Assembly: GCA_030066975.1 (NCBI GenBank)
Contig: JASJAO010000001.1
Coordinates: 310,001-374,000, forward strand
Direction: 5' to 3'
Origin: Henriciella sp.
GTDB taxonomy: Bacteria > Pseudomonadota > Alphaproteobacteria > Caulobacterales > Hyphomonadaceae
DNA: 64,000 nucleotides
Part shown: one piece after another, positions 1 to 64,000 of the stretch
Numbering within the stretch: position 1 is the stretch's first letter
Layout of the letters: each line of letters starts with the position of its first letter
Program-made: the position numbers and the translations under genes
The notes under the pieces: generated by a model
What the model saw: the letters and a program-made list of their open reading frames with translations, nothing else
Database searches by the model: none
Told to the model about the DNA's origin: nothing

Positions 1-608
1 GCCATGTGCGCGACGCTCGGATCTCCCAGTTCAGAGCGCACCCATCCGGGCACGATCATGCCCACTGTAATAAAATCGGGAAGGTCCTCGCGCAGGCCTT
101 CCGTCAGGCCATGCACAGCATGTTTCGAGGCGAGATAGGCCGTTGAGCGCGGGACGGCACTGAAAAAGGAGTTTTCTGAGCCGACATTGAATATGGCCGC
201 GGGCGTCCCCTGGTCTCGCATTCTGCGGCCGAAGACCGCTGAGCCGTGCCAGACCCCGAAGAAATTGACATCGAAGAGTTTGCGGACCTCTTCCATCGGC
301 ATGTCAGGCAAGGGCTTTCGGCGCGCCGCGATGCCGGCATTGTTGATCAGAACGTCGACCTGGCCGTACCTGTCCCAGGCAAAATCGGCCAGGGCTTCGA
401 CACTGTCATAATCTGCCACATCGCAGACGGTGTAGCTCGCCTCCACATCAAGCTGTTTGAGGGCTTCAACTGCTTCCTGAAGGCGGTTTTCACGCTGTTC
501 GCCAATCACGATTTTCGCGCCCTCGCTTCCGAACGCCTTGGCAAACGCGAAGCCAATCCCGGTTGCGCCGCCGGTGATAACGACGACTTTGTCTTTGTAA
601 CTTTCCAT
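1..608 (-). CDS. SDR family oxidoreductase (3' end outside window)
   Basis: Short-chain dehydrogenase/reductase, a cytosolic NAD(P)-dependent oxidoreductase; its substrate cannot be told. Reading from the ATG at 608, the N-terminus has the cofactor-binding TGGATGIG motif, followed by the NNAG segment and a YLASK (YxxxK) catalytic motif, so the Rossmann fold and active site are present. The C-terminus is cut off by the left edge of the window. It is followed upstream (609-700) by a short gap and then by the OmpW terminator, so it is probably its own transcription unit. The family call is safe; a finer function is not. Confidence 0.85.
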   Translation of the reverse strand, partial: MESYKDKVVVITGGATGIGFAFAKAFGSEGAKIVIGEQRENRLQEAVEALKQLDVEASYTVCDVADYDSVEALADFAWDRYGQVDVLINNAGIAARRKPLPDMPMEEVRKLFDVNFFGVWHGSAVFGRRMRDQGTPAAIFNVGSENSFFSAVPRSTAYLASKHAVHGLTEGLREDLPDFITVGMIVPGWVRSELGDPSVAHM

Positions 609-700
609 CTCGCATTCCCCTACGCTGTGTCGGCTTCTGGTGAACTTATCCAAGTGCCGCAGCGTGAGGCCAGATGGTCAGGGGGATTCTGAAAAAGAGT

Positions 701-725
701 GGAGCCGGGACAGGGTCCCGGCTCC
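701..725 (-). terminator. Intrinsic terminator of the OmpW gene
   Basis: A perfect 11-bp inverted repeat (arms 701-711 and 715-725, 3-nt loop). Read on the minus strand it is followed after ACTC by a run of five T. It lies 36 bp beyond the OmpW stop codon. Confidence 0.8.
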
Positions 726-760
726 GACTAGCCAAGCGCCAAGATGGGAGGCGGGCGCCG

Positions 761-1441
761 CTAGAACTTGTAGCCGAGACCAACACCGAACAGGACGGGG
801 TCGATGTCCACATCGGCATCCACGGTGGCCCCTAGCGCGGATGTGAAGTCAACGGTCACATCGGTATTGATCCATACTTTCTTGACGTCGACATTAAAGG
901 CCCAACCGCCGGCCTCCCCATCGATGTCATAGTCAAATCCAATCTGAAGCGCAGGTCCGAAGCTTGGGTCATAATCAATGCCATCCGCGACCGATCCTTC
1001 GTCCTCGTTGAAGAAGAACGTCGCGTTGATCCCAGCCCCGATATAGGGCTTGAACTGTCCAAACTGCGTGAAGTGATACTGAGCAGTCAGGGTTGGCGGC
1101 AACAGCCAGACATCGCCGATCGGCACCGTCGCATCGGTCAGCGCGCCCGGCACCGTCACATTGATCGCATCGACATCGTGCGGTGTTACGCCAAGCACAA
1201 GTTCAGCGGCAATATTCTCGTTGAAGAAGTAACTGATATCGAGCTCAGGAATATACTGATCTGAAATGTCGACGCTGCCCGGCAGACCGGCCCCGGCAAC
1301 ACTTAGGGACGCGCCTTCGTCTGGCAGGACACCGACGGCACGAACCCGCACCATCCAAGGATTGTCTTCCGCTTCGGCGATGGGGGCAAAGGCCAAAACG
1401 GAAGTGCCCGCCATAAGGGCAGCGCAGAACAGGTTTTTCAT
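761..1441 (-). CDS. OmpW family outer membrane protein
   Basis: A 226-residue OmpW-type outer-membrane beta-barrel, predicted to form a small 8-stranded pore for small hydrophobic molecules. The N-terminus is a signal peptide (MKNLFCAALMAGTSVLAFA, cleavage near AEA-ED). The sequence then alternates polar and hydrophobic residues in short strands, includes the family-like PPTLTAQYHF segment and the YIGAGINATFF strand, and ends in a C-terminal phenylalanine (GVGLGYKF), the usual signal for BAM insertion. Length matches the family (about 200-230). It has its own terminator downstream. The ligand is unknown. Confidence 0.88.
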   Translation of the reverse strand: MKNLFCAALMAGTSVLAFAPIAEAEDNPWMVRVRAVGVLPDEGASLSVAGAGLPGSVDISDQYIPELDISYFFNENIAAELVLGVTPHDVDAINVTVPGALTDATVPIGDVWLLPPTLTAQYHFTQFGQFKPYIGAGINATFFFNEDEGSVADGIDYDPSFGPALQIGFDYDIDGEAGGWAFNVDVKKVWINTDVTVDFTSALGATVDADVDIDPVLFGVGLGYKF

Positions 1442-1516
1442 GGGTCGGATCTCCTAACCAACTCTAAGGATAGAGCTTGGCTAGACGGCTATTTCAGTTG
1501 AGAAAATCGACTGGAT

Positions 1517-1543
1517 TGCCGCGCGGGAATGGGTCGCGCGGCA
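1517..1543 (-). terminator. Probable terminator downstream of cysS
   Basis: A 9-bp GC-only-rich perfect stem (TGCCGCGCG at 1517-1525, CGCGCGGCA at 1535-1543) lies 71 bp beyond the cysS stop. On the minus strand it is followed by a T-poor stretch and a short TTTT about 10 nt later, so the terminator call is weaker than for the OmpW hairpin. Confidence 0.45.
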
Positions 1544-1613
1544 GACAGGCCCAACTACGTATTCGACCGGATTGTGCTGTGGAACGCGACCCCTGATCCT
1601 ACCCAGTTAGCAG

Positions 1614-2999
1614 CTAAACGCGCCGCCAGGTCGCGCCCGTCGCACCGTCCATGATTTCCACTCCTTCAGACGCCAATTGGTCACGAATGCGGTCGGCCTC
1701 GGCCCAGTCTTTTGCCGCACGCGCGGCGTTGCGCGCCTCGACCAGGGCATCAATTCTGGCATTCTCGTCGCTGTCTGCGCCATGCTCCCATTCAGACGGC
1801 GTTCGGGTGAGCAGGCCGAGGAGCTGACCCGCCGCGAGCAAATCTGCCCGTGCGGTTGCCATGGCCGTCTCGTCCTTTCGATCTGCTGCGCTGTTGGCCT
1901 CTCCGGCAAGACGGGAGAGTTCAGCAAGCGCGATCGGGGTGTTGAGATCATCCTGCAGGGCTTTCAGAACACCGCGATCTGACGCGGTGCCGTCCTCTGC
2001 CTCCCAAACTCTGCGAAGGGCACCATAGATGCGGTTCAGGGTCGATTTGGCCTGTTCCAGCAGATCGCCGGTCCAATCGAGCGGTGCGCGATAATGGCCG
2101 GAGAGCATGGCAAAGCGAATGACCTCGCCGTCCCAGTCTTTCAGAAGATCGTTCAGCAACACGACATTGCCGAGTGATTTCGACATTTTCTCCCCGGCCA
2201 TGTCGAGAAAGCCATTGTGCATCCAGTAACGCGCCATCTCTTCTCCATGAGCGCATTCGCTTTGAGCGATTTCGTTCTCGTGGTGGGGGAATTGCAGATC
2301 GATGCCGCCGCCATGGATATCGATCGTCTTGCCGAGGTGCTTGGCCGCCATGGCCGAACACTCAATGTGCCAGCCGGGGCGTCCGGGGCCCCATTTGCTG
2401 TCCCAGATTGCATCCTCCGGTTCACCGGGCTTGGCAAGTTTCCAGAGCGCGAAATCGGCTGGGTCTCGCTTACCAAGGTCAACATCCACCCGGGCACCCG
2501 CCTGATTGTCTTCAAGCTTGCGACCAGACAGGCGGCCATAATTCTCCATTTGAGGCACGTTGAAGAACACGCCTGTATCGGTGGCGTAGGCGTATCCTTT
2601 TCGCTCAAGCGTTTCGATGATCGAAATCATCTCCTCAATATGGTCAGTCGCCCATGGCACGACGGTCGGTGGAAGCGCATTCACAGCGGCCGCATCGTCG
2701 GCATAGATCGCGGCATATTTGTGGGTGATGTCGGTGATCGCCTCGCCTGTCTCCAAGGCGGCCGCAATGATCTTGTCTTCGATATCGGTCACATTGCGGG
2801 CATAGATCACAGCGTCTTCGCCATAGGTGAAGCGCAGCAGCCGAAACAGCGTGTCAAACACGATCACCGGCCTGAAATTGCCGATATGGGCGCGGTTATA
2901 GACCGTGGGACCACAGACATAGAGCGTCACCCGCGACGGGTCTTGCGGATGGAACACGCGCTTTTCGCGCGCCACGGAATCATAAAGGCGGATTGTCAT
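1614..2999 (-). CDS. cysS: Cysteinyl-tRNA synthetase
   Basis: Charges tRNA-Cys with cysteine using ATP in the cytosol; class I aminoacyl-tRNA synthetase. The HIGH-type motif is seen as AHIGN, preceded by CGPTVYN with the zinc-ligand cysteine. GGGIDLQFPHHENE supplies the other zinc and active-site residues, and KMSKSLGN is the second signature loop. At 461 residues it matches the family. The frame stays open upstream to 3083, but the start at 2999 (MTIRLYDS) fits family N-termini, and the preceding 28 codons have no resemblance to CysRS. Single gene, likely monocistronic. Confidence 0.97.
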   Translation of the reverse strand: MTIRLYDSVAREKRVFHPQDPSRVTLYVCGPTVYNRAHIGNFRPVIVFDTLFRLLRFTYGEDAVIYARNVTDIEDKIIAAALETGEAITDITHKYAAIYADDAAAVNALPPTVVPWATDHIEEMISIIETLERKGYAYATDTGVFFNVPQMENYGRLSGRKLEDNQAGARVDVDLGKRDPADFALWKLAKPGEPEDAIWDSKWGPGRPGWHIECSAMAAKHLGKTIDIHGGGIDLQFPHHENEIAQSECAHGEEMARYWMHNGFLDMAGEKMSKSLGNVVLLNDLLKDWDGEVIRFAMLSGHYRAPLDWTGDLLEQAKSTLNRIYGALRRVWEAEDGTASDRGVLKALQDDLNTPIALAELSRLAGEANSAADRKDETAMATARADLLAAGQLLGLLTRTPSEWEHGADSDENARIDALVEARNAARAAKDWAEADRIRDQLASEGVEIMDGATGATWRRV

Positions 3000-3166
3000 T
3001 GGGCTGGCTCTAGTCTGAATCTGGAAAATTGAAATAGCGATAACGGCCGAGCGCGTGCTTCGCGTCAGCCGATCATACAGCAATAACAGAGAGAAATTGC
3101 AGACACAGTTGAGCTCCTAGATCCTTTAACGGCTTTAGCTGCCCAAGGTCTGGAAATCAACACACG

Positions 3167-4183
3167 CTAAAGCTCACCGAGCTCGATAAGGGACTCTGTG
3201 CTCGCCAGGATTGCCTCCTTGGCGGGAATATAGTCGATCCCGAGAACCGTTCTGGACTTGCTGTTATCGTAGGCGCGCTTGCGATCAAGTTCTGGCAGGA
3301 TCTGTTTCAGGACAGGCTGGATGTTTGATAACAGCCTGACAAACCAGCTCGGCAATTGCCCCTTTGGCAGCTTGCGGTCAGGGTAGGCCTCGCGAAGGAT
3401 ATCTCCGATTTGCGCATAGGAGAGCACTTTCTCGCCGAGAATGAACCGCTCCCCTGCAGCTTCGGGCACCTCCATTGCTTGCACATGCGCTCTCGCAACA
3501 TCCCTGACATCGACGATGCCGAAGGTGAGCTTGGGATAAGCCGGAAGCTTGCCTTGCATCGGTTGCTGCACCAGCTCAAGCGAGGCTGAAACATCCGCGC
3601 TCATGGCTGGACCCAAGACCGCAACCGGGTTGATCGTGGTAAGTTCCAGACCTGCCCCTTCGCCCGTAACATAGTCCCACGCAGCCTTTTCTGCGATCGC
3701 TTTTGAGCGCGTATAAGCTGTGTTGTCTTTGATGTTGTCCGGATTGGACCAATGAGTTTCGTTGAGAACCGCAGGGCGGCTATCGCCCCAGCCATAGCCA
3801 ATCGCTGCAAATGAAGACGTCATCACAGCCCGCTTGACCCCGGCGGCCTTCGCAGCCTTCAGGGCGCGCAGAGCGCCATCTCTTGCGGGGACAATCAGCT
3901 CATCTGCATCTTTCGGCAGCTCATTCGGGATCGGTGAGGCTAGATGCTGCAAATAGGTGACGCCGTCCATCGCTTCGGCCCAGCCGTCATCGCTCGTGAG
4001 GTCTGCGGCGACCAGCTCAATATCGACCGGTTTTCCGGCATAGGTGCTGAGGACAGCCGTGAGCTTATCCGCTTTCTCAGGGGACCGGGCGGTGCCTCTG
4101 ACGCGGTATCCCTTGTCTATAAGAGCCAGAATGGTGTGCGAGGCGATAAATCCGGTCGCGCCGGTCACGAGAACCCTGGTCAT
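3167..4183 (-). CDS. NAD-dependent epimerase/dehydratase, dihydroflavonol-4-reductase-like
   Basis: Extended-SDR protein of 338 residues. The N-terminal GATGFIASHTI motif binds NAD(P), and the catalytic YxxxK appears as YTRSK within AYTRSKAIAEKAAWDY. NPVAVLGP resembles the NP-x-x-V-x-GP signature of the dihydroflavonol reductase/aldehyde reductase branch. This branch reduces small ketones or aldehydes with NADPH; the substrate here is unknown. A 167-bp gap to cysS shows nothing clear. Family call strong, substrate open. Confidence 0.88.
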   Translation of the reverse strand: MTRVLVTGATGFIASHTILALIDKGYRVRGTARSPEKADKLTAVLSTYAGKPVDIELVAADLTSDDGWAEAMDGVTYLQHLASPIPNELPKDADELIVPARDGALRALKAAKAAGVKRAVMTSSFAAIGYGWGDSRPAVLNETHWSNPDNIKDNTAYTRSKAIAEKAAWDYVTGEGAGLELTTINPVAVLGPAMSADVSASLELVQQPMQGKLPAYPKLTFGIVDVRDVARAHVQAMEVPEAAGERFILGEKVLSYAQIGDILREAYPDRKLPKGQLPSWFVRLLSNIQPVLKQILPELDRKRAYDNSKSRTVLGIDYIPAKEAILASTESLIELGEL

Positions 4184-4246
4184 GGGGGCAACTCCCTGTT
4201 TTCGGAGAAGTGTGAACGATCCGGTCCTCGCTCACAAGAGCGCCCT

Positions 4247-5200
4247 CTAGATCTTCGACCTTTTCACCCGCTCGCGCCAGCCAATGTAGAGCGTGGAGCT
4301 GACAATGATCAGCGCCCCAAACCAGACATTAAGCCCCGGTACGAGGCGGAATACGGCGAAGTCCGCTACCGCTGACATGGGCAGGCGCAGGTAATCTATG
4401 GGTGACAGAAAGGAGGCATCGCCAACGCTCATGGCGGAGATGAAACAGAACTGGCTGACAAATCCAAACGCGCTCATGGCCGCGATCAATCCCCAATTCT
4501 GCAGCGAGACGTCTTCCCAGAAGACAAACAGGAACGGCCCAAGCAGCAGGCTTGAAAACAGGTTGGCGTAAAGCAGGAGTGTCATCGCGGGCAGCTCCGC
4601 ACTCAAAAACTTCACCAGTACAATCGCTGCGGCAAGCGTGAACGCGCTGACGAGCGCAACGAGGCTGCCAAAGTCAAAACCGAGCTCGGAGAGTGCACCA
4701 GGCTGCCAGAAGGTGAACACGCCGGGAACCACCATGACAATCACGCCGAGAAATCCCGCCGCAACCGCGCCCCAGCGATGGAAACCAACATATTCGCGCA
4801 AAGCGACGGCCGCAAGTATCGTCACAAAGAGCGGACGCGTGAAACTGATCGCATTGAACTGGGCCAGCGTCAGGGTGAAGAAATCCGACACAGCGATAAT
4901 CGCCAGTGTGAAACCAAGCGTACCAAACAGGCTGCGCAGCACCAGCAGACCGGGGCGGTTGGTCCGCATCGTGCTGAATCCGATCACCGCAACGAACGGA
5001 ACCGCAAACCACATACCCAGAAAGGCTCGCCAAAAGGCCAGGAAGACCGGATGGACGTCTGCAGACAGTAATTTGTTAAGCAGCAGGTAGACAGTGAACC
5101 CAACCCCGGAGAAGATCATCAGAATCGCGCCCTGCAGGTTCCCAGACAGGCCAAATCTGCTAGGCTGTAGGTGATCTGATGCTGCCTCCTTGTCCTCCAT
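4247..5200 (-). CDS. EamA/DMT-superfamily transporter
   Basis: Inner-membrane drug/metabolite transporter of about 317 residues with ten hydrophobic segments in two EamA repeats, for example GAILMIFSGVGFTVYLLLN at the start and FVSQFCFISAMSVGDASF in the second half. Such proteins export small metabolites; the substrate cannot be told. I prefer the ATG at 5200, which has GGAG about 9 nt upstream, over the ATG at 5233 in the same frame. A 19-bp palindrome (5229-5247) sits just upstream of this start, and the divergent gene at 5199 begins practically on top of it, so the two may share a promoter region. Confidence 0.88.
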   Translation of the reverse strand: MEDKEAASDHLQPSRFGLSGNLQGAILMIFSGVGFTVYLLLNKLLSADVHPVFLAFWRAFLGMWFAVPFVAVIGFSTMRTNRPGLLVLRSLFGTLGFTLAIIAVSDFFTLTLAQFNAISFTRPLFVTILAAVALREYVGFHRWGAVAAGFLGVIVMVVPGVFTFWQPGALSELGFDFGSLVALVSAFTLAAAIVLVKFLSAELPAMTLLLYANLFSSLLLGPFLFVFWEDVSLQNWGLIAAMSAFGFVSQFCFISAMSVGDASFLSPIDYLRLPMSAVADFAVFRLVPGLNVWFGALIIVSSTLYIGWRERVKRSKI

Positions 5201-5471
5201 GCTGAAATTCTCCGCTGCTGATCTGGAAGCCATAGACCGTCTATGGCGATCTGTCCCACCCGATCACGTTTGGACGGGATGGTCGGCCTGTGGGGACATG
5301 CCGGAGCAGGTCAATCTGTACCGTACCCGGGCGCACTGGCGAAAGTTTCCTCTGCTGAAGACGAAGGACGGATTTTCTCTGTTTGATGATCGTGGGACTA
5401 AAATACTGGAAGCCCCCTCGCTCGACGCTGTGTTGAAACAGGTTGAGAAAATTCCAGGACTTGAGCCCTGA
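5199..5471 (+). CDS. Small hypothetical protein
   Basis: A 90-residue cytosolic protein I do not recognise. It begins MLKFSAADLEAIDRLW, is rich in Trp and charged residues, has no signal peptide or membrane segment, and ends in an amphipathic helix (LDAVLKQVEKI). The ATG at 5199 overlaps the ATG of the divergent EamA gene on the other strand; a TTG nine bases upstream is an alternative start. It ends 8 bp before the stop of the convergent SDR gene. It is probably real, because codon use matches its neighbours and the frame fills the gap exactly. Confidence 0.6.
   Translation: MLKFSAADLEAIDRLWRSVPPDHVWTGWSACGDMPEQVNLYRTRAHWRKFPLLKTKDGFSLFDDRGTKILEAPSLDAVLKQVEKIPGLEP
5229..5247. promoter_or_regulatory. 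19-bp palindrome, possible operator
   Basis: Arms GCCATAGAC and GTCTATGGC match perfectly around a single central C. The palindrome lies about 30 bp upstream of the EamA start and inside the 5' end of the divergent small gene. Its size and position suit a dimeric repressor, but it could be chance within coding sequence. Confidence 0.3.
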
Positions 5472-5478
5472 CCAGGAC

Positions 5479-6360
5479 TTAGTCTGACGCCTTCATCGCG
5501 GCCGCCATTTGTTCAGCCTGCTCTGCGGTTATGCCTAAGGCCTCCAGAACAGGCCCGACGGCCGCTTCATCCCAGCTGTGCCGGGGGCCAACCGTGATCC
5601 CGCCATCAACCACGAACTCGCCGCCCGTGATGAACCCGCCATCATCGGAGGCAAGGTAAGCAGCGATTTTGGCGATGTCTTCGCCCTGCCCGATGCGTCC
5701 GACCGGCTGCATCGAGCCGCCATTCTGGGCGATCATGGCGGACATCTGATCCGCCTGTTCGCGGGGCAGGCCGAGCGAGGCACCAAAGATCGACGTGGCG
5801 ATAAAGCCGGGCAGGATCGCGTTGACCCGGATCTTGTGTTTGGCGAGTTCTGCGGCGGCGAGCTTTGAGAAGTGCGCAACGGCCTTCTTGGCGACGGAGT
5901 AGGTAATCGGCGCATAACCGGCGCCTATCGCAGAGATGGAAGATGTGTTGACGATCGACCCACCCCCGCGCCTCTGCATCAACGGAACGGCGAGATGGCT
6001 GCCGACAAATACCGACTTGAGGAGGACGTCCATCGTGGCGTCATAGCCCGGGATATCCAGATCCTCGACACCACTCGGGGTCCCGCCATGCCCGGCATTG
6101 TTCCATAGAATGTCGAGGCCGCCAAAGGCCTCTTCGGCTGTGTTGATCAGCGCCTTCAATTCGGCCTCATCGGTGACATCGCAGTGTTGGTAGACAACCG
6201 AATCAGGGCCGAACCGCGCAGCCAGCGCCTGCCCCTTATCATCCTGGACGTCTCCCGCCACGACTTTCGCGCCCGCTTCGACAAACACTTCAACCCCGGC
6301 CAGCCCAATACCACTTGCTGCGCCGGTGATGACGGCAACTTTTCCGCTGAGATCAACCAT
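5479..6360 (-). CDS. SDR family oxidoreductase
   Basis: Classical short-chain dehydrogenase, 293 residues, slightly longer than the usual 250 because of a C-terminal helical extension. It has TGAASGIG for cofactor binding, the NNAG motif, and catalytic YSVAK after SSISAIGAGYAP. DVQDD after the second strand has an Asp at the position that usually favours NAD over NADP. Substrate unknown. It is convergent with the small gene at 5199-5471 and separated by about 80 bp from the halogenase-like gene upstream, so a two-gene unit is possible. Confidence 0.9.
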   Translation of the reverse strand: MVDLSGKVAVITGAASGIGLAGVEVFVEAGAKVVAGDVQDDKGQALAARFGPDSVVYQHCDVTDEAELKALINTAEEAFGGLDILWNNAGHGGTPSGVEDLDIPGYDATMDVLLKSVFVGSHLAVPLMQRRGGGSIVNTSSISAIGAGYAPITYSVAKKAVAHFSKLAAAELAKHKIRVNAILPGFIATSIFGASLGLPREQADQMSAMIAQNGGSMQPVGRIGQGEDIAKIAAYLASDDGGFITGGEFVVDGGITVGPRHSWDEAAVGPVLEALGITAEQAEQMAAAMKASD

Positions 6361-6442
6361 AGCTTCCTCCCGTTTTCCTCAGCCCACGCGCTCATCCTGA
6401 TCACGTCAAGCCGGTCCGTCGGGGCATTCAGGCCTGCGGCGA

Positions 6443-8041
6443 CTAGATTCGGACTGAAATCGGATTGAACTGCGGCCGCACAGATGGCGGCGGCGCTTCC
6501 CCGCGAATGTGTTGGAGCAGAGTGTAATGGTCCGGCAGGGCGTTGAGAAAACCCTGCGTGCGTTGTTTGCGCAGCATCACATAGCGATCCCATAAAGTCT
6601 TCGGGAACCCTACGGCCTGCATATAGGTGCGTCCCTTATAGAAGCCCTTCCCCATCAGCGCTGAGAGGTAGGAATTGGCTGTGAAGAAGGTGTTGCCTGC
6701 GAGGTCAAGCGGGTCGGGCATCGTGTCCTTCCAGAGTTCCAGCTTGGCCTGCAACGTCTCCGGGATTTCGAGCTCGTGGCGTACGGTCCGCCAAAACTCT
6801 GAATCATCGCGATTGCTGAGATAGAACATCATCGCGATGAAATCGACAATCTCGCTATAGAGCATGTCGACCTGCTCATTGTAGCGGCGCTCAACCGCCG
6901 GGGAGAAATCTGTGTTCGGCAGATATTTCACCAGCCAGGCCAGACCGAGCTGAACCGAATAGATCGCTGTCGCTTCAAGCGGTTCCACGAAACCACTCGA
7001 CAAGCCGATCGCCAGGCAATTTTTGACCAGAGAGCGCCGAGTCTTGCCGATCCGCATGCGAATGATCCGCGGCTCGATCGTGTCGGCAATCGGTCCGCAA
7101 TGGGCTTTGAACTCAGAGATGGCCTCATCGTCTGAAATAAACTTGCTGGAATAGATGTAGCCAGACCCCACCTGGTCGAACAATGGCACCCGAAACGACC
7201 AGCCGGCCTTCATACCCGTGGCCCGTGAGGTTGGCTCAATCTTAGTTGGATCTTCATGGGGCAGGCGGGAGACGACAGCCCGGTCGTTCAGCAGATAATT
7301 GTCATAGCTCTCGAACGGCTCGCCCATGGCCTTGCCGATGATGATGCTGGCAAAGCCGGAGGCATCAATCACGAACTCAATCGGATGGTCGCCATGCTCT
7401 TCCAGCGACAGCGAGCGAACGAAGCCCCGCTCGTCGAGATTCACGTCTGTCACCTGATCCAGGATATGATTGACACCAAGTTCGCGTCCCCGCTCGGCCA
7501 GCATTTTCGCCAGCTCCACCGCGTTCATATGATAGGAATATGGAACATCGGCCTGATAGTCGCCTTTGCCGATCGCCCTTGGCCCTTTGTTCGCGCGAAT
7601 GATCGCCGGGCAAACCGACATTGCTTCGGTATAGCCTTCGCCGATGGGGCCGCCGCCCGGATGCATCGCGAACTGCGAGAAAAGAAATCCCGGGTTGAGC
7701 CCTTCAATGTCGCTTTGGGTGTAAAAGGGATTGACCCAGGAGATGGGTTCGCCGTCAGAATCAACATTCCAGTTCTTGAACCAACCGCTCAGTTTGAACG
7801 TGACATTGCAGCGGCGAATAAACTCCGATTCATTGATGCCGAGAAAGCGCAGCAAATCTGCCATTGGCCGCGCTGTCGACTCGCCGACGCCGACAATTCC
7901 GATCTTCTCGCTTTCAATCAGGGTGACGCGAAACGTACCGGCCTTGATCAGCGGCTGAAACTTTCTTGCCAGAAAACAGGCCGATATCCAGCCTGATGTG
8001 CCGCCTCCCACAATCGTCACGTCTTGAATCGGTCGTCCCAT
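6443..8041 (-). CDS. Flavin-dependent tryptophan halogenase-like protein
   Basis: FAD-dependent enzyme of 532 residues in the tryptophan-halogenase (PrnA-like) family. GGGTSGW at residues 12-18 is the FAD-binding motif and GVGEST at 51-56 is conserved in the family. FIRRCNVTFKLSG carries a lysine (residue 83) at about the place of the catalytic lysine of PrnA. The halogenase signature WxWxIP is altered to WSFRVP (281-286), so halogenation cannot be assumed. No pathway genes that would use a chlorinated or brominated product lie nearby. Family assignment firm, reaction uncertain. Confidence 0.85.
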   Translation of the reverse strand: MGRPIQDVTIVGGGTSGWISACFLARKFQPLIKAGTFRVTLIESEKIGIVGVGESTARPMADLLRFLGINESEFIRRCNVTFKLSGWFKNWNVDSDGEPISWVNPFYTQSDIEGLNPGFLFSQFAMHPGGGPIGEGYTEAMSVCPAIIRANKGPRAIGKGDYQADVPYSYHMNAVELAKMLAERGRELGVNHILDQVTDVNLDERGFVRSLSLEEHGDHPIEFVIDASGFASIIIGKAMGEPFESYDNYLLNDRAVVSRLPHEDPTKIEPTSRATGMKAGWSFRVPLFDQVGSGYIYSSKFISDDEAISEFKAHCGPIADTIEPRIIRMRIGKTRRSLVKNCLAIGLSSGFVEPLEATAIYSVQLGLAWLVKYLPNTDFSPAVERRYNEQVDMLYSEIVDFIAMMFYLSNRDDSEFWRTVRHELEIPETLQAKLELWKDTMPDPLDLAGNTFFTANSYLSALMGKGFYKGRTYMQAVGFPKTLWDRYVMLRKQRTQGFLNALPDHYTLLQHIRGEAPPPSVRPQFNPISVRI

Positions 8042-8106
8042 AACCGCCTCCCATTTTTTTGGGGGCAGTATAGGTCAGCGACAGCCTATTGGGAAATTCC
8101 GCCGGT

Positions 8107-10161
8107 CTATGATGCCGTGCAGCTCGCTTCAAAACGAACAGCCACGAAGTGGGCTGGGTCACCATTGGAATAGTTCAGAGTGTAAACCGACTCTGATTGA
8201 GAGACGCAGCGGCCCATAGCTTCGGCTTCCCGCAGCAGATTGTCTCGAACGGTCATGGCCGGTGGGATACAGGCGTCGCCCAGCAGCTCACAGCGTTGTT
8301 CCGGGCTGCCCCGATCTTCCATATTGATCAGGTAGACAACCGGATAGGCTGATGCGTCCGTTGGCAGGACCATTGGCGTTTCGGGTGGGTGCAGGTTCTG
8401 TGTGCCAAATGACATGACATAGCTCGGCTCGGCATAGCCAACGGCCAGAATACGTTCCGGGCTCGCACGGCCATCTTCGCAGATCTCGCTCGGAACGCCG
8501 CAAACCTGCTGCAAGGCGAAGCGCGCGCTTTCTGTCGGCTGGGCCCAAAGCTGGGTTGGCAGAACATGGATCCGGGCATGCCAACCGAGAAACAGGCTGG
8601 TGAGGATCCCGAACACCGCCGTCAGACCGATGCGGCGGGCGACAAAGGTCACGGTCGAGGCAACAAATACCGCGATGCCGAGCCCCCAAAATCCAAGTGG
8701 GAAGTTCACATAAGCCGCCCATTGATCGATCACGGTCTCGGGCGCCACGGTTTTGAAATCGCCTGCCGCTTCGGTTTTGATCAGACGCGCGGCAAGTGGC
8801 GAACTGACGAAAATCAAGAGGACCCCGCCGAACAGATAGACCGCGAAACTGGCCCATTTCGATACGGGCAGCTTCAGCCCGTCCATCATCTTCAGTCCAA
8901 CCCAGCCGCAAAGCAGCGCATAGGCGGGGTAGGCCGGGAGGATGTAATGGCTGAGCCGAGTCGGCATCAGTTCGAAGAACAGGGTGGTGAGCACCGCCCA
9001 GGCGACCAGAAAGCGGAGGGCTTGAACTTCTTCGGAAACGGGCTCGGCACCTGCATTGGACCAGCGATTTTGCCATTCGGGCCGGGTGCTGAGCCACCAG
9101 AAACCGATGATGACGAGCCCGGCATAGGCTGACGGCGAACCATTGCCGAGCTCATCTGGCAGGACCCAGGTCGCAAAGGCGGTGAGCGCGCCAAGAGCCG
9201 CAAAAACAAACAGGGCGTCTGTGCCGCGCTTGATGGCGATATCGCTGCCGCCGCGCAGCGTTTTCCAGGCCAGTGTGGTACCGGGAATCAGCAGGAAGAC
9301 GGCCGGGAAGAACCAGACCGGAATATGGCTCAAGTGGTAAAGCGGCCAACCGGCATGCCCTTCCGAAGCTCCCACAAATTTGTCTTTTAGATCCTTGCCT
9401 ACCGCGCCTTGAAGAAAGGTTCCATCGGTCGCAAACTGGATCGCAATCAGCCAGGGCAGGAACATGGCCGCTGCGAGCGCCGGGCCGGGCCACCAGATCA
9501 AGGGGCGCCACCAGTCCCCGCCTCGCCCTTCGCCCGCTTTCGCCCAGACCCAGGCACCGAACCCGGCATAGGCTGCGACCATGGGCGTTACCGGGCCCTT
9601 GATCAGTAGGCCGCACCCCATGGCAAACCAGAATATCAGCGCCATGCGTTTAGGGTTCTTGGCCTCGCCCTTATAGAGGTAGGCGAGCGCGCCAACGCCC
9701 CAGGTTGTGAGGAAGATCAGCACACCATCTGTTTTCGACACATGCGCTTCACTGGTGACCAAAAGCGTCGCGCCGAACAGCGCCGCACCGAGAAACGCAG
9801 CGCGTCGTCCGACCAGAACCAGACCGCACCAGAAGGTGGCCAAAGTCGCGAGCGAGACACCAATCCAGCTCGGCACGCGATAGGTCCAGATTTCAAGCTT
9901 GTCCTCATCACCGAGCAGCAGGGTAGAGCCAGCCTGAAGCCAGTGGATGCCAGCCGGTTTCTTGTTCCGAAACTCATCCTGATAACGGATGATCAGATAG
10001 TCACCGGTTTCTATGTACTGCTTGGAGGCTTGAGCGAACCGGCTCTCGTCACGATCCAGCGCTGGCAGTTGAAACACGCCCGGCGCCCCAGCGGTGAAGG
10101 TTATCGCAAACAGTATGAACCAGGCTTTCCAGCCAGATGACAATCGCTCGAGCAGGGTCAT
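8107..10161 (-). CDS. GT39 membrane glycosyltransferase (ArnT/PMT-like)
   Basis: Polytopic inner-membrane glycosyltransferase of 684 residues. The N-terminal half has the family pattern of a short loop with acidic residues (LDRDESRFAQASKQ) after the first membrane helix. That loop is the DE-type catalytic region of GT-C enzymes that use lipid-linked sugars. A further ten or so hydrophobic segments follow, then a periplasmic C-terminal domain with several cysteines (residues about 560-680). Acceptors in the family include lipid A and proteins; which applies here is unknown. It is followed by the halogenase-like gene 65 bp downstream. Confidence 0.87.
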   Translation of the reverse strand: MTLLERLSSGWKAWFILFAITFTAGAPGVFQLPALDRDESRFAQASKQYIETGDYLIIRYQDEFRNKKPAGIHWLQAGSTLLLGDEDKLEIWTYRVPSWIGVSLATLATFWCGLVLVGRRAAFLGAALFGATLLVTSEAHVSKTDGVLIFLTTWGVGALAYLYKGEAKNPKRMALIFWFAMGCGLLIKGPVTPMVAAYAGFGAWVWAKAGEGRGGDWWRPLIWWPGPALAAAMFLPWLIAIQFATDGTFLQGAVGKDLKDKFVGASEGHAGWPLYHLSHIPVWFFPAVFLLIPGTTLAWKTLRGGSDIAIKRGTDALFVFAALGALTAFATWVLPDELGNGSPSAYAGLVIIGFWWLSTRPEWQNRWSNAGAEPVSEEVQALRFLVAWAVLTTLFFELMPTRLSHYILPAYPAYALLCGWVGLKMMDGLKLPVSKWASFAVYLFGGVLLIFVSSPLAARLIKTEAAGDFKTVAPETVIDQWAAYVNFPLGFWGLGIAVFVASTVTFVARRIGLTAVFGILTSLFLGWHARIHVLPTQLWAQPTESARFALQQVCGVPSEICEDGRASPERILAVGYAEPSYVMSFGTQNLHPPETPMVLPTDASAYPVVYLINMEDRGSPEQRCELLGDACIPPAMTVRDNLLREAEAMGRCVSQSESVYTLNYSNGDPAHFVAVRFEASCTAS

Positions 10162-10238
10162 GAAAACATTTCTATTCCGCCTGACGGGAGTTGAATAGCG
10201 CTACTAGGCAGCCTAGCGTCAATTGAAAAGCGGAATTG

Positions 10239-11600
10239 ATGGGAATTGGCATGAGCGCTTGGTTCAAAATGGATCTTTGGAAACGTGTGATGATCGGGCT
10301 TGTTCTCGGCCTCGCCGTTGGTCTGGGCATTCGACAGGGGCTGGATCCCGAAGCGGCTCGGCAGGCTGCGGGCTATTTCAAACCATTTGGCGATGCGTTC
10401 ATGAACCTGATCCGCATGCTGGTCGTACCGTTGATCTTCACCACGCTGGTTGCAGGTGTGCTGGCCATGGGCGACCCGAAGAAGCTTGGCAGTCTCGGTG
10501 GGCGCACCATCGGGATCTATATGGTCACCACGCTGTTTGCGGTCACGATCGGCTTGATTGTCGGGACAATCATACAGCCCGGGGCGAGCTATGACCTGTC
10601 GAATGTCTCAGCCGAAGATGTCGCTCGAACCATGGAACGCCTGGAGGCTGGCGGCGGCATGGAACAACGCACCGTCTTTGAACAGATTACCAATACGCTG
10701 CTCGCCATCATCCCCCCAAACCCTGTCGCTGCGATGGTTCAAGGTGATGTCCTCGCCATCATTTTCTTCGCAATCCTGTTCGGGGTCGGCGTGATGATGG
10801 CTGGGGAGAAAGGCCGGCCCGTCGCCGAGTTTTTTGAGAGTGCGTCTGAGGCCGTCTTGAAGCTGACGCTTCTGGTTATGGAAACCGCGCCTTTCGGTGT
10901 CTTTGCCCTCATGGCCTGGGTCATGGCTGATCAAGGACTGCAGGTCGTGTTCGCGATGGGCTGGATGACTTTGGCGCTGTATGTTGCCTGCCTCATCCAT
11001 ATTGCGATCACCCATGGGGGATTGCTGAAATTTATAGGGAATCTGCCGCTGCTGCCTTTCTTTCGCGGGGCAACCGATGCCCAAGCGGTCGCGTTTTCGA
11101 CCTCATCCAGCAATGCCACATTGCCAATGACCATCAGTGTCGCCGAGACCAATCTCGGCATCAAGAAAACGGTCGCCGGGTCCGTGCTGCCGCTCGGCGC
11201 GACCATCAATATGGATGGCACCGCCTTGTATCAGGGGCTGATTGCACTGTTTGCGGCCCAGGCGCTTGGCATTGAAATCAGCATTGGCATGTATGTCACG
11301 GTCGCCCTGATGGCGACGCTGGTCTCGATCGGCACGGCGGGCATCCCATCCGTCAGCTTGTTCCTTGCAACCACAACGCTCGGTGTGGTTGGCGCCACAC
11401 CGGATCAGATGGCGCTGATCCTGACCCCGCTTTTCGCCTTTGACCGGCTGCTCGACATGATGCGAACAGTGACCAACATAACAGGGGATCTGGCGGTCGC
11501 GTCTGTAGTAGCGAAGGCCGAAGGCGAGATTGACGAAGAGGTCTTCCGGGCGCGTGACAATCTCTCGGCGCACATTGATGATCGCGAGCCTGCGGTCTAG
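10239..11600 (+). CDS. Dicarboxylate/amino acid:cation symporter (DAACS family)
   Basis: Inner-membrane secondary transporter related to GltP/DctA, taking up C4-dicarboxylates or acidic amino acids with Na+ or H+. At 453 residues it has eight hydrophobic helices plus the two re-entrant loops. Hallmarks seen are the serine-rich loop SSSNATLPMT and NMDGTALYQ, which form the substrate and cation sites. Starts at 10239 or 10251 (MSAWFKMDL) are both possible. It is divergent from the GT39 gene, and its TAG stop lies inside the left arm of the 21-bp inverted repeat at 11597-11647. Confidence 0.93.
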   Translation: MGIGMSAWFKMDLWKRVMIGLVLGLAVGLGIRQGLDPEAARQAAGYFKPFGDAFMNLIRMLVVPLIFTTLVAGVLAMGDPKKLGSLGGRTIGIYMVTTLFAVTIGLIVGTIIQPGASYDLSNVSAEDVARTMERLEAGGGMEQRTVFEQITNTLLAIIPPNPVAAMVQGDVLAIIFFAILFGVGVMMAGEKGRPVAEFFESASEAVLKLTLLVMETAPFGVFALMAWVMADQGLQVVFAMGWMTLALYVACLIHIAITHGGLLKFIGNLPLLPFFRGATDAQAVAFSTSSSNATLPMTISVAETNLGIKKTVAGSVLPLGATINMDGTALYQGLIALFAAQALGIEISIGMYVTVALMATLVSIGTAGIPSVSLFLATTTLGVVGATPDQMALILTPLFAFDRLLDMMRTVTNITGDLAVASVVAKAEGEIDEEVFRARDNLSAHIDDREPAV

Positions 11601-11647
11601 AGCCCTTTCTTTCCAAATAGGATCTGTTTGGAAAGAAAGGGCTCTAG
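11597..11647. terminator. Perfect 21-bp inverted repeat, bidirectional terminator-like
   Basis: Arms 11597-11617 and 11627-11647 are fully complementary around a 9-nt loop, between two convergent genes. Neither side has a classic T run. The stop codons of both genes (TAG at 11598-11600 plus strand, CTA at 11644-11646 for the minus strand) are inside the arms. Confidence 0.65.
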
Positions 11648-12543
11648 GACTGCATGGCCTCGCGGACAATCTGTCCAACCAGTTGCGCCTCGGCGGCCCG
11701 CGGAGACCTCGACCGCCAAGCAATGCCGATTTGCCGGCCAATCAAGGGCCGATCGAACGCCCTCAGCTCAACATCAGTCCCTGCGGTCACACCGCCATCA
11801 ACCGCAATTCTGGGCAGGAGTGAGATGCCCAAGCCGCCCGCGACCATGTGGACAAGCGTCGGCAAACTGGTCGCGGTGACATCCGCACCGGCGCGTCGAT
11901 CAGGCAGGCGGCATACCGACACCGCATGATCACGCAGGCAGTGCCCGTCTTCGAGCAACAGAACGTCTTCATCGCCGAGATCCTGCGACACAAGCTTGGG
12001 CTTGCGCATCAGGTCATGATCGGGCGGCACGACCAGCAGGAACTCGTCATCAAACAAGTCCTGTGTCTCAATTCCCACCGCTTCCCAGGGCAGAGCGATC
12101 AAAGCCGCATCAAGCTGGCGTGCCCGGAGACTGTCCAGCAAGCGGTCGGTCTGGTCCTCTCGCAGGTAAAGCTTCAGATCGGGATGTGCATCGCGGATCG
12201 CCGCCAGGGTTTTCGGCAACAGAAACGGCGCAATCGTGGGTATCGCCCCAAGCCGAAACGGACCGGCCAAAGGCGCCCCGGCCTGACGGGCGGCGGAGAC
12301 AAGGTCTGCGCTGTCGGCGAGAATGCGCCGCGCACGGTCAACGGTTGCAACGCCCGGATGGGTCAACGACGCCCCGCGTGCCTCTCGCTCAATCAACTGA
12401 ACTCCCAGCAGGGATTCAATCTCCTTGATGGCGGAGGACAGGGTCGGCTGTGTGACATTGCATGCGTCGGCTGCGCGAGAGAATGAGCCGTGATCAGCGA
12501 CCGCACACAAGAATTCAAGCTGCCTGAGCGTTGGAAGATGCAT
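11644..12543 (-). CDS. oxyR: LysR-family hydrogen peroxide sensor, OxyR-type
   Basis: Transcription factor of 299 residues. The N-terminal winged helix-turn-helix spans roughly residues 1-60 (LRQLEFLCAVADHGSFSRAA, then TQPTLSSAIKEIE). The C-terminal effector domain has DGHCLRDHAVSVC, in which Cys202 and Cys211 are nine residues apart. This is the same spacing and context as Cys199 and Cys208 of E. coli OxyR, which form the peroxide-sensing disulfide. It should activate peroxide defence genes; no catalase or ahpC is adjacent. It is divergent from the GNAT gene and convergent with the symporter. Confidence 0.88.
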   Translation of the reverse strand: MHLPTLRQLEFLCAVADHGSFSRAADACNVTQPTLSSAIKEIESLLGVQLIEREARGASLTHPGVATVDRARRILADSADLVSAARQAGAPLAGPFRLGAIPTIAPFLLPKTLAAIRDAHPDLKLYLREDQTDRLLDSLRARQLDAALIALPWEAVGIETQDLFDDEFLLVVPPDHDLMRKPKLVSQDLGDEDVLLLEDGHCLRDHAVSVCRLPDRRAGADVTATSLPTLVHMVAGGLGISLLPRIAVDGGVTAGTDVELRAFDRPLIGRQIGIAWRSRSPRAAEAQLVGQIVREAMQS

Positions 12544-12668
12544 AGGCCGTATCTATGGCAAGCCACCGAAACATCAATTCTCCATCTGGCACCAAGACCC
12601 GTACACTGCTTCCTATTGTGACCCAGATTGCGCTTGCCTCACCCGAAACTTGGGTCAATGTAGGTCAC

Positions 12669-13259
12669 ATGGAACTGAACGAGCCGGGCCTGGAAAACAG
12701 CCGCGTCAAGCTGGAACGCTTTGGAGAGACGCATCGCGAACCGCTGCGCGAGACCACTGCGGTGGAGTATATGTGGCAATCCATGCCCGCAATTCAGCGG
12801 GGTGCCGGGTTCGATGCATATTTCGACCATGCCTTACGCCAGACTGAATGCGGAGAGATGGTTGCGTTCGCCATCCTCGATCCGACTGATCATGACAGGT
12901 TTGTTGGGGTGACCGCCTTTCTGGAGCCTCGTCGCATCCATCGCCGTGTAAAACTGGGTTATACTTGGATTGCGCCGCATCTGCGCGGCAAAGGGGTCTA
13001 TGCGGCGGTACAATCGCTGCTCATTCAGCGCGCGCTGGACTGGGGCGCACGCCGCCTCTCCTGGCATATTGAGGCCTCGAATGAGCGTGCCGTTCGGGCG
13101 ATTGAGGCGCTGGGGGCCGTCAAGGAAGGCGTACTGCGCCAGAGGCTACGTTACAGCGACGGCGAGTGGGCCGACATTGTGGTCCTGTCCATGTTGCGGG
13201 AAGAAGCCAAGGAGGCCGTTCGAAACCTCAACGCACGACTGGCCGAACTCGACGCTTGA
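12669..13259 (+). CDS. GNAT family N-acetyltransferase (RimJ/RimL-like)
   Basis: Acetyl-CoA-dependent acetyltransferase of 196 residues. The RimJ/L-like pattern is seen in LGYTWIAPHLRGKGVYAAVQSLLI, where RGKGVY supplies the acetyl-CoA pyrophosphate loop, and in the later WHIEASNERAVRAIEALGAVKEG segment. The target (a ribosomal protein, small molecule or antibiotic) cannot be told. The frame is open back to 12555, but the ATG at 12669 starts the recognisable domain (MELNEPGLENSRVKLERF). It is divergent from oxyR. Confidence 0.85.
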   Translation: MELNEPGLENSRVKLERFGETHREPLRETTAVEYMWQSMPAIQRGAGFDAYFDHALRQTECGEMVAFAILDPTDHDRFVGVTAFLEPRRIHRRVKLGYTWIAPHLRGKGVYAAVQSLLIQRALDWGARRLSWHIEASNERAVRAIEALGAVKEGVLRQRLRYSDGEWADIVVLSMLREEAKEAVRNLNARLAELDA

Positions 13260-13318
13260 TTCTCACCGCTGAACATGCTTTAGCGCCCGAATATTCAGCG
13301 CAATCGTAACAGCGCACG

Positions 13319-13393
13319 TTGACCAGCTCATGAAGCTGGCGATGTCCCCCACTCGGCGAAGGCTCGCTCAGTGGGGCGCTTTTGCTTTGTTCT
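13319..13393 (+). terminator. Tandem hairpins ending in a terminator
   Basis: Two hairpins lie between the GNAT gene and ffh. The first pairs CCAGCT with AGCTGG (about 13323-13339). The second pairs CCCCACT (13347-13353) with AGTGGGG (13370-13376), has an inner GCGA/TCGC stem, and is followed by CGCTTTTGCTTT. It is likely the GNAT terminator, though two adjacent stems could also be a short regulatory RNA. Confidence 0.6.
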
Positions 13394-13449
13394 GAGACCT
13401 GGAATGCTTATCTTTTCATCATGGAAAGATCAGCAAATGGAGCGACGCG

Positions 13450-14916
13450 ATGTTTGACGCGCTGACAGACCGCCTCGGCGGGGTATTTGACGGACTTCTC
13501 GGGCGCGGTGCGCTGACCGAGAAAGAGGTCACGGCTGCGCTGCGCGAAATCCGAGTGGCCCTGTTGGAAGCCGATGTCGCGCTTCCGGTGGTGAAAGACT
13601 TCATCGCCTCGATCAAAGATAAAGCGGTCGGCGAGGACGTCATCCGCTCGGTGAAACCGGGCCAGCAAGTGGTCAAGATTGTCCATGATGGGCTGGTCGA
13701 CCTGCTCGGCGGAGAAGACGCCGATACGGGCCTGCGCGTCGACAGCCCACCTGCCGTGGTGATGATGGCGGGCCTGCAAGGCTCGGGTAAGACCACCACG
13801 ACGGCGAAGATCGCGGCGCGCCTCGCCAAACGCGACAAGAAGAAAGTCCTGCTCGCCTCGCTCGACACGCGCCGCCCAGCGGCGATGGAGCAGCTCGCCA
13901 TTCTGGCTACCCAAGTCGGTGAAGGCGTGTCCTCCCTGCCGATCATCAAGGATCAGAGCCCGGCAGAGATCGCCCGGCGCGCGCTGCAGGCCGCCAAGCT
14001 GGGCGGTTATGATGTCGTCTTCCTTGATACGGCAGGGCGGACCTCGATTGACGAGCAGATGATGGCTGAGGCGAGTGAGATCGCCAGGATCGCGATACCG
14101 AATGAAACCTTGCTGGTGGCAGACTCACTGACCGGTCAGGACGCGGTAGAGACGGCGCGGCGCTTCCATGAGCGTTTGCCGCTGACAGGTCTGGTTCTAA
14201 CCCGGATGGACGGCGACGGGCGCGGCGGTGCAGCGCTCTCTATGCGGGCCGTGACCGGTCTGCCGATCAAGTTCCTCGGCACAGGTGAAAAGCTCGACGG
14301 GCTGGATGCCTTTGATGCCAAACGCCTCGCAGGCCGGATCCTCGGTCAGGGCGACATTGTCTCTCTGGTGGAGAAGGCAGGTGATCAGCTGGATGCTGAA
14401 AAAGCCGAGAAGATGGCCAAGAAAATGGCCAAAGGTCAGTTCGACCTGGATGATCTGGCTCAGCAGCTGCAGCAGATGCAGAAAATGGGCGGGCTTGGCG
14501 GCATTATGGGCATGTTGCCGGGCGCCAAGAAGGCGAAACAGGCGCTCGATGCCTCAGGGATGGACGACAAGGTCATCGCGCGTCAGGCCGCAATCATCTC
14601 CTCCATGACCAAGAAGGAACGCGCGAAACCCGCCCTGCTCAATGCGTCCCGCCGCAAGCGGATTGCTGCCGGTGCCGGGGTTACTGTGCAGGACGTCAAC
14701 CGCGTCCTGAAAATGCACAAGCAGATGGCCGGCATGATGAAGAAGCTCGGCAAGGGCGGCATGAAAGGCATGATGGGCGCGATGAGCCAGATGGGCGTCA
14801 GCCCGCAGGACATTGCCAAAATGGGCAAAGGCGCAGCGATGCCAGGTGGCGGCCTGCCAGGTCTCGGCGGCGGTGCACCGGGCGGTCTTCCTGGACTGGG
14901 GGGGCCGAAGAAGTGA
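13450..14916 (+). CDS. ffh: Signal recognition particle protein Ffh
   Basis: SRP54 GTPase that binds signal sequences of nascent inner-membrane proteins and delivers ribosomes to FtsY. Its 488 residues hold the N domain (1-85) and G domain with GLQGSGKTTTTAKIA, DTAGRTSIDE and TRMDGDGRGG. A methionine-rich M domain (about 300-440) follows, and a flexible Gly/Met-rich tail ends in GLPGLGG repeats. It starts the ffh, small gene, chorismate mutase, rpsP operon. Its stop overlaps the GTG of the next gene. Confidence 0.97.
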   Translation: MFDALTDRLGGVFDGLLGRGALTEKEVTAALREIRVALLEADVALPVVKDFIASIKDKAVGEDVIRSVKPGQQVVKIVHDGLVDLLGGEDADTGLRVDSPPAVVMMAGLQGSGKTTTTAKIAARLAKRDKKKVLLASLDTRRPAAMEQLAILATQVGEGVSSLPIIKDQSPAEIARRALQAAKLGGYDVVFLDTAGRTSIDEQMMAEASEIARIAIPNETLLVADSLTGQDAVETARRFHERLPLTGLVLTRMDGDGRGGAALSMRAVTGLPIKFLGTGEKLDGLDAFDAKRLAGRILGQGDIVSLVEKAGDQLDAEKAEKMAKKMAKGQFDLDDLAQQLQQMQKMGGLGGIMGMLPGAKKAKQALDASGMDDKVIARQAAIISSMTKKERAKPALLNASRRKRIAAGAGVTVQDVNRVLKMHKQMAGMMKKLGKGGMKGMMGAMSQMGVSPQDIAKMGKGAAMPGGGLPGLGGGAPGGLPGLGGPKK

Positions 14917-15209
14917 CCACACAGTCTTCTAAAACGCGCGGCACTTTCGCTTATGTTCACACAACTGAACATGGAACTGTACTCATCAGCGAAAACGTCG
15001 ACCGCTGGTGGCAGATCTATTTCGAGGAACGCTGGTCTGGCGATCATGAAGTGGAATTGCTTGGCACCTATCCATCCGTAGGAAGCGCCATTGAGGCGGC
15101 AAGGAGTGGCTTGGTGGACACTCCAGAAATCGGTGTCGATTTAAAGGATATGGACCTGCCAGAAGATCCAAATCAGTGGTTACAACATCGGAACCGTCTG
15201 CCCGCATGA
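14913..15209 (+). CDS. Hypothetical protein in ffh operon
   Basis: A 98-residue protein I do not recognise. It has no signal or membrane segment. It is acidic, with an aromatic core WWQIYFEERW and an alpha helix SVGSAIEAARSGLV. It starts with a GTG that overlaps the ffh stop (GTGA) and ends overlapping the chorismate mutase ATG (ATGA), so it is probably translated by coupling with both neighbours. Its position in a tight operon supports it as a real gene despite the lack of a family. Confidence 0.72.
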   Translation: MTTQSSKTRGTFAYVHTTEHGTVLISENVDRWWQIYFEERWSGDHEVELLGTYPSVGSAIEAARSGLVDTPEIGVDLKDMDLPEDPNQWLQHRNRLPA

Positions 15210-15520
15210 CCTCCCCCATCGACCAACTCGAACAGTATCGCGAAAGCATCGACAATCTCGATGCAATTCTGCTGCACACGCTGGCGGAGCGATTCAAAGT
15301 CACCCAGGCTGTCGGTAAGCTGAAGGCCGAGCATGATATGCCGCCGGCCGACAAGACGCGCGAAGCCCAACAGATTGCGCGGCTACGCTCGCTTGCAGCA
15401 ACCAGCGGGCTAGACCCGTTCTTTGCCGAAAAATTTCTGAATTTCATCGTGGCGGAAGTGATCCGCCATCACGAAAAAATCCGCGGGCAAGCCCCGCACC
15501 CCGAGACGCCGAACACCTAG
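15206..15520 (+). CDS. Chorismate mutase (AroQ type)
   Basis: Converts chorismate to prephenate on the way to phenylalanine and tyrosine. The 104 residues form the three-helix AroQ-alpha fold: an N-terminal helix IDQLEQYRESIDNLDAILL with the conserved Arg and Asp, then the AERFKVTQAVGKLKAE helix with the active-site Lys, and the C-terminal helix. I chose the ATG at 15206, which overlaps the previous stop (ATGA), over the GTG at 15176. A chorismate mutase between ffh and rpsP is a common alphaproteobacterial arrangement. Confidence 0.88.
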   Translation: MTSPIDQLEQYRESIDNLDAILLHTLAERFKVTQAVGKLKAEHDMPPADKTREAQQIARLRSLAATSGLDPFFAEKFLNFIVAEVIRHHEKIRGQAPHPETPNT

Positions 15521-15529
15521 GAGATAAAC

Positions 15530-16012
15530 ATGGCCCTCAAAATCAGACTCGCGCGAGGCGGGTCAAAAAAACGTCCTTTCTATTCAGTTGTTGTTGCCGA
15601 CAGCCGCATGCCGCGCGATGGCCGCTTTATTGAAAAGATCGGCACCTATGATCCACGCCTGCCTAAAGACAGTGAAGCCCGTGTCAAAGTCGACGCCGAG
15701 AAGGCCGCTGCCTGGATCAAGAAAGGCGCCAAGCCAACCGATCGTGTCGCACGCTTCCTGAGCCAGATGGAAGTTGACGGCAACCAGGTCTACGCTTGGA
15801 AAGCGGGCAACAACCCGCAAAAAGGTGAGCCGGGCGAGAAAGCCAAAGAGCGCATTGAAGAGAAGGCCGAGAAGGAAGCCGCCCGTAAGGAAGCTGAAAA
15901 AGAAGCCAAAGCTGCTGCTAAAGCTGCCAAGGAAGAAGCCAAGGCGGCGAAAGAGGCTGAGAAAGCCGCTGCTGAAGAGGCCCCGGCCGAAGAGGAAAAA
16001 TCCGAAGAGTAG
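15530..16012 (+). CDS. rpsP: 30S ribosomal protein S16 with long charged tail
   Basis: Small-subunit protein needed for 30S assembly. Residues 1-85 are the conserved S16 core ([20 protein letters not shown], then [14 protein letters not shown]). Residues about 86-160 form a low-complexity Lys/Glu/Ala tail that roughly doubles the usual 80-90 residue length; extended tails also occur in other Alphaproteobacteria. A strong ribosome-binding site (AGGAG) precedes the ATG. It ends the ffh operon, with a terminator just beyond the stop. Confidence 0.96.
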
Positions 16013-16038
16013 TTTCGGTTTTCTATCCGTTTCGAGAG

Positions 16039-16071
16039 GCCCGCGTTTACCCGACGCGGGCTTCCTTTTTT
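16039..16071 (+). terminator. rpsP terminator
   Basis: A perfect 7-bp GC stem (GCCCGCG at 16039-16045, CGCGGGC at 16055-16061) is followed by TTCCTTTTTT, 27 bp after the rpsP stop. It ends the ffh operon. Confidence 0.88.
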
Positions 16072-16127
16072 GGGCTTGTGCGGTCAAAAAACCATGAGCT
16101 AGCCTTGGATTTCGAATGCGAGGCACG

Positions 16128-16643
16128 ATGACAGACATCACACAGGTTGGTCCCGAATTTGCCCAACGGCTTGCCGACCTTTGGGCCACCACATTCAACC
16201 AAGCCTATTGCGATCTCCATACCGCTGAGAACATCGCAGCCTATTGTGCGACGAATTTCACAGTGGATAGGGCGGGCGCAACGCTGGCCGACCAAGACAC
16301 GGTCTGCAAGATCGCCGGTCCAACCGACGCACCGCTTGGATTTTATGTCCTCTGCTCAACGCCCTGCCCGATTCCGACGAAAGGTTCAGGCTTTGAGCTC
16401 AAACAGATTTATCTGCTGGAGGCTGCGTATGGCACCGGGCTGGGGCGTCGATTATTCGATGACGCGGTGGACACCGCCGGGGGTCTCGGAGCTGATCATG
16501 TGTGGCTAGGGGTTTCGGACCGCAATCCGCGGGCGCAGCGTTTCTATCAGAAGCTGGGGTTTGACAAAGCCGCGGCCGGGCCGGTGCTGGAAGTTGGGTC
16601 TGACCGGCTGCCCTCAAGCATCATGGTCCTGGCCGTAAGCTAG
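16128..16643 (+). CDS. GNAT family N-acetyltransferase
   Basis: Acetyltransferase of 171 residues. The central KQIYLLEAAYGTGLGRRLFDDAVD contains the acetyl-CoA binding loop (GTGLGRRL), and LGVSDRNPRAQRFYQKLGF is the typical final strand-helix of the GNAT fold. Target unknown. The ATG at 16128 follows GAGG; an in-frame ATG at 16116 is an alternative. Its stop shares the palindrome CTAG with the stop of the minus-strand gene below it, so the two genes converge with no spacer. Confidence 0.83.
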   Translation: MTDITQVGPEFAQRLADLWATTFNQAYCDLHTAENIAAYCATNFTVDRAGATLADQDTVCKIAGPTDAPLGFYVLCSTPCPIPTKGSGFELKQIYLLEAAYGTGLGRRLFDDAVDTAGGLGADHVWLGVSDRNPRAQRFYQKLGFDKAAAGPVLEVGSDRLPSSIMVLAVS

Positions 16644-17146
16644 TCGGCAAGAAACTCCGCCAGTGCGGTCAGGTCTGCCAGCCCAGCCTCTATGTCGACC
16701 CGCTGCGGGCTCGCGACAAGTTCGGCCCGCACAGGCTGAATCAGCAGGAGATGGCGCACGCTGGCCACAACGACCGAGAGGCCGCGCGCCAACGTATCAG
16801 GGGTCACATGCCAAGCGAGCCCGCGCGGGTGCATGAAACTGTTTCGGCACTCCACCAATCGATCAAAATCGCGCCGCGCGGCTGCCGTGAGCGGTAAGGT
16901 ATAAGGCGGCGGCAATCGGTCTTTAGACGCCGCCCGCAGAAGAAGTTCGCTCGCCCCGGTCTGCGCCGGAATGGTATCGCCCGCCGCTTTCAAAGCGAGG
17001 ACGGCCGCCTGTTGGGCGAGGGCGCAAGCACCGGTCACCAGCCAGGCAGCGCTGCCCGGCGATTCCAGCGCAAGACCCGAATGGACAACGCAGAATTTCA
17101 GTGTGGTTGCAATCTGCTCGGTTGGATCAAGTGCTGGAATCGCCAT
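16640..17146 (-). CDS. HEPN-motif hypothetical protein
   Basis: A 168-residue, largely alpha-helical cytosolic protein without a family I can name. It carries RNSFMH at residues 101-106, an RN-x3-H pattern like the catalytic motif of HEPN ribonucleases, on a predicted helix. A TTG at 17182 overlapping the azoR stop would add 12 residues. Operon order is azoR then this gene. HEPN proteins often act in toxin-antitoxin or RNA-processing roles, but no antitoxin-like partner is adjacent, so a non-catalytic helical bundle is also possible. Confidence 0.55.
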   Translation of the reverse strand: MAIPALDPTEQIATTLKFCVVHSGLALESPGSAAWLVTGACALAQQAAVLALKAAGDTIPAQTGASELLLRAASKDRLPPPYTLPLTAAARRDFDRLVECRNSFMHPRGLAWHVTPDTLARGLSVVVASVRHLLLIQPVRAELVASPQRVDIEAGLADLTALAEFLAD

Positions 17147-17178
17147 TATGTTTCTGGTCGGCGCAAACGCCTCTGTGG

Positions 17179-17769
17179 TCAATCCTGCAGCGCGTCGATC
17201 CTTGCCTTCACGGCGGAAAGCTTCTCCTCAGAGTCGGCCATGAGTTGGTCTGCAGCGATGACCTCAACATCCGTGATGCCGACAAACCCCAGCGCGTGCA
17301 GGACATAAGGCGTTGCAAAATCGATGTCTGATCCGGATGGCGTTCCACCCGAGGCAATCACCACATAAGCTCTCTTGCCTTCAAGCAAGCCGATGGGGCC
17401 GCTTTCTGTATATTTGAAGGTTTTGCGCGCTCGGCTGATCTGGTCGATCCACGCCTTGAACGTGCTTGGCACGCCGAAATTATAGACGGGAACGCCAAAC
17501 ACAAGCGTGTCCGCCGCTTCGAGCTCTGCGATGAGTTCATCAGAACCTGACAAGACATCCTTTTGAGCGTCAGACCGTTGATCTTCCGGGGTGAAGTTCG
17601 CATTCACCCAATCTTCGCTCACCGGGTCAAGCGGGTTAAGGCCAACATCTCGATCAATGATCGTGTCATCAGGCGACGACAATTTATCGATAATGGCGTC
17701 AACCAAAGTGCGGGAATGTGAACCGGATGAGCGAGCCGATGCGTTAAGTTTCAAGAATGTGCGGGCCAT
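17179..17769 (-). CDS. azoR: FMN-dependent NADH:quinone/azo reductase
   Basis: Flavodoxin-like oxidoreductase of 196 residues in the AcpD/AzoR family. It uses FMN and NAD(P)H to reduce quinones, and azo dyes in vitro, probably protecting against electrophile stress. SARSSGSHSRTL near the N-terminus is the phosphate-binding loop for FMN. FGVPVYNFGVPSTFKAWIDQ is the strand-loop-helix conserved in the family, and VIASGGTPSG is a second cofactor loop. It is first in a two-gene unit with the HEPN-motif gene. Confidence 0.9.
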   Translation of the reverse strand: MARTFLKLNASARSSGSHSRTLVDAIIDKLSSPDDTIIDRDVGLNPLDPVSEDWVNANFTPEDQRSDAQKDVLSGSDELIAELEAADTLVFGVPVYNFGVPSTFKAWIDQISRARKTFKYTESGPIGLLEGKRAYVVIASGGTPSGSDIDFATPYVLHALGFVGITDVEVIAADQLMADSEEKLSAVKARIDALQD

Positions 17770-17870
17770 GCCTGCCTCCGTATTGTTGATGGAGGCAATA
17801 TGCGATCGCCCAAACCTGGAAACAGGCTGGATGCGCTACAAACTGCTATGCGAATTCTGCATAAATAGGC

Positions 17871-18449
17871 TTATTGCGGGGCAAGCGCTTCGTTCAAGAG
17901 CGCTGCGATTTCCGGCAATGCCTCCGTCGGGGGACGGTCAATATAGCCTTCCTCACGCATGAAGCCGCGGACGATGCCATCATTGCTGATCCAGACAATC
18001 GCGGGGTGTGGCACACCGTCAAAGCGGCTTCCCGGTGTCATTTCGGTGTTCCGGAGCGCGAAAGCGTCGATCATGGCTGAGCCTGTGTCGGACAGAAGCG
18101 TATAGGACACATCGCTCTCGGCATCGAAGTCCGCGAGCAATTCAGGGCTGTCATAGGTAATCAGGCTCAAAGCCCAGCCAGCCTCCGCCAGTGTTTCGTC
18201 CACATCGTCCAATTCAAGCGCCTGCTTCTTGCAGTAAGGGCACCAATCGAGAGACCGACTGAACACCAACACGGCACCATTCCCACCTGAAATCTCCGCA
18301 AGACCAACTGTATCGCCTGCGCTTGTTATCGCGGTCAGGGCGGGCGCTTCATTGCCGACAACGGGGCCAATCTCTGCAGGATCAGTCTCCGCAGAGGCCA
18401 AAGGTGCGGCGACTACAAATGCGACAGATGCGAGCATGGAACGCAACAT
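17871..18449 (-). CDS. Exported thioredoxin-fold redoxin (AhpC/TSA family)
   Basis: A 192-residue periplasmic redox protein. The N-terminus is a signal peptide (MLRSMLASVAFVVAAPLASA). The thioredoxin fold follows, with a LDWCPYCKKQA motif giving CPYC at the start of the first helix after a strand reading VLVFSRS. It resembles peroxiredoxin-like AhpC/TSA domain proteins. The partner or substrate is unknown. Confidence 0.82.
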   Translation of the reverse strand: MLRSMLASVAFVVAAPLASAETDPAEIGPVVGNEAPALTAITSAGDTVGLAEISGGNGAVLVFSRSLDWCPYCKKQALELDDVDETLAEAGWALSLITYDSPELLADFDAESDVSYTLLSDTGSAMIDAFALRNTEMTPGSRFDGVPHPAIVWISNDGIVRGFMREEGYIDRPPTEALPEIAALLNEALAPQ

Positions 18450-18544
18450 GGAACTCTCCCCATTTCAGTGCTGTCATATCTTATGGCGACTAAGCATGAC
18501 CGACGAATGACAAAAGCGTTATCGCAGACTTACGCTATGAACGC

Positions 18545-18572
18545 AAAAACCCCCGCCTTTTGGGGGCGGGGG
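18545..18572 (-). terminator. mdh terminator
   Basis: CCCCCGCC (18550-18557) pairs with GGCGGGGG (18565-18572). On the minus strand the stem is followed by TTTTT (18549-18545). It lies about 30 bp after the mdh stop. Confidence 0.88.
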
Positions 18573-18603
18573 CTTGAAATAGGTCGAAGCAGTGTCTCTG
18601 GCC

Positions 18604-19608
<1,005 letters not shown>

Positions 19609-19690
19609 CTAAACGAGCCAGTCGCGGCGCGCAATGCGACGGGATAAAATGTCGCTGGATTTGCTGAACGAACTCAGGCATTTAGACTTG

Positions 19691-20149
19691 ATGATTCCGA
19701 CCGTCAGCCGCTCTCCCGTGCCGCCCTCTGCGTGTAATCTCGCCAAAGCGATCGAGCTGATTGGTGATCGATGGACCTTGCTTATTCTCCGATCGGCCTT
19801 GTTCGGCGTCCGGCGCTTTGACGCGTTCCAGGCTGAGCTTGAGATCCCGCGCACGGTCCTTTCGGGTCGACTGAAGGCCCTGGTTGAAGCGGGCGTTCTG
19901 GAGAAGACAAGCTACAAGATGCCCGGCAAACGGCCCCGCGCGGAATATGTGCTGACCGAAATGGGCGAAAGCCTGCGCCCCATCCTGATTGGATTGACGC
20001 AATGGGGTGACCGTTGGGTCTCGAAAGATGGCGCGGCGCCGATCGGGTTTACCGATGGTGTCACACGTGAGCCGGTGCGGGCGGGTCTGGTCAATGCGCA
20101 GGGACGCGAAGTGCCGGCAAATCGGATGCGGATCAAGCTCCGGCGGTGA
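19691..20149 (+). CDS. HxlR-family transcriptional regulator
   Basis: Winged helix-turn-helix regulator of the HxlR (MarR-like) group. The signature CNLAKAIELIGDRWTLLILR lies near the N-terminus and is followed by FDAFQAELEIPRTVLSGRLK, the recognition helix region. It probably responds to a small electrophile or metabolite. I used the ATG at 19691; ATGs at 19634 and 19649 in the same frame would lengthen the N-terminus. It is divergent from mdh and convergent with rcdA. Confidence 0.86.
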   Translation: MIPTVSRSPVPPSACNLAKAIELIGDRWTLLILRSALFGVRRFDAFQAELEIPRTVLSGRLKALVEAGVLEKTSYKMPGKRPRAEYVLTEMGESLRPILIGLTQWGDRWVSKDGAAPIGFTDGVTREPVRAGLVNAQGREVPANRMRIKLRR

Positions 20150-20158
20150 GACCTAAAG

Positions 20159-20704
20159 CTAGCGCGCCTTACCCCAGACTTTCAGGGGGTCAAAGGCGCC
20201 GGTTTCAGCGGCGCGTTGCAGGTCCGCGATTTGCTGATTGACCGGGCTTTCGGCCGGACTGTCGGTTTGGTTGCCATAGATCGCATCATCGAGGCGGCAG
20301 ATGCGCTCGAACAGGTTCTCAGCACGCTCCACCAGATCAAGGAAAACCTCAGGCATACCGCGCCCGCGCTGGGCCTCGGCATTCAGGGCCGGATCGTCCC
20401 TTGAAATCCTGTACTTCTGCTGGCGCGCATCATCGCGCTCCATATCGCCATCGCGAACAGCTTTCTGCATGACCAGCCAGCTGGCCGCCTGCATCAGGCG
20501 GGTGGTCAGCTCCATACTCCAGGCGGCGTAAGTGAGGCTCGCCTCTCGCGGCAGCGTCGAGGACAATTTGCGGCCCGGCCCATCCAGATAGGACGCGGTC
20601 TCTTCAACCAGCGCCATGCCATCCACGAAAACGCGTTCAAACACTTTGCCTTCAGTAAAGGTCAGGTCGGTTTCGGCGTGGTTGGGGCTAGGATGTGTCG
20701 ACAT
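20159..20704 (-). CDS. rcdA: Regulator of CtrA degradation, RcdA (DUF1465)
   Basis: Cytosolic adaptor that in Caulobacter works with PopA and CpdR to deliver CtrA to ClpXP at the G1-S transition. The 181-residue protein matches the DUF1465 family: the core GMALVEETASYLDGPGRK followed by MELTTRLMQAASWLVMQKAV is a helical bundle. A disordered C-terminus ends AFDPLKVWGKAR. Its place beside DUF1192, a quinone oxidoreductase and trcR agrees with caulobacterial gene order. Sequence identity rests on my recall of the family. Confidence 0.85.
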   Translation of the reverse strand: MSTHPSPNHAETDLTFTEGKVFERVFVDGMALVEETASYLDGPGRKLSSTLPREASLTYAAWSMELTTRLMQAASWLVMQKAVRDGDMERDDARQQKYRISRDDPALNAEAQRGRGMPEVFLDLVERAENLFERICRLDDAIYGNQTDSPAESPVNQQIADLQRAAETGAFDPLKVWGKAR

Positions 20705-20764
20705 TGCGTAGACCTGTGATTTTAGTTCCGGTCGCGACCATAGACGCTTCGACCTTCTGAGACC

Positions 20765-20941
20765 TTAACTGTTTCCACCAAATAACGAATCTGCGGCGGA
20801 TTTGTGGGCACGCTTTTTCGACAATTCAGCTTCACAGGCCAGAATTTCTGCTTTGAGTGCTTCGATCCGTTCTTCCAATTCTTCAACAGAAAAACGCTCA
20901 AGATCCAGAGGTTTCTCCGGCGTTTCTTCATCTTCAAACAT
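20765..20941 (-). CDS. DUF1192 small protein
   Basis: A 58-residue protein, just below common length cut-offs. It starts MFEDEETPEKPLDLERFSVE, continues with a coiled-coil helix ELEERIEALKAEILACEAEL, and ends in basic residues and SLFGG. This is the DUF1192 family, often next to rcdA in Alphaproteobacteria; its function is not known to me. It lies between rcdA (61 bp away) and the divergent quinone oxidoreductase, so it likely leads the transcript toward rcdA. Confidence 0.82.
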   Translation of the reverse strand: MFEDEETPEKPLDLERFSVEELEERIEALKAEILACEAELSKKRAHKSAADSLFGGNS

Positions 20942-21020
20942 GGCGGCTCCTTTTCCTGACCCTCAAGAACCTATTAAGACGCTTTGAAAGCCGGTTGAAA
21001 AGACACTTTGGGAGCGCCGA

Positions 21021-22004
21021 ATGCACAAGACAATGATGGCTGTGATTGCCGAGACGGATCAGCCGCTGAAACTGGGCGAGGTGCCAAGACCCGACTGTGG
21101 ACCAGAAGAGGTCCTGATCGAGATTCAGGCCTCGGGCCTCAACCGGGCGGATCTGGTTCAGAGGCAGGGCTTCTATCCTCCGCCAGCAGGGGCCTCGGAT
21201 ATTATGGGGCTCGAATGTTCCGGCGTGATTGCAGAGGTCGGCAGCGCAGTTCGCGAGTGGCAGGTCGGCGATCGTGTCTGTGCCCTGCTCGCCGGGGGAG
21301 GCTATGCAGAATACACCGCGGTGCACCACGGATCATTGTTCGCCATCCCAGACGGGATGAGTTTCGAAGAGGCTGCGGCGCTCCCCGAAGTGATGATGAC
21401 GGTATGGGCCAATATTTTTGATCGCTGCGCGCTACGGCCCGGCGAGACCCTGCTGGTCCATGGAGGCACCAGCGGGATTGGGACGATGGCGATTCAAATG
21501 GCCAAGTATTTTGGAGCCGGAAAGATCATCATCAGCGCAGGGTCGGACGAAAAATGCGCTGCCGCGACTGCGCTCGGTGCGGATGTCGCAATCAATTATC
21601 GTGAAGCCGATTTTGTCGAGGTGGTCCAGGCCGAAGGGGGCGCTGATGTGATCCTCGACATGGTCGGCGCAGACTATGTTCAGCGCAATATCACGGCGGC
21701 CAAGATTGGCGGGCGGATCTGCAATATCGCTTATATGAGCGGTCACAAAGTGGAGCTCAATTTGATGCCGTTGATGCGAAAACGGCTGATCCTGACGGGC
21801 ACGACGCTTCGCGCGCGGCCTATTGAGGACAAGCAACGTATTCGTGACGCAGTCCTGGCGGGCTTTTGGGGCGGTGTCAAAACCGGCGCGATCAAACCGG
21901 TTATTGACACGGTCTATCCCTATGACCAAGCCGATGCCGCGCAAGCGCATCTCTCAAATGGCGGTCATATCGGCAAGATTTTGCTAAGCCGGGCGCAGAG
22001 CTAG
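21021..22004 (+). CDS. NAD(P)H-quinone oxidoreductase (zinc-independent MDR, PIG3-like)
   Basis: Medium-chain dehydrogenase/reductase of 327 residues. The N-terminal GroES-like domain contains GLNRADLVQRQGFYPPPAGASDIMG without the zinc-binding residues. The Rossmann domain has GGTSGIGTMAIQMAKYFGA. It should reduce quinones with NADPH, as in TP53I3/QorB-like enzymes. It is divergent from DUF1192 and upstream of trcR, with a hairpin between the two. Confidence 0.9.
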   Translation: MHKTMMAVIAETDQPLKLGEVPRPDCGPEEVLIEIQASGLNRADLVQRQGFYPPPAGASDIMGLECSGVIAEVGSAVREWQVGDRVCALLAGGGYAEYTAVHHGSLFAIPDGMSFEEAAALPEVMMTVWANIFDRCALRPGETLLVHGGTSGIGTMAIQMAKYFGAGKIIISAGSDEKCAAATALGADVAINYREADFVEVVQAEGGADVILDMVGADYVQRNITAAKIGGRICNIAYMSGHKVELNLMPLMRKRLILTGTTLRARPIEDKQRIRDAVLAGFWGGVKTGAIKPVIDTVYPYDQADAAQAHLSNGGHIGKILLSRAQS

Positions 22005-22068
22005 GCTTCCAAAACCTTCCGACCCCGGTTATATTGTTCGGGTTAGGTATTTTTGCCAGGACACCTGA

Positions 22069-22094
22069 CCGCCCGGTACGCACGTGCCGGGCGG
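22069..22094 (+). terminator. Hairpin between quinone oxidoreductase and trcR
   Basis: A perfect 8-bp stem (CCGCCCGG at 22069-22076, CCGGGCGG at 22087-22094) lies 34 bp upstream of the trcR start. The sequence after it (TGCATTTCTGGATTT) has only short T runs, so it may terminate the upstream gene weakly or serve as a trcR leader structure. Confidence 0.5.
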
Positions 22095-22127
22095 CTGCAT
22101 TTCTGGATTTGTTTCAAGGAGCCGCAC

Positions 22128-22799
22128 ATGGCTGACATTCTTATGCCCAAGGCCACCGCGGTCTGGTTGATCGACAACACGACTTTGACCTTTGAGCAGG
22201 TCGCCGATTTCTGCGGCCTCCACCATTTGGAGGTCAAAGGCATCGCCGACGGAGATGTTGCGGAGAATATGCGCGGCGTTGATCCGATCTCTGGCGGCGA
22301 GCTGACCCGCGAAGAAATCCAGAAGGCCGAGGCTGATCCCAACTATCGCATGCAGGTTGCCGCTTCGAAGATTGCGCATATTCCGCAGCCGAAGCGCAAG
22401 GGCGCGCGTTATACGCCTGTGGCGCGCCGGGGCGACAAGCCGGATGCCATCGCCTGGTTCATTCGCAATCACCCGGAAGTGTCTGACCCACAGATTTCAA
22501 AACTGATCGGGACGACCAAATCCACCATCACGAATGTGCGCGACAAAACGCATTGGAATTCCGCAAACATCAAGCCGGTTGATCCTGTCACGCTGGGCCT
22601 GTGTTCGCAGATCGAGCTGGACGAAGTCATCACCAAAGCCTCCAGCCGACGCCGTAAAATGGACGCCGAGCGCGCCGCAGAAACAGAAGGCCCGGGTCTG
22701 GCGCCTGCCGAGGCTGTTGAGGAACCCGAAACTCAACCCGTCTCTGGCGATGATCAGGAATTGTCGGCCGAAGACGTGTTCAGCGCGTTCAAGGACTAG
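22128..22799 (+). CDS. trcR: Cell cycle transcriptional regulator TrcR (DUF1013)
   Basis: A 223-residue DNA-binding protein of the DUF1013 family, described in Caulobacter as a cell-cycle regulator. It starts MADILMPKATAVWLIDNTTL, has a helix-turn-helix-like segment PQISKLIGTTKSTITNVRDKTHW near residues 120-145, and has an acidic C-terminal tail ending AEDVFSAFKD. The ATG at 22128 follows AAGGA; earlier in-frame codons fall in the intergenic hairpin. Together with rcdA it makes this stretch a cell-cycle group. Confidence 0.85.
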   Translation: MADILMPKATAVWLIDNTTLTFEQVADFCGLHHLEVKGIADGDVAENMRGVDPISGGELTREEIQKAEADPNYRMQVAASKIAHIPQPKRKGARYTPVARRGDKPDAIAWFIRNHPEVSDPQISKLIGTTKSTITNVRDKTHWNSANIKPVDPVTLGLCSQIELDEVITKASSRRRKMDAERAAETEGPGLAPAEAVEEPETQPVSGDDQELSAEDVFSAFKD

Positions 22800-22852
22800 C
22801 GTTATACGGGTCAGACGAAGACAGTTGAGCCCGGTTCATGTAGCGTTCGCCC

Positions 22853-23605
22853 ATGACCGAAGCTGATCAACTGGCCGCCCTGTTGGCAGAAGCGAAGTCC
22901 ACCGTCGTATTTACCGGCGCGGGCATCTCAACCGAGAGCGGTATCCCGGATTTCCGCAGCCCGGGCGGGGTGTGGAGCAAGATGAAGCCGATTTACTTTC
23001 AGGACTTCGTCGCGTCCCGCGAGCGGCGCCGCGAAGCCTGGACTCGGGTGTTCAACCGAACCGCTGGATGGGTCGGCGCCGATCCGAATGCGGGCCACTA
23101 TGCCGTCGCCAAATTGTATGAAGTCGGCAAAGTCACGACCGTCATCACCCAGAATGTCGACAATCTGCACCAGGAATCCGGCATCCCAGACGCGGGCGTG
23201 ATCGAGGTTCACGGCAATGCCAGTTACGCGACCTGTCTCGACTGCGGCGCGCATTATGAGCATGATGCCTTGCGCCCACGTTGGGAGGCAGATCAGGATA
23301 TCACTTGTGATGTCTGCGGGGGCTTGGTCAAAACGGCGACCATCTCTTTCGGCCAGCCCATGCCGGAAGCAAAAATGCTTGAGGCCGACCAGAAATCACG
23401 GGCTTGCGACCTGTTCCTTGTGCTGGGATCGTCTTTGGTGGTCTATCCAGCCGCCAATTTACCCCTGGTCGCCAAACAGGCCGGGGCCAAACTGGTGATC
23501 GTTAACCGAGACCCGACCGACCAGGATGTGGTTGCCGACCTGGTTTTGAACACAGATATTGGCCCATTGATGAGCCAAACCTTAAATCGGCTGAATCTCG
23601 ATTAA
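22853..23605 (+). CDS. NAD-dependent protein deacylase (sirtuin)
   Basis: Removes acyl groups from lysine using NAD+, making nicotinamide and O-acyl-ADP-ribose. The 250-residue protein has GAGISTESGIPDFRSPGG for NAD binding, TQNVDNLHQESG, catalytic histidine in EVHGN, and a zinc ribbon of CLDC and CDVC. The ARRxxR-like features of desuccinylases are not obvious, though RERRREAW at the usual place could supply the acyl-lysine pocket. Targets unknown. Confidence 0.92.
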   Translation: MTEADQLAALLAEAKSTVVFTGAGISTESGIPDFRSPGGVWSKMKPIYFQDFVASRERRREAWTRVFNRTAGWVGADPNAGHYAVAKLYEVGKVTTVITQNVDNLHQESGIPDAGVIEVHGNASYATCLDCGAHYEHDALRPRWEADQDITCDVCGGLVKTATISFGQPMPEAKMLEADQKSRACDLFLVLGSSLVVYPAANLPLVAKQAGAKLVIVNRDPTDQDVVADLVLNTDIGPLMSQTLNRLNLD

Positions 23606-23737
23606 CCAAACTTGGGTCCGGTGACCCGCTTTATCACTACAGATCTGCGCCTCCAGCCCGGCGACTGGTTAAACACGTAAGATGGATTGATGGAGTTCCT
23701 CAACCGGACTTTTATCGCTCCACGATAGGTTGCCAGC

Positions 23738-24952
23738 ATGGATTTGTTGCGCGATTTCGTTCTGAAATACGTCCCGGAGACCCATATTCGGTCTTCGGAA
23801 GAAGACGAGATTCTGTCCCCTGAAGCCATTCAGCGTCGCCGTGTTGCGGTTATTTCGGCCTTTGGATTACTGGTCTCGATCGGATTCGTCATTCTGCATC
23901 TGGTGTGGTTCAGGATCGAACCGGCCTCTTTCGCTATCGTTGCAGCCGGGTTGCTCGGCGGCGCTTTGAGCGCCTATGGGCTTTGGATGGCGCTATGGAG
24001 CGATGTTCGTGAGCGACGCCTGCGCTTCATCTTCATCGTTTTCTCGATCCTGGTTTGGATGGGCGTGTTCAGCTCCGGCGGTGTGACGGGGTACAATTCC
24101 GCTCTGCTGCCCGTATTCCCGGTGGTCGCCGCTTTCCTTCTGAAGGCCCGCGATGCGGTTCTGTTTACGGCCCTGCATCTCACCGCGATTGTTGTGATTG
24201 CGGGTCTGAACCACAATCTCGGCATATTGCCTCAAACCGTCGCCGAACAGACGGATAATCTTCCGGTGGCCGTGGCTTTATTGATGGCGACCGTCACGGC
24301 TTGTGCGGGCAGTGCTTTGTATATGGCGTATCAGAATCAGAGGGTTGAGGGCCAGCTCCGCAATCTGCTGATTGAGCAAGCGCACCTTGCCGTCCACGAT
24401 TATCTCAGCGGGATGGGCAATCGCGTCCGTCTGCAGCAGAGGTTCGCCGAGAGCGGCATTGAAGACGCGTTCGATATTCTGTTGATTGATCTCGATGGCT
24501 TCAAAGCGATCAATGATACGTACGGACACGATGCCGGTGACTTCCTGATCAAATCTGCCTCAGCACGCATGATCGAAATCACCGACGAAAGTGACCTGCT
24601 GATCCGCCTGGGCGGGGATGAGTTTGTCATCCTGCTTGAGCGGGTCGACGGATCGCTTGCCGACGTACGCCAGTTCGGGCGCTATGTGATTGAGGTCATC
24701 AGTCGGCCCTATATCTGGAAGGGACAACAGCTCCGTATTTCAGCGTCGATCGGCCACGCACGGTTTCCTGAGCATGGTGATACGCCAAGCATCACGCTCG
24801 GTCTCGCAGATAAAGCGCTCTATGTGGCGAAAGAGGCAGGCAAATCCTGCTGCGTGACCCATGGTGTCCAGCCAAAACGCCGCAACAGTTTCAAACAACG
24901 CGGCTTCAAACCCTCTGCGACCCTGAAAGCTATCATTTCTGAACAGGCCTAG
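23738..24952 (+). CDS. Membrane-anchored GGDEF diguanylate cyclase
   Basis: Makes cyclic di-GMP from two GTP. Residues 38-200 form about six hydrophobic segments (for example VISAFGLLVSIGFVILHL and PVAVALLMATVTACAGSAL), an inner-membrane sensor region of unknown type. The GGDEF domain follows, with DYLSGMGNRVRL at 221-232 and GGDEF at 292-296. The inhibitory I-site RxxD normally before GGDEF is replaced (DESD), so product inhibition is not expected. It lies directly upstream of a second c-di-GMP gene. Confidence 0.91.
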   Translation: MDLLRDFVLKYVPETHIRSSEEDEILSPEAIQRRRVAVISAFGLLVSIGFVILHLVWFRIEPASFAIVAAGLLGGALSAYGLWMALWSDVRERRLRFIFIVFSILVWMGVFSSGGVTGYNSALLPVFPVVAAFLLKARDAVLFTALHLTAIVVIAGLNHNLGILPQTVAEQTDNLPVAVALLMATVTACAGSALYMAYQNQRVEGQLRNLLIEQAHLAVHDYLSGMGNRVRLQQRFAESGIEDAFDILLIDLDGFKAINDTYGHDAGDFLIKSASARMIEITDESDLLIRLGGDEFVILLERVDGSLADVRQFGRYVIEVISRPYIWKGQQLRISASIGHARFPEHGDTPSITLGLADKALYVAKEAGKSCCVTHGVQPKRRNSFKQRGFKPSATLKAIISEQA

Positions 24953-25066
24953 CGTGCCGCCAAGGGGGCGTGCGGGATTATCATACCAGCGCGAAACTAT
25001 CCGGAACCACTACAGGTTTCGTTTAACATTCCCTGATAGGCTTTGAGTAATCGCAGAGGCTGAATT

Positions 25067-26788
25067 ATGAAGTTCTCTTCTACGCCACTCAGGGAAATGA
25101 AGCCGCTTGGCCTCTCGGCGAGTTTTACCGAACTTGTCGCATTCTTTCAGTCTTACCCCGATGCAAGCCTGTGCCCTGTGGTCGATTATGACGGATGCCC
25201 CGTAGGCTATGTTCCGTTGAGTGATTTTCAGCGCACCGTCGCCTCTCCGTTTGGACATGCCTTGAACGAAAAGAAGGGTGTGATCGGGATGATGCGCGAC
25301 GCGCCAACAATCGTCCGGCTGAATGACGATGTTGCCGAAGCTTTCCAGTCGCTTGAAGATCGGGTGAATGTTTTGAATTCCGGCCTGATCGTTGTCGATG
25401 CACAAGCCCGTTACCATGGATGTTTGAACGCGGTCGACGTCTTCATTTCGATGACGCAACTCCATACTGAAATGCTGAGGCAGCTGAAGGAGGAAGTCGG
25501 CACCCGGAAACAAGCTGAGAATGAGCTTAAGAAAATCGCGGATACTGACGCGCTCACCGGGATACTGAACCGCCGGTCTTTTGTGAAAATGGTCGAAGCC
25601 AGAACGACTGCATCAGACGCATTCACGTTGATGTTTGTAGATCTTGATCGCTTCAAACCGCTGAACGATCATTACGGTCACGCCATCGGCGATCTGGTTC
25701 TTCAACACATCGCTGCACGCTTGATGGACAGCAAACATGTGGATTTGTGTTGTCGGCTGGGAGGGGATGAGTTTGCAGCGACAATTCACGAAGACCGATC
25801 AGCAGAGACATCCTCCATTATGGAAGTCATTCATGGCGAGTTGACCCGGCCGGTCGGGACGTCTGCAGGCCTGGTTTCGGTTGGTGCCTCGATCGGGTTC
25901 GCCAAGTTTCCAGCTGACGCAGAGGGCAACAAAACACTGCTTCATGCCGCCGACAAGGCGATGCTGAGAGCTAAGTCCAATGGGGGCGGGGTCGCGCGCT
26001 TTGACCACCAGCTCGATGTCGGCACGACGGATGCGGATGTCTTTGAAAAAGCGGTAACAGAAGCCGCGCTTGGACTGCAGTTCAGGCCGGCGGTCCAGCC
26101 GATTGTGTCTTTGCCCGACCAGGCCATCATTGGCTATGAAATGCTGGCGCGGTGGCCGAACAGCCCGTTTGCATCTTCACCGATGCCGACTCAATTTGTT
26201 CCGGCGCTGGAAAAAGCGGGGCTGCTCGACACCATGTTCTGGTCGCTGATGGATCAAATCCTCGCCTGGCTGCCAGCCGATGACACGTTTATTTCGCTAA
26301 ACGTGTCGCCGTCGCAGCTGACCTCCCTGGCTTTTTGCAAGCGCATCCTCAAGATACTTGAAGATCATCATGTGCCCCCATCCCGGCTACAGATCGAGAT
26401 CACCGAGCATGTGATCTTCCGGGAATTGGAGGAAAGCGCGAAAATCCTCCACACACTTTCAGACCAGGGCATATCGCTTGCGCTTGATGATTTCGGCATC
26501 GGATACTCTTCGCTTTCGCTTCTGGATAAGCTTCCCTTTTCAAAGGTGAAGCTGGATCGATCGCTCATTCAGCTATCCCAGGACGAGAAAACCCCATCAC
26601 GGGTCATGCGCGCCGCGCTTCGTCTGTGTGACGAGCTCGGCCTCGAAAGCTGTGCTGAAGGCGTTGAAACCCAAGGTCAGCTGCTTCGGTTGACCGCTTA
26701 TGGCTGTCGCCAGGCACAGGGTTTCTTCTTTGGCGAACCCGAGCTGTGTCAGCCTAGCGAAGCGTCTGATCAGCGGTTTGCAGGCTGA
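25067..26788 (+). CDS. Cytosolic GGDEF-EAL c-di-GMP enzyme with CBS-like N-terminus
   Basis: A 573-residue protein. Residues 1-135 look like a paired CBS-type sensor (CPVVDYDGCPVGYVPLSDF and LIVVDAQARYHGCLNAVDVF). A coiled stretch leads to the GGDEF domain with GGDEF at 232-236, where the I-site arginine is a lysine (KHVD). The EAL domain keeps ExLxR as EMLAR (358-362), EITE (444-447), DDFG (474-477), KLD (495-497) and EGVET (531-535), so phosphodiesterase activity is likely. Its last 35 bp overlap the convergent hydrolase gene. Confidence 0.91.
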   Translation: MKFSSTPLREMKPLGLSASFTELVAFFQSYPDASLCPVVDYDGCPVGYVPLSDFQRTVASPFGHALNEKKGVIGMMRDAPTIVRLNDDVAEAFQSLEDRVNVLNSGLIVVDAQARYHGCLNAVDVFISMTQLHTEMLRQLKEEVGTRKQAENELKKIADTDALTGILNRRSFVKMVEARTTASDAFTLMFVDLDRFKPLNDHYGHAIGDLVLQHIAARLMDSKHVDLCCRLGGDEFAATIHEDRSAETSSIMEVIHGELTRPVGTSAGLVSVGASIGFAKFPADAEGNKTLLHAADKAMLRAKSNGGGVARFDHQLDVGTTDADVFEKAVTEAALGLQFRPAVQPIVSLPDQAIIGYEMLARWPNSPFASSPMPTQFVPALEKAGLLDTMFWSLMDQILAWLPADDTFISLNVSPSQLTSLAFCKRILKILEDHHVPPSRLQIEITEHVIFRELEESAKILHTLSDQGISLALDDFGIGYSSLSLLDKLPFSKVKLDRSLIQLSQDEKTPSRVMRAALRLCDELGLESCAEGVETQGQLLRLTAYGCRQAQGFFFGEPELCQPSEASDQRFAG

Positions 26789-27530
26789 GGGCGATCTCCT
26801 CACAAGTCGATTTCAGGCGCCGAATATCTTGCGGTCGAGAGAGGCGATGATCACCGTCCTTGATCAAGGTAAAGACGAGGTCTTCAGACGCCATCGTATC
26901 GACCAGCAGCTGCGCGTGTTGCCATGGGACATCCTCATCCTGTTGGCCCTGCAGAATGCGGACGGGGCCTGAAAACGCGATCTGCGCATCAAGGAGGGTC
27001 CAGCGGCGACCGTCTTCGATCAGATCCCGCGAGATCGGATAGGGATCGCCATACTCAGACGGACGAAGCGTCAGACCCTGTTCGAGAATTTCAGCCTTCT
27101 GGGCATGGGAAAAGTCCGGCCACATCAGCTTTTCAGTGAAGTCCGGTGCGGGCGCGATGAGAACCAGGCCGTGCACCCGCTCAGGCATAGCAAGGGCCGA
27201 CAAAAGCGCCATCCAGCCCCCCATGCTTGACCCGACAAGGACCAGGGGCCCTTCGGTCTTTGCTTCAATGACGGCAAGCGCGTCCTCTCGCCATGTTGAG
27301 ATCGTTCCGTCTTTGAAATCACCGCTTGAGCGCCCATGTCCGGAATAATCAAACGCGAGAAAGCCGTAGCCTTTCTCTATTGCCCAAGATTCAAGTTCGG
27401 TAACTTTGGTCCCACTCATGTCTGACATGAACCCAGACAGCCAGACATAGGTGAGCTCAGATCTTGGCGGCGCATAGCGATAGGCGAGTGTACGTCCCTG
27501 AGGTGATTGAAGGACCGGCATGTGCAACAT
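26754..27530 (-). CDS. Alpha/beta hydrolase
   Basis: A 258-residue serine hydrolase. GSSMGG is the nucleophile elbow (G-x-S-x-G), an upstream FDYSGHGRSSGDF gives the oxyanion region, and ILQGQQDEDVPW and KDGDHRLSRP supply the usual Asp and His of the triad. It resembles the ABHD10/S9-like branch that cleaves esters or thioesters; substrate unknown. It is divergent from the GT4 gene. Its 3' end overlaps that of the GGDEF-EAL gene by 35 bp. Confidence 0.85.
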   Translation of the reverse strand: MLHMPVLQSPQGRTLAYRYAPPRSELTYVWLSGFMSDMSGTKVTELESWAIEKGYGFLAFDYSGHGRSSGDFKDGTISTWREDALAVIEAKTEGPLVLVGSSMGGWMALLSALAMPERVHGLVLIAPAPDFTEKLMWPDFSHAQKAEILEQGLTLRPSEYGDPYPISRDLIEDGRRWTLLDAQIAFSGPVRILQGQQDEDVPWQHAQLLVDTMASEDLVFTLIKDGDHRLSRPQDIRRLKSTCEEIALSLQTADQTLR

Positions 27531-27618
27531 CTCCCAACTGTCAGTCGATGCTGGTCGAACGCAGCATCACACGTCATTAACCCGGCAAGGCGAGACTGAA
27601 CGCGAATGAAAATTCAGC

Positions 27619-28827
27619 ATGGTGTCTAAGAACAAGATAGGACACACTCAAGCGATGACTCCATCTGAGTGGCCGGACCTGAGCGGCAAAACCATCCTGC
27701 AAGTCATACCGGATCTCGCCGCGGGCGGGGCAGAGCGCACGACGGTTGAAATTGCTGAGGCGGTGACACTTGCGGGCGGTACGGCGCTGGTCGTGAGCGA
27801 AGGCGGGCGGCTCGAACCTTCCCTCATACAGGCTGGCGGGGAGATGATGCCGCTGCCCGTGGCAAGCAAGAATCCTGCAACAGTGATCACGAACGCCCTC
27901 AAGCTCAAAACCATGATCAAGAGCCATGGCATCGACCTTATCCACGCCCGCTCACGGGCACCCGCATGGAGCGCGTATCATGCCGCCCGAAGCGCACAGA
28001 TCCCATTTGTGACGACCTATCATGGCGCCTATAGCGGCAAAACCTCACTGAAACGCTACTACAACTCCGTGATGGCGAAAGGTGAGTTGGTGATTGCCAA
28101 CTCCGATTGGACGGCCGCACATGTTGAAGAAACGCATGGCATCGACCCAGACAAGATTGTTACGATTCCGCGCGGGGTTGATTTCGATGCGTTTGACCCA
28201 GGCCAGATCACAACAGAGCGGCTGCAGGCTTTGCGGTCCGCATGGGCCCTGGATCCAGCCGACAAAAGGCTGATCCTGCTTTTGCCGGGCAGATTGACCC
28301 GTTGGAAAGGTCAGGCTTTGACCATTGCCGCACTTGGGGCGATGTCGTCTGAAGAGTGTGAACGCCTTCATCTGGTCCTGGCCGGTGATGCACAGGGGCG
28401 AACCAGCTATGTTGCTGAACTGGAGGACGCGATCCTGACCCATGGGCTCGGCGGGTCTGTGTCGATTGTGGGACACTGCGAAGATATGCCTGCCGCATAT
28501 CACCTGGCTGATATTGTCATGGCGCCGTCAACACGACCGGAGGCCTTCGGTCGTGTGGCCGCTGAGGCCTCAGCCATGGGCCGGGCTGTCATCGTCGCTG
28601 ATCATGGTGGCCAGAGGGAAACCGTGATTGAAGGCCAAACCGGGACCCGCGCCGAACCGGGATCTGTATCGGCTCTCACAGCCTGTATCCGTACACTGGT
28701 CAGTTTAACGCCTGATGCGCGAGCGGCGATGGGCGAGGCGGGTAAAACCTTCGTTGAACAGCATTTCAGCAAAAAGCAGCTTCAAACAAAGACGCTGGGC
28801 GTCTATCAGCGCCTCCTGCAATCATAG
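27619..28827 (+). CDS. Glycosyltransferase family 4 protein
   Basis: Cytosolic or membrane-associated GT-B glycosyltransferase, 402 residues, transferring a sugar from a nucleotide donor, probably in lipopolysaccharide or exopolysaccharide synthesis. The N-terminal DLAAGGAERTTVEIA is the family signature. In the C-terminal domain LLPGRLTRWKGQ and PEAFGRVAAEASAMGRAVI give the E-x7-E donor-binding motif. The ATG at 27655 is an alternative start. It is close to the divergent hydrolase; no other sugar-polymer genes are adjacent. Confidence 0.88.
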   Translation: MVSKNKIGHTQAMTPSEWPDLSGKTILQVIPDLAAGGAERTTVEIAEAVTLAGGTALVVSEGGRLEPSLIQAGGEMMPLPVASKNPATVITNALKLKTMIKSHGIDLIHARSRAPAWSAYHAARSAQIPFVTTYHGAYSGKTSLKRYYNSVMAKGELVIANSDWTAAHVEETHGIDPDKIVTIPRGVDFDAFDPGQITTERLQALRSAWALDPADKRLILLLPGRLTRWKGQALTIAALGAMSSEECERLHLVLAGDAQGRTSYVAELEDAILTHGLGGSVSIVGHCEDMPAAYHLADIVMAPSTRPEAFGRVAAEASAMGRAVIVADHGGQRETVIEGQTGTRAEPGSVSALTACIRTLVSLTPDARAAMGEAGKTFVEQHFSKKQLQTKTLGVYQRLLQS

Positions 28828-28885
28828 CTAGTGGTTGAAAATTCAGCCAGTTACAGGCATATTGCAACCATCAACAACGGCTAAA

Positions 28886-28901
28886 AAGGAGAATAGCCAT
28901 A
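28886..28901 (+). promoter_or_regulatory. infC ribosome-binding site and AUA start codon
   Basis: A Shine-Dalgarno AAGGAG (28886-28891) stands 7 nt upstream of an ATA at 28899-28901. The ATA is in frame with IF-3, while the first in-frame ATG lies 120 bp downstream. In bacteria infC commonly starts with a rare AUU/AUC/AUA codon, through which IF-3 restrains its own translation. Confidence 0.85.
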
Positions 28902-29441
28902 GCTCGTAGACCATATGGACGCCCTGAGCGTGCCAAACGCACAGGACCCCGCACCAACAGGGATATTCGTGTAGAGAGAGTCCTTCTCATCGACGAAAAT
29001 GGGGAAAAACAAGGTGAAATGCCGATCGAAGCAGCGCTGGATGCTGCCCGAGAAGCTGGCATGGACCTTGTCGAAGTCTCCCCAAATCAGGAAATCCCGG
29101 TCTGCAAGATCGTTGATTACGGCAAAATGCGCTACGAAGCGCAGAAGAAGAAAGCCGCCGCCAAGAAAAAGCAGAAGACGTCCGAACTGAAAGAAATCAA
29201 GTTCCGGCCGAACATCGACACCCACGATTATATGGTGAAATCGAAGAAAATTACGCAATTCTTCGAACAAGGCGACAAGGTGAAAATCACGCTCCGCTTC
29301 CGGGGGCGTGAGATGGCCCACCAGCATCTCGGCATGGAGCTGTTACAGCGCGTGAAAGAAGATTTCGACGATCAGATGAAAGTCGAGCTGGAGCCGAAGC
29401 TCGAAGGTCGTCAGATGACGATGGTGATGGCCCCGCGGTGA
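28899..29441 (+). CDS. infC: Translation initiation factor IF-3 (AUA start)
   Basis: Binds the 30S subunit, prevents premature joining of subunits and checks start-codon pairing. From the ATA the 180 residues begin [20 protein letters not shown] after the initiator and match the N-terminus of alphaproteobacterial IF-3, and the length matches E. coli IF-3. The N-domain runs to about residue 75, the Lys-rich linker ([14 protein letters not shown]) follows, then the C-domain. Starting at the internal ATG (29019) would lose the first 40 residues of the N-domain. The stop overlaps the next gene's ATG. Confidence 0.95.
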
Positions 29442-30283
29442 TGCTTCGTTCAGCCTTGTATAGTGCTCTTCTTGCACTTGCGGGCTGTTCAGCGGCCACG
29501 GCGCATTCCGAACCAAACTGCGATGTAGTTCCCGGTTGGGAGGCATTGGAAAGCGTTTCTGAAACGCACATCATCGCTATTGGTGAACTGCACGGCACCA
29601 ATGAAATTCCAGACCTTGTCGCAGGCCTGGTCTGTCAGCTCTCAGCTTCAGGAAACAGCGTAAAGCTGGGTCTGGAGGCGGCAGATTATCAAAGCAAAGC
29701 GTTGAATATTGTCAGCCAGGCACCGTTCACGATGGACGCGGTCTACAGTGCAGCTCCAGAAATGTGGGATGTTCCGGATGGACGCGGCAGTGAAGCCATT
29801 CTTAGCTTGCTCAAGTCGGTGGCTGCATGGCGCAGCACTGATCGAGATATCGAAGTTTTCGCCTTCGATCACAACGATACAGACCCCCGTCCGGGACTGA
29901 CGCGCGACGAAACGATGGCTTTGAACATTGATGACGCGGCGACTGGCTTTGACGGTGCGGTCATCGTGTTGTCGGGCAATTATCACACGCGCCTTAAGGC
30001 GATCAGTGGTCTCAAAGTAACGCAATCTATGGCGGGCAACTTAACCGCTCGTCCCGTCGTCTCGCTTGATTTCAGACATGAAGGCGGCGAGGCTTTTGTC
30101 ACAATCTCCGTAAATGGCGGCGACCCTGTAACTGGCCCGTATGAATTCTCAGCCAGCAGCGGTGAACGCCCGGCACCGGGAACGTTTGAGATGACACCCT
30201 TCGGGGACGACTATGTCGGGCTCTATAATGTTGGCCCAATCACGGCGTCGCCGCCTGCGTTTCCGGCTGATTCGGCGCCTTGA
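29441..30283 (+). CDS. Putative lipoprotein with ChaN/haem-uptake-like GELHG motif
   Basis: A 280-residue protein that begins with a lipoprotein signal ([16 protein letters not shown], lipobox LAGC). The mature part has AIGELHGTNEIP near residue 45 and a histidine-containing LSGNYHTRL segment near residue 185. Both resemble the ChaN/Tiki-like alpha/beta fold seen in haem-binding and esterase-like proteins; metal or haem binding is inferred only. Its ATG overlaps the infC stop (TGATG), so it is translationally coupled, and it sits between infC and rpmI, where no gene normally lies. Confidence 0.7.
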   Translation: MLRSALYSALLALAGCSAATAHSEPNCDVVPGWEALESVSETHIIAIGELHGTNEIPDLVAGLVCQLSASGNSVKLGLEAADYQSKALNIVSQAPFTMDAVYSAAPEMWDVPDGRGSEAILSLLKSVAAWRSTDRDIEVFAFDHNDTDPRPGLTRDETMALNIDDAATGFDGAVIVLSGNYHTRLKAISGLKVTQSMAGNLTARPVVSLDFRHEGGEAFVTISVNGGDPVTGPYEFSASSGERPAPGTFEMTPFGDDYVGLYNVGPITASPPAFPADSAP

Positions 30284-30400
30284 TTCTCCACCTCTTTTCA
30301 GTCATATAGCCCGCTTGCGCAGCGTTTGGGCTTAGAACGGCATGCCTTAAGCGCTCAAAATGACTTAAAAACAAGGCTTTAGGGCCTGTAGGAGATCGAA

Positions 30401-30604
30401 ATGCCGAAGATGAAGACCAAGAAGGCCGCTGCAAAGCGGTTTAAACTTACGGCGACTGGAAAACTGAAACACGGCGTCGCGGGCAAGCGTCACCGCCTGA
30501 TCAGTCACAATGGCAAATATATCCGTCAGAACCGCGGCACTGAAGTTGTCGCCAAGGCGGACACCAAGCGCGTTGTGAAGAAGTTCCTGCCAAACGGCCT
30601 CTAA
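30401..30604 (+). CDS. rpmI: 50S ribosomal protein L35
   Basis: A 67-residue basic protein of the large subunit. MPKMKTKKAAAKRFKLTATG is the family N-terminus, and the rest (GKRHRLISH, KKFLPNGL) also matches. A ribosome-binding site GGAG precedes the ATG. It is followed by rplT after 31 bp, the usual rpmI-rplT pair. A 117-bp gap upstream, after the lipoprotein gene, may hold a promoter or leader but I see no clear signal. Confidence 0.97.
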   Translation: MPKMKTKKAAAKRFKLTATGKLKHGVAGKRHRLISHNGKYIRQNRGTEVVAKADTKRVVKKFLPNGL

Positions 30605-30635
30605 AGTTTAAACCGAATTCAGAAGGAGCCGATCC

Positions 30636-30998
30636 ATGGCCCGTTCACGTAACAAAGTGCCTGCTCACGCACGCCACAAGAAAATCATCAAAGCCGCCAA
30701 AGGCTATCGCGGCCGCCGCAAAAATACGTTCCGCACTGCGCATGACGCCGTCTGGAAAGCCGGTCAGTACGCCTATGTTGGCCGGAAGGTTAAAAAGCGG
30801 TCTTTCCGCAGCCTGTGGATTCAGCGCATTAATGCCGCTGTCCGTACCCATGATGATGAGATGACCTATTCACGCTTCATCGGCGGCCTTGCCAAAGCAG
30901 GCGTCGAGATGGACCGTAAAGTGATGTCTGATCTTGCCATCAGAGAACCAGAGGCGTTCGGCGCCCTGGTGGAGAAAGCCAAGGCAGCACTGGCCTAG
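30636..30998 (+). CDS. rplT: 50S ribosomal protein L20
   Basis: A 120-residue rRNA-binding protein needed to assemble the 50S subunit, which in other bacteria also represses the infC-rpmI-rplT operon. It shows the basic N-terminal extension ([20 protein letters not shown]) and the core with [13 protein letters not shown] and [18 protein letters not shown]. Length matches the family. It is followed by pheS after 97 bp containing the hairpin at 31059-31094. Confidence 0.97.
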
Positions 30999-31058
30999 AA
31001 GCCGGTTCACACCAGGGTTTTTCTCCGCTAATCCGAACCGCTAAGCGGGGTCGGACAG

Positions 31059-31094
31059 GCCCCGTTTGTCCGAAAGACGAGAAACGGGGCTTTT
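31059..31094 (+). terminator. Terminator-like hairpin abutting the pheS start
   Basis: GCCCCGTTT (31059-31067) pairs with AAACGGGGC (31082-31090), with a small inner GTC/GAC stem, followed by TTTT. The pheS ATG begins only 2 nt after the T run. A competing stem, CGGACA (31052-31057) with TGTCCG (31067-31072), would break the terminator stem, as in attenuators. The GGGG that could serve as ribosome-binding site is inside the 3' arm. Confidence 0.6.
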
Positions 31095-31095
31095 C

Positions 31096-32169
31096 ATGTC
31101 CGACATTCAAACCATTGAGTCCGAGGCTGTAGCCGCAATTGAGGGTGCAGACGATTTGTCCAAGCTTGATGCGGTTCGGGTCGCTGAGCTTGGCAAGAAA
31201 GGCCGGGTCTCGGGTCTGATGAAGACGCTCGGTAAAATGAGCCCGGAAGAACGTCAGGACATGGGGCCCAAGCTCAATGCCCTGAAGAATCGCGTCGCCG
31301 CGGCTGTTGAGGCCCGGAAAGCTGCCCTGGAAGATGCAGCTCTGGAAGCTCAGCTGGCATCCGAAACGCTGGATCTTTCGCTTCCTCCCAAAAAAGAGCC
31401 GGTTGGCGCTTTACACCCGGTCATGCAGGTCTTCGAGGAGGTTGCGGCGATTTTCGGCGATATGGGCTTCACGGTCGCCGAAGGTCCGGACATCGAGGAC
31501 GACTGGCACAATTTCACCGCGCTGAACTTCCCGGAAGGCCACCCGGCGCGGGAAACCCATGACACGTTCTTCTTTCATCCCCAGCAGGGCGATACCCCGA
31601 AAGTGCTGCGCACTCATACCTCGCCGGTCCAGATCCGCACCATGATGGAGCAGAAGCCGCCGATCCGGATCATCGCACCCGGACGCGTGTACAGAAATGA
31701 CTGGGATGCGACGCACACGCCGATGTTCCATCAGGTCGAAGGCCTGGTGATTGAGAAGAACATTCATATGGGACATTTGAAAGGCTGCCTGATTGACTTC
31801 GTGAAAGCCTATTTTGAGGTGAATGACGTTGAGGCTCGTTTCCGTCCTCACTTCTTCCCGTTCACGGAACCGAGCGCCGAAATGGATGTGAAGTACCGCA
31901 AACAAGGCGACAGTATTCTGATCGGCGAAGGCGATAGCTGGATGGAGATCCTCGGCTCCGGCATGGTCCACCCGAACGTCCTGCGCAATTGCGGGATCGA
32001 TCCCGATGAGTATCAGGGTTTTGCGTTTGGGATGGGGATCGATCGCCTCGCCATGCTGAAATACGGCATGCCGGACCTACGGCCCTATTTCGAAGCCGAT
32101 CCGGCCTGGACGCGCCATTACGGGTTTGCGCCGTGGCTGACGCCCAGCATTGGTGGAGGGCTGAGCTAA
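31096..32169 (+). CDS. pheS: Phenylalanyl-tRNA synthetase alpha subunit
   Basis: Catalytic subunit of the (alpha-beta)2 PheRS that charges tRNA-Phe. The 357 residues have an N-terminal coiled arm (1-90), then the class II core. [26 protein letters not shown], and [12 protein letters not shown] precede motif 2 ([21 protein letters not shown]), and motif 3 is [15 protein letters not shown]. The ATG at 31096 is preferred over the in-frame TTG at 31066, which would translate through the hairpin. Its stop overlaps the pheT start (TAATG). Confidence 0.97.
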
Positions 32170-34562
32170 TGAAATTCTCCCTATCCTGGCTGAAGGACTA
32201 TCTCGCCACTTCGGCTGATCTTGATGAGATTCTTGAACTCATGCTGAAAGCAGGGCTCGAGGTCGAGCATGTCGAAAACCCTGCAGAGAAGCTGGCAGCC
32301 TTTTCCGTCTGCAAAGTGAAGACGGCCGAACCGCACCCGGATGCGGATAAGCTGCGCGTTTGTACGGTTGGGACGATTGATGGCGACAAGCAGATTGTCT
32401 GCGGCGCGCCAAATGCGCGAGCAGGGATGACGGCGATCTACGCGCCGCTCGGAGCCTATATCCCGGGTCTTGATTTCTCGCTCGACAAAAAGCCGCGAAA
32501 AATTCGCGGGGTCGAGAGCCAGGGGATGATGTGCTCGACCAAGGAGCTCGAAGCTGGCGAAGATCATGACGGCATTGCCGATCTCGAGGATGACCTCCCA
32601 CTGGGTATGGCCGCCGCCGAAGCCCTGGGTGTTGATGACCCAGTGATCGATTTCGAAGTCACCCCGAACCGCCCAGACTGGCTTGGGGTTAAAGGCATCG
32701 CGCGCGATCTTGCCGCGGCAGGAGCCGGTGGTTTCCTGGACGAAGAGGTTCGTAAAGTCTCCGGCAGCTTTGACTGTCCGGTCGGCATCGGCTTGAAAGC
32801 GCCGGACGTCTGTCCGATTTTCGCAGGTGCCTACATTCGCGGCGTTGAGAATGGCGCGTCGCCAGACTGGCTTCAGGCGCGTTTGCGGGCCGTTGGTATT
32901 GCGCCGAAATCTCTGCTCGTCGACGTCACCAACTATGTTTCGCTGGATCGCGCCCGTCCGCTGCACGCCTACGATGCGGACAAGCTGCAGGGCCAAGTTG
33001 TGGCGCGGATGGGCCGCGAGGGTGAGACACTGCTCGCGCTCGACGGCAAGACATATGACATCACGCCGGACATGTGTGTGATCGCAGATGATAGTGGCGT
33101 GATCGGCCTCGGCGGCGTCATGGGCGGGGAAAGCACAGCTGTTTCGGACGAAACCACGAATGTGTTCATTGAGAGCGCCTGGTTTGATCCGCTGACGACG
33201 GCGCGAACTGGACGGACAACCGGGATCATATCTGACGCCCGCTATCGATTTGAGCGAGGCGTAGATCCCAAGTCTTGCGTGCGCGGCGTGCATATGGCGC
33301 TGCGCCTGATCATCGATAATGGCGGCGGCAAAAGCTCAAAAGTGAAAGTGGCGGGCGAAGCACCTGTCGCAAAGCCCAAAGTCGAATTCTACAAACAGGA
33401 CGTCGCGCGTTTGACCGGACTTGATGTCAAACCGGCTACGATGCGCAAAATGCTGAAGACGCTTGGCTTCGATATCGAGGATATTGGCGAAACCTGGTTG
33501 CTGACCGTTCCGAGCTGGCGGTTCGACGTGGATCAATCCGCCGATATAGTCGAAGAAATTGCGCGGCTCGAGGGGTATGACAAACTGCCGACCACGTCGC
33601 TCCCCCCGCTTGAGGGTGGGCGGCGCGTGGTGACAACGCGCTTGCAACATCGGGTTCGAACCGCCAGACGCACCTTGGCCTCTCGCGGCTTCCTGGAAGC
33701 TGTCACTTGGAGCTTCATGCCGAAACCACACGCAGAGCTGTTCGGGGGCGGAGACGAAGCCCTCACAGTCGCAAACCCGGTCGCCAGTGAGCTCAATCAA
33801 ATGCGGCCCAGTATTCTCGGGAATCTGGCAAGCGCGGCTCAAAACGCTTTCAATATGGGAGAGCGGGATGTGCGCCTGTTCGAGGCGGGACCTGTCTATC
33901 TCGGCGACGGACCAAAGGATCAACGCTCATTCGTTACAGCGCTGGTCAAAGCGTCTGACCCCCGCAGCTGGAAAGGCGGCGAGCCCTATGACAGCTTCGC
34001 GATCAAGGCTGATCTGTTTGCTGTCTTGTCAGCCCTCGGCCAGGCACCGGACCGATTTCAGGTCGATGCGCCACGACTAGATCACTGGCACCCTGGCAAA
34101 GCGGCCTGTTTGAAATTGGGGCCTAAAGTTACGGTCGCCCATTTTGGGGCGCTGCATCCGCGCGTACTAAAAGCCCTAGATGTGGAAGGGCCGATCTATG
34201 CGTTTGAGCTAAATCTAAACGCACTTCCTTATATGAAGGCGCGCGCAACGAAGACAAAAGCGGTATTGAACAAAGCGGATCGGACACCTGTCCGGCGCGA
34301 TCTTGCTTTTGTGGTGGCCGACACAGTCGCGGCCGGAGATATCGTAAAATCCGCGAAAGGCGCTGATAAGGGCTTGATATCGGAAATCAGCGTCTTCGAC
34401 GTCTATCAGGGCAAGGGAATCGCAGACGGACACAAATCGATCGCAATCGAAGTGACTCTTCAACCAAGTGGTGAAACACTGAAAGATGAAGAGATCGACG
34501 CAGTCATGTCCAGGATCGTCAAATCTGTAGGTAAAGCTACAGGAGGCGAGCTGAGGAGCTAG
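32169..34562 (+). CDS. pheT: Phenylalanyl-tRNA synthetase beta subunit
   Basis: Forms PheRS with PheS and provides tRNA binding and editing of mischarged Tyr-tRNA. The 797 residues show the N-terminal EMAP-like tRNA-binding domain (ADKLRVCTVGTIDG, about 40-150), the B3/B4 editing domain with DFEVTPNRPDWLG, the B5 region with YRFERGVD and DQSADIVEEIARLEGYD, and the C-terminal FDX-ACB domain (DRTPVRRDLAFVV, about 705-797). Length is as expected. It ends the cluster; the next gene starts 22 bp later. Confidence 0.97.
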   Translation: MKFSLSWLKDYLATSADLDEILELMLKAGLEVEHVENPAEKLAAFSVCKVKTAEPHPDADKLRVCTVGTIDGDKQIVCGAPNARAGMTAIYAPLGAYIPGLDFSLDKKPRKIRGVESQGMMCSTKELEAGEDHDGIADLEDDLPLGMAAAEALGVDDPVIDFEVTPNRPDWLGVKGIARDLAAAGAGGFLDEEVRKVSGSFDCPVGIGLKAPDVCPIFAGAYIRGVENGASPDWLQARLRAVGIAPKSLLVDVTNYVSLDRARPLHAYDADKLQGQVVARMGREGETLLALDGKTYDITPDMCVIADDSGVIGLGGVMGGESTAVSDETTNVFIESAWFDPLTTARTGRTTGIISDARYRFERGVDPKSCVRGVHMALRLIIDNGGGKSSKVKVAGEAPVAKPKVEFYKQDVARLTGLDVKPATMRKMLKTLGFDIEDIGETWLLTVPSWRFDVDQSADIVEEIARLEGYDKLPTTSLPPLEGGRRVVTTRLQHRVRTARRTLASRGFLEAVTWSFMPKPHAELFGGGDEALTVANPVASELNQMRPSILGNLASAAQNAFNMGERDVRLFEAGPVYLGDGPKDQRSFVTALVKASDPRSWKGGEPYDSFAIKADLFAVLSALGQAPDRFQVDAPRLDHWHPGKAACLKLGPKVTVAHFGALHPRVLKALDVEGPIYAFELNLNALPYMKARATKTKAVLNKADRTPVRRDLAFVVADTVAAGDIVKSAKGADKGLISEISVFDVYQGKGIADGHKSIAIEVTLQPSGETLKDEEIDAVMSRIVKSVGKATGGELRS

Positions 34563-34583
34563 TAGCAAAACGGGTCCAATGAT

Positions 34584-35393
34584 TTGGTGAATCGGACGAA
34601 CATACGGACTTTCTTGTACAAACAACTGGAGCCCGGAGCGCTGGGCCGTCCAGGCCTCTCTTTGACCAACAAGATTGTCATTGCTCTGGTTCTGACAAGC
34701 TTCATTGCTCTGGCGATGGAAACCGAGCCGTCGCTGGATCCTGATTGGCGCAGAGCCATTAACCTTCTGAACGTTGTCATTCTTGTCTTGTTTGCGATTG
34801 AATACAGCGTTCGTGTTTGGGTCGCCGGACAGAACCCAAAGTATCAAGGGGTTAGTGGTCGCCTGAAATATATGGCGACGCCTTATGCCGTCACAGACTT
34901 GATCGCATTTCTTCCTGAACTCCTGTGGCTGATATTCGCAGCCGGCGGCGCGGCAGATGAGACTTTGCTTGTTCTCCGGGTCCTTCGATTGGCCCGTCTG
35001 GTGAAACTTGCACGGTTCGTTCCAGCATTTGACGTCCTGGTAGCCACCGTTCAACGCGCTGGGTCTCAGCTCCTAACCACGCTGGCGATGGCGCTCGCGT
35101 TGGTTTATGTATCCGCGGTCATGCTCTACTTCATCGAGGGTATCGGCCAGGACAATGAAGCGTTCGCCTCGATTCCGCGAGCCCTGTGGTGGGCCATCGC
35201 CACACTCACGACAGTTGGCTATGGCGATGTGTATCCCGTTACAACCCTCGGTCGGATCGCTGCATCAGTGATGGCACTCGCCGGCATTGGTGTGGTTGCG
35301 CTACCCGCAGGCGTTTTTGCAAGCGCGTTCGCCGACGAACTCCGACAGCGCGAACGTGCTAAATCTGGCTCGGAACCACCTGAAGGACGCTAG
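34584..35393 (+). CDS. Voltage-gated-type potassium channel
   Basis: An inner-membrane 6-TM ion channel of 269 residues. S1-S4 span about residues 25-145, with S4 showing regularly spaced arginines (RVLRLARLVKLARF). The pore loop has the K+ selectivity filter TTVGYGD. A short cytoplasmic tail (ASAFADELRQRERA) ends the protein. Its start has no ATG: TTG at 34584 or GTG at 34587. It converges on parB; the two stops share CTAG (35390-35393). Confidence 0.9.
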   Translation: MVNRTNIRTFLYKQLEPGALGRPGLSLTNKIVIALVLTSFIALAMETEPSLDPDWRRAINLLNVVILVLFAIEYSVRVWVAGQNPKYQGVSGRLKYMATPYAVTDLIAFLPELLWLIFAAGGAADETLLVLRVLRLARLVKLARFVPAFDVLVATVQRAGSQLLTTLAMALALVYVSAVMLYFIEGIGQDNEAFASIPRALWWAIATLTTVGYGDVYPVTTLGRIAASVMALAGIGVVALPAGVFASAFADELRQRERAKSGSEPPEGR

Positions 35394-36298
35394 GTTCGTT
35401 TGGCGGTAAGCTTCCGGCACAACTCGTCGAGCTGTTCAAGATCGCGGTATTTGACCCGCAGCTCACCGCCTTTGGCGCCATGCCGGATATCCACATCCAG
35501 CCCCAGCGTCCGCGCGAGATCTGATTCAAGTGCGGCGGTGTCGACATCTTTCTCTGCTTCGTTGACCTTGCGGGCAATCGTTTCCAAAGATCCACCATCC
35601 CGCATCCGCTTGGCCAAGGCTTCTGCGTCGCGAACGTTCAAGCCCTTCTTGACGATCATGTCGACGATTGGACCCGGTTCCGGTGCGCCAAGTGCGGCGC
35701 GCGCATGACCGGCGGATATCCGCCCGTGGCGCAGGTGCTCCCTGGCGGTTTCAGGCAGGTTTAGGAGCCGTATCGTGTTCGAGATGTGGACGCGACTTTT
35801 CCCCACGCTCTCAGCGAGGCTTTCCTGGGTCCGCCCAAATCGCTTCATCAGGGCGCCGTACGCCTCGGCCTCTTCGATTGGATTGAGGTCGCTGCGTTGC
35901 ACGTTTTCGATAATGCCCACTTCGAGAAGCTCCAACTCGTCGGCGTCCCGAACAACGGCTGGAATAGTTTTCAGACCGGCACGCTGGGAGGCGCGCCACC
36001 GCCGTTCGCCGGCAACAATCTGATACTGTCCCGGCGCGTCCGGATCCGGGCGAACCAGGATTGGCTGCAGCACACCGCGCTGTTTGACCGAATGTGCGAG
36101 CTCGTCCAGCTCCGGCTCAGAAAATGTGCGACGCGGCTGAGCCGGATTCGGACGAATGGTCGAAATCTCGATCTCATTGGTCGCAGCAGCCGGTTTGGTG
36201 GAACCGGCTGGCGCGACATCAACGCCCTCAACCTCTCCGATCAATGCAGATAGTCCACGCCCGAGGCGTTTCTGTTTGCTTCGCGTTTCGGCGTTCAT
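35390..36298 (-). CDS. parB: Chromosome partitioning protein ParB
   Basis: CTPase clamp that loads on parS sites, spreads along DNA and recruits ParA to segregate the origin. The 302 residues have a short basic N-terminus (KQKRLGRGLSALIG), the CTPase/ParB-N domain with GERRWRASQRAGL (the GERRxR motif), a helix-turn-helix (TQESLAESVGKSRVHISNTIRLLNLP split over about 145-185), and a C-terminal dimer domain ending ELCRKLTAKRT. It is in operon with parA (3 bp apart). Confidence 0.97.
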   Translation of the reverse strand: MNAETRSKQKRLGRGLSALIGEVEGVDVAPAGSTKPAAATNEIEISTIRPNPAQPRRTFSEPELDELAHSVKQRGVLQPILVRPDPDAPGQYQIVAGERRWRASQRAGLKTIPAVVRDADELELLEVGIIENVQRSDLNPIEEAEAYGALMKRFGRTQESLAESVGKSRVHISNTIRLLNLPETAREHLRHGRISAGHARAALGAPEPGPIVDMIVKKGLNVRDAEALAKRMRDGGSLETIARKVNEAEKDVDTAALESDLARTLGLDVDIRHGAKGGELRVKYRDLEQLDELCRKLTAKRT

Positions 36299-36301
36299 GG
36301 G

Positions 36302-37117
36302 TTAGGCGCTCCGCAGGCTTCGCTCACGTTGCAGCATCTCAGACGCGAGACGGATATAGGCCTCACTTCCCGGGCAGCGATAATCGTAAAGCAGAGCGGG
36401 TTTGCCAAAACTTGGTGCCTCCGACAGGCGCACGTTTCGCGGAATCACGGTATTATAGACTTTCGCACCCAGTACCGAGCGCACCTCGTCCGCAACCTGG
36501 TCGGAAAGATTGTTCCGCCGATCATACATAGTGAGGACAACTCCCTGAATGTCGAGATCCGGATTCAATCCGCCGCGGACCAATTCGATCGTTCTAAGCA
36601 ACTGGCTGAGCCCTTCCAACGCCAGGAACTCGCACTGCAGCGGGACCAGTACGGAATTCGCGGCGGTCATTGCGTTCAAAGTGAGAGCGGACAAGGATGG
36701 CGGGCAGTCGATCAGGATATAATCATACTGGGTCAAACCACGCGCTTGCGCTTCTGACAGGTATGCTCGCAACGCGTCACGAAGCCTGTAAGAGCGATGT
36801 GGGTCGTCAGCCAGCTCAGTTTCAACGCCTGCGAGGTTTTCGTCCCCGGGCACGATATCAAGGCGCGGCACCAACGTGTGAAGGACCGCCTCGCCCAGGA
36901 AGACGTCATCGACCACAAGATCGTAACTCGTCAACTGGCGTTCTGGCCGGGTGATACCCAATCCCGTCGAAGCGTTTCCCTGCGCGTCGAAATCGATCAC
37001 CAGAACGTTGCGCCCGACCGCAGCGAGCGCGGTTCCGAGATTGATGGAGGTCGTTGTTTTCCCAACCCCACCCTTCTGATTAACGATCGCCAAAATACGT
37101 GTTTTATTGGTCGACAC
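36302..37117 (-). CDS. parA: Chromosome partitioning ATPase ParA
   Basis: ATP-dependent DNA-binding motor that pulls ParB-parS complexes toward the pole. The 271 residues carry the deviant Walker A motif QKGGVGKTTTS (residues 14-24), the Walker A' region DFDAQGNASTGLG, and DCPPSLSALTLNAM for Walker B. It overlaps rsmG by 14 bp. A half-parS-like CACGTGAAACC lies at its 5' end (37115-37125). Order rsmG-parA-parB is the standard one near alphaproteobacterial origins. Confidence 0.97.
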   Translation of the reverse strand: MSTNKTRILAIVNQKGGVGKTTTSINLGTALAAVGRNVLVIDFDAQGNASTGLGITRPERQLTSYDLVVDDVFLGEAVLHTLVPRLDIVPGDENLAGVETELADDPHRSYRLRDALRAYLSEAQARGLTQYDYILIDCPPSLSALTLNAMTAANSVLVPLQCEFLALEGLSQLLRTIELVRGGLNPDLDIQGVVLTMYDRRNNLSDQVADEVRSVLGAKVYNTVIPRNVRLSEAPSFGKPALLYDYRCPGSEAYIRLASEMLQRERSLRSA

Positions 37118-37739
37118 GTGAAACCTCCGATATCTTCAGTATGACCCCGTCTCCGCCGCTCTGGCTTGGAATCACCTCATGGGCGAATGTCCAGTATTCT
37201 TCGGCTTGCGTCAATTCTTCCTGCCAGGTTCGACCTTTCGGAATGATCGCATAAGCCCCAGCATCAAGCCAGGTCGACGCGTAGTCGAGCAGCCTCGGGA
37301 GCGGGGCAAACGCGCGGGCCGTGACGCAGGCCGCCTTCACATCCTTCACAGTCTCGACCCGCGCCTGACGTACAGACGCCTGTAATCCGACCCGGTCGAC
37401 CACGTCGCGAAGATAGGCGCATTTCTTGCCAACCGTTTCAATCATTACGATCTCAGCCGCTGGGTGCTCCAAACATGCCGCCAGAACAAGACCGGGAAAA
37501 CCGGAGCCGGACCCCAGATCAACGGTCACCGCATCAGGCGAAATGAGCGGAAACAGTTGAAGCGAATCCAATACATGCCGGCGCCAAATATGGTCCATTT
37601 CGGCCGGGCCGATAAGATTGATGCGTTGGCGCCACGCATCCAGCAAATCGACAACCGTCTGCAGCTTCGTGAGTGTTTCACGTGAAACATCGACATATTC
37701 ACTCAAGTGATTCGGTCCGAATCCGTCGAGATCAGCCAT
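37104..37739 (-). CDS. rsmG: 16S rRNA (guanine527-N7)-methyltransferase
   Basis: Methylates G527 of 16S rRNA with S-adenosylmethionine. The 211-residue protein has [15 protein letters not shown] for SAM binding and the [10 protein letters not shown] segment of GidB proteins. Length matches the family. A perfect parS lies within its 5' third. The start ([11 protein letters not shown]) overlaps the mnmG 3' end by 8 bp, giving a co-translated mnmG-rsmG-parA-parB unit. Confidence 0.95.
37674..37689. promoter_or_regulatory. parS site 1 (inside rsmG)
   Basis: TGTTTCACGTGAAACA, a perfect 16-bp palindrome identical to the widely conserved parS consensus bound by ParB. Confidence 0.96.
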
Positions 37740-39609
37740 GCTTGGACGATACCTGGTTGGTTCGTTTCCGTCTCACGTGCGCTAAAAGCGCCGTGAGGGC
37801 ACCGGGAGTGATACCCTCGATGCGCGAGGCCTGACCAAGTGTGGACGGACGGATCATTTCCAGTTTGACCCTGACCTCATTCGAAAGCCCACCGACCGAC
37901 GCGTAGTCGAGAGACCGCGGAATTTCCAAAGCTTCATCGCGCTTTAAGGCCTCAATGTCCGACTTCTGCCGATCAATGTATCCGGCATAAGTCGCTTCAA
38001 TCGAGAGCTGGGCCTTGATGGCTTCCGGTATATCATCGAGGTCCGGGAACGCTTTGGAGAGATCGTCGAACGAGATCGAGGGATAGGCGAGATACTCCCA
38101 GGCTGTTCGCCGCTGACCGTCCTGATTGACCTTCCAACCACGCTTCGCCGCCTCGTTTGGCGTGAGCGACTCTGCCTCAAGATGCGCCCGGCCCGACTCG
38201 AGCTGCACATGTTTCACGTGAAACGTTGAAGCCCGACGCTCACCGACAAGCCCGAGCTCTATGCCGCGCCGGGTCAGACGCTGATCCGCATTATCAGACC
38301 GAAGACTCAGTCGGTACTCCGCGCGCGATGTAAACATCCGGTAGGGCTCAGTCACGCCCCGCGTCACCAGGTCATCAACGAGCACGCCGATATAGGCTTC
38401 TGATCGGTTGAGCACGGCTGACGGTAGTCCCAGGACAGACCGGGCAGCGTTCAGTCCGGCCATCAGGCCTTGTGCCCCGGCTTCCTCATAGCCTGTTGTC
38501 CCATTGATCTGTCCCGCAAGGAACAAGGCCGGCAGCGCCTTAACCTGGAGACCATGATCGAGGGCCCTTGGATCAACATAGTCATACTCGATGGCATAAC
38601 CGGGCTCGATGATCTTAACCATGGCCAAGCCCGGAATCGTTCGGACAAAGGCATCCTGCACGTCTGCGGGCAGTGACGTAGAAATACCGTTCGGATAGAC
38701 AGTGTGGTCATCCAGACCTTCCGGCTCCAGGAAGATCTGATGTCGGGTCTTGTCAGCGAAGCGATGAACCTTGTCTTCGATCGAGGGACAGTAGCGGGGG
38801 CCCCGCCCGGCAATTGCGCCTGAGTAGACCGCCGACTTGTTCAAGTTCTCAGCGATGATCTTATGGGTTTCGACATTAGTGAATGTAATGCCGCAGGCAA
38901 TCTGCGACACTTCGATCCGGTCGGTCAAAAACGAGAACGGAATAGGCTCAGCGTCAGCCGGCTGCATTTCGAGGCGATCCCAGTCAATCGTTCGACCATC
39001 GAGCCGCGCTGGTGTGCCCGTCTTGAGGCGGCCCATGGGCAAATTCAGGTCGTATAACCGATCGGCCAATCCGACCGACGGCGCCTCACCAATCCGACCG
39101 GCCGGGATACGATCTTCCCCACGATGAATAACGCCTTTGAGAAATGTGCCCGTCGTAATGACGATGGCCTTGGCAGAATATGTTTTTCCGGACTGGCCAA
39201 CAACACCAGACACTTTTCCGTCGGTCTCGGTGATGTCCTCGGCACCATCCTCAATGACGTCCAGATTGGGATGGTTCAGAATTTCGTTTTGCATCGCCTC
39301 CCGGTAAAGATGGCGATCGATCTGGGCCCGCGGCCCCCAGACGGCCGGGCCCTTGGAACGGTTCAGCATCCGGAACTGGATCCCCGCCCTATCCGCCACG
39401 CGTGCCATGAGACCGTCTAGAGCATCGATCTCACGAACCAGGTGTCCTTTCCCCAAGCCGCCGATCGCGGGGTTGCAGGACATCTCTCCGATCTTGGCCT
39501 TGCTATGCGTGATCAATGCGGTCCGGACACCAAGGCGCGCCGCCGCCGAAGCTGCTTCGCATCCGGCGTGACCGCCGCCAATAACAATAACATCAAAATC
39601 GGTAGACAT
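37732..39609 (-). CDS. mnmG: tRNA uridine-5-carboxymethylaminomethyl modification enzyme MnmG
   Basis: With MnmE it adds the carboxymethylaminomethyl group to wobble U34 of certain tRNAs, using FAD. The 625 residues start [20 protein letters not shown] with the FAD-binding [10 protein letters not shown] motif; the ATG at 39609 is preferred over upstream codons to 39666. Family segments [18 protein letters not shown] and [14 protein letters not shown] are present. A parS site (one mismatch) lies in its coding sequence at 38210-38225. Confidence 0.97.
38210..38225. promoter_or_regulatory. parS site 2 (inside mnmG)
   Basis: TGTTTCACGTGAAACG, differing from the consensus only in the last base. 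Confidence 0.92.
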
Positions 39610-39666
39610 GTTCTGCTCACAATTTGGTGCCGCCTTGTATCGCAAACTCCAGGAAATCGATAGCAA

Positions 39667-40992
39667 CTATTTACCGATGCAGAAGGATGAAAAAACCTCA
39701 CCGAGCACGTCTTCAACTTCAACATGTCCCGTCAGACTGGCGAGGAGTTTAGAGCCCTGTCGAACATGTTCGGACACCAGCTCCAAACCATATCCAGACT
39801 GAAGCATGCTCGTCGCCTGGGAAAACTCCTGGCGTGCGGAGGTGATGGCCTGCCGATGACGAGCGCGCGTAATCATTGGCGCCTCAGCTTGCGCCCCGAT
39901 TGATTTCAATCGTCGCGTGATTTCGGAAATGAGAGCATCAACGCCCGCACCCGTCGCCGCAGAAATCTGGAATGTTTCACGTGAAACATCATCTGCTTCG
40001 CGCAAATCCGATTTGCTGTGAACGAGGATATCTTGAGGACCTGAGCCCGCCTCCGCCGGCGCGGTGTCACCCGGTGCGACCAGCCAAAGTCTGAGGTCGG
40101 CCTCGTCGGCTTTTGCATGCGCGCGACGGACCCCCTCCGCCTCTACGACATCCAACGTTTCTCTAAGACCGGCCGTGTCTGACAGCCATACCAGATATCC
40201 GCCGAGAATGAGGCGAACCTCCACAACGTCCCGGGTTGTGCCGGGAATATCTGTGACGATCGCCGCGTCTCTTCCGGCGATCCTATTCAACAGGGTCGAC
40301 TTTCCGGCGTTTGGTTTGCCGAGGATTGCGATCTGAAATCCGTCCCGGATACGCTCCGTGATGTTTCCACTGTCCATCGCAGCATCCAGATTTGTAATTA
40401 GCTGTTCGAGAATTACGAGAACAGGCTGGCCGACCTGTGTTGGCGCATCTTCCTCGTCCGGAAAGTCAATGCCCGCCTCAAGAAGCGCATGGCATTCGGT
40501 CAGCCTCTGCCGCCAATCACCGTACAGATCCGCCAGAGCACCATCATATTGCAGAGTGGCCTGACGATGCTGCGCAACACTCGTGGCGTCGATCAGGTCA
40601 GCAATCGCTTCAGCTTTTGTGAGATCTAACTTTCCAGCCTGGAAGGCCCGTCGTGTGAACTCGCCGGGTTCTGCCAGTCTTGCTCCGGCCTCATACAGTG
40701 CCGCTAGAGCCAGGTCGACAATGATCTGCCCACCGTGAAGCGAAAGTTCGAGTGTATCTTCACCGGTATAACTCGCGGGACCTGGCATAAAGACCGCCAG
40801 GCCCTGATCGATCGTCTGACCTGAAGCGTCGGATACATTCGTCAGAACAGATATCCGGGGCTCCGGTAAACCGGCAGAAAGAAGTGATGTCGCGATCGGC
40901 CGAACCCGGGGTCCCGAAACCCGAATAATACAAATCGCCGAAGGAGGCGGACCAGAGGCCAGTGCGCAAATCGTGTCGCGCGTCGGATCCAT
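39667..40992 (-). CDS. mnmE: tRNA modification GTPase MnmE
   Basis: GTPase partner of MnmG in wobble-uridine modification. The 441 residues show the N-terminal folate-binding domain (ICIIRVSGP, TRRAFQAGKLDL), the inserted G domain with GKPNAGKSTLLNRI (G1), DIPGTTRD (G2/G3 region) and SDTAGLR, and the terminal FCIGK with the catalytic cysteine. Operon with mnmG; the start at 40992 is 2 bp from the rho stop codon, so rho may be cotranscribed. parS site 3 lies within it. Confidence 0.97.
   Translation of the reverse strand: MDPTRDTICALASGPPPSAICIIRVSGPRVRPIATSLLSAGLPEPRISVLTNVSDASGQTIDQGLAVFMPGPASYTGEDTLELSLHGGQIIVDLALAALYEAGARLAEPGEFTRRAFQAGKLDLTKAEAIADLIDATSVAQHRQATLQYDGALADLYGDWRQRLTECHALLEAGIDFPDEEDAPTQVGQPVLVILEQLITNLDAAMDSGNITERIRDGFQIAILGKPNAGKSTLLNRIAGRDAAIVTDIPGTTRDVVEVRLILGGYLVWLSDTAGLRETLDVVEAEGVRRAHAKADEADLRLWLVAPGDTAPAEAGSGPQDILVHSKSDLREADDVSRETFQISAATGAGVDALISEITRRLKSIGAQAEAPMITRARHRQAITSARQEFSQATSMLQSGYGLELVSEHVRQGSKLLASLTGHVEVEDVLGEVFSSFCIGK
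39973..39988. promoter_or_regulatory. parS site 3 (inside mnmE)
   Basis: TGTTTCACGTGAAACA, a perfect match to the parS consensus, about 2.3 kb from site 1. Confidence 0.96.
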
Positions 40993-40994
40993 GT

Positions 40995-42290
<1,296 letters not shown>

Positions 42291-42412
42291 GTTGGCACCA
42301 GAGACTAGATTTTAAATAGGGAAAAAGATCGAATCGATCCACGCGCCGGACGGCGACTTGAGCCTCATATGCGCGTCCACAGACGTAAGGTCAAGGATTT
42401 GTCTGAGTCCTG

Positions 42413-42841
42413 CTAGAAAGGCTTCACGATTACCAGGATGACTACAGCGATCATGATAACGAAAGGCAGTTCATTCAGAATTTGAAGTTTACGTGCCGAG
42501 ACTTCTCCGGTCGCGGCATCCACTTTTCGTCCAAGTGAAATCAGATAGCCATGAAATCCTGACAGGATAAACACCAGGGCAAGCTTCGCGTGCATCCAAC
42601 CCTGCGTCAGCAGGGACTGGTTCAGGGCGATCATCAACAGACCAAGCACCCAAACGAGGATCATGGCGGGCGTTATGATAATCCTGCGCAATTTTACCGA
42701 GGCTTCCTTCATCGTTTCAAACAACGGCTCGCCGGGCTGACTTTTGACCTGATGAAGTTTGTAACGCGGGAAGATCAGCATGCCCGCCATCCAGGCGACC
42801 ACGAAGATGATGTGGAAAGCTTTCACCCAAAGATACAGCAT
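42413..42841 (-). CDS. hemJ: Protoporphyrinogen oxidase HemJ (CopD-type membrane protein)
   Basis: A 142-residue inner-membrane protein with four hydrophobic helices. It starts MLYLWVKAFHIIFVVAWMAGMLIFPR, where the conserved His in FHI and Arg are typical of HemJ, the oxygen-independent-type enzyme that makes protoporphyrin IX from protoporphyrinogen IX. The gene is adjacent to hemE (6 bp), an earlier haem-pathway enzyme, which supports the role. Its C-terminus ends in a short helix (FVIMIAVVILVIVKPF). Confidence 0.92.
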   Translation of the reverse strand: MLYLWVKAFHIIFVVAWMAGMLIFPRYKLHQVKSQPGEPLFETMKEASVKLRRIIITPAMILVWVLGLLMIALNQSLLTQGWMHAKLALVFILSGFHGYLISLGRKVDAATGEVSARKLQILNELPFVIMIAVVILVIVKPF

Positions 42842-42847
42842 CCTAAT

Positions 42848-43888
42848 TCAGTGGCCTTCTCTCAAAATTTCCACGACGCGCTCAACATGTGGGATCGGTG
42901 TTTCAGGCCGAACACCATGTCCAAGATTGAAAATATGCGGCCGATCTGAATAGGCGTCGAGGAGAAACCGCACACGGTCTTCCATAGCTTGCCCGCCCGC
43001 GATCAGTAGGAGCGGGTCTAGATGGCCTTGAACCGGTAAATCGACGGGTAAGGCGGATTTTACGAAGGAGGGCGCGATGGCGGTGTCGAGCGCAACGGCG
43101 CTGACCGGCACGTTCGAAACATAGTCCGGCAGGACCGTGCCCGCTCCACGGGGGAAGCCGATCACAGGGACTGTCACACCAAGTTCTCGCAATCGGTTAA
43201 TCAAAGCCGCGTTTGGCTTGGTCACAATGTGATCAAACACGTCAGCTGGAAGGCCCTCTGCCCAAGACTCAAACAGCATCAACGCGTCCGCACCCGCGCT
43301 TACTTGCTCAGCCAGATAATGAGCGCTTACCTCCACCAAATCGGAAAGCAGTTGGTCGAGCGCTTCCGGTTTCTGATAGGCCCAGATCCGGGCAGAACTC
43401 TTGTCCGTCCCGCCGCGCCCTTCAATGGCGTAAAGCGCAACGGTCCACGGGGCCCCACAGAACCCGATCAGCGCTTTGCCAGATGCTAAAGAGGCACGAA
43501 CCCGAGACACGGTTTCATAGACGGGCGAGAGTCTTTGAACAGCTTTTTCAACCGGTGTCGTACCGAGCTCAGAGCCGGTCTCGACTGTTTGTACGATAGG
43601 TCCAACACCTTTCTCGAACCGTACATTCAGTCCGAGCGCATCAAGCACGAGCAAAATGTCAGCGAACAGGATGGCAGCGTCCATATCGTATCTGCGAATG
43701 GGCTGAAGCGTGGCTTCCGCAGCCATGGAGGGCGAGTAGCAGAAATCTAGAAAGTCCTTTGCTCGACTTCGCAGGTTCAGATATTCAGGCAGATGACGCC
43801 CAGCTTGGCGCATCATCCAGACAGGTACTGGAGACTGTCTTTTACCACTAAGGACTTTTAGAAATCGAGACGAATCGATGGTTGCCAT
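42848..43888 (-). CDS. hemE: Uroporphyrinogen decarboxylase
   Basis: Decarboxylates uroporphyrinogen III to coproporphyrinogen III in haem synthesis, without cofactor. The 346-residue protein has PVWMMRQAGRHLPEY (the RQAGR signature), FADILLVLDALG, GFCGAPWTV and the C-terminal FNLGHGVRPETP. The ATG at 43888 is used; the TTG just upstream is unlikely. It forms the hemE-hemJ unit facing away from the origin. In Caulobacter the origin lies beside hemE. Confidence 0.96.
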   Translation of the reverse strand: MATIDSSRFLKVLSGKRQSPVPVWMMRQAGRHLPEYLNLRSRAKDFLDFCYSPSMAAEATLQPIRRYDMDAAILFADILLVLDALGLNVRFEKGVGPIVQTVETGSELGTTPVEKAVQRLSPVYETVSRVRASLASGKALIGFCGAPWTVALYAIEGRGGTDKSSARIWAYQKPEALDQLLSDLVEVSAHYLAEQVSAGADALMLFESWAEGLPADVFDHIVTKPNAALINRLRELGVTVPVIGFPRGAGTVLPDYVSNVPVSAVALDTAIAPSFVKSALPVDLPVQGHLDPLLLIAGGQAMEDRVRFLLDAYSDRPHIFNLGHGVRPETPIPHVERVVEILREGH

Positions 43889-44097
43889 CAAGTACCCCTA
43901 AACCCAAGGATCATTTATCCGCCAATTATCATTATTAAGACGTAAGTCTCGTGGAAAACGTCGGGTGAGTGCATTTGTCCCTTAAGTTTCCACAGGCTGT
44001 CCCCAGCTTCGACAGATGTTAGGTATTTGTTAATCTACTGAAATCCTGATTGAATTTTGTCGTACACCTGTTCAGTGCCCAAATGAGAACGTTCCGA

Positions 44098-44141
44098 GAC
44101 TCTCCAGGAGTCGGATTCATACAGCTGTGAATTTTAGAGTC
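44098..44141. promoter_or_regulatory. Cluster of four GANTC methylation sites in oriC
   Basis: GACTC at 44098-44102, GAGTC at 44108-44112, GATTC at 44114-44118 and GAGTC at 44137-44141. GANTC is the target of the cell-cycle methylase CcrM, which in Caulobacter couples methylation state to replication. Confidence 0.85.
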
Positions 44142-44161
44142 AGTTTTTATGGCTAATACAA

Positions 44162-44181
44162 TTATCCACAAGCTATCCACA
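44162..44181 (+). promoter_or_regulatory. DnaA boxes in oriC
   Basis: TTATCCACA at 44162-44170 is a perfect DnaA box; CTATCCACA at 44173-44181 differs in one base. The two are in the same direction, 11 bp apart start to start, so two DnaA molecules could bind side by side. Confidence 0.9.
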
Positions 44182-44242
44182 GGGCTTGTCCAATTCAGTT
44201 AAACCCTTCAAACCATCGCTGACTAAGTTACGGGAATGAGCC

Positions 44243-45064
44243 ATGCGCCCTGCGATCTATTTTAACGTCCATTTGGTGTCTGACTCCACTGGGGAAACAC
44301 TCAACGCGGTGATGCGAGCCGCAGCGGCACAATTTGATCGCACGATTCCGCTGGAGCACAATTACTATCTTGTGCGCTCTGAGCGTCAGCTTGATCGTGT
44401 GATGGCTGAAATAGAAGGTGCGCCCGGTGTTGTCTGGTACACGATTTCGGATGAGGATCTGAGGCGAAAGCTAGAACAGTTCTGTCGTCAGCGAGGTATC
44501 CAGACCCTGCCTGTTCTTGACCCGTCCATTCATATGCTGAGCCGGCATCTCGGAATTGCGGCCAGTGAGCGCGTGGCAGGTCAGCACTCGATGAATGCGG
44601 AGTACTTTAAACGAATATCGGCGATTGATTTCGCGCTGCATCACGATGATGGTCAAAATGTCCAGGGTCTGGTCAATGCCGACGTCGTGTTGCTCGGGGT
44701 CAGCCGAACATCAAAAACGCCGACTTGTGTCTATCTCGCCAATCGCGGGGTTAAGGCCGGGAATATTCCATTGGTGCCGGGCATCCCGCCGCCGCCTCTG
44801 ATTGAGGAGTTGCGAGATCCGATGGTGGTTGGACTGAAAATTGGTGCCGAGCGCCTGCTTCAGATCCGCAGCCAGCGTCTGATGGCGTTGAACGAATCCA
44901 ATCAGACCGATTATACTGACGAAGAAGCGGTTCGGGCTGAAATCACCGAAGCAAACCGGTTATTTCAGCGCAACAAATGGCCGGTGATTGATGTGTCTCG
45001 TCGCAGCGTAGAAGAAACGGCTGCCGCTATCCTCAACAAGCTCAGCGAACGGAACGGGGTGTAA
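44243..45064 (+). CDS. ppsR: Pyruvate, water dikinase regulatory protein (PPSR/DUF299)
   Basis: Bifunctional serine/threonine kinase and phosphorylase controlling phosphoenolpyruvate synthase or pyruvate phosphate dikinase by ADP-dependent inactivation and phosphate-dependent activation. The 273-residue protein has the N-terminal SDSTGET motif and GVSRTSKTP (P-loop-like, residues 152-160), characteristic of DUF299. It is first in a plus-strand operon reading away from oriC; its stop touches the maf ATG (TAATG). Confidence 0.93.
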   Translation: MRPAIYFNVHLVSDSTGETLNAVMRAAAAQFDRTIPLEHNYYLVRSERQLDRVMAEIEGAPGVVWYTISDEDLRRKLEQFCRQRGIQTLPVLDPSIHMLSRHLGIAASERVAGQHSMNAEYFKRISAIDFALHHDDGQNVQGLVNADVVLLGVSRTSKTPTCVYLANRGVKAGNIPLVPGIPPPPLIEELRDPMVVGLKIGAERLLQIRSQRLMALNESNQTDYTDEEAVRAEITEANRLFQRNKWPVIDVSRRSVEETAAAILNKLSERNGV

Positions 45065-45660
45065 TGTCGAAGGATATTATCCTCGCTTCTGGAAGTGCGA
45101 GTCGTCGTGCCTTGCTTTCTGGCGCGGGAATAGAGGCAGAAACCTTTAAACCAAACGTCGACGAAGACGCCGCCAAGGCAGCCATGCGGCAGAAGGGTAT
45201 GTCGGTGCGCGATCAAGCCATGCAATTGGCTGAACTGAAAGCGATTAAGGTTTCAAGCCAAGCCAGCGGACTGGTGATTGGCGGTGATCAGATGCTTAAT
45301 CTCGGGGGGGAGGCCTTTGACAAGCCTGGAAACCTGGACGAAGCGGCCAACCATTTGCGCCGATTGTCCGGCCAGGCGCATTATCTCGAAACTGCCATCG
45401 TGGTTGCGGAAGATGGACAGGTTGTCTGGCGGCACCTCAATCGTCCACAGCTAACGGTCCGTGTACTGAGCGAGACCTTTATTGAGGACTATATCTACGC
45501 CTGCGGTTCCGCCTTGCTTTCGACGGTGGGCGCCTATCAGCTTGAAGGACGGGGCTCACAACTCTTTACACGGATTGAAGGTGACTATTTCTCGATCTTG
45601 GGTTTACCCCTCTTACCGCTGCTCGACTATTTCCGAACGCGAGGCGTGTTGGTCTCATGA
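45064..45660 (+). CDS. maf: Maf-family nucleotide pyrophosphatase
   Basis: Hydrolyses non-canonical nucleoside triphosphates, keeping modified bases out of nucleic acids. The 198-residue protein shows LASGSASRRALLSGAG (the SxSxRR motif at the N-terminus), LVIGGDQML, and GAYQLEGRGSQLFTRIEGDYFSI split over the C-terminal third. The TAATG junction upstream and a 4-bp overlap with aroE (ATGA) show tight coupling. Confidence 0.93.
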   Translation: MSKDIILASGSASRRALLSGAGIEAETFKPNVDEDAAKAAMRQKGMSVRDQAMQLAELKAIKVSSQASGLVIGGDQMLNLGGEAFDKPGNLDEAANHLRRLSGQAHYLETAIVVAEDGQVVWRHLNRPQLTVRVLSETFIEDYIYACGSALLSTVGAYQLEGRGSQLFTRIEGDYFSILGLPLLPLLDYFRTRGVLVS

Positions 45661-46481
45661 CTTTACTTCTGGGTGTCATTGGTGATCCTATCAGTCATTC
45701 CTTGTCTCCGCTCATCCATAATGGTTGGTTGAGGGCAGCCGGGATTGATGCGGTTTACGAGGCGATGCAGGTCGCCAAGGGTGAGCTGCCAGGCGCGCTG
45801 GACACGCTTTCAAAGCGTGATGTTGTTGGCGTGAATGTGACGTTGCCGCATAAGGAAGCGGCGTTTAAGGCGGCGAGTTCAGCGACGGCAGACGCTGAGG
45901 TGTTAGGTGTCGCGAACACACTGACCCTCAACCACGATGCGGGCAACTGGTCAGCAGCAAACACTGACGTCCCCGGATTTATTCGCGCTCTTGAGTTAGC
46001 TGGCGAAACAGAGCTGAACGGCAAGACTGTGACCGTTCTAGGTGCGGGTGGGTCAGCAAGAGCCGTGGTGCATGCACTGGTACAAAACGGGGCTAACGTT
46101 GTAATTTTAAACCGTACGGTTGAACGAGCCAGACTCGTCTGCGAACGGCTGGGTAACTCAAAGGCCGTATACGGACCGATCGATCTGTACAGAGATTATA
46201 TCGATGAGTCGAAGCTGGTGGTCAATACCGCGAGTTTCGGACATTCTGGAGACTATTTGGCATTACCAACCGGGCGCGATCGGTTATTCTTTGATATCTC
46301 GTACGGGCGTCCAGCCAAAGCTCAACTTGAGCATGCAAAAAAGGAACGATGGCGAACGGCTGATGGATTGGGAATGCTTGTGGCGCAGGCCGCGTTCAGT
46401 TTCAAGATCTGGTTTGGCGAGACCCCGGATGAGGCTGCGGCATTGCGGAAATGCCGCCGCGCCGTTGAGGTGGTTCCATGA
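45657..46481 (+). CDS. aroE: Shikimate 5-dehydrogenase
   Basis: Reduces 3-dehydroshikimate to shikimate with NADPH for aromatic amino-acid synthesis. The 274 residues start MTLLLGVIGDPISHSLSPLI, the substrate-binding signature. NVTLPHKEAAF carries the catalytic lysine, and LGAGGSARAVVHAL is the NADP-binding loop, with NRTVERA next to it. It overlaps maf and coaE by 4 bp on each side. Confidence 0.96.
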   Translation: MTLLLGVIGDPISHSLSPLIHNGWLRAAGIDAVYEAMQVAKGELPGALDTLSKRDVVGVNVTLPHKEAAFKAASSATADAEVLGVANTLTLNHDAGNWSAANTDVPGFIRALELAGETELNGKTVTVLGAGGSARAVVHALVQNGANVVILNRTVERARLVCERLGNSKAVYGPIDLYRDYIDESKLVVNTASFGHSGDYLALPTGRDRLFFDISYGRPAKAQLEHAKKERWRTADGLGMLVAQAAFSFKIWFGETPDEAAALRKCRRAVEVVP

Positions 46482-47089
46482 TTGTTCTGGGACTGACAGG
46501 CTCCATTGGGATGGGGAAATCTGCAACAGCTTCGATGTTCAAAGAGGCTGGGCTGCCGGTCTACGACGCAGATGCGGCGGTTCACTCGATTTATCAGGTG
46601 GGTGGCAGTGCGGTCGGACCTTTGTCCGACAGGTTCCCTGATGCTGTGGTCGACGGTGCCGTGGACAGGAACAAACTGAGACAAGCTGTCTTGAACGATG
46701 CGGGCGCGCTGAAGGACCTGGAAACGATTGTTCACCCTTTGGTGGGTGAAACACAGCTCAAGTTCCGTGATGAGGCGTTGGCGTCCGGCGCACCAGTGGC
46801 GGTTCTCGACATTCCCCTGCTTTACGAAACGGGCGGTGATGCCCGCTGTGATTATGTCGCCGTGGTGAGCGCCCCAGCTAAGGTGCAACGCGAGCGCGTC
46901 TTATCTCGACCCGGCATGACACAAGCGGCGTTCGAGGCGATCCTGTCAAAACAGGTGCCGGATGCTGAAAAGCGGGCGAAAGCCGATTTCATCATCTCCT
47001 CCGCGTTCGGGTTTGATTTCGCACGGGCGCATGTCACGGCGATTGTTGAGCTTCTCACCGAACTCGACCATAAAGCCAGCCATGACTGA
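46478..47089 (+). CDS. coaE: Dephospho-CoA kinase
   Basis: Phosphorylates dephospho-CoA, the last step of coenzyme A synthesis. The 203 residues open with LGLTGSIGMGKSATASMF, the Walker A loop, then DADAAVHSIYQ, and the DIPLLYETG segment that follows the central LVGETQLKFRD. The stop lies within the dnaQ start region (8-bp overlap). Operon order maf-aroE-coaE-dnaQ is typical next to alphaproteobacterial origins. Confidence 0.95.
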   Translation: MIVLGLTGSIGMGKSATASMFKEAGLPVYDADAAVHSIYQVGGSAVGPLSDRFPDAVVDGAVDRNKLRQAVLNDAGALKDLETIVHPLVGETQLKFRDEALASGAPVAVLDIPLLYETGGDARCDYVAVVSAPAKVQRERVLSRPGMTQAAFEAILSKQVPDAEKRAKADFIISSAFGFDFARAHVTAIVELLTELDHKASHD

Positions 47090-47786
47090 GACAGTTCGCG
47101 AAATCGCATTTGATACAGAAACAACCGGGCTTGAATGGGACAAGGATGATCGCATTATTGAGCTTGGCGCTGTAGAGCTGATCAATCATGTCTCAACCGG
47201 CCGAACCTTTCAGACTTATATCAATCCCGGGCGCCCTGTTTCTGAAGCGACTATTCGGATTACCGGCATCACCGATGATGATCTGAAAGACAAACCGGGT
47301 TTTCACGACCCCTCGATTGTAGATGCCTTTCTGGATTTCATCGGTGATTCAACCCTTGTCGCCCACAATGCGAAATTTGATCGCGGATTCCTCAATATGG
47401 AGCTTGAACGCTGTGGACGAACACCGGTTCCCGAAGACCGCTGGGTCGATACGGTCGCGATCGCGCGGAAGCGGTTTCCGGGTGCGCCAGCCAGTCTCGA
47501 TGCCTTGTGCAAACGTTTCGATGTGAACTCTGATGCGCGCACCTATCACGGGGCGCTACTCGATAGCCAACTTCTCGCAGAGGTCTATCTTGAATTGCTT
47601 GGTGGCCGAGCGAGAGCGTTCGACTTTGGATCAAACAAGCAGGTCCATACAGGTGAGCGTCAAGTAGCCATACAACGCCCGGAACCGAGACCTGTTGAAA
47701 TCAGCGCAGACGAAGAGACGGCGCACGCGGAATTCGTCGCAAGCCTCGGTGAAAAAGCGCTTTGGGCGCGTTACGCTTCGGGTTGA
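47082..47786 (+). CDS. dnaQ: DNA polymerase III epsilon subunit (proofreading exonuclease)
   Basis: 3'-5' exonuclease of the replicative polymerase core. The 234 residues carry the DEDDh motifs FDTETTG (ExoI), HNAKFDRGFLN (ExoII) and YHGALLDSQ (ExoIII, His-x4-Asp). The C-terminal tail, with RPVEISADEETAHA, includes the clamp and polymerase contact region. The ATG at 47082 is used; earlier in-frame codons lie inside coaE. The 3' end overlaps the convergent secB by 16 bp. Confidence 0.95.
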   Translation: MTETVREIAFDTETTGLEWDKDDRIIELGAVELINHVSTGRTFQTYINPGRPVSEATIRITGITDDDLKDKPGFHDPSIVDAFLDFIGDSTLVAHNAKFDRGFLNMELERCGRTPVPEDRWVDTVAIARKRFPGAPASLDALCKRFDVNSDARTYHGALLDSQLLAEVYLELLGGRARAFDFGSNKQVHTGERQVAIQRPEPRPVEISADEETAHAEFVASLGEKALWARYASG

Positions 47787-48277
47787 GCGGGCGCCTGTTG
47801 GGCTGCTGCTGCTTCGGCCGCCCGTTTCCTTTGATTGGCGTAGAGGCCTGCAAAGTCGACAGGATCGATGCGAAGCGGCGGGAAACCACCTTCTGACGAG
47901 ATGTCGGCGATAATCCTGCGCGCAAACGGGAAAAGAATCCGCGGACATTCAATCAGCAAGATTGGCTCAAGGTCAGCTTCAGCAAAGCCCTGGACCTGGA
48001 AAACGCCGGCATAGTCCATCTCGAGCAGAAACAAGGCTGTGTCTGCTGTGCCGGCACGCGCTTTCAGCTTGAGTGTGACCTCAAATATGTTTTCGTTCGT
48101 GTCTTTGGGCGTCGCGCCGACATCAATACCGAGCTCAATATTCGGCTGTTGCTCGACCGCCGCACCTGGATTCTCGAAGGACAAATCCTTGATGTACTGG
48201 CTCAATACTCGAATTGCCGGTCCTGTCGCAGCTGAATTTGGTTGCGGCGGGGTGGCCATATCTGGGGCGTCTGTCAT
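47771..48277 (-). CDS. secB: Protein-export chaperone SecB
   Basis: Cytosolic tetrameric chaperone that keeps secretory proteins unfolded and hands them to SecA. The 168 residues hold IRVLSQYIKDLSFENP, VTLKLKARAG, LLEMDYAGVFQV and PRILFPFARRIIADIS with FPPLRIDPVDFAGLY, all SecB hallmarks. The C-terminus is Ala/Gln-rich. I used the ATG at 48277 (MTDAPDMATPP); the frame is open to 48334. It is divergent from the Tim44-like gene and convergent with dnaQ. Confidence 0.95.
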   Translation of the reverse strand: MTDAPDMATPPQPNSAATGPAIRVLSQYIKDLSFENPGAAVEQQPNIELGIDVGATPKDTNENIFEVTLKLKARAGTADTALFLLEMDYAGVFQVQGFAEADLEPILLIECPRILFPFARRIIADISSEGGFPPLRIDPVDFAGLYANQRKRAAEAAAAQQAPAQPEA

Positions 48278-48396
48278 GATGATCCACTCTAATAAATCTA
48301 ACTGGCGCGTAACATGCAGCGAACTTAGGCGCAACGGTGGGTGGCACTTCTGATAAAGGCCCTATATGTGAAGTCAGAACTTACGAAAGAGTACCG

Positions 48397-49011
48397 ATGT
48401 CCTCGTCGATGATTGAATTCCTACTGCTTGCGGCAATCGCTGTGTTTATCGGGTGGCGGCTATATGTGACCCTCGGTCAGGACAATGGCCCGCCCGCGGG
48501 GCGTTCCCGTGAGCCTCAACAGCCGAGCCCTGCACCTTCCGGTCAGGAAGAAGAATATGGGTCAAATGTTCGTCAGCTGCGCCCGACATTCACCGGCCCG
48601 GCGGCCGCTGGCATGGAAGCAATCTATACCGCCGATGAAAGTTTTGACCCACGCCAGTTTCTGAGCGGCGCGAAAGCGGCTTATGAGATGATTGTGGGCG
48701 CATTCGGACGCGGTGACCGCGACGCCCTCAAGCCTTTGCTGGATGACGATGTGTTTGAGGCATGGGACGCCGCGATCTCGGAGCGCGAAGCGAATGGCGG
48801 CGAAGGTCTGCAATTGCTGCGCATCCGGAAGGCCGAAATCAGTGAAGCCTCGCTGGACGATGAAGGCATGGCGAGGGTCACGGTGCAATTCGAAGCCGAA
48901 TTGGGGGATGGCGAAATGACGAGCAAGGCCAATGAGTTGTGGACCTTCAAGCGTCTCGCCGATTCGCCTGATCCAAATTGGTTCCTGGATGATGTCGATA
49001 CTGTGAACTAG
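48397..49011 (+). CDS. Tim44/TimA-family adaptor protein
   Basis: A 204-residue inner-membrane protein. It starts with one hydrophobic anchor (MIEFLLLAAIAVFIGWRLYV), followed by a disordered Pro/Gln/Glu linker to about residue 65. A Tim44-like NTF2-fold domain follows, with FLSGAKAAYEMIVGAFGRGDRDALKPLL and NELWTFKRL. The same family is found beside secB in other Alphaproteobacteria and is related to the mitochondrial import motor subunit Tim44; the bacterial role is not well known. Confidence 0.88.
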   Translation: MSSSMIEFLLLAAIAVFIGWRLYVTLGQDNGPPAGRSREPQQPSPAPSGQEEEYGSNVRQLRPTFTGPAAAGMEAIYTADESFDPRQFLSGAKAAYEMIVGAFGRGDRDALKPLLDDDVFEAWDAAISEREANGGEGLQLLRIRKAEISEASLDDEGMARVTVQFEAELGDGEMTSKANELWTFKRLADSPDPNWFLDDVDTVN

Positions 49012-49060
49012 GCTGCAGATGTCACTTGAGCCTTTCGGGTAATCAGGTCAGCATCCTTGC

Positions 49061-50296
49061 ATGCGCAATCTGCTTACACTTGCCTTGGTCTTGATGGCGT
49101 TGACGAGTTGCGTGACGCTGCCCAGGTCGGCCGATCCTGTGCCGCCAGCGCCGCAACCAAGCCAGCAACCTCGCAGCGACATGAATTGGGTAAACCCACC
49201 TAAGCGCGTTGCCTTTGACAGGTTGCCAGATTGGGAGACCGCGAACCTCACGCCTGGGCTCGCCGCGCTTCGTCGAAGCTGCGCTGTGTTCGCGTCGCGG
49301 CGGTCTGCAGACTATGTGTCCGCCCGTGCGACCTGGGTCGGGACGATTGATGAATGGGCGCCCGCGTGTTCTGCGCTGGAGGTGATCGGTGATGATGCCA
49401 GTGCGCGCGCCGTTATTCAGGCCTTGTTTACGCCGGTAGAGATCCGCTCCCAAGACGGCGCGTCGAGATTTACCGGCTATTTTGAGCCCATGTACGAGGC
49501 TCGGCTTTCGCCGGAGCCACCGTTTACCGAGCCCGTTCCAGCCCGACCGGACGATCTGGTTGTGGAGTACGGCCGTGTCCTGCAAGTGCTGCCGGATGGA
49601 CGCAAGCGAGCTTATCCGTCTCGCGCCGAAATCACCCGGAATGGGGTCGTGCCTCTGGCCTACGCGCATCCCGCTGATGTGTTCTTTTTACAGATCCAGG
49701 GGTCAGGGCGGCTCTTGCTTCCGGATGGGCGAACTTTGCGTGCGGCCTACGCCGCTAATAATGGTCAACCCTTCGTTTCCACGGCGAATTGGCTGATGAG
49801 CAAGGGTTGGATTGGTCGCGGTGAGGCCAATATGACAGGCATAAAGGCGTGGATGAACCGGACCAGTTCAAGCCGGGCGCGCCAAGCGATGAACATCAAT
49901 CCGCGCTTTGTCTTCTTCGATTTGCTGCCCGAAGGGAATCCTGGCCTCGGACCTAAAGGCTCACTTGGTGTGCCGTTGACGCCGATGGGATCGATTGCTG
50001 TCGATCCGGCGTTTCATGCCGCTGGCGTGCCGATGTTTCTGCAGACCACGGCGCCGTCCCTCGGGGGTCAATGGTCTGGGTTGATGGTGGCTCAAGATAC
50101 AGGCGGTGCGATCAAAGGCGCCGTGCGGGGAGACCTCTTCTTTGGCACGGGCGAAGCAGCCGGTGCGGCGGCTGACACGGTGAATGCGCCTGGCCGACTT
50201 TGGGTCCTGTTACCGAGAGCGGTGGCCGCGCGATTGCCCTTGGGTGATGAATTTGCGGGCACGCAAGGTCTTGGTCTTTTCGCGGCGGTCCCCTAA
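49061..50296 (+). CDS. mltA: Membrane-bound lytic murein transglycosylase A
   Basis: Cleaves peptidoglycan between MurNAc and GlcNAc, forming 1,6-anhydro products. The 411-residue protein starts with a lipoprotein signal (LALVLMALTSC, lipobox LTSC), so it is anchored to the outer membrane. It has the MltA domain with TGYFEPMYEARLS, and the C-terminal 3D domain with QDTGGAIKGAVRGDLFFGTGE carrying the catalytic Asp. It is close after the Tim44-like gene; the Smr gene follows 9 bp later. Confidence 0.93.
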   Translation: MRNLLTLALVLMALTSCVTLPRSADPVPPAPQPSQQPRSDMNWVNPPKRVAFDRLPDWETANLTPGLAALRRSCAVFASRRSADYVSARATWVGTIDEWAPACSALEVIGDDASARAVIQALFTPVEIRSQDGASRFTGYFEPMYEARLSPEPPFTEPVPARPDDLVVEYGRVLQVLPDGRKRAYPSRAEITRNGVVPLAYAHPADVFFLQIQGSGRLLLPDGRTLRAAYAANNGQPFVSTANWLMSKGWIGRGEANMTGIKAWMNRTSSSRARQAMNINPRFVFFDLLPEGNPGLGPKGSLGVPLTPMGSIAVDPAFHAAGVPMFLQTTAPSLGGQWSGLMVAQDTGGAIKGAVRGDLFFGTGEAAGAAADTVNAPGRLWVLLPRAVAARLPLGDEFAGTQGLGLFAAVP

Positions 50297-50305
50297 ATCG
50301 GCCTG

Positions 50306-50815
50306 ATGAGCGGGCGCAAATTGACAGAAGCGGAAAAACGGGCCTGGGCGGCCGCGACGCGTCATGTTCGTCCATTGCCGGGAAAGGCAACCCCCAGAGC
50401 GCCCGCGGCATCCACCCGTCATCAGGATCAGGTCTCTGCAACCGCCCCGAAGTCGGTGTCTTCCCGGGTCCAGCATGCGCCTCCCGAAAATCGACAGAAT
50501 GAGCGGACCGTTCGGCGGGGTCGCCAGCAAGTGGCCGGGCGTCTCGATCTGCATGGACATACACAGGACAGTGCCTGGCGGGTGCTGCCCATGTTTCTGC
50601 GACGGGCTCAGGCCCAAGGTGCGAAATGTGTGATCGTGATCACCGGGAAAGGTCGATCAGGCGAAGGCGTACTTCGGCGGAACTTTCTTCACTGGTTGGA
50701 GATGCCCGAGGCGGCTGGGCTTGTTTCTGGCTATGCGCCTGCGCATCCCAAGCACGGTGGAGGCGGAGCCTGGTACGTATATCTTCGCAAGCCTTCAGCG
50801 GACCGCCCGAAATGA
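50306..50815 (+). CDS. Smr domain-containing protein
   Basis: A 169-residue protein with a disordered, proline- and arginine-rich N-terminus (1-75) and a C-terminal Smr domain, a putative nicking endonuclease fold related to MutS2. LDLHGHTQDSAWRVLPMFL carries the LDLHG motif and VIVITGKGRSGEGVLRRNF the GxGxxSxG-like loop, with HGGGGAWYVYL at the end. Role unknown; it could help in ribosome rescue or DNA repair. It follows mltA as a second operon member. Confidence 0.9.
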   Translation: MSGRKLTEAEKRAWAAATRHVRPLPGKATPRAPAASTRHQDQVSATAPKSVSSRVQHAPPENRQNERTVRRGRQQVAGRLDLHGHTQDSAWRVLPMFLRRAQAQGAKCVIVITGKGRSGEGVLRRNFLHWLEMPEAAGLVSGYAPAHPKHGGGGAWYVYLRKPSADRPK

Positions 50816-50816
50816 A

Positions 50817-50840
50817 AAGGGGTGGCAAAAACCACCCCTT
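50817..50840. terminator. Terminator after the Smr gene, toward mscL
   Basis: AAGGGGTGG (50817-50825) pairs with CCACCCCTT (50832-50840) around a 6-nt loop. It overlaps the end of the Smr gene only by two bases after its stop. It lies 54 bp from the convergent mscL stop, so it may serve both strands. Confidence 0.75.
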
Positions 50841-50893
50841 AACACGCTACGCACTCTACTTAGAGATCCCCTTAGGCGAGGGATATTAACAAT

Positions 50894-51310
50894 TTAAGAC
50901 GATTTCGCGAGAAGGTTGCGAATTTCTTCGAGAAGCACTTCCTGACGCGGAGGTTCCGCTGGTGCTGCGGGTGCCTCTTCTTCCTTCTTCATCATATTGT
51001 TCATGCCCTTGATAATCAGGAACATCACGAAAGCGACAATGATGAAGGATATGAGGGCAGCGATGAATTCACCAACTTTGATCGCTACAGCCTCCGTTAC
51101 GACCGTACCGTCTTCTGCGAGAACGGCGGGGCTCATTTCGTAAACCCAGCTACCAAAATCGAGGCCGCCCAATACGGGACTTAATGCTGGCAGGAATACG
51201 CCCTGGATGAACGCGGTAACAACGGTCGCGAACGCGCCGCCCATGACAAAGCCGACAGCCATGTCGACCAAATTGCCTTTCATGGCAAATTCTTTGAATT
51301 CATTGAACAT
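50894..51310 (-). CDS. mscL: Large-conductance mechanosensitive channel
   Basis: Inner-membrane pentameric channel that opens under membrane tension to release solutes during hypo-osmotic shock. The 138 residues show the N-terminal helix with MFNEFKEFAMKGNLVDMAVGF, the first transmembrane segment (GGAFATVVTAFIQ), the periplasmic loop (PVLGGLDFGSWVY), and the second transmembrane segment (IAALISFIIVAFVMFLIIKGM). A short basic/acidic tail follows. Length matches the family. Confidence 0.96.
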   Translation of the reverse strand: MFNEFKEFAMKGNLVDMAVGFVMGGAFATVVTAFIQGVFLPALSPVLGGLDFGSWVYEMSPAVLAEDGTVVTEAVAIKVGEFIAALISFIIVAFVMFLIIKGMNNMMKKEEEAPAAPAEPPRQEVLLEEIRNLLAKSS

Positions 51311-51413
51311 TATGTATTGCTCCCCTGTGGCAGTAGCCTTTCGGCCGATCGGACTTATCGCCGCGATTCTGTTATTGGATTCTTAACGGACAGCGCTGCG
51401 GCTGTGAAACTCT

Positions 51414-51713
51414 CTACCGGGATTCAGGGTCTTCGCCGTTATTTACACGCGCGCGCAACTCTTTGCCCGGACGAAAGAACGGAACGGATTTGGCTTCTAC
51501 ATTGACTGTTTCGCCGGTTCGCGGGTTTCGTCCTTTGCGCGCCTTGCGATGGCGTACTGAAAATGCACCAAAGCCACGCAACTCCACCCGGTCGCCTCGT
51601 GAGAGGGCTTCCGCGATCTCGTCAAGGATCACACCAACGACCCGTTCCAGGTCCTCTTGACGAAGGTCCGGGTTTTCATCAGCGAGTCTTGCGATCAAGT
51701 CCGATCTCAGCAT
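51414..51713 (-). CDS. ihfB: Integration host factor beta subunit
   Basis: DNA-bending architectural protein, dimer with IhfA, used in replication initiation and transcription. The 99-residue protein has [17 protein letters not shown] at the start and the DNA-clamp arm with [22 protein letters not shown] (RNP is the intercalating proline motif). It lies directly downstream of rpsA, as is usual in proteobacteria, but after the rpsA terminator, so it may use its own promoter. Confidence 0.94.
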
Positions 51714-51730
51714 GTCTTTGATCCTAAACG

Positions 51731-51763
51731 AAAAATGCGACAGAGACTAGTGCCTCTGTCGCA
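51731..51763 (-). terminator. rpsA terminator
   Basis: TGCGACAGAG (51736-51745) pairs perfectly with CTCTGTCGCA (51754-51763). On the minus strand the stem ends in TTTTT (51735-51731). It is 44 bp after the rpsA stop and just upstream of ihfB. Confidence 0.85.
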
Positions 51764-51806
51764 GATTCGAAATGCTCACAAAATGTTAAGGTGAGCGAGT
51801 TGTGAC

Positions 51807-53585
51807 CTAGCTCTCTTTGTCAGCAGATTTGGTCGTTTTCTTCGCTGCCGCTTTTTTCTTTTTCTTGGCTGGAGCCTTGGCTTCAGGCTCAGCTTCATCT
51901 GCTGTTTCTGAACCGGCCAAAGCCGCCCCAAGAATATCGCCGAGGGACGCACCGGCATCAGCCGATCCGTACTGCGCAACAGCTTCCTGTTCCTCAGAGA
52001 TTTCCAGCGCCTTGATTGACACCGACACGCGGCGGGAAGATTTATCCACCTGCGTGACTTTCGCATCGATCTTTTCGCCGACAGCGAAACGCTCTGGGCG
52101 TTGCTCACTGCGATCCCGTGACAGGTCGGAACGGCGGATGAAGGCTTTCACAGCTGGGTCACCGAACTCAACTTCGATGCCACCGGATGCCACTTCGGTG
52201 ACGGTACACGTAACGATCGCGCCGCGCTTGACCGAGGCGTTGTCGGCGATCGGGTCACCACCAACCTGTTTGATGCCAAGCGAAATACGCTCTTTCTCAG
52301 CATCGACATCCAGCACGCGAGCGGTCACAGTGTCGCCCTTGTTAAAGTTCTGGATCGCTTCTTCGCCGGACTGATCCCAGGAGATGTCATTGATGTGGAC
52401 CATGCCATCGAGATCCGGGCCGAGACCAACGAAGAGACCGAACTCGGTGATCCCGCGAACTTCGCCCTCGATGTCTGTGCCGACAGGATGCTCAGCCATG
52501 AAGGCCGACCATGGATTGTCCTGAGTTTGTTTCAGGCCGAGAGAGATCCGGCGTTTCTCGCTGTCGACATCCAGAACCTCGACGAGGACTTCCTGTGAGG
52601 TCGAAACGATCTTTCCAGGATGAATGTTCTTCTTGGTCCAGCTCATTTCGGAGACGTGGATCAGGCCTTCAACGCCGTCTTCTAGCTCAACAAAGGCACC
52701 ATAGTCAGTAATGTTGGTGACCTGACCGGACATGCGCGTGCCAATGGTGTACTTGGCTTCGATATCGTCCCAAGGATCGGAATCGAGCTGTTTCATGCCA
52801 AGCGAGATGCGCTGGGTCTCTGGGTTGATTTTGATGATCTGAACCTTGACCGTGTCGCCGACATTCACGACCTGGCTTGGGTGATTGACCCGCTTCCAGC
52901 TCATGTCGGTGACGTGCAGCAAGCCATCAATGCCGCCAAGGTCAACGAACGCACCGTAATCAGTGATGTTCTTGACGACGCCTTCGCGTGTGTCGCCTTC
53001 CTGCATGTTGCCGACGATTTCAGCACGCTGTTCTGCGCGGCTTTCTTCGAGGATGGCGCGGCGTGAGACAACAACGTTGCCGCGGGCCCGGTCCATTTTC
53101 AGGATGGCAAACGGCTGAACCTCGTTCATCAGCGGGCCAACGTCACGGACGGGACGAATATCGACTTGCGAGCCGGGCAGGAACGCATTGACGCCGCCGA
53201 GGTCGACGGTGAATCCACCTTTGACGCGGCCAACAATCGCGCCTTTCACAGGCTCTTCCTTGTTGTAATTGTCTTCCAGGGTGATCCAGCTCTCTTCGCG
53301 GCGCGCCTTGTCGCGTGACAGAACGGCTTCGCCCATCAGGTTTTCGATCCGGTCGAGATAAACTTCGACGATATCGCCTGGTTCAGGCTGCTTTTCTTCG
53401 AGCAGGAATTCTTTGGTTGGCACCCGGCCTTCGGTCTTGAGGCCGATATCCAGGGTCAGGAAATCTCCGTTATTGGAGATTACAGTCGCAGGTACAACGC
53501 GGCCCTCTTGCAGGGTCGCAGCACCAGCGCTTTCCTCGAACATAGAGGCAAAATCCTCAGTTGAGGGTGTCATTGAATCAGTCAT
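51807..53585 (-). CDS. rpsA: 30S ribosomal protein S1
   Basis: Large mRNA-binding protein that helps 30S subunits load structured messages. The 592 residues contain six S1 (OB-fold) repeats from about residue 30 to 550, for example [26 protein letters not shown]-type segments repeated at regular spacing, then an Ala/Lys/Glu-rich tail ([14 protein letters not shown]). I start at the ATG at 53585 ([13 protein letters not shown]). Upstream in-frame codons reach 53633. It lies 111 bp after cmk on the same strand, the normal cmk-rpsA order. Confidence 0.96.
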   Translation of the reverse strand: [592 protein letters not shown]

Positions 53586-53696
53586 GGGGTCTCCGGTCGC
53601 GTAGCCAGAACGGGGTTCACTGCGACCCGGCACGATTGCCGGACGTCAGCCGTCGCTACGATTGTGGCGATCCGATCCCGTTTTGGATTTGGCGTT

Positions 53697-54344
53697 TCAG
53701 TCGCCAGAGGGGGTCGGTTTCTTGGCAAGGGCAGCTTCGACAACGGCCCGTGCTTTATCCACAGCGGCGTCTATAGACAGATGAGTCGTATCGATCAAGA
53801 CAGCATCTGCGGCCGCGACCATTGGGGCATCCTTGCGGGATTTGTCGCGTTCATCGCGCTCTTTGAGCTGCGAGATCATCTCGTCCAGCGTGAGCGTTTC
53901 GCCCTTGCTCACGAGCTCCTTCCATCGACGGAGCGCGCGCGCTTCAACAGAGGCGTCAATCCACAGTTTCACGTCTGCCTCCGGGCAAATCACCGTTCCA
54001 ATGTCGCGGCCATCAAGCACGGCACCGCCGGGTTGCAGAGCAAACCGGCGCTGCAGGTTTAACAGGGCGGCACGGACTTCCGGCACAGCCGCGACTTTTG
54101 AAGCAGCCTGACCCACTTCAGCGGTTCGCAGCTCGTCATCGGTGTAGCCCTGGAAGTTGAGGCTCTCTGCAATGTCGGCCAGGGCCTGCGCATCGTCGAA
54201 ATCGACTTCGGCGGCGAGCGCGATCAGGCCAGTCAGGCGGTAAAGTTGCCCGGTATCCATATACGGCAAGCCGTACTCAGCTGAGAGCTGCCGCGCGATC
54301 GTGCCTTTTCCCGAGGCGAGCGTGCCGTCAATCGCAATAATCAT
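53697..54344 (-). CDS. cmk: Cytidylate kinase
   Basis: Phosphorylates CMP and dCMP using ATP in nucleotide salvage and synthesis. The 215-residue protein starts MIIAIDGTLASGKGTIARQL, with the P-loop DGTLASGKGT in place of the more common DGPAGSGKG. It has MDTGQLYRLTG, the conserved substrate loop, and VLDGRDIGTVICPEA. It is between aroA (11 bp upstream) and rpsA on the minus strand; aroA-cmk-rpsA is a common alphaproteobacterial order. Confidence 0.95.
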   Translation of the reverse strand: MIIAIDGTLASGKGTIARQLSAEYGLPYMDTGQLYRLTGLIALAAEVDFDDAQALADIAESLNFQGYTDDELRTAEVGQAASKVAAVPEVRAALLNLQRRFALQPGGAVLDGRDIGTVICPEADVKLWIDASVEARALRRWKELVSKGETLTLDEMISQLKERDERDKSRKDAPMVAAADAVLIDTTHLSIDAAVDKARAVVEAALAKKPTPSGD

Positions 54345-54355
54345 GGTTAGTCTGT

Positions 54356-55741
54356 CTAAGCCCTCTGAATATCTGCGCCCAGCGTCTGCATATCGTGCAG
54401 GAAGGCCGGATAGCTCGTCGCAATCATCGAGGCATCGTCAATGGAAACCGCTTTCTGCGCTGCCGTTCCCATGACCAGCGCGCTCATCGCGATGCGATGA
54501 TCATGATGGGTTTCAACAAGGCCGCCGCCTGGAACAGCGCCGCTGCAGCCCTCAACAATGAAACCGTCCTTGCGTTCTTCAACCTCTACGCCGTTCACGC
54601 GGAGCATGTTGATCGTCGCCGCAATACGATCGGATTCCTTGACCCGCAGCTCTTCGGCGCCACTGACCAGAGTTTCGCCCTCAGCAAAGGCGGCAAGCAC
54701 AGCCAGGATCGGAAACTCGTCAATCATGCTCGGGACCAGTTCTTCGGGTATGGCACAACCGGTCAGGTCAGCACTTTCAAACGACATGTTGATCAGGCGT
54801 TCGCCAGCCGCGTCGCCGATCTCTTCGGCACCGACCTGGGTCCCCATCATTGCCGCGGCTCTGAAAAACCCATCTCGCGTGGCGTTTGACATGACGCCTT
54901 CAACCAAAGCGCCGCCGTGCTGAGAGATCATTGCTGTGGTTGCCAAAAAAGCCGCGGAAGACGGATCGCCTGGGACGCGGGTCTCGCGCGCCGATAGCAT
55001 CTGGCCGCCGCGGATTGAGACTATCGCACCGTCTCCGTCGGGGCGTACCCCGACATCAACCCCGAAGCCGCGCAGCATCCGTTCGCTATGGTCCCTCGTT
55101 ATTCGGTTTTCACGGACAATGGTCGTGCCCTCGGCGTTTAGACCGGCAAGTAGAATGCAGGATTTGACCTGCGCCGAGGCGTGCGGCGGGGTGTAATCCA
55201 AAGGTGCAAGCGGAGATTTGCCGTGCATGTTAAGCGGTAAAGTCTTGTCACCGGCATGTTCAAAACGAGCGCCCATGGCCTCCAGGGGATCGATCACCCG
55301 GCCCATGGGGCGGCTCGACAGGCTGGCGTCACCTACGAGACGGGCTGAAACCTCGTAGCCGGCAATCACGCCCATCATTAGCCGCGAACCGGTTCCGGAA
55401 TTGCCAAAATCGAGATCTGTTTGTGGAGACGTTAGACCGGATGACCCGACCCCGGTTACGCGCCAATCTCCAGGCGCCGTTTGTTCAAGGTGAGCGCCGA
55501 GGGCACTCATGACTCGAGCGGTGTTCAGGACGTCTTCGCCTTCAAGCAGGCCAGAAATCTCAGAGGTTCCTTCCGCCAATCCGCCGAGGATCAGCGCCCG
55601 GTGGGAGCAGGATTTATCGCCCGGAGCGACAATTGTCCCTGCAATTTTCGAAACAGGATGCGATGTCCAGACCACAATAGGTTCTCCGGGAATACAGTCT
55701 TTGCGGAAAAGCGCTTTGACAGGACGAGACGTTTCTGGCAA
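54356..55741 (-). CDS. aroA: 3-phosphoshikimate 1-carboxyvinyltransferase (EPSP synthase, class II type)
   Basis: Condenses shikimate-3-phosphate with phosphoenolpyruvate. The 461-residue protein has IVAPGDKSCSHRALILGG, where the substrate-binding motif reads SCSHR, and GLLEGEDVLNT, MGRVIDPL and LRVKESDRIAAT, like the CP4-type class II enzymes. At the position of CP4 Ala100 it has glycine (NSG at 114-116), which in that enzyme goes with glyphosate sensitivity. The first 23 codons could be dispensable (alternative GTG at 55675). It leads the aroA-cmk-rpsA unit. Confidence 0.94.
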   Translation of the reverse strand: MPETSRPVKALFRKDCIPGEPIVVWTSHPVSKIAGTIVAPGDKSCSHRALILGGLAEGTSEISGLLEGEDVLNTARVMSALGAHLEQTAPGDWRVTGVGSSGLTSPQTDLDFGNSGTGSRLMMGVIAGYEVSARLVGDASLSSRPMGRVIDPLEAMGARFEHAGDKTLPLNMHGKSPLAPLDYTPPHASAQVKSCILLAGLNAEGTTIVRENRITRDHSERMLRGFGVDVGVRPDGDGAIVSIRGGQMLSARETRVPGDPSSAAFLATTAMISQHGGALVEGVMSNATRDGFFRAAAMMGTQVGAEEIGDAAGERLINMSFESADLTGCAIPEELVPSMIDEFPILAVLAAFAEGETLVSGAEELRVKESDRIAATINMLRVNGVEVEERKDGFIVEGCSGAVPGGGLVETHHDHRIAMSALVMGTAAQKAVSIDDASMIATSYPAFLHDMQTLGADIQRA

Positions 55742-55778
55742 GCGCCCCAGCTATCTAAAGACATGAGAGATACGAGTC

Positions 55779-56297
55779 ATGGCCGATCCGGAACTTGGTA
55801 CAAAGCAGGTATGCCCCAACTGCGAAGCGAAATTCTATGATTTGAACAAACGTCCGGCGACGTGTCCGAAATGTGGACATAGTTTTGATCCGGCGGACGA
55901 GGTGGTTCAGGCGACCAAAACCAAAGTGCGGACCAAGGCCGCTCAGGACGCAGTGCCTGAGGATGAGGAAGAAGATCCAGAGGAAGCAGCCGAAACAGCC
56001 GCCGTTCAAACGGATGATGATGAAGAGGAAGCGGCCGAAGACGAGGCGAAAGAACTCGGCGGCGACGAAGATGAAGTCGCGCTGGAAATGGGCTCTGATG
56101 GGGATGACAGCGAAGAAACGGCCCCCGGAAAAGTCCCGACCGGCTTCTCTGAGGAAGGCGTCGACGATGATGATGACGAAGTCATGCTCGATGGCGACGA
56201 CGATGAGTTTGAACTCGGCGACGATGATATCGATGTCGACGATGACAACGAACTCGGTGAACCGGACGCCGACGATATTGACCCGGATGCGAAATAG
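55779..56297 (+). CDS. TIGR02300 family acidic protein
   Basis: A 172-residue cytosolic protein. The N-terminus holds a zinc-ribbon-like segment QVCPNCEAKFYDLNKRPATC with CPNC and CPKCG pairs (residues 13-38). The rest is a long low-complexity acidic tail rich in Asp and Glu, ending DADDIDPDAK. TIGR02300 proteins of Alphaproteobacteria are known only as conserved; a role in nucleic-acid binding is a guess. It is divergent from aroA and followed by tRNA-Ala. Confidence 0.88.
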   Translation: MADPELGTKQVCPNCEAKFYDLNKRPATCPKCGHSFDPADEVVQATKTKVRTKAAQDAVPEDEEEDPEEAAETAAVQTDDDEEEAAEDEAKELGGDEDEVALEMGSDGDDSEETAPGKVPTGFSEEGVDDDDDEVMLDGDDDEFELGDDDIDVDDDNELGEPDADDIDPDAK

Positions 56298-56344
56298 GGC
56301 TTGATCCAGACGGCGGGAAACCGTATTCCGCCCTTTCCCTTTTC

Positions 56345-56670
<326 letters not shown>

Positions 56671-56913
56671 ATGAACACGCCTGTTAATGCCCCTTTTGAC
56701 GCGATCGATGTCAGTCAGTTGGCCTATGTACGGTCTATCAAATCCAAGGAATTGGCCGAGCTGCCGCGCGAAGCGCTTGCATCCGTTGAAGACGTGGATG
56801 CCTTGTTTGTGCTGACCAATGGCGATGGAAAACGCCTCGCCATCATTGAGGGCCGCGACGCCGCCATTGCTGCCGCGCATGCCAATGCCCTGCAAACGGT
56901 GAGCCTGCACTAA
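56671..56913 (+). CDS. DUF1150 family protein
   Basis: An 80-residue cytosolic protein of the alphaproteobacterial DUF1150 family. MNTPVNAPFDAIDVSQLAYV leads to a conserved core with LVLTNGDGKRLAII-like residues (ALFVLTNGDGKRLAIIEGRD) and a helical end. It has a purine-rich ribosome-binding site upstream of the ATG at 56671. It is often beside small heat-shock genes in other genomes, but none is here. Its stop is 3 bp from the convergent 2-hydroxyacid dehydrogenase stop. Confidence 0.82.
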   Translation: MNTPVNAPFDAIDVSQLAYVRSIKSKELAELPREALASVEDVDALFVLTNGDGKRLAIIEGRDAAIAAAHANALQTVSLH

Positions 56914-56915
56914 GG

Positions 56916-57902
56916 CTACAGAATTGCCGGAATAACCCGGTCCGGTGGGCGATGACCATCAGCATATGTTTTGATGTTGATGATGACTTTTTCGCCCATT
57001 TCGACCCGGCCTTCAAATGTCGCAGACCCCATGTGCGGGAGGAGGATGACATTTGGTAAGCCGACAAGATCCGGATTGACTTTCGGTTCGCGCTCGAAAA
57101 CGTCGAGGCCTGCGCCCGCAATTTTTTCAGCTTTCAGCGCGCGGGCCAGGGCAGCTTCATCAATAACTTCGCCGCGTGCGGTGTTTACGATAAAGGCTTC
57201 CGGTTTCATCAGATCGATGCGGCGCGCATTCAGCAGATGAAATGTCGCTGGCGTGTGCGGACAGTTAACTGAAACAATGTCCATCCGCGCCAGCATCTGA
57301 TCAAGACTGTCCCAATAGGTTGCGCCGAGGTTCTCTTCGATATGGCGCGCGACGGGTTTGCGATTGTGATAGTGGATTTGCAGTCCGAAAGCCTGGGCCC
57401 GCCGGGCAACCGCCTGTCCAATCCGGCCCATGCCGATAATGCCGAGGCGTTTACCCGTCAGGCGGCGTCCCATCATCCATGTCGGGGCCCAGCCATCAAA
57501 CTCGCCCTTCAACATCAGCTGGATGCCTTCATTCAGGCGTCGCGGCACAGCCAGGATCAACGCCATCGTCACATCGGCGGTGTCGTCGGTCAAAACACCC
57601 GGCGTGTTGGTGACTGTGATGCCGCGCTGAACCGCGCTTTGAACGTCGATATTATCGATACCGGCGCCAAATTGTGCGATCAGTTTCAGGTCTTCTCCAG
57701 CCTGCGCCAGGATACGGCCATCAATCTGGTCGGTCACCGTGGAAACCAGAACATCAGCGCGTTTGACCGCCTCGCCCAATTGGTTGGCGTCCATCGGTTC
57801 GTCAGTCTGATTCAGTTCGGTGTCGAACAGTTCTTTCAGGCGCAACTCAACCGGATCGGGTAAGCGCCGGGTGACAATGATCTTCAACCGCTTTGCTGAC
57901 AT
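56916..57902 (-). CDS. D-2-hydroxyacid dehydrogenase (glycerate/hydroxypyruvate reductase-like)
   Basis: NAD(P)-dependent reductase of 328 residues for 2-oxoacids such as glyoxylate or hydroxypyruvate. It shows FGAGIDNIDVQSA, the NAD-binding GIIGMGRIGQAVARRA, the catalytic Arg in NTARGEVIDEAAL, Glu in VFEREPKVN, and His in LPHMGSAT. It begins MSAKRLKIIVTRRLP at 57902; the frame is open 10 codons further. It is divergent from the SH3 gene. Confidence 0.92.
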   Translation of the reverse strand: MSAKRLKIIVTRRLPDPVELRLKELFDTELNQTDEPMDANQLGEAVKRADVLVSTVTDQIDGRILAQAGEDLKLIAQFGAGIDNIDVQSAVQRGITVTNTPGVLTDDTADVTMALILAVPRRLNEGIQLMLKGEFDGWAPTWMMGRRLTGKRLGIIGMGRIGQAVARRAQAFGLQIHYHNRKPVARHIEENLGATYWDSLDQMLARMDIVSVNCPHTPATFHLLNARRIDLMKPEAFIVNTARGEVIDEAALARALKAEKIAGAGLDVFEREPKVNPDLVGLPNVILLPHMGSATFEGRVEMGEKVIINIKTYADGHRPPDRVIPAIL

Positions 57903-57997
57903 GAAACCTCTCTTTCCACGGTGACTTAGCAAAGCTCTAAGCCATCGCCAATGCGCAGCTTTACGTGGGATTCACGGGTTTCCGTAAAAAAGCCCTC

Positions 57998-58516
57998 ATG
58001 ATTGCGTTTTTGTGCCGACTATTTTGCGCTGCCACATTTTTGTTCACGCCCTTAGCGGGCGAGCAGGCCGTGGCAGAGCCGTCTGTGCAGGAAGTGAGCC
58101 AATTTTCAGGAAAGCCGGTCCCACGATTTGAGTCGCTGCGATACTCCGCTGTGCATGGGCGCCAGGGTCCGAGCCTCGATCATCCGATCGTATGGCGGTA
58201 TGAACGCGAGGGCTTGCCTATGTTGATCGTCCGCGAAACCCATGGCTGGCGACGGGTGAGAGATCCGGACGGGGACGAGGTCTGGATGCAGGCCCGAATG
58301 CTGTCCACGCACGCCACTGCGATCGTTAACCGCGAGACGGTAATGCGCCGCAAACCAGCTGACGAGGCTGCTGGATTGGCCGTGTTGAAGCCAAACGTGA
58401 TTGTGCACCTTGAGACATGCCAGGCTGCCTTTTGTGAGGTCACGGTGGACCGACTATCTGGCTGGGTCGAGCGATCATCACTCTGGGGCGTCGAAACAGA
58501 AACCGCTGGTCTTTGA
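57998..58516 (+). CDS. Exported bacterial-SH3 domain protein
   Basis: A 172-residue protein with a signal peptide (MIAFLCRLFCAATFLFTPLA). Two SH3-like segments follow: LRYSAVHGRQGPSLDHPIVW with WRRVRDPDGDEVWMQARML, and GLAVLKPNVIVHLETCQAAF with SGWVERSSLWGV. Such DUF1058-type SH3 proteins are periplasmic and may bind peptidoglycan. The frame is open to a GTG at 57965; the ATG at 57998 gives a normal signal sequence. Confidence 0.85.
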   Translation: MIAFLCRLFCAATFLFTPLAGEQAVAEPSVQEVSQFSGKPVPRFESLRYSAVHGRQGPSLDHPIVWRYEREGLPMLIVRETHGWRRVRDPDGDEVWMQARMLSTHATAIVNRETVMRRKPADEAAGLAVLKPNVIVHLETCQAAFCEVTVDRLSGWVERSSLWGVETETAGL

Positions 58517-58600
58517 TCGCTGGCTCTTGCTCTGGGCGATGCCAATCGTTAACAGGCCGGAATCGCTGACGGAATCCGAACAAGAAAAGGCAGGACCAAG

Positions 58601-59137
58601 ATGAGCGGACCACACGATTTTCATACGCCACAAGCATCCTATTCGAAGGAAGAGTTGCTGACCTCCGGGCGCGGTGAGTTGTTTGGTCCGGGCAATGCGC
58701 AGCTGCCGACCCCGCCCATGTTGATGATGGATCGCATCACCGAGATTACGCTGGACGGCGGTGAATTCGGCAAGGGGTCTGTGATTGGTGAGTTTGATAT
58801 CGACCCTGGCCTCTGGTTTTTTGACTGCCATTTCCCCGGTGATCCGGTCATGCCGGGCTGTCTTGGACTGGATGCGATGTGGCAGGCCGTGGGCTATTGG
58901 CTCGGATGGTCCGGCTCCCCCGGTAAAGGACGTGCGCTCGGCGTTGGCGAAGTCCGCTTCACGGGTGAGATTACGCCGGAAACCAAGCTCGTTCGTTATG
59001 AGATCGACATCAAACGCGTCCGCAGGGGTCGTCTGATCCTCGGGATTGCCGATGGTCGGGTTTTTGCCGACGAGGAAAAGATCTACACCGCCAAGGACAT
59101 GCGTGTGGGTCTGGTTCAAAAAACCCCTGTGGCCTGA
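58601..59137 (+). CDS. fabA: 3-hydroxydecanoyl-ACP dehydratase/isomerase
   Basis: Dehydrates and isomerises the 10-carbon intermediate in unsaturated fatty-acid synthesis. The 178 residues have the hotdog fold with [22 protein letters not shown] holding the catalytic His and Asp. A strong context is [21 protein letters not shown] at the start. Length matches E. coli FabA. fabB would normally follow; here the next plus-strand gene is fabI, 2.6 kb away. Confidence 0.96.
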
Positions 59138-59998
59138 TCAGGGCACAAACACTGTGTAGACAACCTCGACCTGAAAATCGAAGGTTCCGAGCGATAGATC
59201 GTAACCGGTCAAATTTTCAGCGTTGATAGCATATTCTGCGTCAAAACGGACGGATTGATCCGCAATGGACCCGGGCGCGATTGCGGTACGCTGGTCGCCG
59301 GTGAACACGTTACGCGGTGTCCGTAGATCCCAGATGCGATAGGCGCCTGCAAATCCAGCGGTTCCGCCACCGGAGTGGGGCAGCTGAGCGGCGCTTCCGA
59401 AGCCGATTTCACCGTCGCCGACCTGCGTCACTGAAAGCGTCATGCGCGTCACCAGCATCATGATGAAGTCAATCGTTGAGCCAGGATTGAACGCCTGAGC
59501 CTCAATTGCGAATGGGACATTTGAGGCGACATAGAAACTGGAATACTGCCGCGTGGCGTCGACCCGTGTATCGGTCAAAGATTGAAGACCAAACTCAGTA
59601 AAGGAGTCGTCGCTGGACAGGCGTCCATCGCCGCTGGTGTCGGTCTGAATGTCGCCTGACGCCGTGTTGGTGATGATGAAGGGCATGCTGCCCGTCGCTC
59701 CGGAAAACGAGTCTTGTGTTGGCGAGAGGGTCCCCGTCACGACTGTATGAACATCACTGCTAATCAGATCCACATCCCCTGATGTTGCCGCGCTCGACCC
59801 AGTGCCGGTATCAAGTACGAAATCTGAAACCATCGGCACAGCGCCTGAAGCGTCTGCTGCCCATACGACGACGATACCGGCGCGGCTGAGAATGGTCCGG
59901 TCTCTGATTTGAGCGAGCGCCGGAAGCAGGCTGGATCCTGCGAGAACGACAGCCACTAACGCTTTTGCGTAGACAGATTTTGAAGACCGAAACCGCAA
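59138..59998 (-). CDS. Secreted paralog A, unknown function
   Basis: A 286-residue exported protein with a signal peptide (AKALVAVVLAGSSLLPALA). It shares with the next gene upstream (paralog B, 60064-60906) GIVVVWxAD near the N-terminus, VVTGTL, SSFYVASNVPFxI, AQLPHSGG, and a C-terminus VVYTVxVP. DTSGDGRLSSDD is an EF-hand or dockerin-like calcium loop. It lies head-to-back with fabA (stops adjacent). No known family assigned; the repeated beta-strand pattern and Ca-like loop suggest an extracellular or surface protein. Confidence 0.75.
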   Translation of the reverse strand: MRFRSSKSVYAKALVAVVLAGSSLLPALAQIRDRTILSRAGIVVVWAADASGAVPMVSDFVLDTGTGSSAATSGDVDLISSDVHTVVTGTLSPTQDSFSGATGSMPFIITNTASGDIQTDTSGDGRLSSDDSFTEFGLQSLTDTRVDATRQYSSFYVASNVPFAIEAQAFNPGSTIDFIMMLVTRMTLSVTQVGDGEIGFGSAAQLPHSGGGTAGFAGAYRIWDLRTPRNVFTGDQRTAIAPGSIADQSVRFDAEYAINAENLTGYDLSLGTFDFQVEVVYTVFVP

Positions 59999-60063
59999 AC
60001 CACCCCTCCAGAGGTTGGCAGCAAAGTCGCTGTTTTAGGGTAATGGGAGGTTAACCAGACCGG

Positions 60064-60906
60064 TTAGGGTACCCAGACGGTGTACACGACTTCCGCTTCG
60101 ACCTCGTAGATGCCCTCGGCGAGATTGGTATGGTTGGTCGACAGCGAATAGCCCTGCCAGCTGCCGAGTGTATAAACCACATCGAAGCGGACCGATTGCT
60201 CTGGCAAGGACCCGCGCGAGGCGGCTGTGCGCTGGTTACCGGTAAACAGAGTTGTTGGCGTCATCATCTCAAGCAGGTCGTCGACGGCCCCTATGCCACC
60301 GGTGGGACCCCCTGAATGTGGCAGCTGGGCGTTTGCACCGAACGCGATCCCGTCATTTCCTGATTGGGTCACACTCATAGCCCAGAAAATTTTCCCAAGT
60401 ACCCAGTCGTCGCGGCCGACGACCCGGATAGCCTCACCGTCAATGTTAAATGGGACATTCGAGGCGACATAGAAACTGCTGCGTGAAACGCTGTCTCGCA
60501 GGCCGAGACGCGTGTTCGGGCCCATTTCGAACGCGTTGAACACATCCCCACCGTCCGTGACACCGTTTCCGTTGCTGTCGATGTCTCCATTCCCATTCGG
60601 CGAGTTGCGAACATTGAACATGCGGCTGGGAACTTCATCCAGGCTGGAGCCGTCAAAGGCCGGTAAAAGCGTTCCGGTGACGACAGAGGCAACATCGCCG
60701 GCGATCAGATCTGTATCTCCGCGCGCAACATTGCTGTCATTGATGATGAAGTCTGACACGATCGGGCTCTGGCCAGCACTGTCTGCGCCCCAGACAACCA
60801 CGATGCCTTCAACTGCAAAGGTGGTGCGATCATTCACTTGTGCGCTTGCGACGCATGCCAGAAGCAAGACGGCGACGAAGCACGTGAATATGGCTAGTAA
60901 ACGCAT
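60064..60906 (-). CDS. Secreted paralog B, unknown function
   Basis: A 280-residue exported protein with signal peptide (MRLLAIFTCFVAVLLLACVASA). It is clearly homologous to paralog A along its length: GIVVVWGAD, VSDFI, DLIAGDVASVVTGTL, SSFYVASNVPFNI, MSVTQ, AQLPHSGG, LFTGNQRTA, EQSVRFD and EVVYTVWVP. Its calcium-like loop reads DSNGNGVTDGGD. It is 65 bp upstream of A on the same strand, so the two are likely one transcript with paralog C. Function unknown. Confidence 0.75.
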   Translation of the reverse strand: MRLLAIFTCFVAVLLLACVASAQVNDRTTFAVEGIVVVWGADSAGQSPIVSDFIINDSNVARGDTDLIAGDVASVVTGTLLPAFDGSSLDEVPSRMFNVRNSPNGNGDIDSNGNGVTDGGDVFNAFEMGPNTRLGLRDSVSRSSFYVASNVPFNIDGEAIRVVGRDDWVLGKIFWAMSVTQSGNDGIAFGANAQLPHSGGPTGGIGAVDDLLEMMTPTTLFTGNQRTAASRGSLPEQSVRFDVVYTLGSWQGYSLSTNHTNLAEGIYEVEAEVVYTVWVP

Positions 60907-60995
60907 TCTGATTTGGCCCTCGCGCAGGGGATACCATCCAGAGACTGAGATCTGATTGACCCGGTGCCATCAGTCCTGCAGCGTTTCTTAGGAGT

Positions 60996-61574
60996 CTATT
61001 TAGAGATCGCCTCAAGCCACACGTTGATTTCACCCGCTGGCTGCGCCCCAAAATCGATCTCGATCTCAATTGACTGGCTGTCCGGTGATCCAGACTGGAG
61101 CGCCGTTTTTGTGGGTGCGGTGAAGATCACACGTTCGGTGGACAGATCGGCAAGTGAGACACGCGTTAATGTTGAGCCCGCCAGTGAAGCGTCAGCATTC
61201 TTGCCAGGGGCGTAAAGTGCGACAGAGATCGGCTCCGCCGACATTTCAGGTAGGCCTTGCGCGCTTATCTTGATCTGAAAGCCGGAATTGCTGGCGACAC
61301 GAAACCGCTGCACTTTAGACACCATCGCGTGGTTCGTCGCGACGGGGTCGAGTGTGCCGGCGCCTGGAAGGTTGATTTGTGGTGCACTTGCCGGTGCACC
61401 CGCGAGGTCGATCCTCGAGCCGGATTGTGTGGAGCCATCCTCAGACCACACCACCAAGACAGGGTCTTGAACAAAACGAACGGTATGAATCACATCGCCA
61501 TGACTTGCAGCAACAGTCCACATCCAGCCCAGGCTCAAACAGAGCGTTCGAAGAAACAGTTTCAAGGCGCGCAC
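60996..61574 (-). CDS. Secreted protein C, distant relative of A and B
   Basis: A 192-residue exported protein with signal peptide (MRALKLFLRTLCLSLGWMWTVAAS). It shares only the outer pattern of A and B: VLVVWSEDGS at the N-terminus, FRVASNSGFQIKIS in the middle (as FYVASNVPFxI), and a C-terminal INVWLEAISK. The calcium-like loop and central block are missing, so it is a shortened member. It is first in the three-gene unit (89 bp before B). Function unknown. Confidence 0.65.
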   Translation of the reverse strand: MRALKLFLRTLCLSLGWMWTVAASHGDVIHTVRFVQDPVLVVWSEDGSTQSGSRIDLAGAPASAPQINLPGAGTLDPVATNHAMVSKVQRFRVASNSGFQIKISAQGLPEMSAEPISVALYAPGKNADASLAGSTLTRVSLADLSTERVIFTAPTKTALQSGSPDSQSIEIEIDFGAQPAGEINVWLEAISK

Positions 61575-61716
61575 CCTTACAGTGAATCAATCGTTAACGA
61601 TCCAGACGCTGATTTGCCTGCAGATGCCATGCCAGGGGTGCGAACTGCTTGACGCAGATGCCGCGCCCGCCTAGCCCTTCACGCAATGTTACAAATCAAT
61701 ACAGGAGCGGTTTGAG

Positions 61717-62532
61717 ATGGCAGACTATGGAGACATGCCGACAGGAACACTGATGGCAGGCAAACGCGGCATCGTTATGGGTGTTGCGAACAAGAACTCC
61801 ATTGCCTGGGGCATTTCCCAACAGCTCGCCGCCCAAGGTGCCGAAATTGCCTTCACCTATCAGGGGGAAAGCCTGGAGCGCCGGGTGCGCCCGCTGGTCG
61901 AGAGTATTGATATGGATTTCATGGTTCCGGCTGATGTCACCGATGATGCCAGCATGGACGCCGCCTTCGCTGCCGTGAAGGACAGATGGGGCACGATTGA
62001 TTTTCTGGTCCACTCGATTGCATTTGCGGGGAAAGACGAACTGCAGGGCTCGATGGTCGCGAACACGACCCGCGAAGGGTTTCGTCGGGCATTAGATATC
62101 TCGGTTTACAGCTTCATTGATGCCTCTCGTCGCGCCTCCGAACTGATGCCGGATGGCGGCTCTATTGTCTGTATGACCTATCTCGGCGCGGAGCGGACGG
62201 TGCCGAGCTATAACGTAATGGGGGTCGCCAAGGCCGCGCTAGAAGCCTCAACTCGCTACGCTGCGCGCGATCTGGGGACGCAGGGCATTCGTGTGAACGC
62301 GATCTCAGCCGGAGCCATGCGGACTCTGTCGCTTGCGGGCATTCGCGGCGGCAAAAGCCTGATGGGAACCGGCAAGGATTGGTCACTGCTGAAAGAAGAC
62401 ACGCGGATGGAAGGGGTCGCAGGATGCGCGCTCTATCTCCTTTCGCCGCTCGGACATTCGATTGCGGGTGAGGTTCTGCATGTCGATGCCGGCTTCCATG
62501 CGGTGGGCGTGCCAGATCTGCCAGAGGGCTAG
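61717..62532 (+). CDS. fabI: Enoyl-ACP reductase (NADH)
   Basis: Reduces trans-2-enoyl-ACP in the last step of each fatty-acid elongation cycle and is the target of triclosan. The 271-residue SDR-type protein has GKRGIVMGVANKNSIAWGIS, a DVTDDASMDAAF segment, HSIAFAGKDEL, and Tyr-x6-Lys as YNVMGVAK. It ends with HVDAGFHAVGV. It reads in the same direction as fabA but separated by the three secreted genes; the following SDR converges 1 bp away. Confidence 0.96.
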   Translation: MADYGDMPTGTLMAGKRGIVMGVANKNSIAWGISQQLAAQGAEIAFTYQGESLERRVRPLVESIDMDFMVPADVTDDASMDAAFAAVKDRWGTIDFLVHSIAFAGKDELQGSMVANTTREGFRRALDISVYSFIDASRRASELMPDGGSIVCMTYLGAERTVPSYNVMGVAKAALEASTRYAARDLGTQGIRVNAISAGAMRTLSLAGIRGGKSLMGTGKDWSLLKEDTRMEGVAGCALYLLSPLGHSIAGEVLHVDAGFHAVGVPDLPEG

Positions 62533-62533
62533 G

Positions 62534-63445
62534 TCAGGCGTCTTCTACGCCGATAGCGTCTCTTAGGGCTGCAAAGATGCTGGTGCCGAAGTCACCGGTA
62601 TAAGCCTCTTCCGGTGTCGCTCGGACGGCGGCATCAATGGCTTCCGCATCTGGCCCAATCAAGATGCGCCAGCGCTCAGCCAGAACACCGTCGAGGATGA
62701 CTTTCGCAGCGTCTTCGGCGCTCGTAATGGCATTGTCGCGGAAAGCCTCACCTTGAGCCTGAGCGTCCTCTTCCGTCTGGCCACCGGTGCCAGGGATGTC
62801 GGATTGCAGTCCGAACTCACGATACGTGTTAAGCGCGATCTGCGTGCCGATATGACCCGGCATCACAACGCTGGCGAGCACATGCGGCGCGTTCAACCGC
62901 AAATCCGTAATCAAGGCTTCGGTAAAGCCTTTCACCGCGAACTTGGCGGCTGAATAAGCGGTGTGTGGTGTGTCCGGGCCAAGACTTGCCCAAAAACCGT
63001 TCACTGAGCTGACATTCACGATATGGGCTTCGTCCGCAGCCACCAGCATCGGCATGAAGGCTCGCGCATTGTAGTACACGCCGTTCCAGCAGACATTGAA
63101 GGTCCGCTCCCAATTCTCGCGTGTACCCGCAACAAAGCTACCGCCCCCGCCAATACCGGCATTGTTGATCAGTAGATGCAGGTGATCGATATCGTGCTCG
63201 GTGCGGACATGATCGGCAAACGCGTTCACGCGGTCTTCGTCTGCCACATCGGCGACAAAGGTTGAGATCTTGACCCCCTGCTGGGCATCCGCTTCAGCGA
63301 GAGACTTTGCCTCCGCCATATCTTCTTCGGAGATATCGCACATGGCCACGCTGCAGCCAGCTTCTGCGAGTTGGCGCACCAGGGCGCGTCCCATTCCTGC
63401 GCCACCCCCCGTCACCACCGCCGTTTTTCCGCTAAAGTCTTTCAC
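62534..63445 (-). CDS. SDR family oxidoreductase
   Basis: Short-chain dehydrogenase of 303 residues. TGGGAGMGRAL binds the cofactor, NNAGIGGGG follows, and catalytic YSAAK appears in HTAYSAAKFAVKGF. The Asp in CDISEEDM at the end of strand 2 favours NAD. Substrate unknown. It starts about 100 bp from the divergent quinone reductase gene, and both could share regulation. Confidence 0.9.
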   Translation of the reverse strand: MKDFSGKTAVVTGGGAGMGRALVRQLAEAGCSVAMCDISEEDMAEAKSLAEADAQQGVKISTFVADVADEDRVNAFADHVRTEHDIDHLHLLINNAGIGGGGSFVAGTRENWERTFNVCWNGVYYNARAFMPMLVAADEAHIVNVSSVNGFWASLGPDTPHTAYSAAKFAVKGFTEALITDLRLNAPHVLASVVMPGHIGTQIALNTYREFGLQSDIPGTGGQTEEDAQAQGEAFRDNAITSAEDAAKVILDGVLAERWRILIGPDAEAIDAAVRATPEEAYTGDFGTSIFAALRDAIGVEDA

Positions 63446-63551
63446 TGCCTGCCTCCCGTTTGCGACCCGTCTTTCGCGGGTGTTTGTTCATTCCTCCAAC
63501 ACTGTGTATGCGATTACCCCATGGGTCGAACAGCGTGACGTCGGAGGAAGT

Positions 63552-64000
63552 ATGGCGGCCAAGGTCTTTATCTGGGTGGGGCATCCTCGCGAGAACTCCC
63601 TCTCACACGGTATGGCGGACGCCTATCAGCGCGGCGCGGAGAGCCAGGGGGCGGACGTACGGCGTATGCACCTTTATGACATGAAGTTCGATCCGGATCT
63701 CACCGAAGGCTATCATCAGCGCAAGGATCACGAGCCTTGCCTGACCGAATGGCGAGAAAATATCTTGTGGTGTGAGCACACATGCTGGGCCTATCCGCAA
63801 TGGTGGGGAGGGATGCCAGCCAAGATGAAAGGCGTGCTCGACCGTGCCTTCCTGCCAGGTTTTGCGATGAACTATCATGACAATGACCCGTGGTGGGATC
63901 GCTTGCTGAAGGGGCGCAGTGGCGACGTGCTTATGACGTCCGATGCGCCAGCCTGGTTCGATCAGGTCATGTATGGACGCGCGGCGGCAAAACAGGTGAA
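63552..64000 (+). CDS. NAD(P)H dehydrogenase (quinone), flavodoxin-like (3' end outside window)
   Basis: FMN-binding quinone reductase of the KefF/MdaB/NQO type. The visible 149 residues start MAAKVFIWVGHPRENSLSHG with the FMN phosphate loop, contain WAYPQWWGGMPAKMKGVLDR (the conserved W-x-G-x-P-A motif region) and PWWDRLLKGRSGD. A strong GGAGGAAG ribosome-binding site lies just before the ATG at 63552. It is cut off by the right edge of the window. Confidence 0.87.
   Translation, partial: MAAKVFIWVGHPRENSLSHGMADAYQRGAESQGADVRRMHLYDMKFDPDLTEGYHQRKDHEPCLTEWRENILWCEHTCWAYPQWWGGMPAKMKGVLDRAFLPGFAMNYHDNDPWWDRLLKGRSGDVLMTSDAPAWFDQVMYGRAAAKQV

Follow-up and report, generated by a model that had tools for sequence, protein, structure and literature searches.

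Uroporphyrinogen decarboxylase (hemE) and a COG1806 kinase/pyrophosphorylase (PPSR) are encoded by neighbouring genes that are transcribed away from an AT-rich gap lying within the window, by which we mean the whole 64-kb stretch of DNA analysed (Table 1). The likely start codon of hemE is the ATG at 43888 (alternative 43891), and PPSR starts at 44243. The original prediction had taken this gap for a probable chromosomal replication origin, with genes diverging from it on both sides, hemE and an RP001-type gene flanking it as in Caulobacter, and parABS 4-8 kb away. The gene arrangement is as it described: profile matches identify both flanks, PPSR and the RP001-type gene being one gene (COG1806/DUF299), and parA, parB and three parS copies (GTTTCACGTGAAAC) are found 3.9-8.5 kb to the left of the gap. 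All three parS sites (37676-39986) lie within coding genes of rsmG, mnmG and mnmE type, between parAB and the origin. The G+C content of the gap is 43% vs 57% for the window, that is, 57% vs 43% A+T. The two genes are also neighbours in all 29 genomes of the same genus, in L031 and L043 and, among 20 further genomes from the family and order, in 19. The host assembly consists of 24 contigs and is 99.98% complete; dnaA (C14), ctrA (C21), gcrA and chpT (both C13) and CcrM (C18) reside on contigs other than that of the origin. Among named relatives, Henriciella MAGs are the closest to the host, ahead of Hyphomonas and other Hyphomonadaceae.

Table 1. Features of the probable replication origin and its neighbourhood (positions in the window)
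Feature	Position	Strand	Basis or remark
parB	35390..36298	minus	TIGR00180, 202 bits
parA	36302..37117	minus	matches to ParA-family ATPases
parS site 1 (TTTCACGTGAAA)	37676..37687		
parS site 2 (TTTCACGTGAAA)	38212..38223		
parS site 3 (TTTCACGTGAAA)	39975..39986		
hemE (uroporphyrinogen decarboxylase), left flank	42848..43891	minus	TIGR01464, 356 bits, above cut-off
Probable oriC, 354-bp AT-rich gap between divergent hemE and PPSR	43889..44242		G+C, G028 skew reversal, 31-origin alignment
TTATCATTATTAAG, conserved melting element, DnaA-trio-like 3-nt periodicity	43926..43939		near-invariant in 31 origins; melting minimum
Inverted DnaA box TTTTCCACG, 2 mismatches	43950..43958	minus	GTGGA core in 29/31 origins; putative unwinding-module anchor
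TTTGTCC, short conserved element	43974..43980	plus	TTGTC in most alignment rows
Weak DnaA box GTTTCCACA, 2 mismatches	43986..43994	plus	CACA core conserved among relatives
CtrA box 1 remnant (TTAGGTATTTGTTAA), 1 mismatch	44019..44033	plus	aligns with relatives' TTAAC-N6-TTAAC; 6.9 bits
CtrA box 2, lost (TTGAATTTTGTCGTAC)	44050..44065	plus	aligns with TTAAT-N6-TTAAC or similar; -15.6 bits
AGAACG, where relatives have GGAACA/AGAACA hexamer	44086..44091	plus	GAACA in 30/31 rows
Four-site GANTC (CcrM) cluster	44098..44141		44 bp; sites at 44098, 44108, 44114, 44137
Perfect DnaA box TTATCCACA	44162..44170	plus	
Second DnaA box CTATCCACA, 1 mismatch	44173..44181	plus	
CTTGT, conserved, after DnaA pair	44185..44189	plus	TTGT in 30/31 rows
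PPSR / RP001 (COG1806, DUF299 kinase/pyrophosphorylase), right flank	44243..45064	plus	PF03618, 302 bits; NF003742

The perfect DnaA box, its near-match and the two weaker boxes, one of them inverted, are all present where they had been located, and further boxes with two mismatches occur at 43915 and 44148. Within the 284 kb of this genome that were sampled, the gap is the stretch richest in DnaA boxes; the tandem arrangement TATCCACA-N3-TATCCACA has a single occurrence in the 3.57-Mb genome, where TTATCCACA itself is found only 17 times. The only other perfect box of the window, at 53755-53763, lies about 120 bp upstream of an rpsA-like minus-strand gene. Weak DnaA boxes are not significant by themselves, and it is their conservation that carries weight.

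An alignment of 31 related origins, the host's own included, reveals a common order of elements. On the hemE side, the near-invariant TTATCATTATTAAG is followed by the inverted DnaA box (GTGGAAA/GTGGACA), TTGTC and the weak DnaA box; the middle is occupied by two CtrA boxes about 31 bp apart and then GGAACA; towards PPSR come TGTG, joined in the host's group only by a packed GANTC block, the DnaA pair ending in TCCACAGG, which is kept in 30 of the 31 origins, and finally TTGT. The two conserved TTGT(C) spots may be very weak DnaA sites similar to W-boxes. As to the GAACA pentamer (mostly GGAACA), it matches no recognised binding site, and the host is the sole deviant from it.

The 20-mer melting minimum of the gap covers TTATCATTATTAAG and counts as one of the two most easily melted positions in the 64 kb. 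Its triplets have an invariant middle A at three of four positions, and at the fourth the A is kept in 29 of 31 origins. We applied the published rule for the basal unwinding system (a DnaA box with at most two mismatches, a spacer of at most 16 bp and at least three NAN triplets on the strand opposite TTATCCACA; PMC8287927), with triplet strand and polarity following the description for Helicobacter pylori (PMC8235120). The pattern is found in the host and, in all, in 24 of the 31 origins. Its spacer measures 11 bp, or 8 bp in those cases where a further triplet is included, and the published distribution of spacers peaks at 10-13 bp (PMC8287927). Since 26% of shuffled gaps show the pattern as well, it is conservation and the melting minimum that argue for an unwinding module here. 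The element at 43926-43939 and the inverted box fit such a putative module: they resemble the basal unwinding system in having a DnaA box, a short spacer and repeated NAN triplets, and differ from it in that the triplets past the first deviate from the 3'-GAT-5' consensus (PMC8287927). A role of TTATCATTATTAAG as an IHF or CtrA site was ruled out by its spacing.

The position of the origin is supported by skew in a relative, by the sites that the gap contains, by conservation and by the melting minimum. Skew was evaluated in G028, a closed same-genus relative with a 3.63-Mb genome in one contig, from which 40 stretches of 20 kb were sampled. This check, originally proposed for the host genome, gave in the relative a mean GC skew of +0.025 on the PPSR side vs -0.020 on the hemE side (p 4.5e-7), and the polar motif GGGNAGGG reverses at hemE-PPSR as well (39/6 to the right vs 12/36 to the left). 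The best symmetric origin by skew falls at 2.94-2.97 Mb and hemE-PPSR at 2.914 Mb, an agreement within the sampling, which places the origin to within about 100-150 kb. On the host contig C1 the local skew is noisy left of the gap, in a genome of 24 contigs, and the skew of the 64-kb window was dropped as origin evidence because its genes are strand-biased. In Hyphomonas neptunium, whose skew is also unclear, the origin was mapped close to hemE by marker frequency, and some 7 kb separate it from parAB (PMC6650430).

By its flanking genes, its DnaA-box cluster, its high A+T and the skew shift (in G028), the gap passes for an alphaproteobacterial oriC of the hemE/COG1806 type, the location known from Caulobacter and Rickettsia (PMC1914354). 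It is very probably the chromosomal oriC of this marine bacterium of the Henriciella/Hyphomonas group, and the skew and motif reversal in G028, the footprints in 31 origins and the mapped H. neptunium origin uphold the prediction in this respect. One could also see in the gap a mere divergent hemE/PPSR promoter region carrying DnaA- and CcrM-responsive sites, with the origin elsewhere, for instance at dnaA. The two genes do diverge from it, DnaA boxes and GANTC sites are found in promoters too, and another single TTATCCACA at 53755 stands upstream of a gene starting at 53633. The skew reversal of the closed relative at hemE-PPSR, the uniqueness of the tandem DnaA pair in the genome and near-uniqueness of the GANTC cluster, the H. 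neptunium marker-frequency peak near hemE and a dnaA contig (C14) in which no TTATCCACA was found speak against such a reading, and we regard it as very improbable.

The four packed GANTC sites were confirmed exactly where they had been reported, and theirs is the sole cluster of four within 60 bp in the 284 kb sampled of the host genome, where 0.018 would be expected. From this cluster the original prediction went on to methylation-linked firing, i.e. initiation would be tied to the CcrM methylation state, in a way similar to GATC and SeqA at the E. coli oriC. Besides the density of the cluster, such a link could draw on the retention of 3-6 sites in all 12 genomes of the host's group and on the presence of CcrM in the host (best structural match 6pbd, E 5e-158). 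Against it, the other relatives have only 1-3 sites and lack a dense cluster, and no SeqA-like reader is known. Moreover, Caulobacter crescentus carries several GANTC sites in its origin, and the loss of ccrM leaves its control of initiation unchanged (PMC3973325). Taken together, our analysis would not support methylation-linked firing at the gap, and a dependence of initiation on methylation appears unlikely.

The CtrA boxes are the part of the anatomy in which the host departs from its relatives. Most same-genus relatives have two strong CtrA boxes at fixed positions, through which, lying as they do between the DnaA sites, CtrA~P could silence the origin. In the host no TTAA-N7-TTAA was found in the gap, as had been noticed before, nor anywhere else in the 64-kb window, and the mismatch-tolerant search that had been recommended returned one site with a single mismatch, at 44019. 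The claim that this absence makes a difference from Caulobacter holds for the host; as a general difference it does not, most close relatives keeping two strong boxes. We derived a scoring matrix (TTAACnnTTCGTTAAC) from 36 distinct boxes found in relatives; it agrees with the TTAA-N7-TTAAC consensus obtained by ChIP-seq in H. neptunium (PMC7200025). With this matrix, which the rows with intact boxes had also trained, those relatives score 12.7-22.4 bits at box 1 and 10.3-22.4 bits at box 2, vs 6.9 and -15.6 bits in the host. Two perfect boxes are kept in L004, the nearest to the host in the hemE+PPSR tree, and in L003, so that a loss in the host's own lineage is the simplest reading; a similar erosion is seen in a separate group (L014, L015 and L029; support 94/96).

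The remainder of the CtrA pathway appears to be in place, as the ChpT, GcrA and CcrM genes are all present in the host, its CtrA does not differ from that of relatives in the winged helix, and both TTAAATCCTTGGTAA (-87) and the GANTC sites (-98, -59 and -17) are retained in the ctrA promoter. Genome-wide, TTAA-N7-TTAA occurs 13 times vs 24 for a reversed-pattern control, an absence of enrichment that makes these counts uninformative on the CtrA regulon. Perfect TTAA-N7-TTAAC sites lie elsewhere in the host just upstream of what is by sequence a parE-like gene (L162, G000:C17:9729-9744) and roughly 60 bp ahead of a gene with a PAS domain (L160, G000:C13:13109-13124), which is consistent with a CtrA regulon that may still work away from the origin. 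A relative, G013, has two ctrA-like genes (G013:C3:58539-59141 and G013:C18:843-1448), 90% and 80% identical to a Caulobacter-type query, by duplication, transfer or contamination of the MAG.

Since the host has lost one box and retains the other in weakened form, CtrA probably exerts little or no direct control over initiation there; we lean towards this reading, in which timing would be left to DnaA itself. The number of CtrA boxes at hemE-type origins is known to vary by species, down to none (PMC1914354), so that CtrA boxes are not strictly defining for an oriC of this type. As in C. crescentus the lack of CtrA binding at the origin perturbs the cycle only mildly in constant culture (PMC4468827), a natural loss is plausible. 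It may be argued, conversely, that CtrA still silences the origin through the degenerate box at 44019 and that nothing functional has changed: this is the best CtrA-like site of the gap and ranks within the top 2.5e-5 of positions genome-wide, the site conserved in the ctrA promoter scores lower still with the same matrix (just 2.9 bits), and the CtrA winged helix is unchanged. The drop of box 1 below the range of the relatives, the destruction of box 2 and the fact that a site with one mismatch arises in 26% of shuffled gaps make that possibility less likely than not.

The erosion may have a counterpart in cell biology. Flagellin (PF00669), the sole flagellar component searched, was not found in the host (a 99.98% complete genome), G006, G007, G013 and G023; all of the remaining 20 genomes of the genus that were searched have it. 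CtrA boxes are eroded in three of the five flagellin-less genomes vs none of the 20 with flagellin (Fisher p 0.004, relatedness ignored), in a set that left out G025-G028, including the eroded G027; G006 and G013 lack flagellin and keep their boxes. The flagellin-less genomes cluster in a poorly resolved part of the tree and thus represent few independent events. The association suggests, short of proof, that silencing of the origin by CtrA was relaxed once the motile stage had been lost. Tentatively, we may picture a non-flagellated Henriciella branch in which the loss of swarmers relaxed selection and CtrA boxes were shed, perhaps twice, while the other parts of the CtrA pathway were preserved, as was the DnaA/unwinding module. 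Flagella and dimorphism have been lost convergently in Caulobacteraceae, and the passages concerned make no mention of CtrA sites in the replication origin (PMC12700997). If true, the branch would be nature's counterpart to the Caulobacter mutants in the CtrA sites of Cori and would tie the layout of the origin to the loss of dimorphism, and, should box loss really track the loss of the motile stage, a natural test of the purpose of CtrA at the origin.

Taken as a whole, the locus is best explained as a hemE-PPSR-type oriC where DnaA would load and open the duplex, a reading to which we give a probability of roughly 0.9; the weakening of direct CtrA control that goes with it, with timing left to DnaA, is less certain. 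DnaA binding, the opening strand and the direction of opening are what we infer from sequence. Most likely, the tandem boxes at 44162-44181 and the weaker boxes would serve as loading sites for DnaA, which, from the inverted box at 43950, would extend onto the adjoining trio-like element; opening of the duplex there would admit the helicase, and the ParABS sites 4-6 kb away would then segregate the copies. Caulobacter and Hyphomonas already provide examples of this kind of origin in this position, and in itself the present one is ordinary; what is new is its aligned anatomy, a probable unwinding module and a decay of the CtrA boxes that is specific to the lineage. The series of 31 origins separates invariant parts (the melting element with its inverted box and the tandem DnaA pair) from dispensable ones (the CtrA boxes and the dense GANTC block).

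Among known systems, the origins of Ehrlichia ruminantium and one Wolbachia strain (PMC1914354) are likewise hemE-flanked alphaproteobacterial origins with reduced or missing CtrA boxes, those two being without any CtrA site. They belong, however, to obligate intracellular bacteria, whereas our host has all the CtrA pathway genes tested and its close relatives keep the boxes. The Cori of C. crescentus, between hemE and CC0001 (PMC1914354, PMC4468827), shares with the gap the hemE and COG1806 flanks, DnaA sites of mixed strength and GANTC sites. It has five CtrA sites, while the gap has at most one weak site, and it combines moderate G-boxes with weak W-boxes where the tandem pair of the gap includes a perfect DnaA box; as to IHF, no clear site was found in the gap, the best matches having two mismatches to WATCAANNNNTTR. 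The origin of H. neptunium, a member of the same family, resembles the host's in its place near hemE, in the distance to parAB, in nearby parS sites and in the presence of CtrA, GcrA and ChpT, and differs in that CtrA binds beside it, as seen by a ChIP-seq peak adjoining the origin (PMC7200025), whereas the host gap is without a perfect box.
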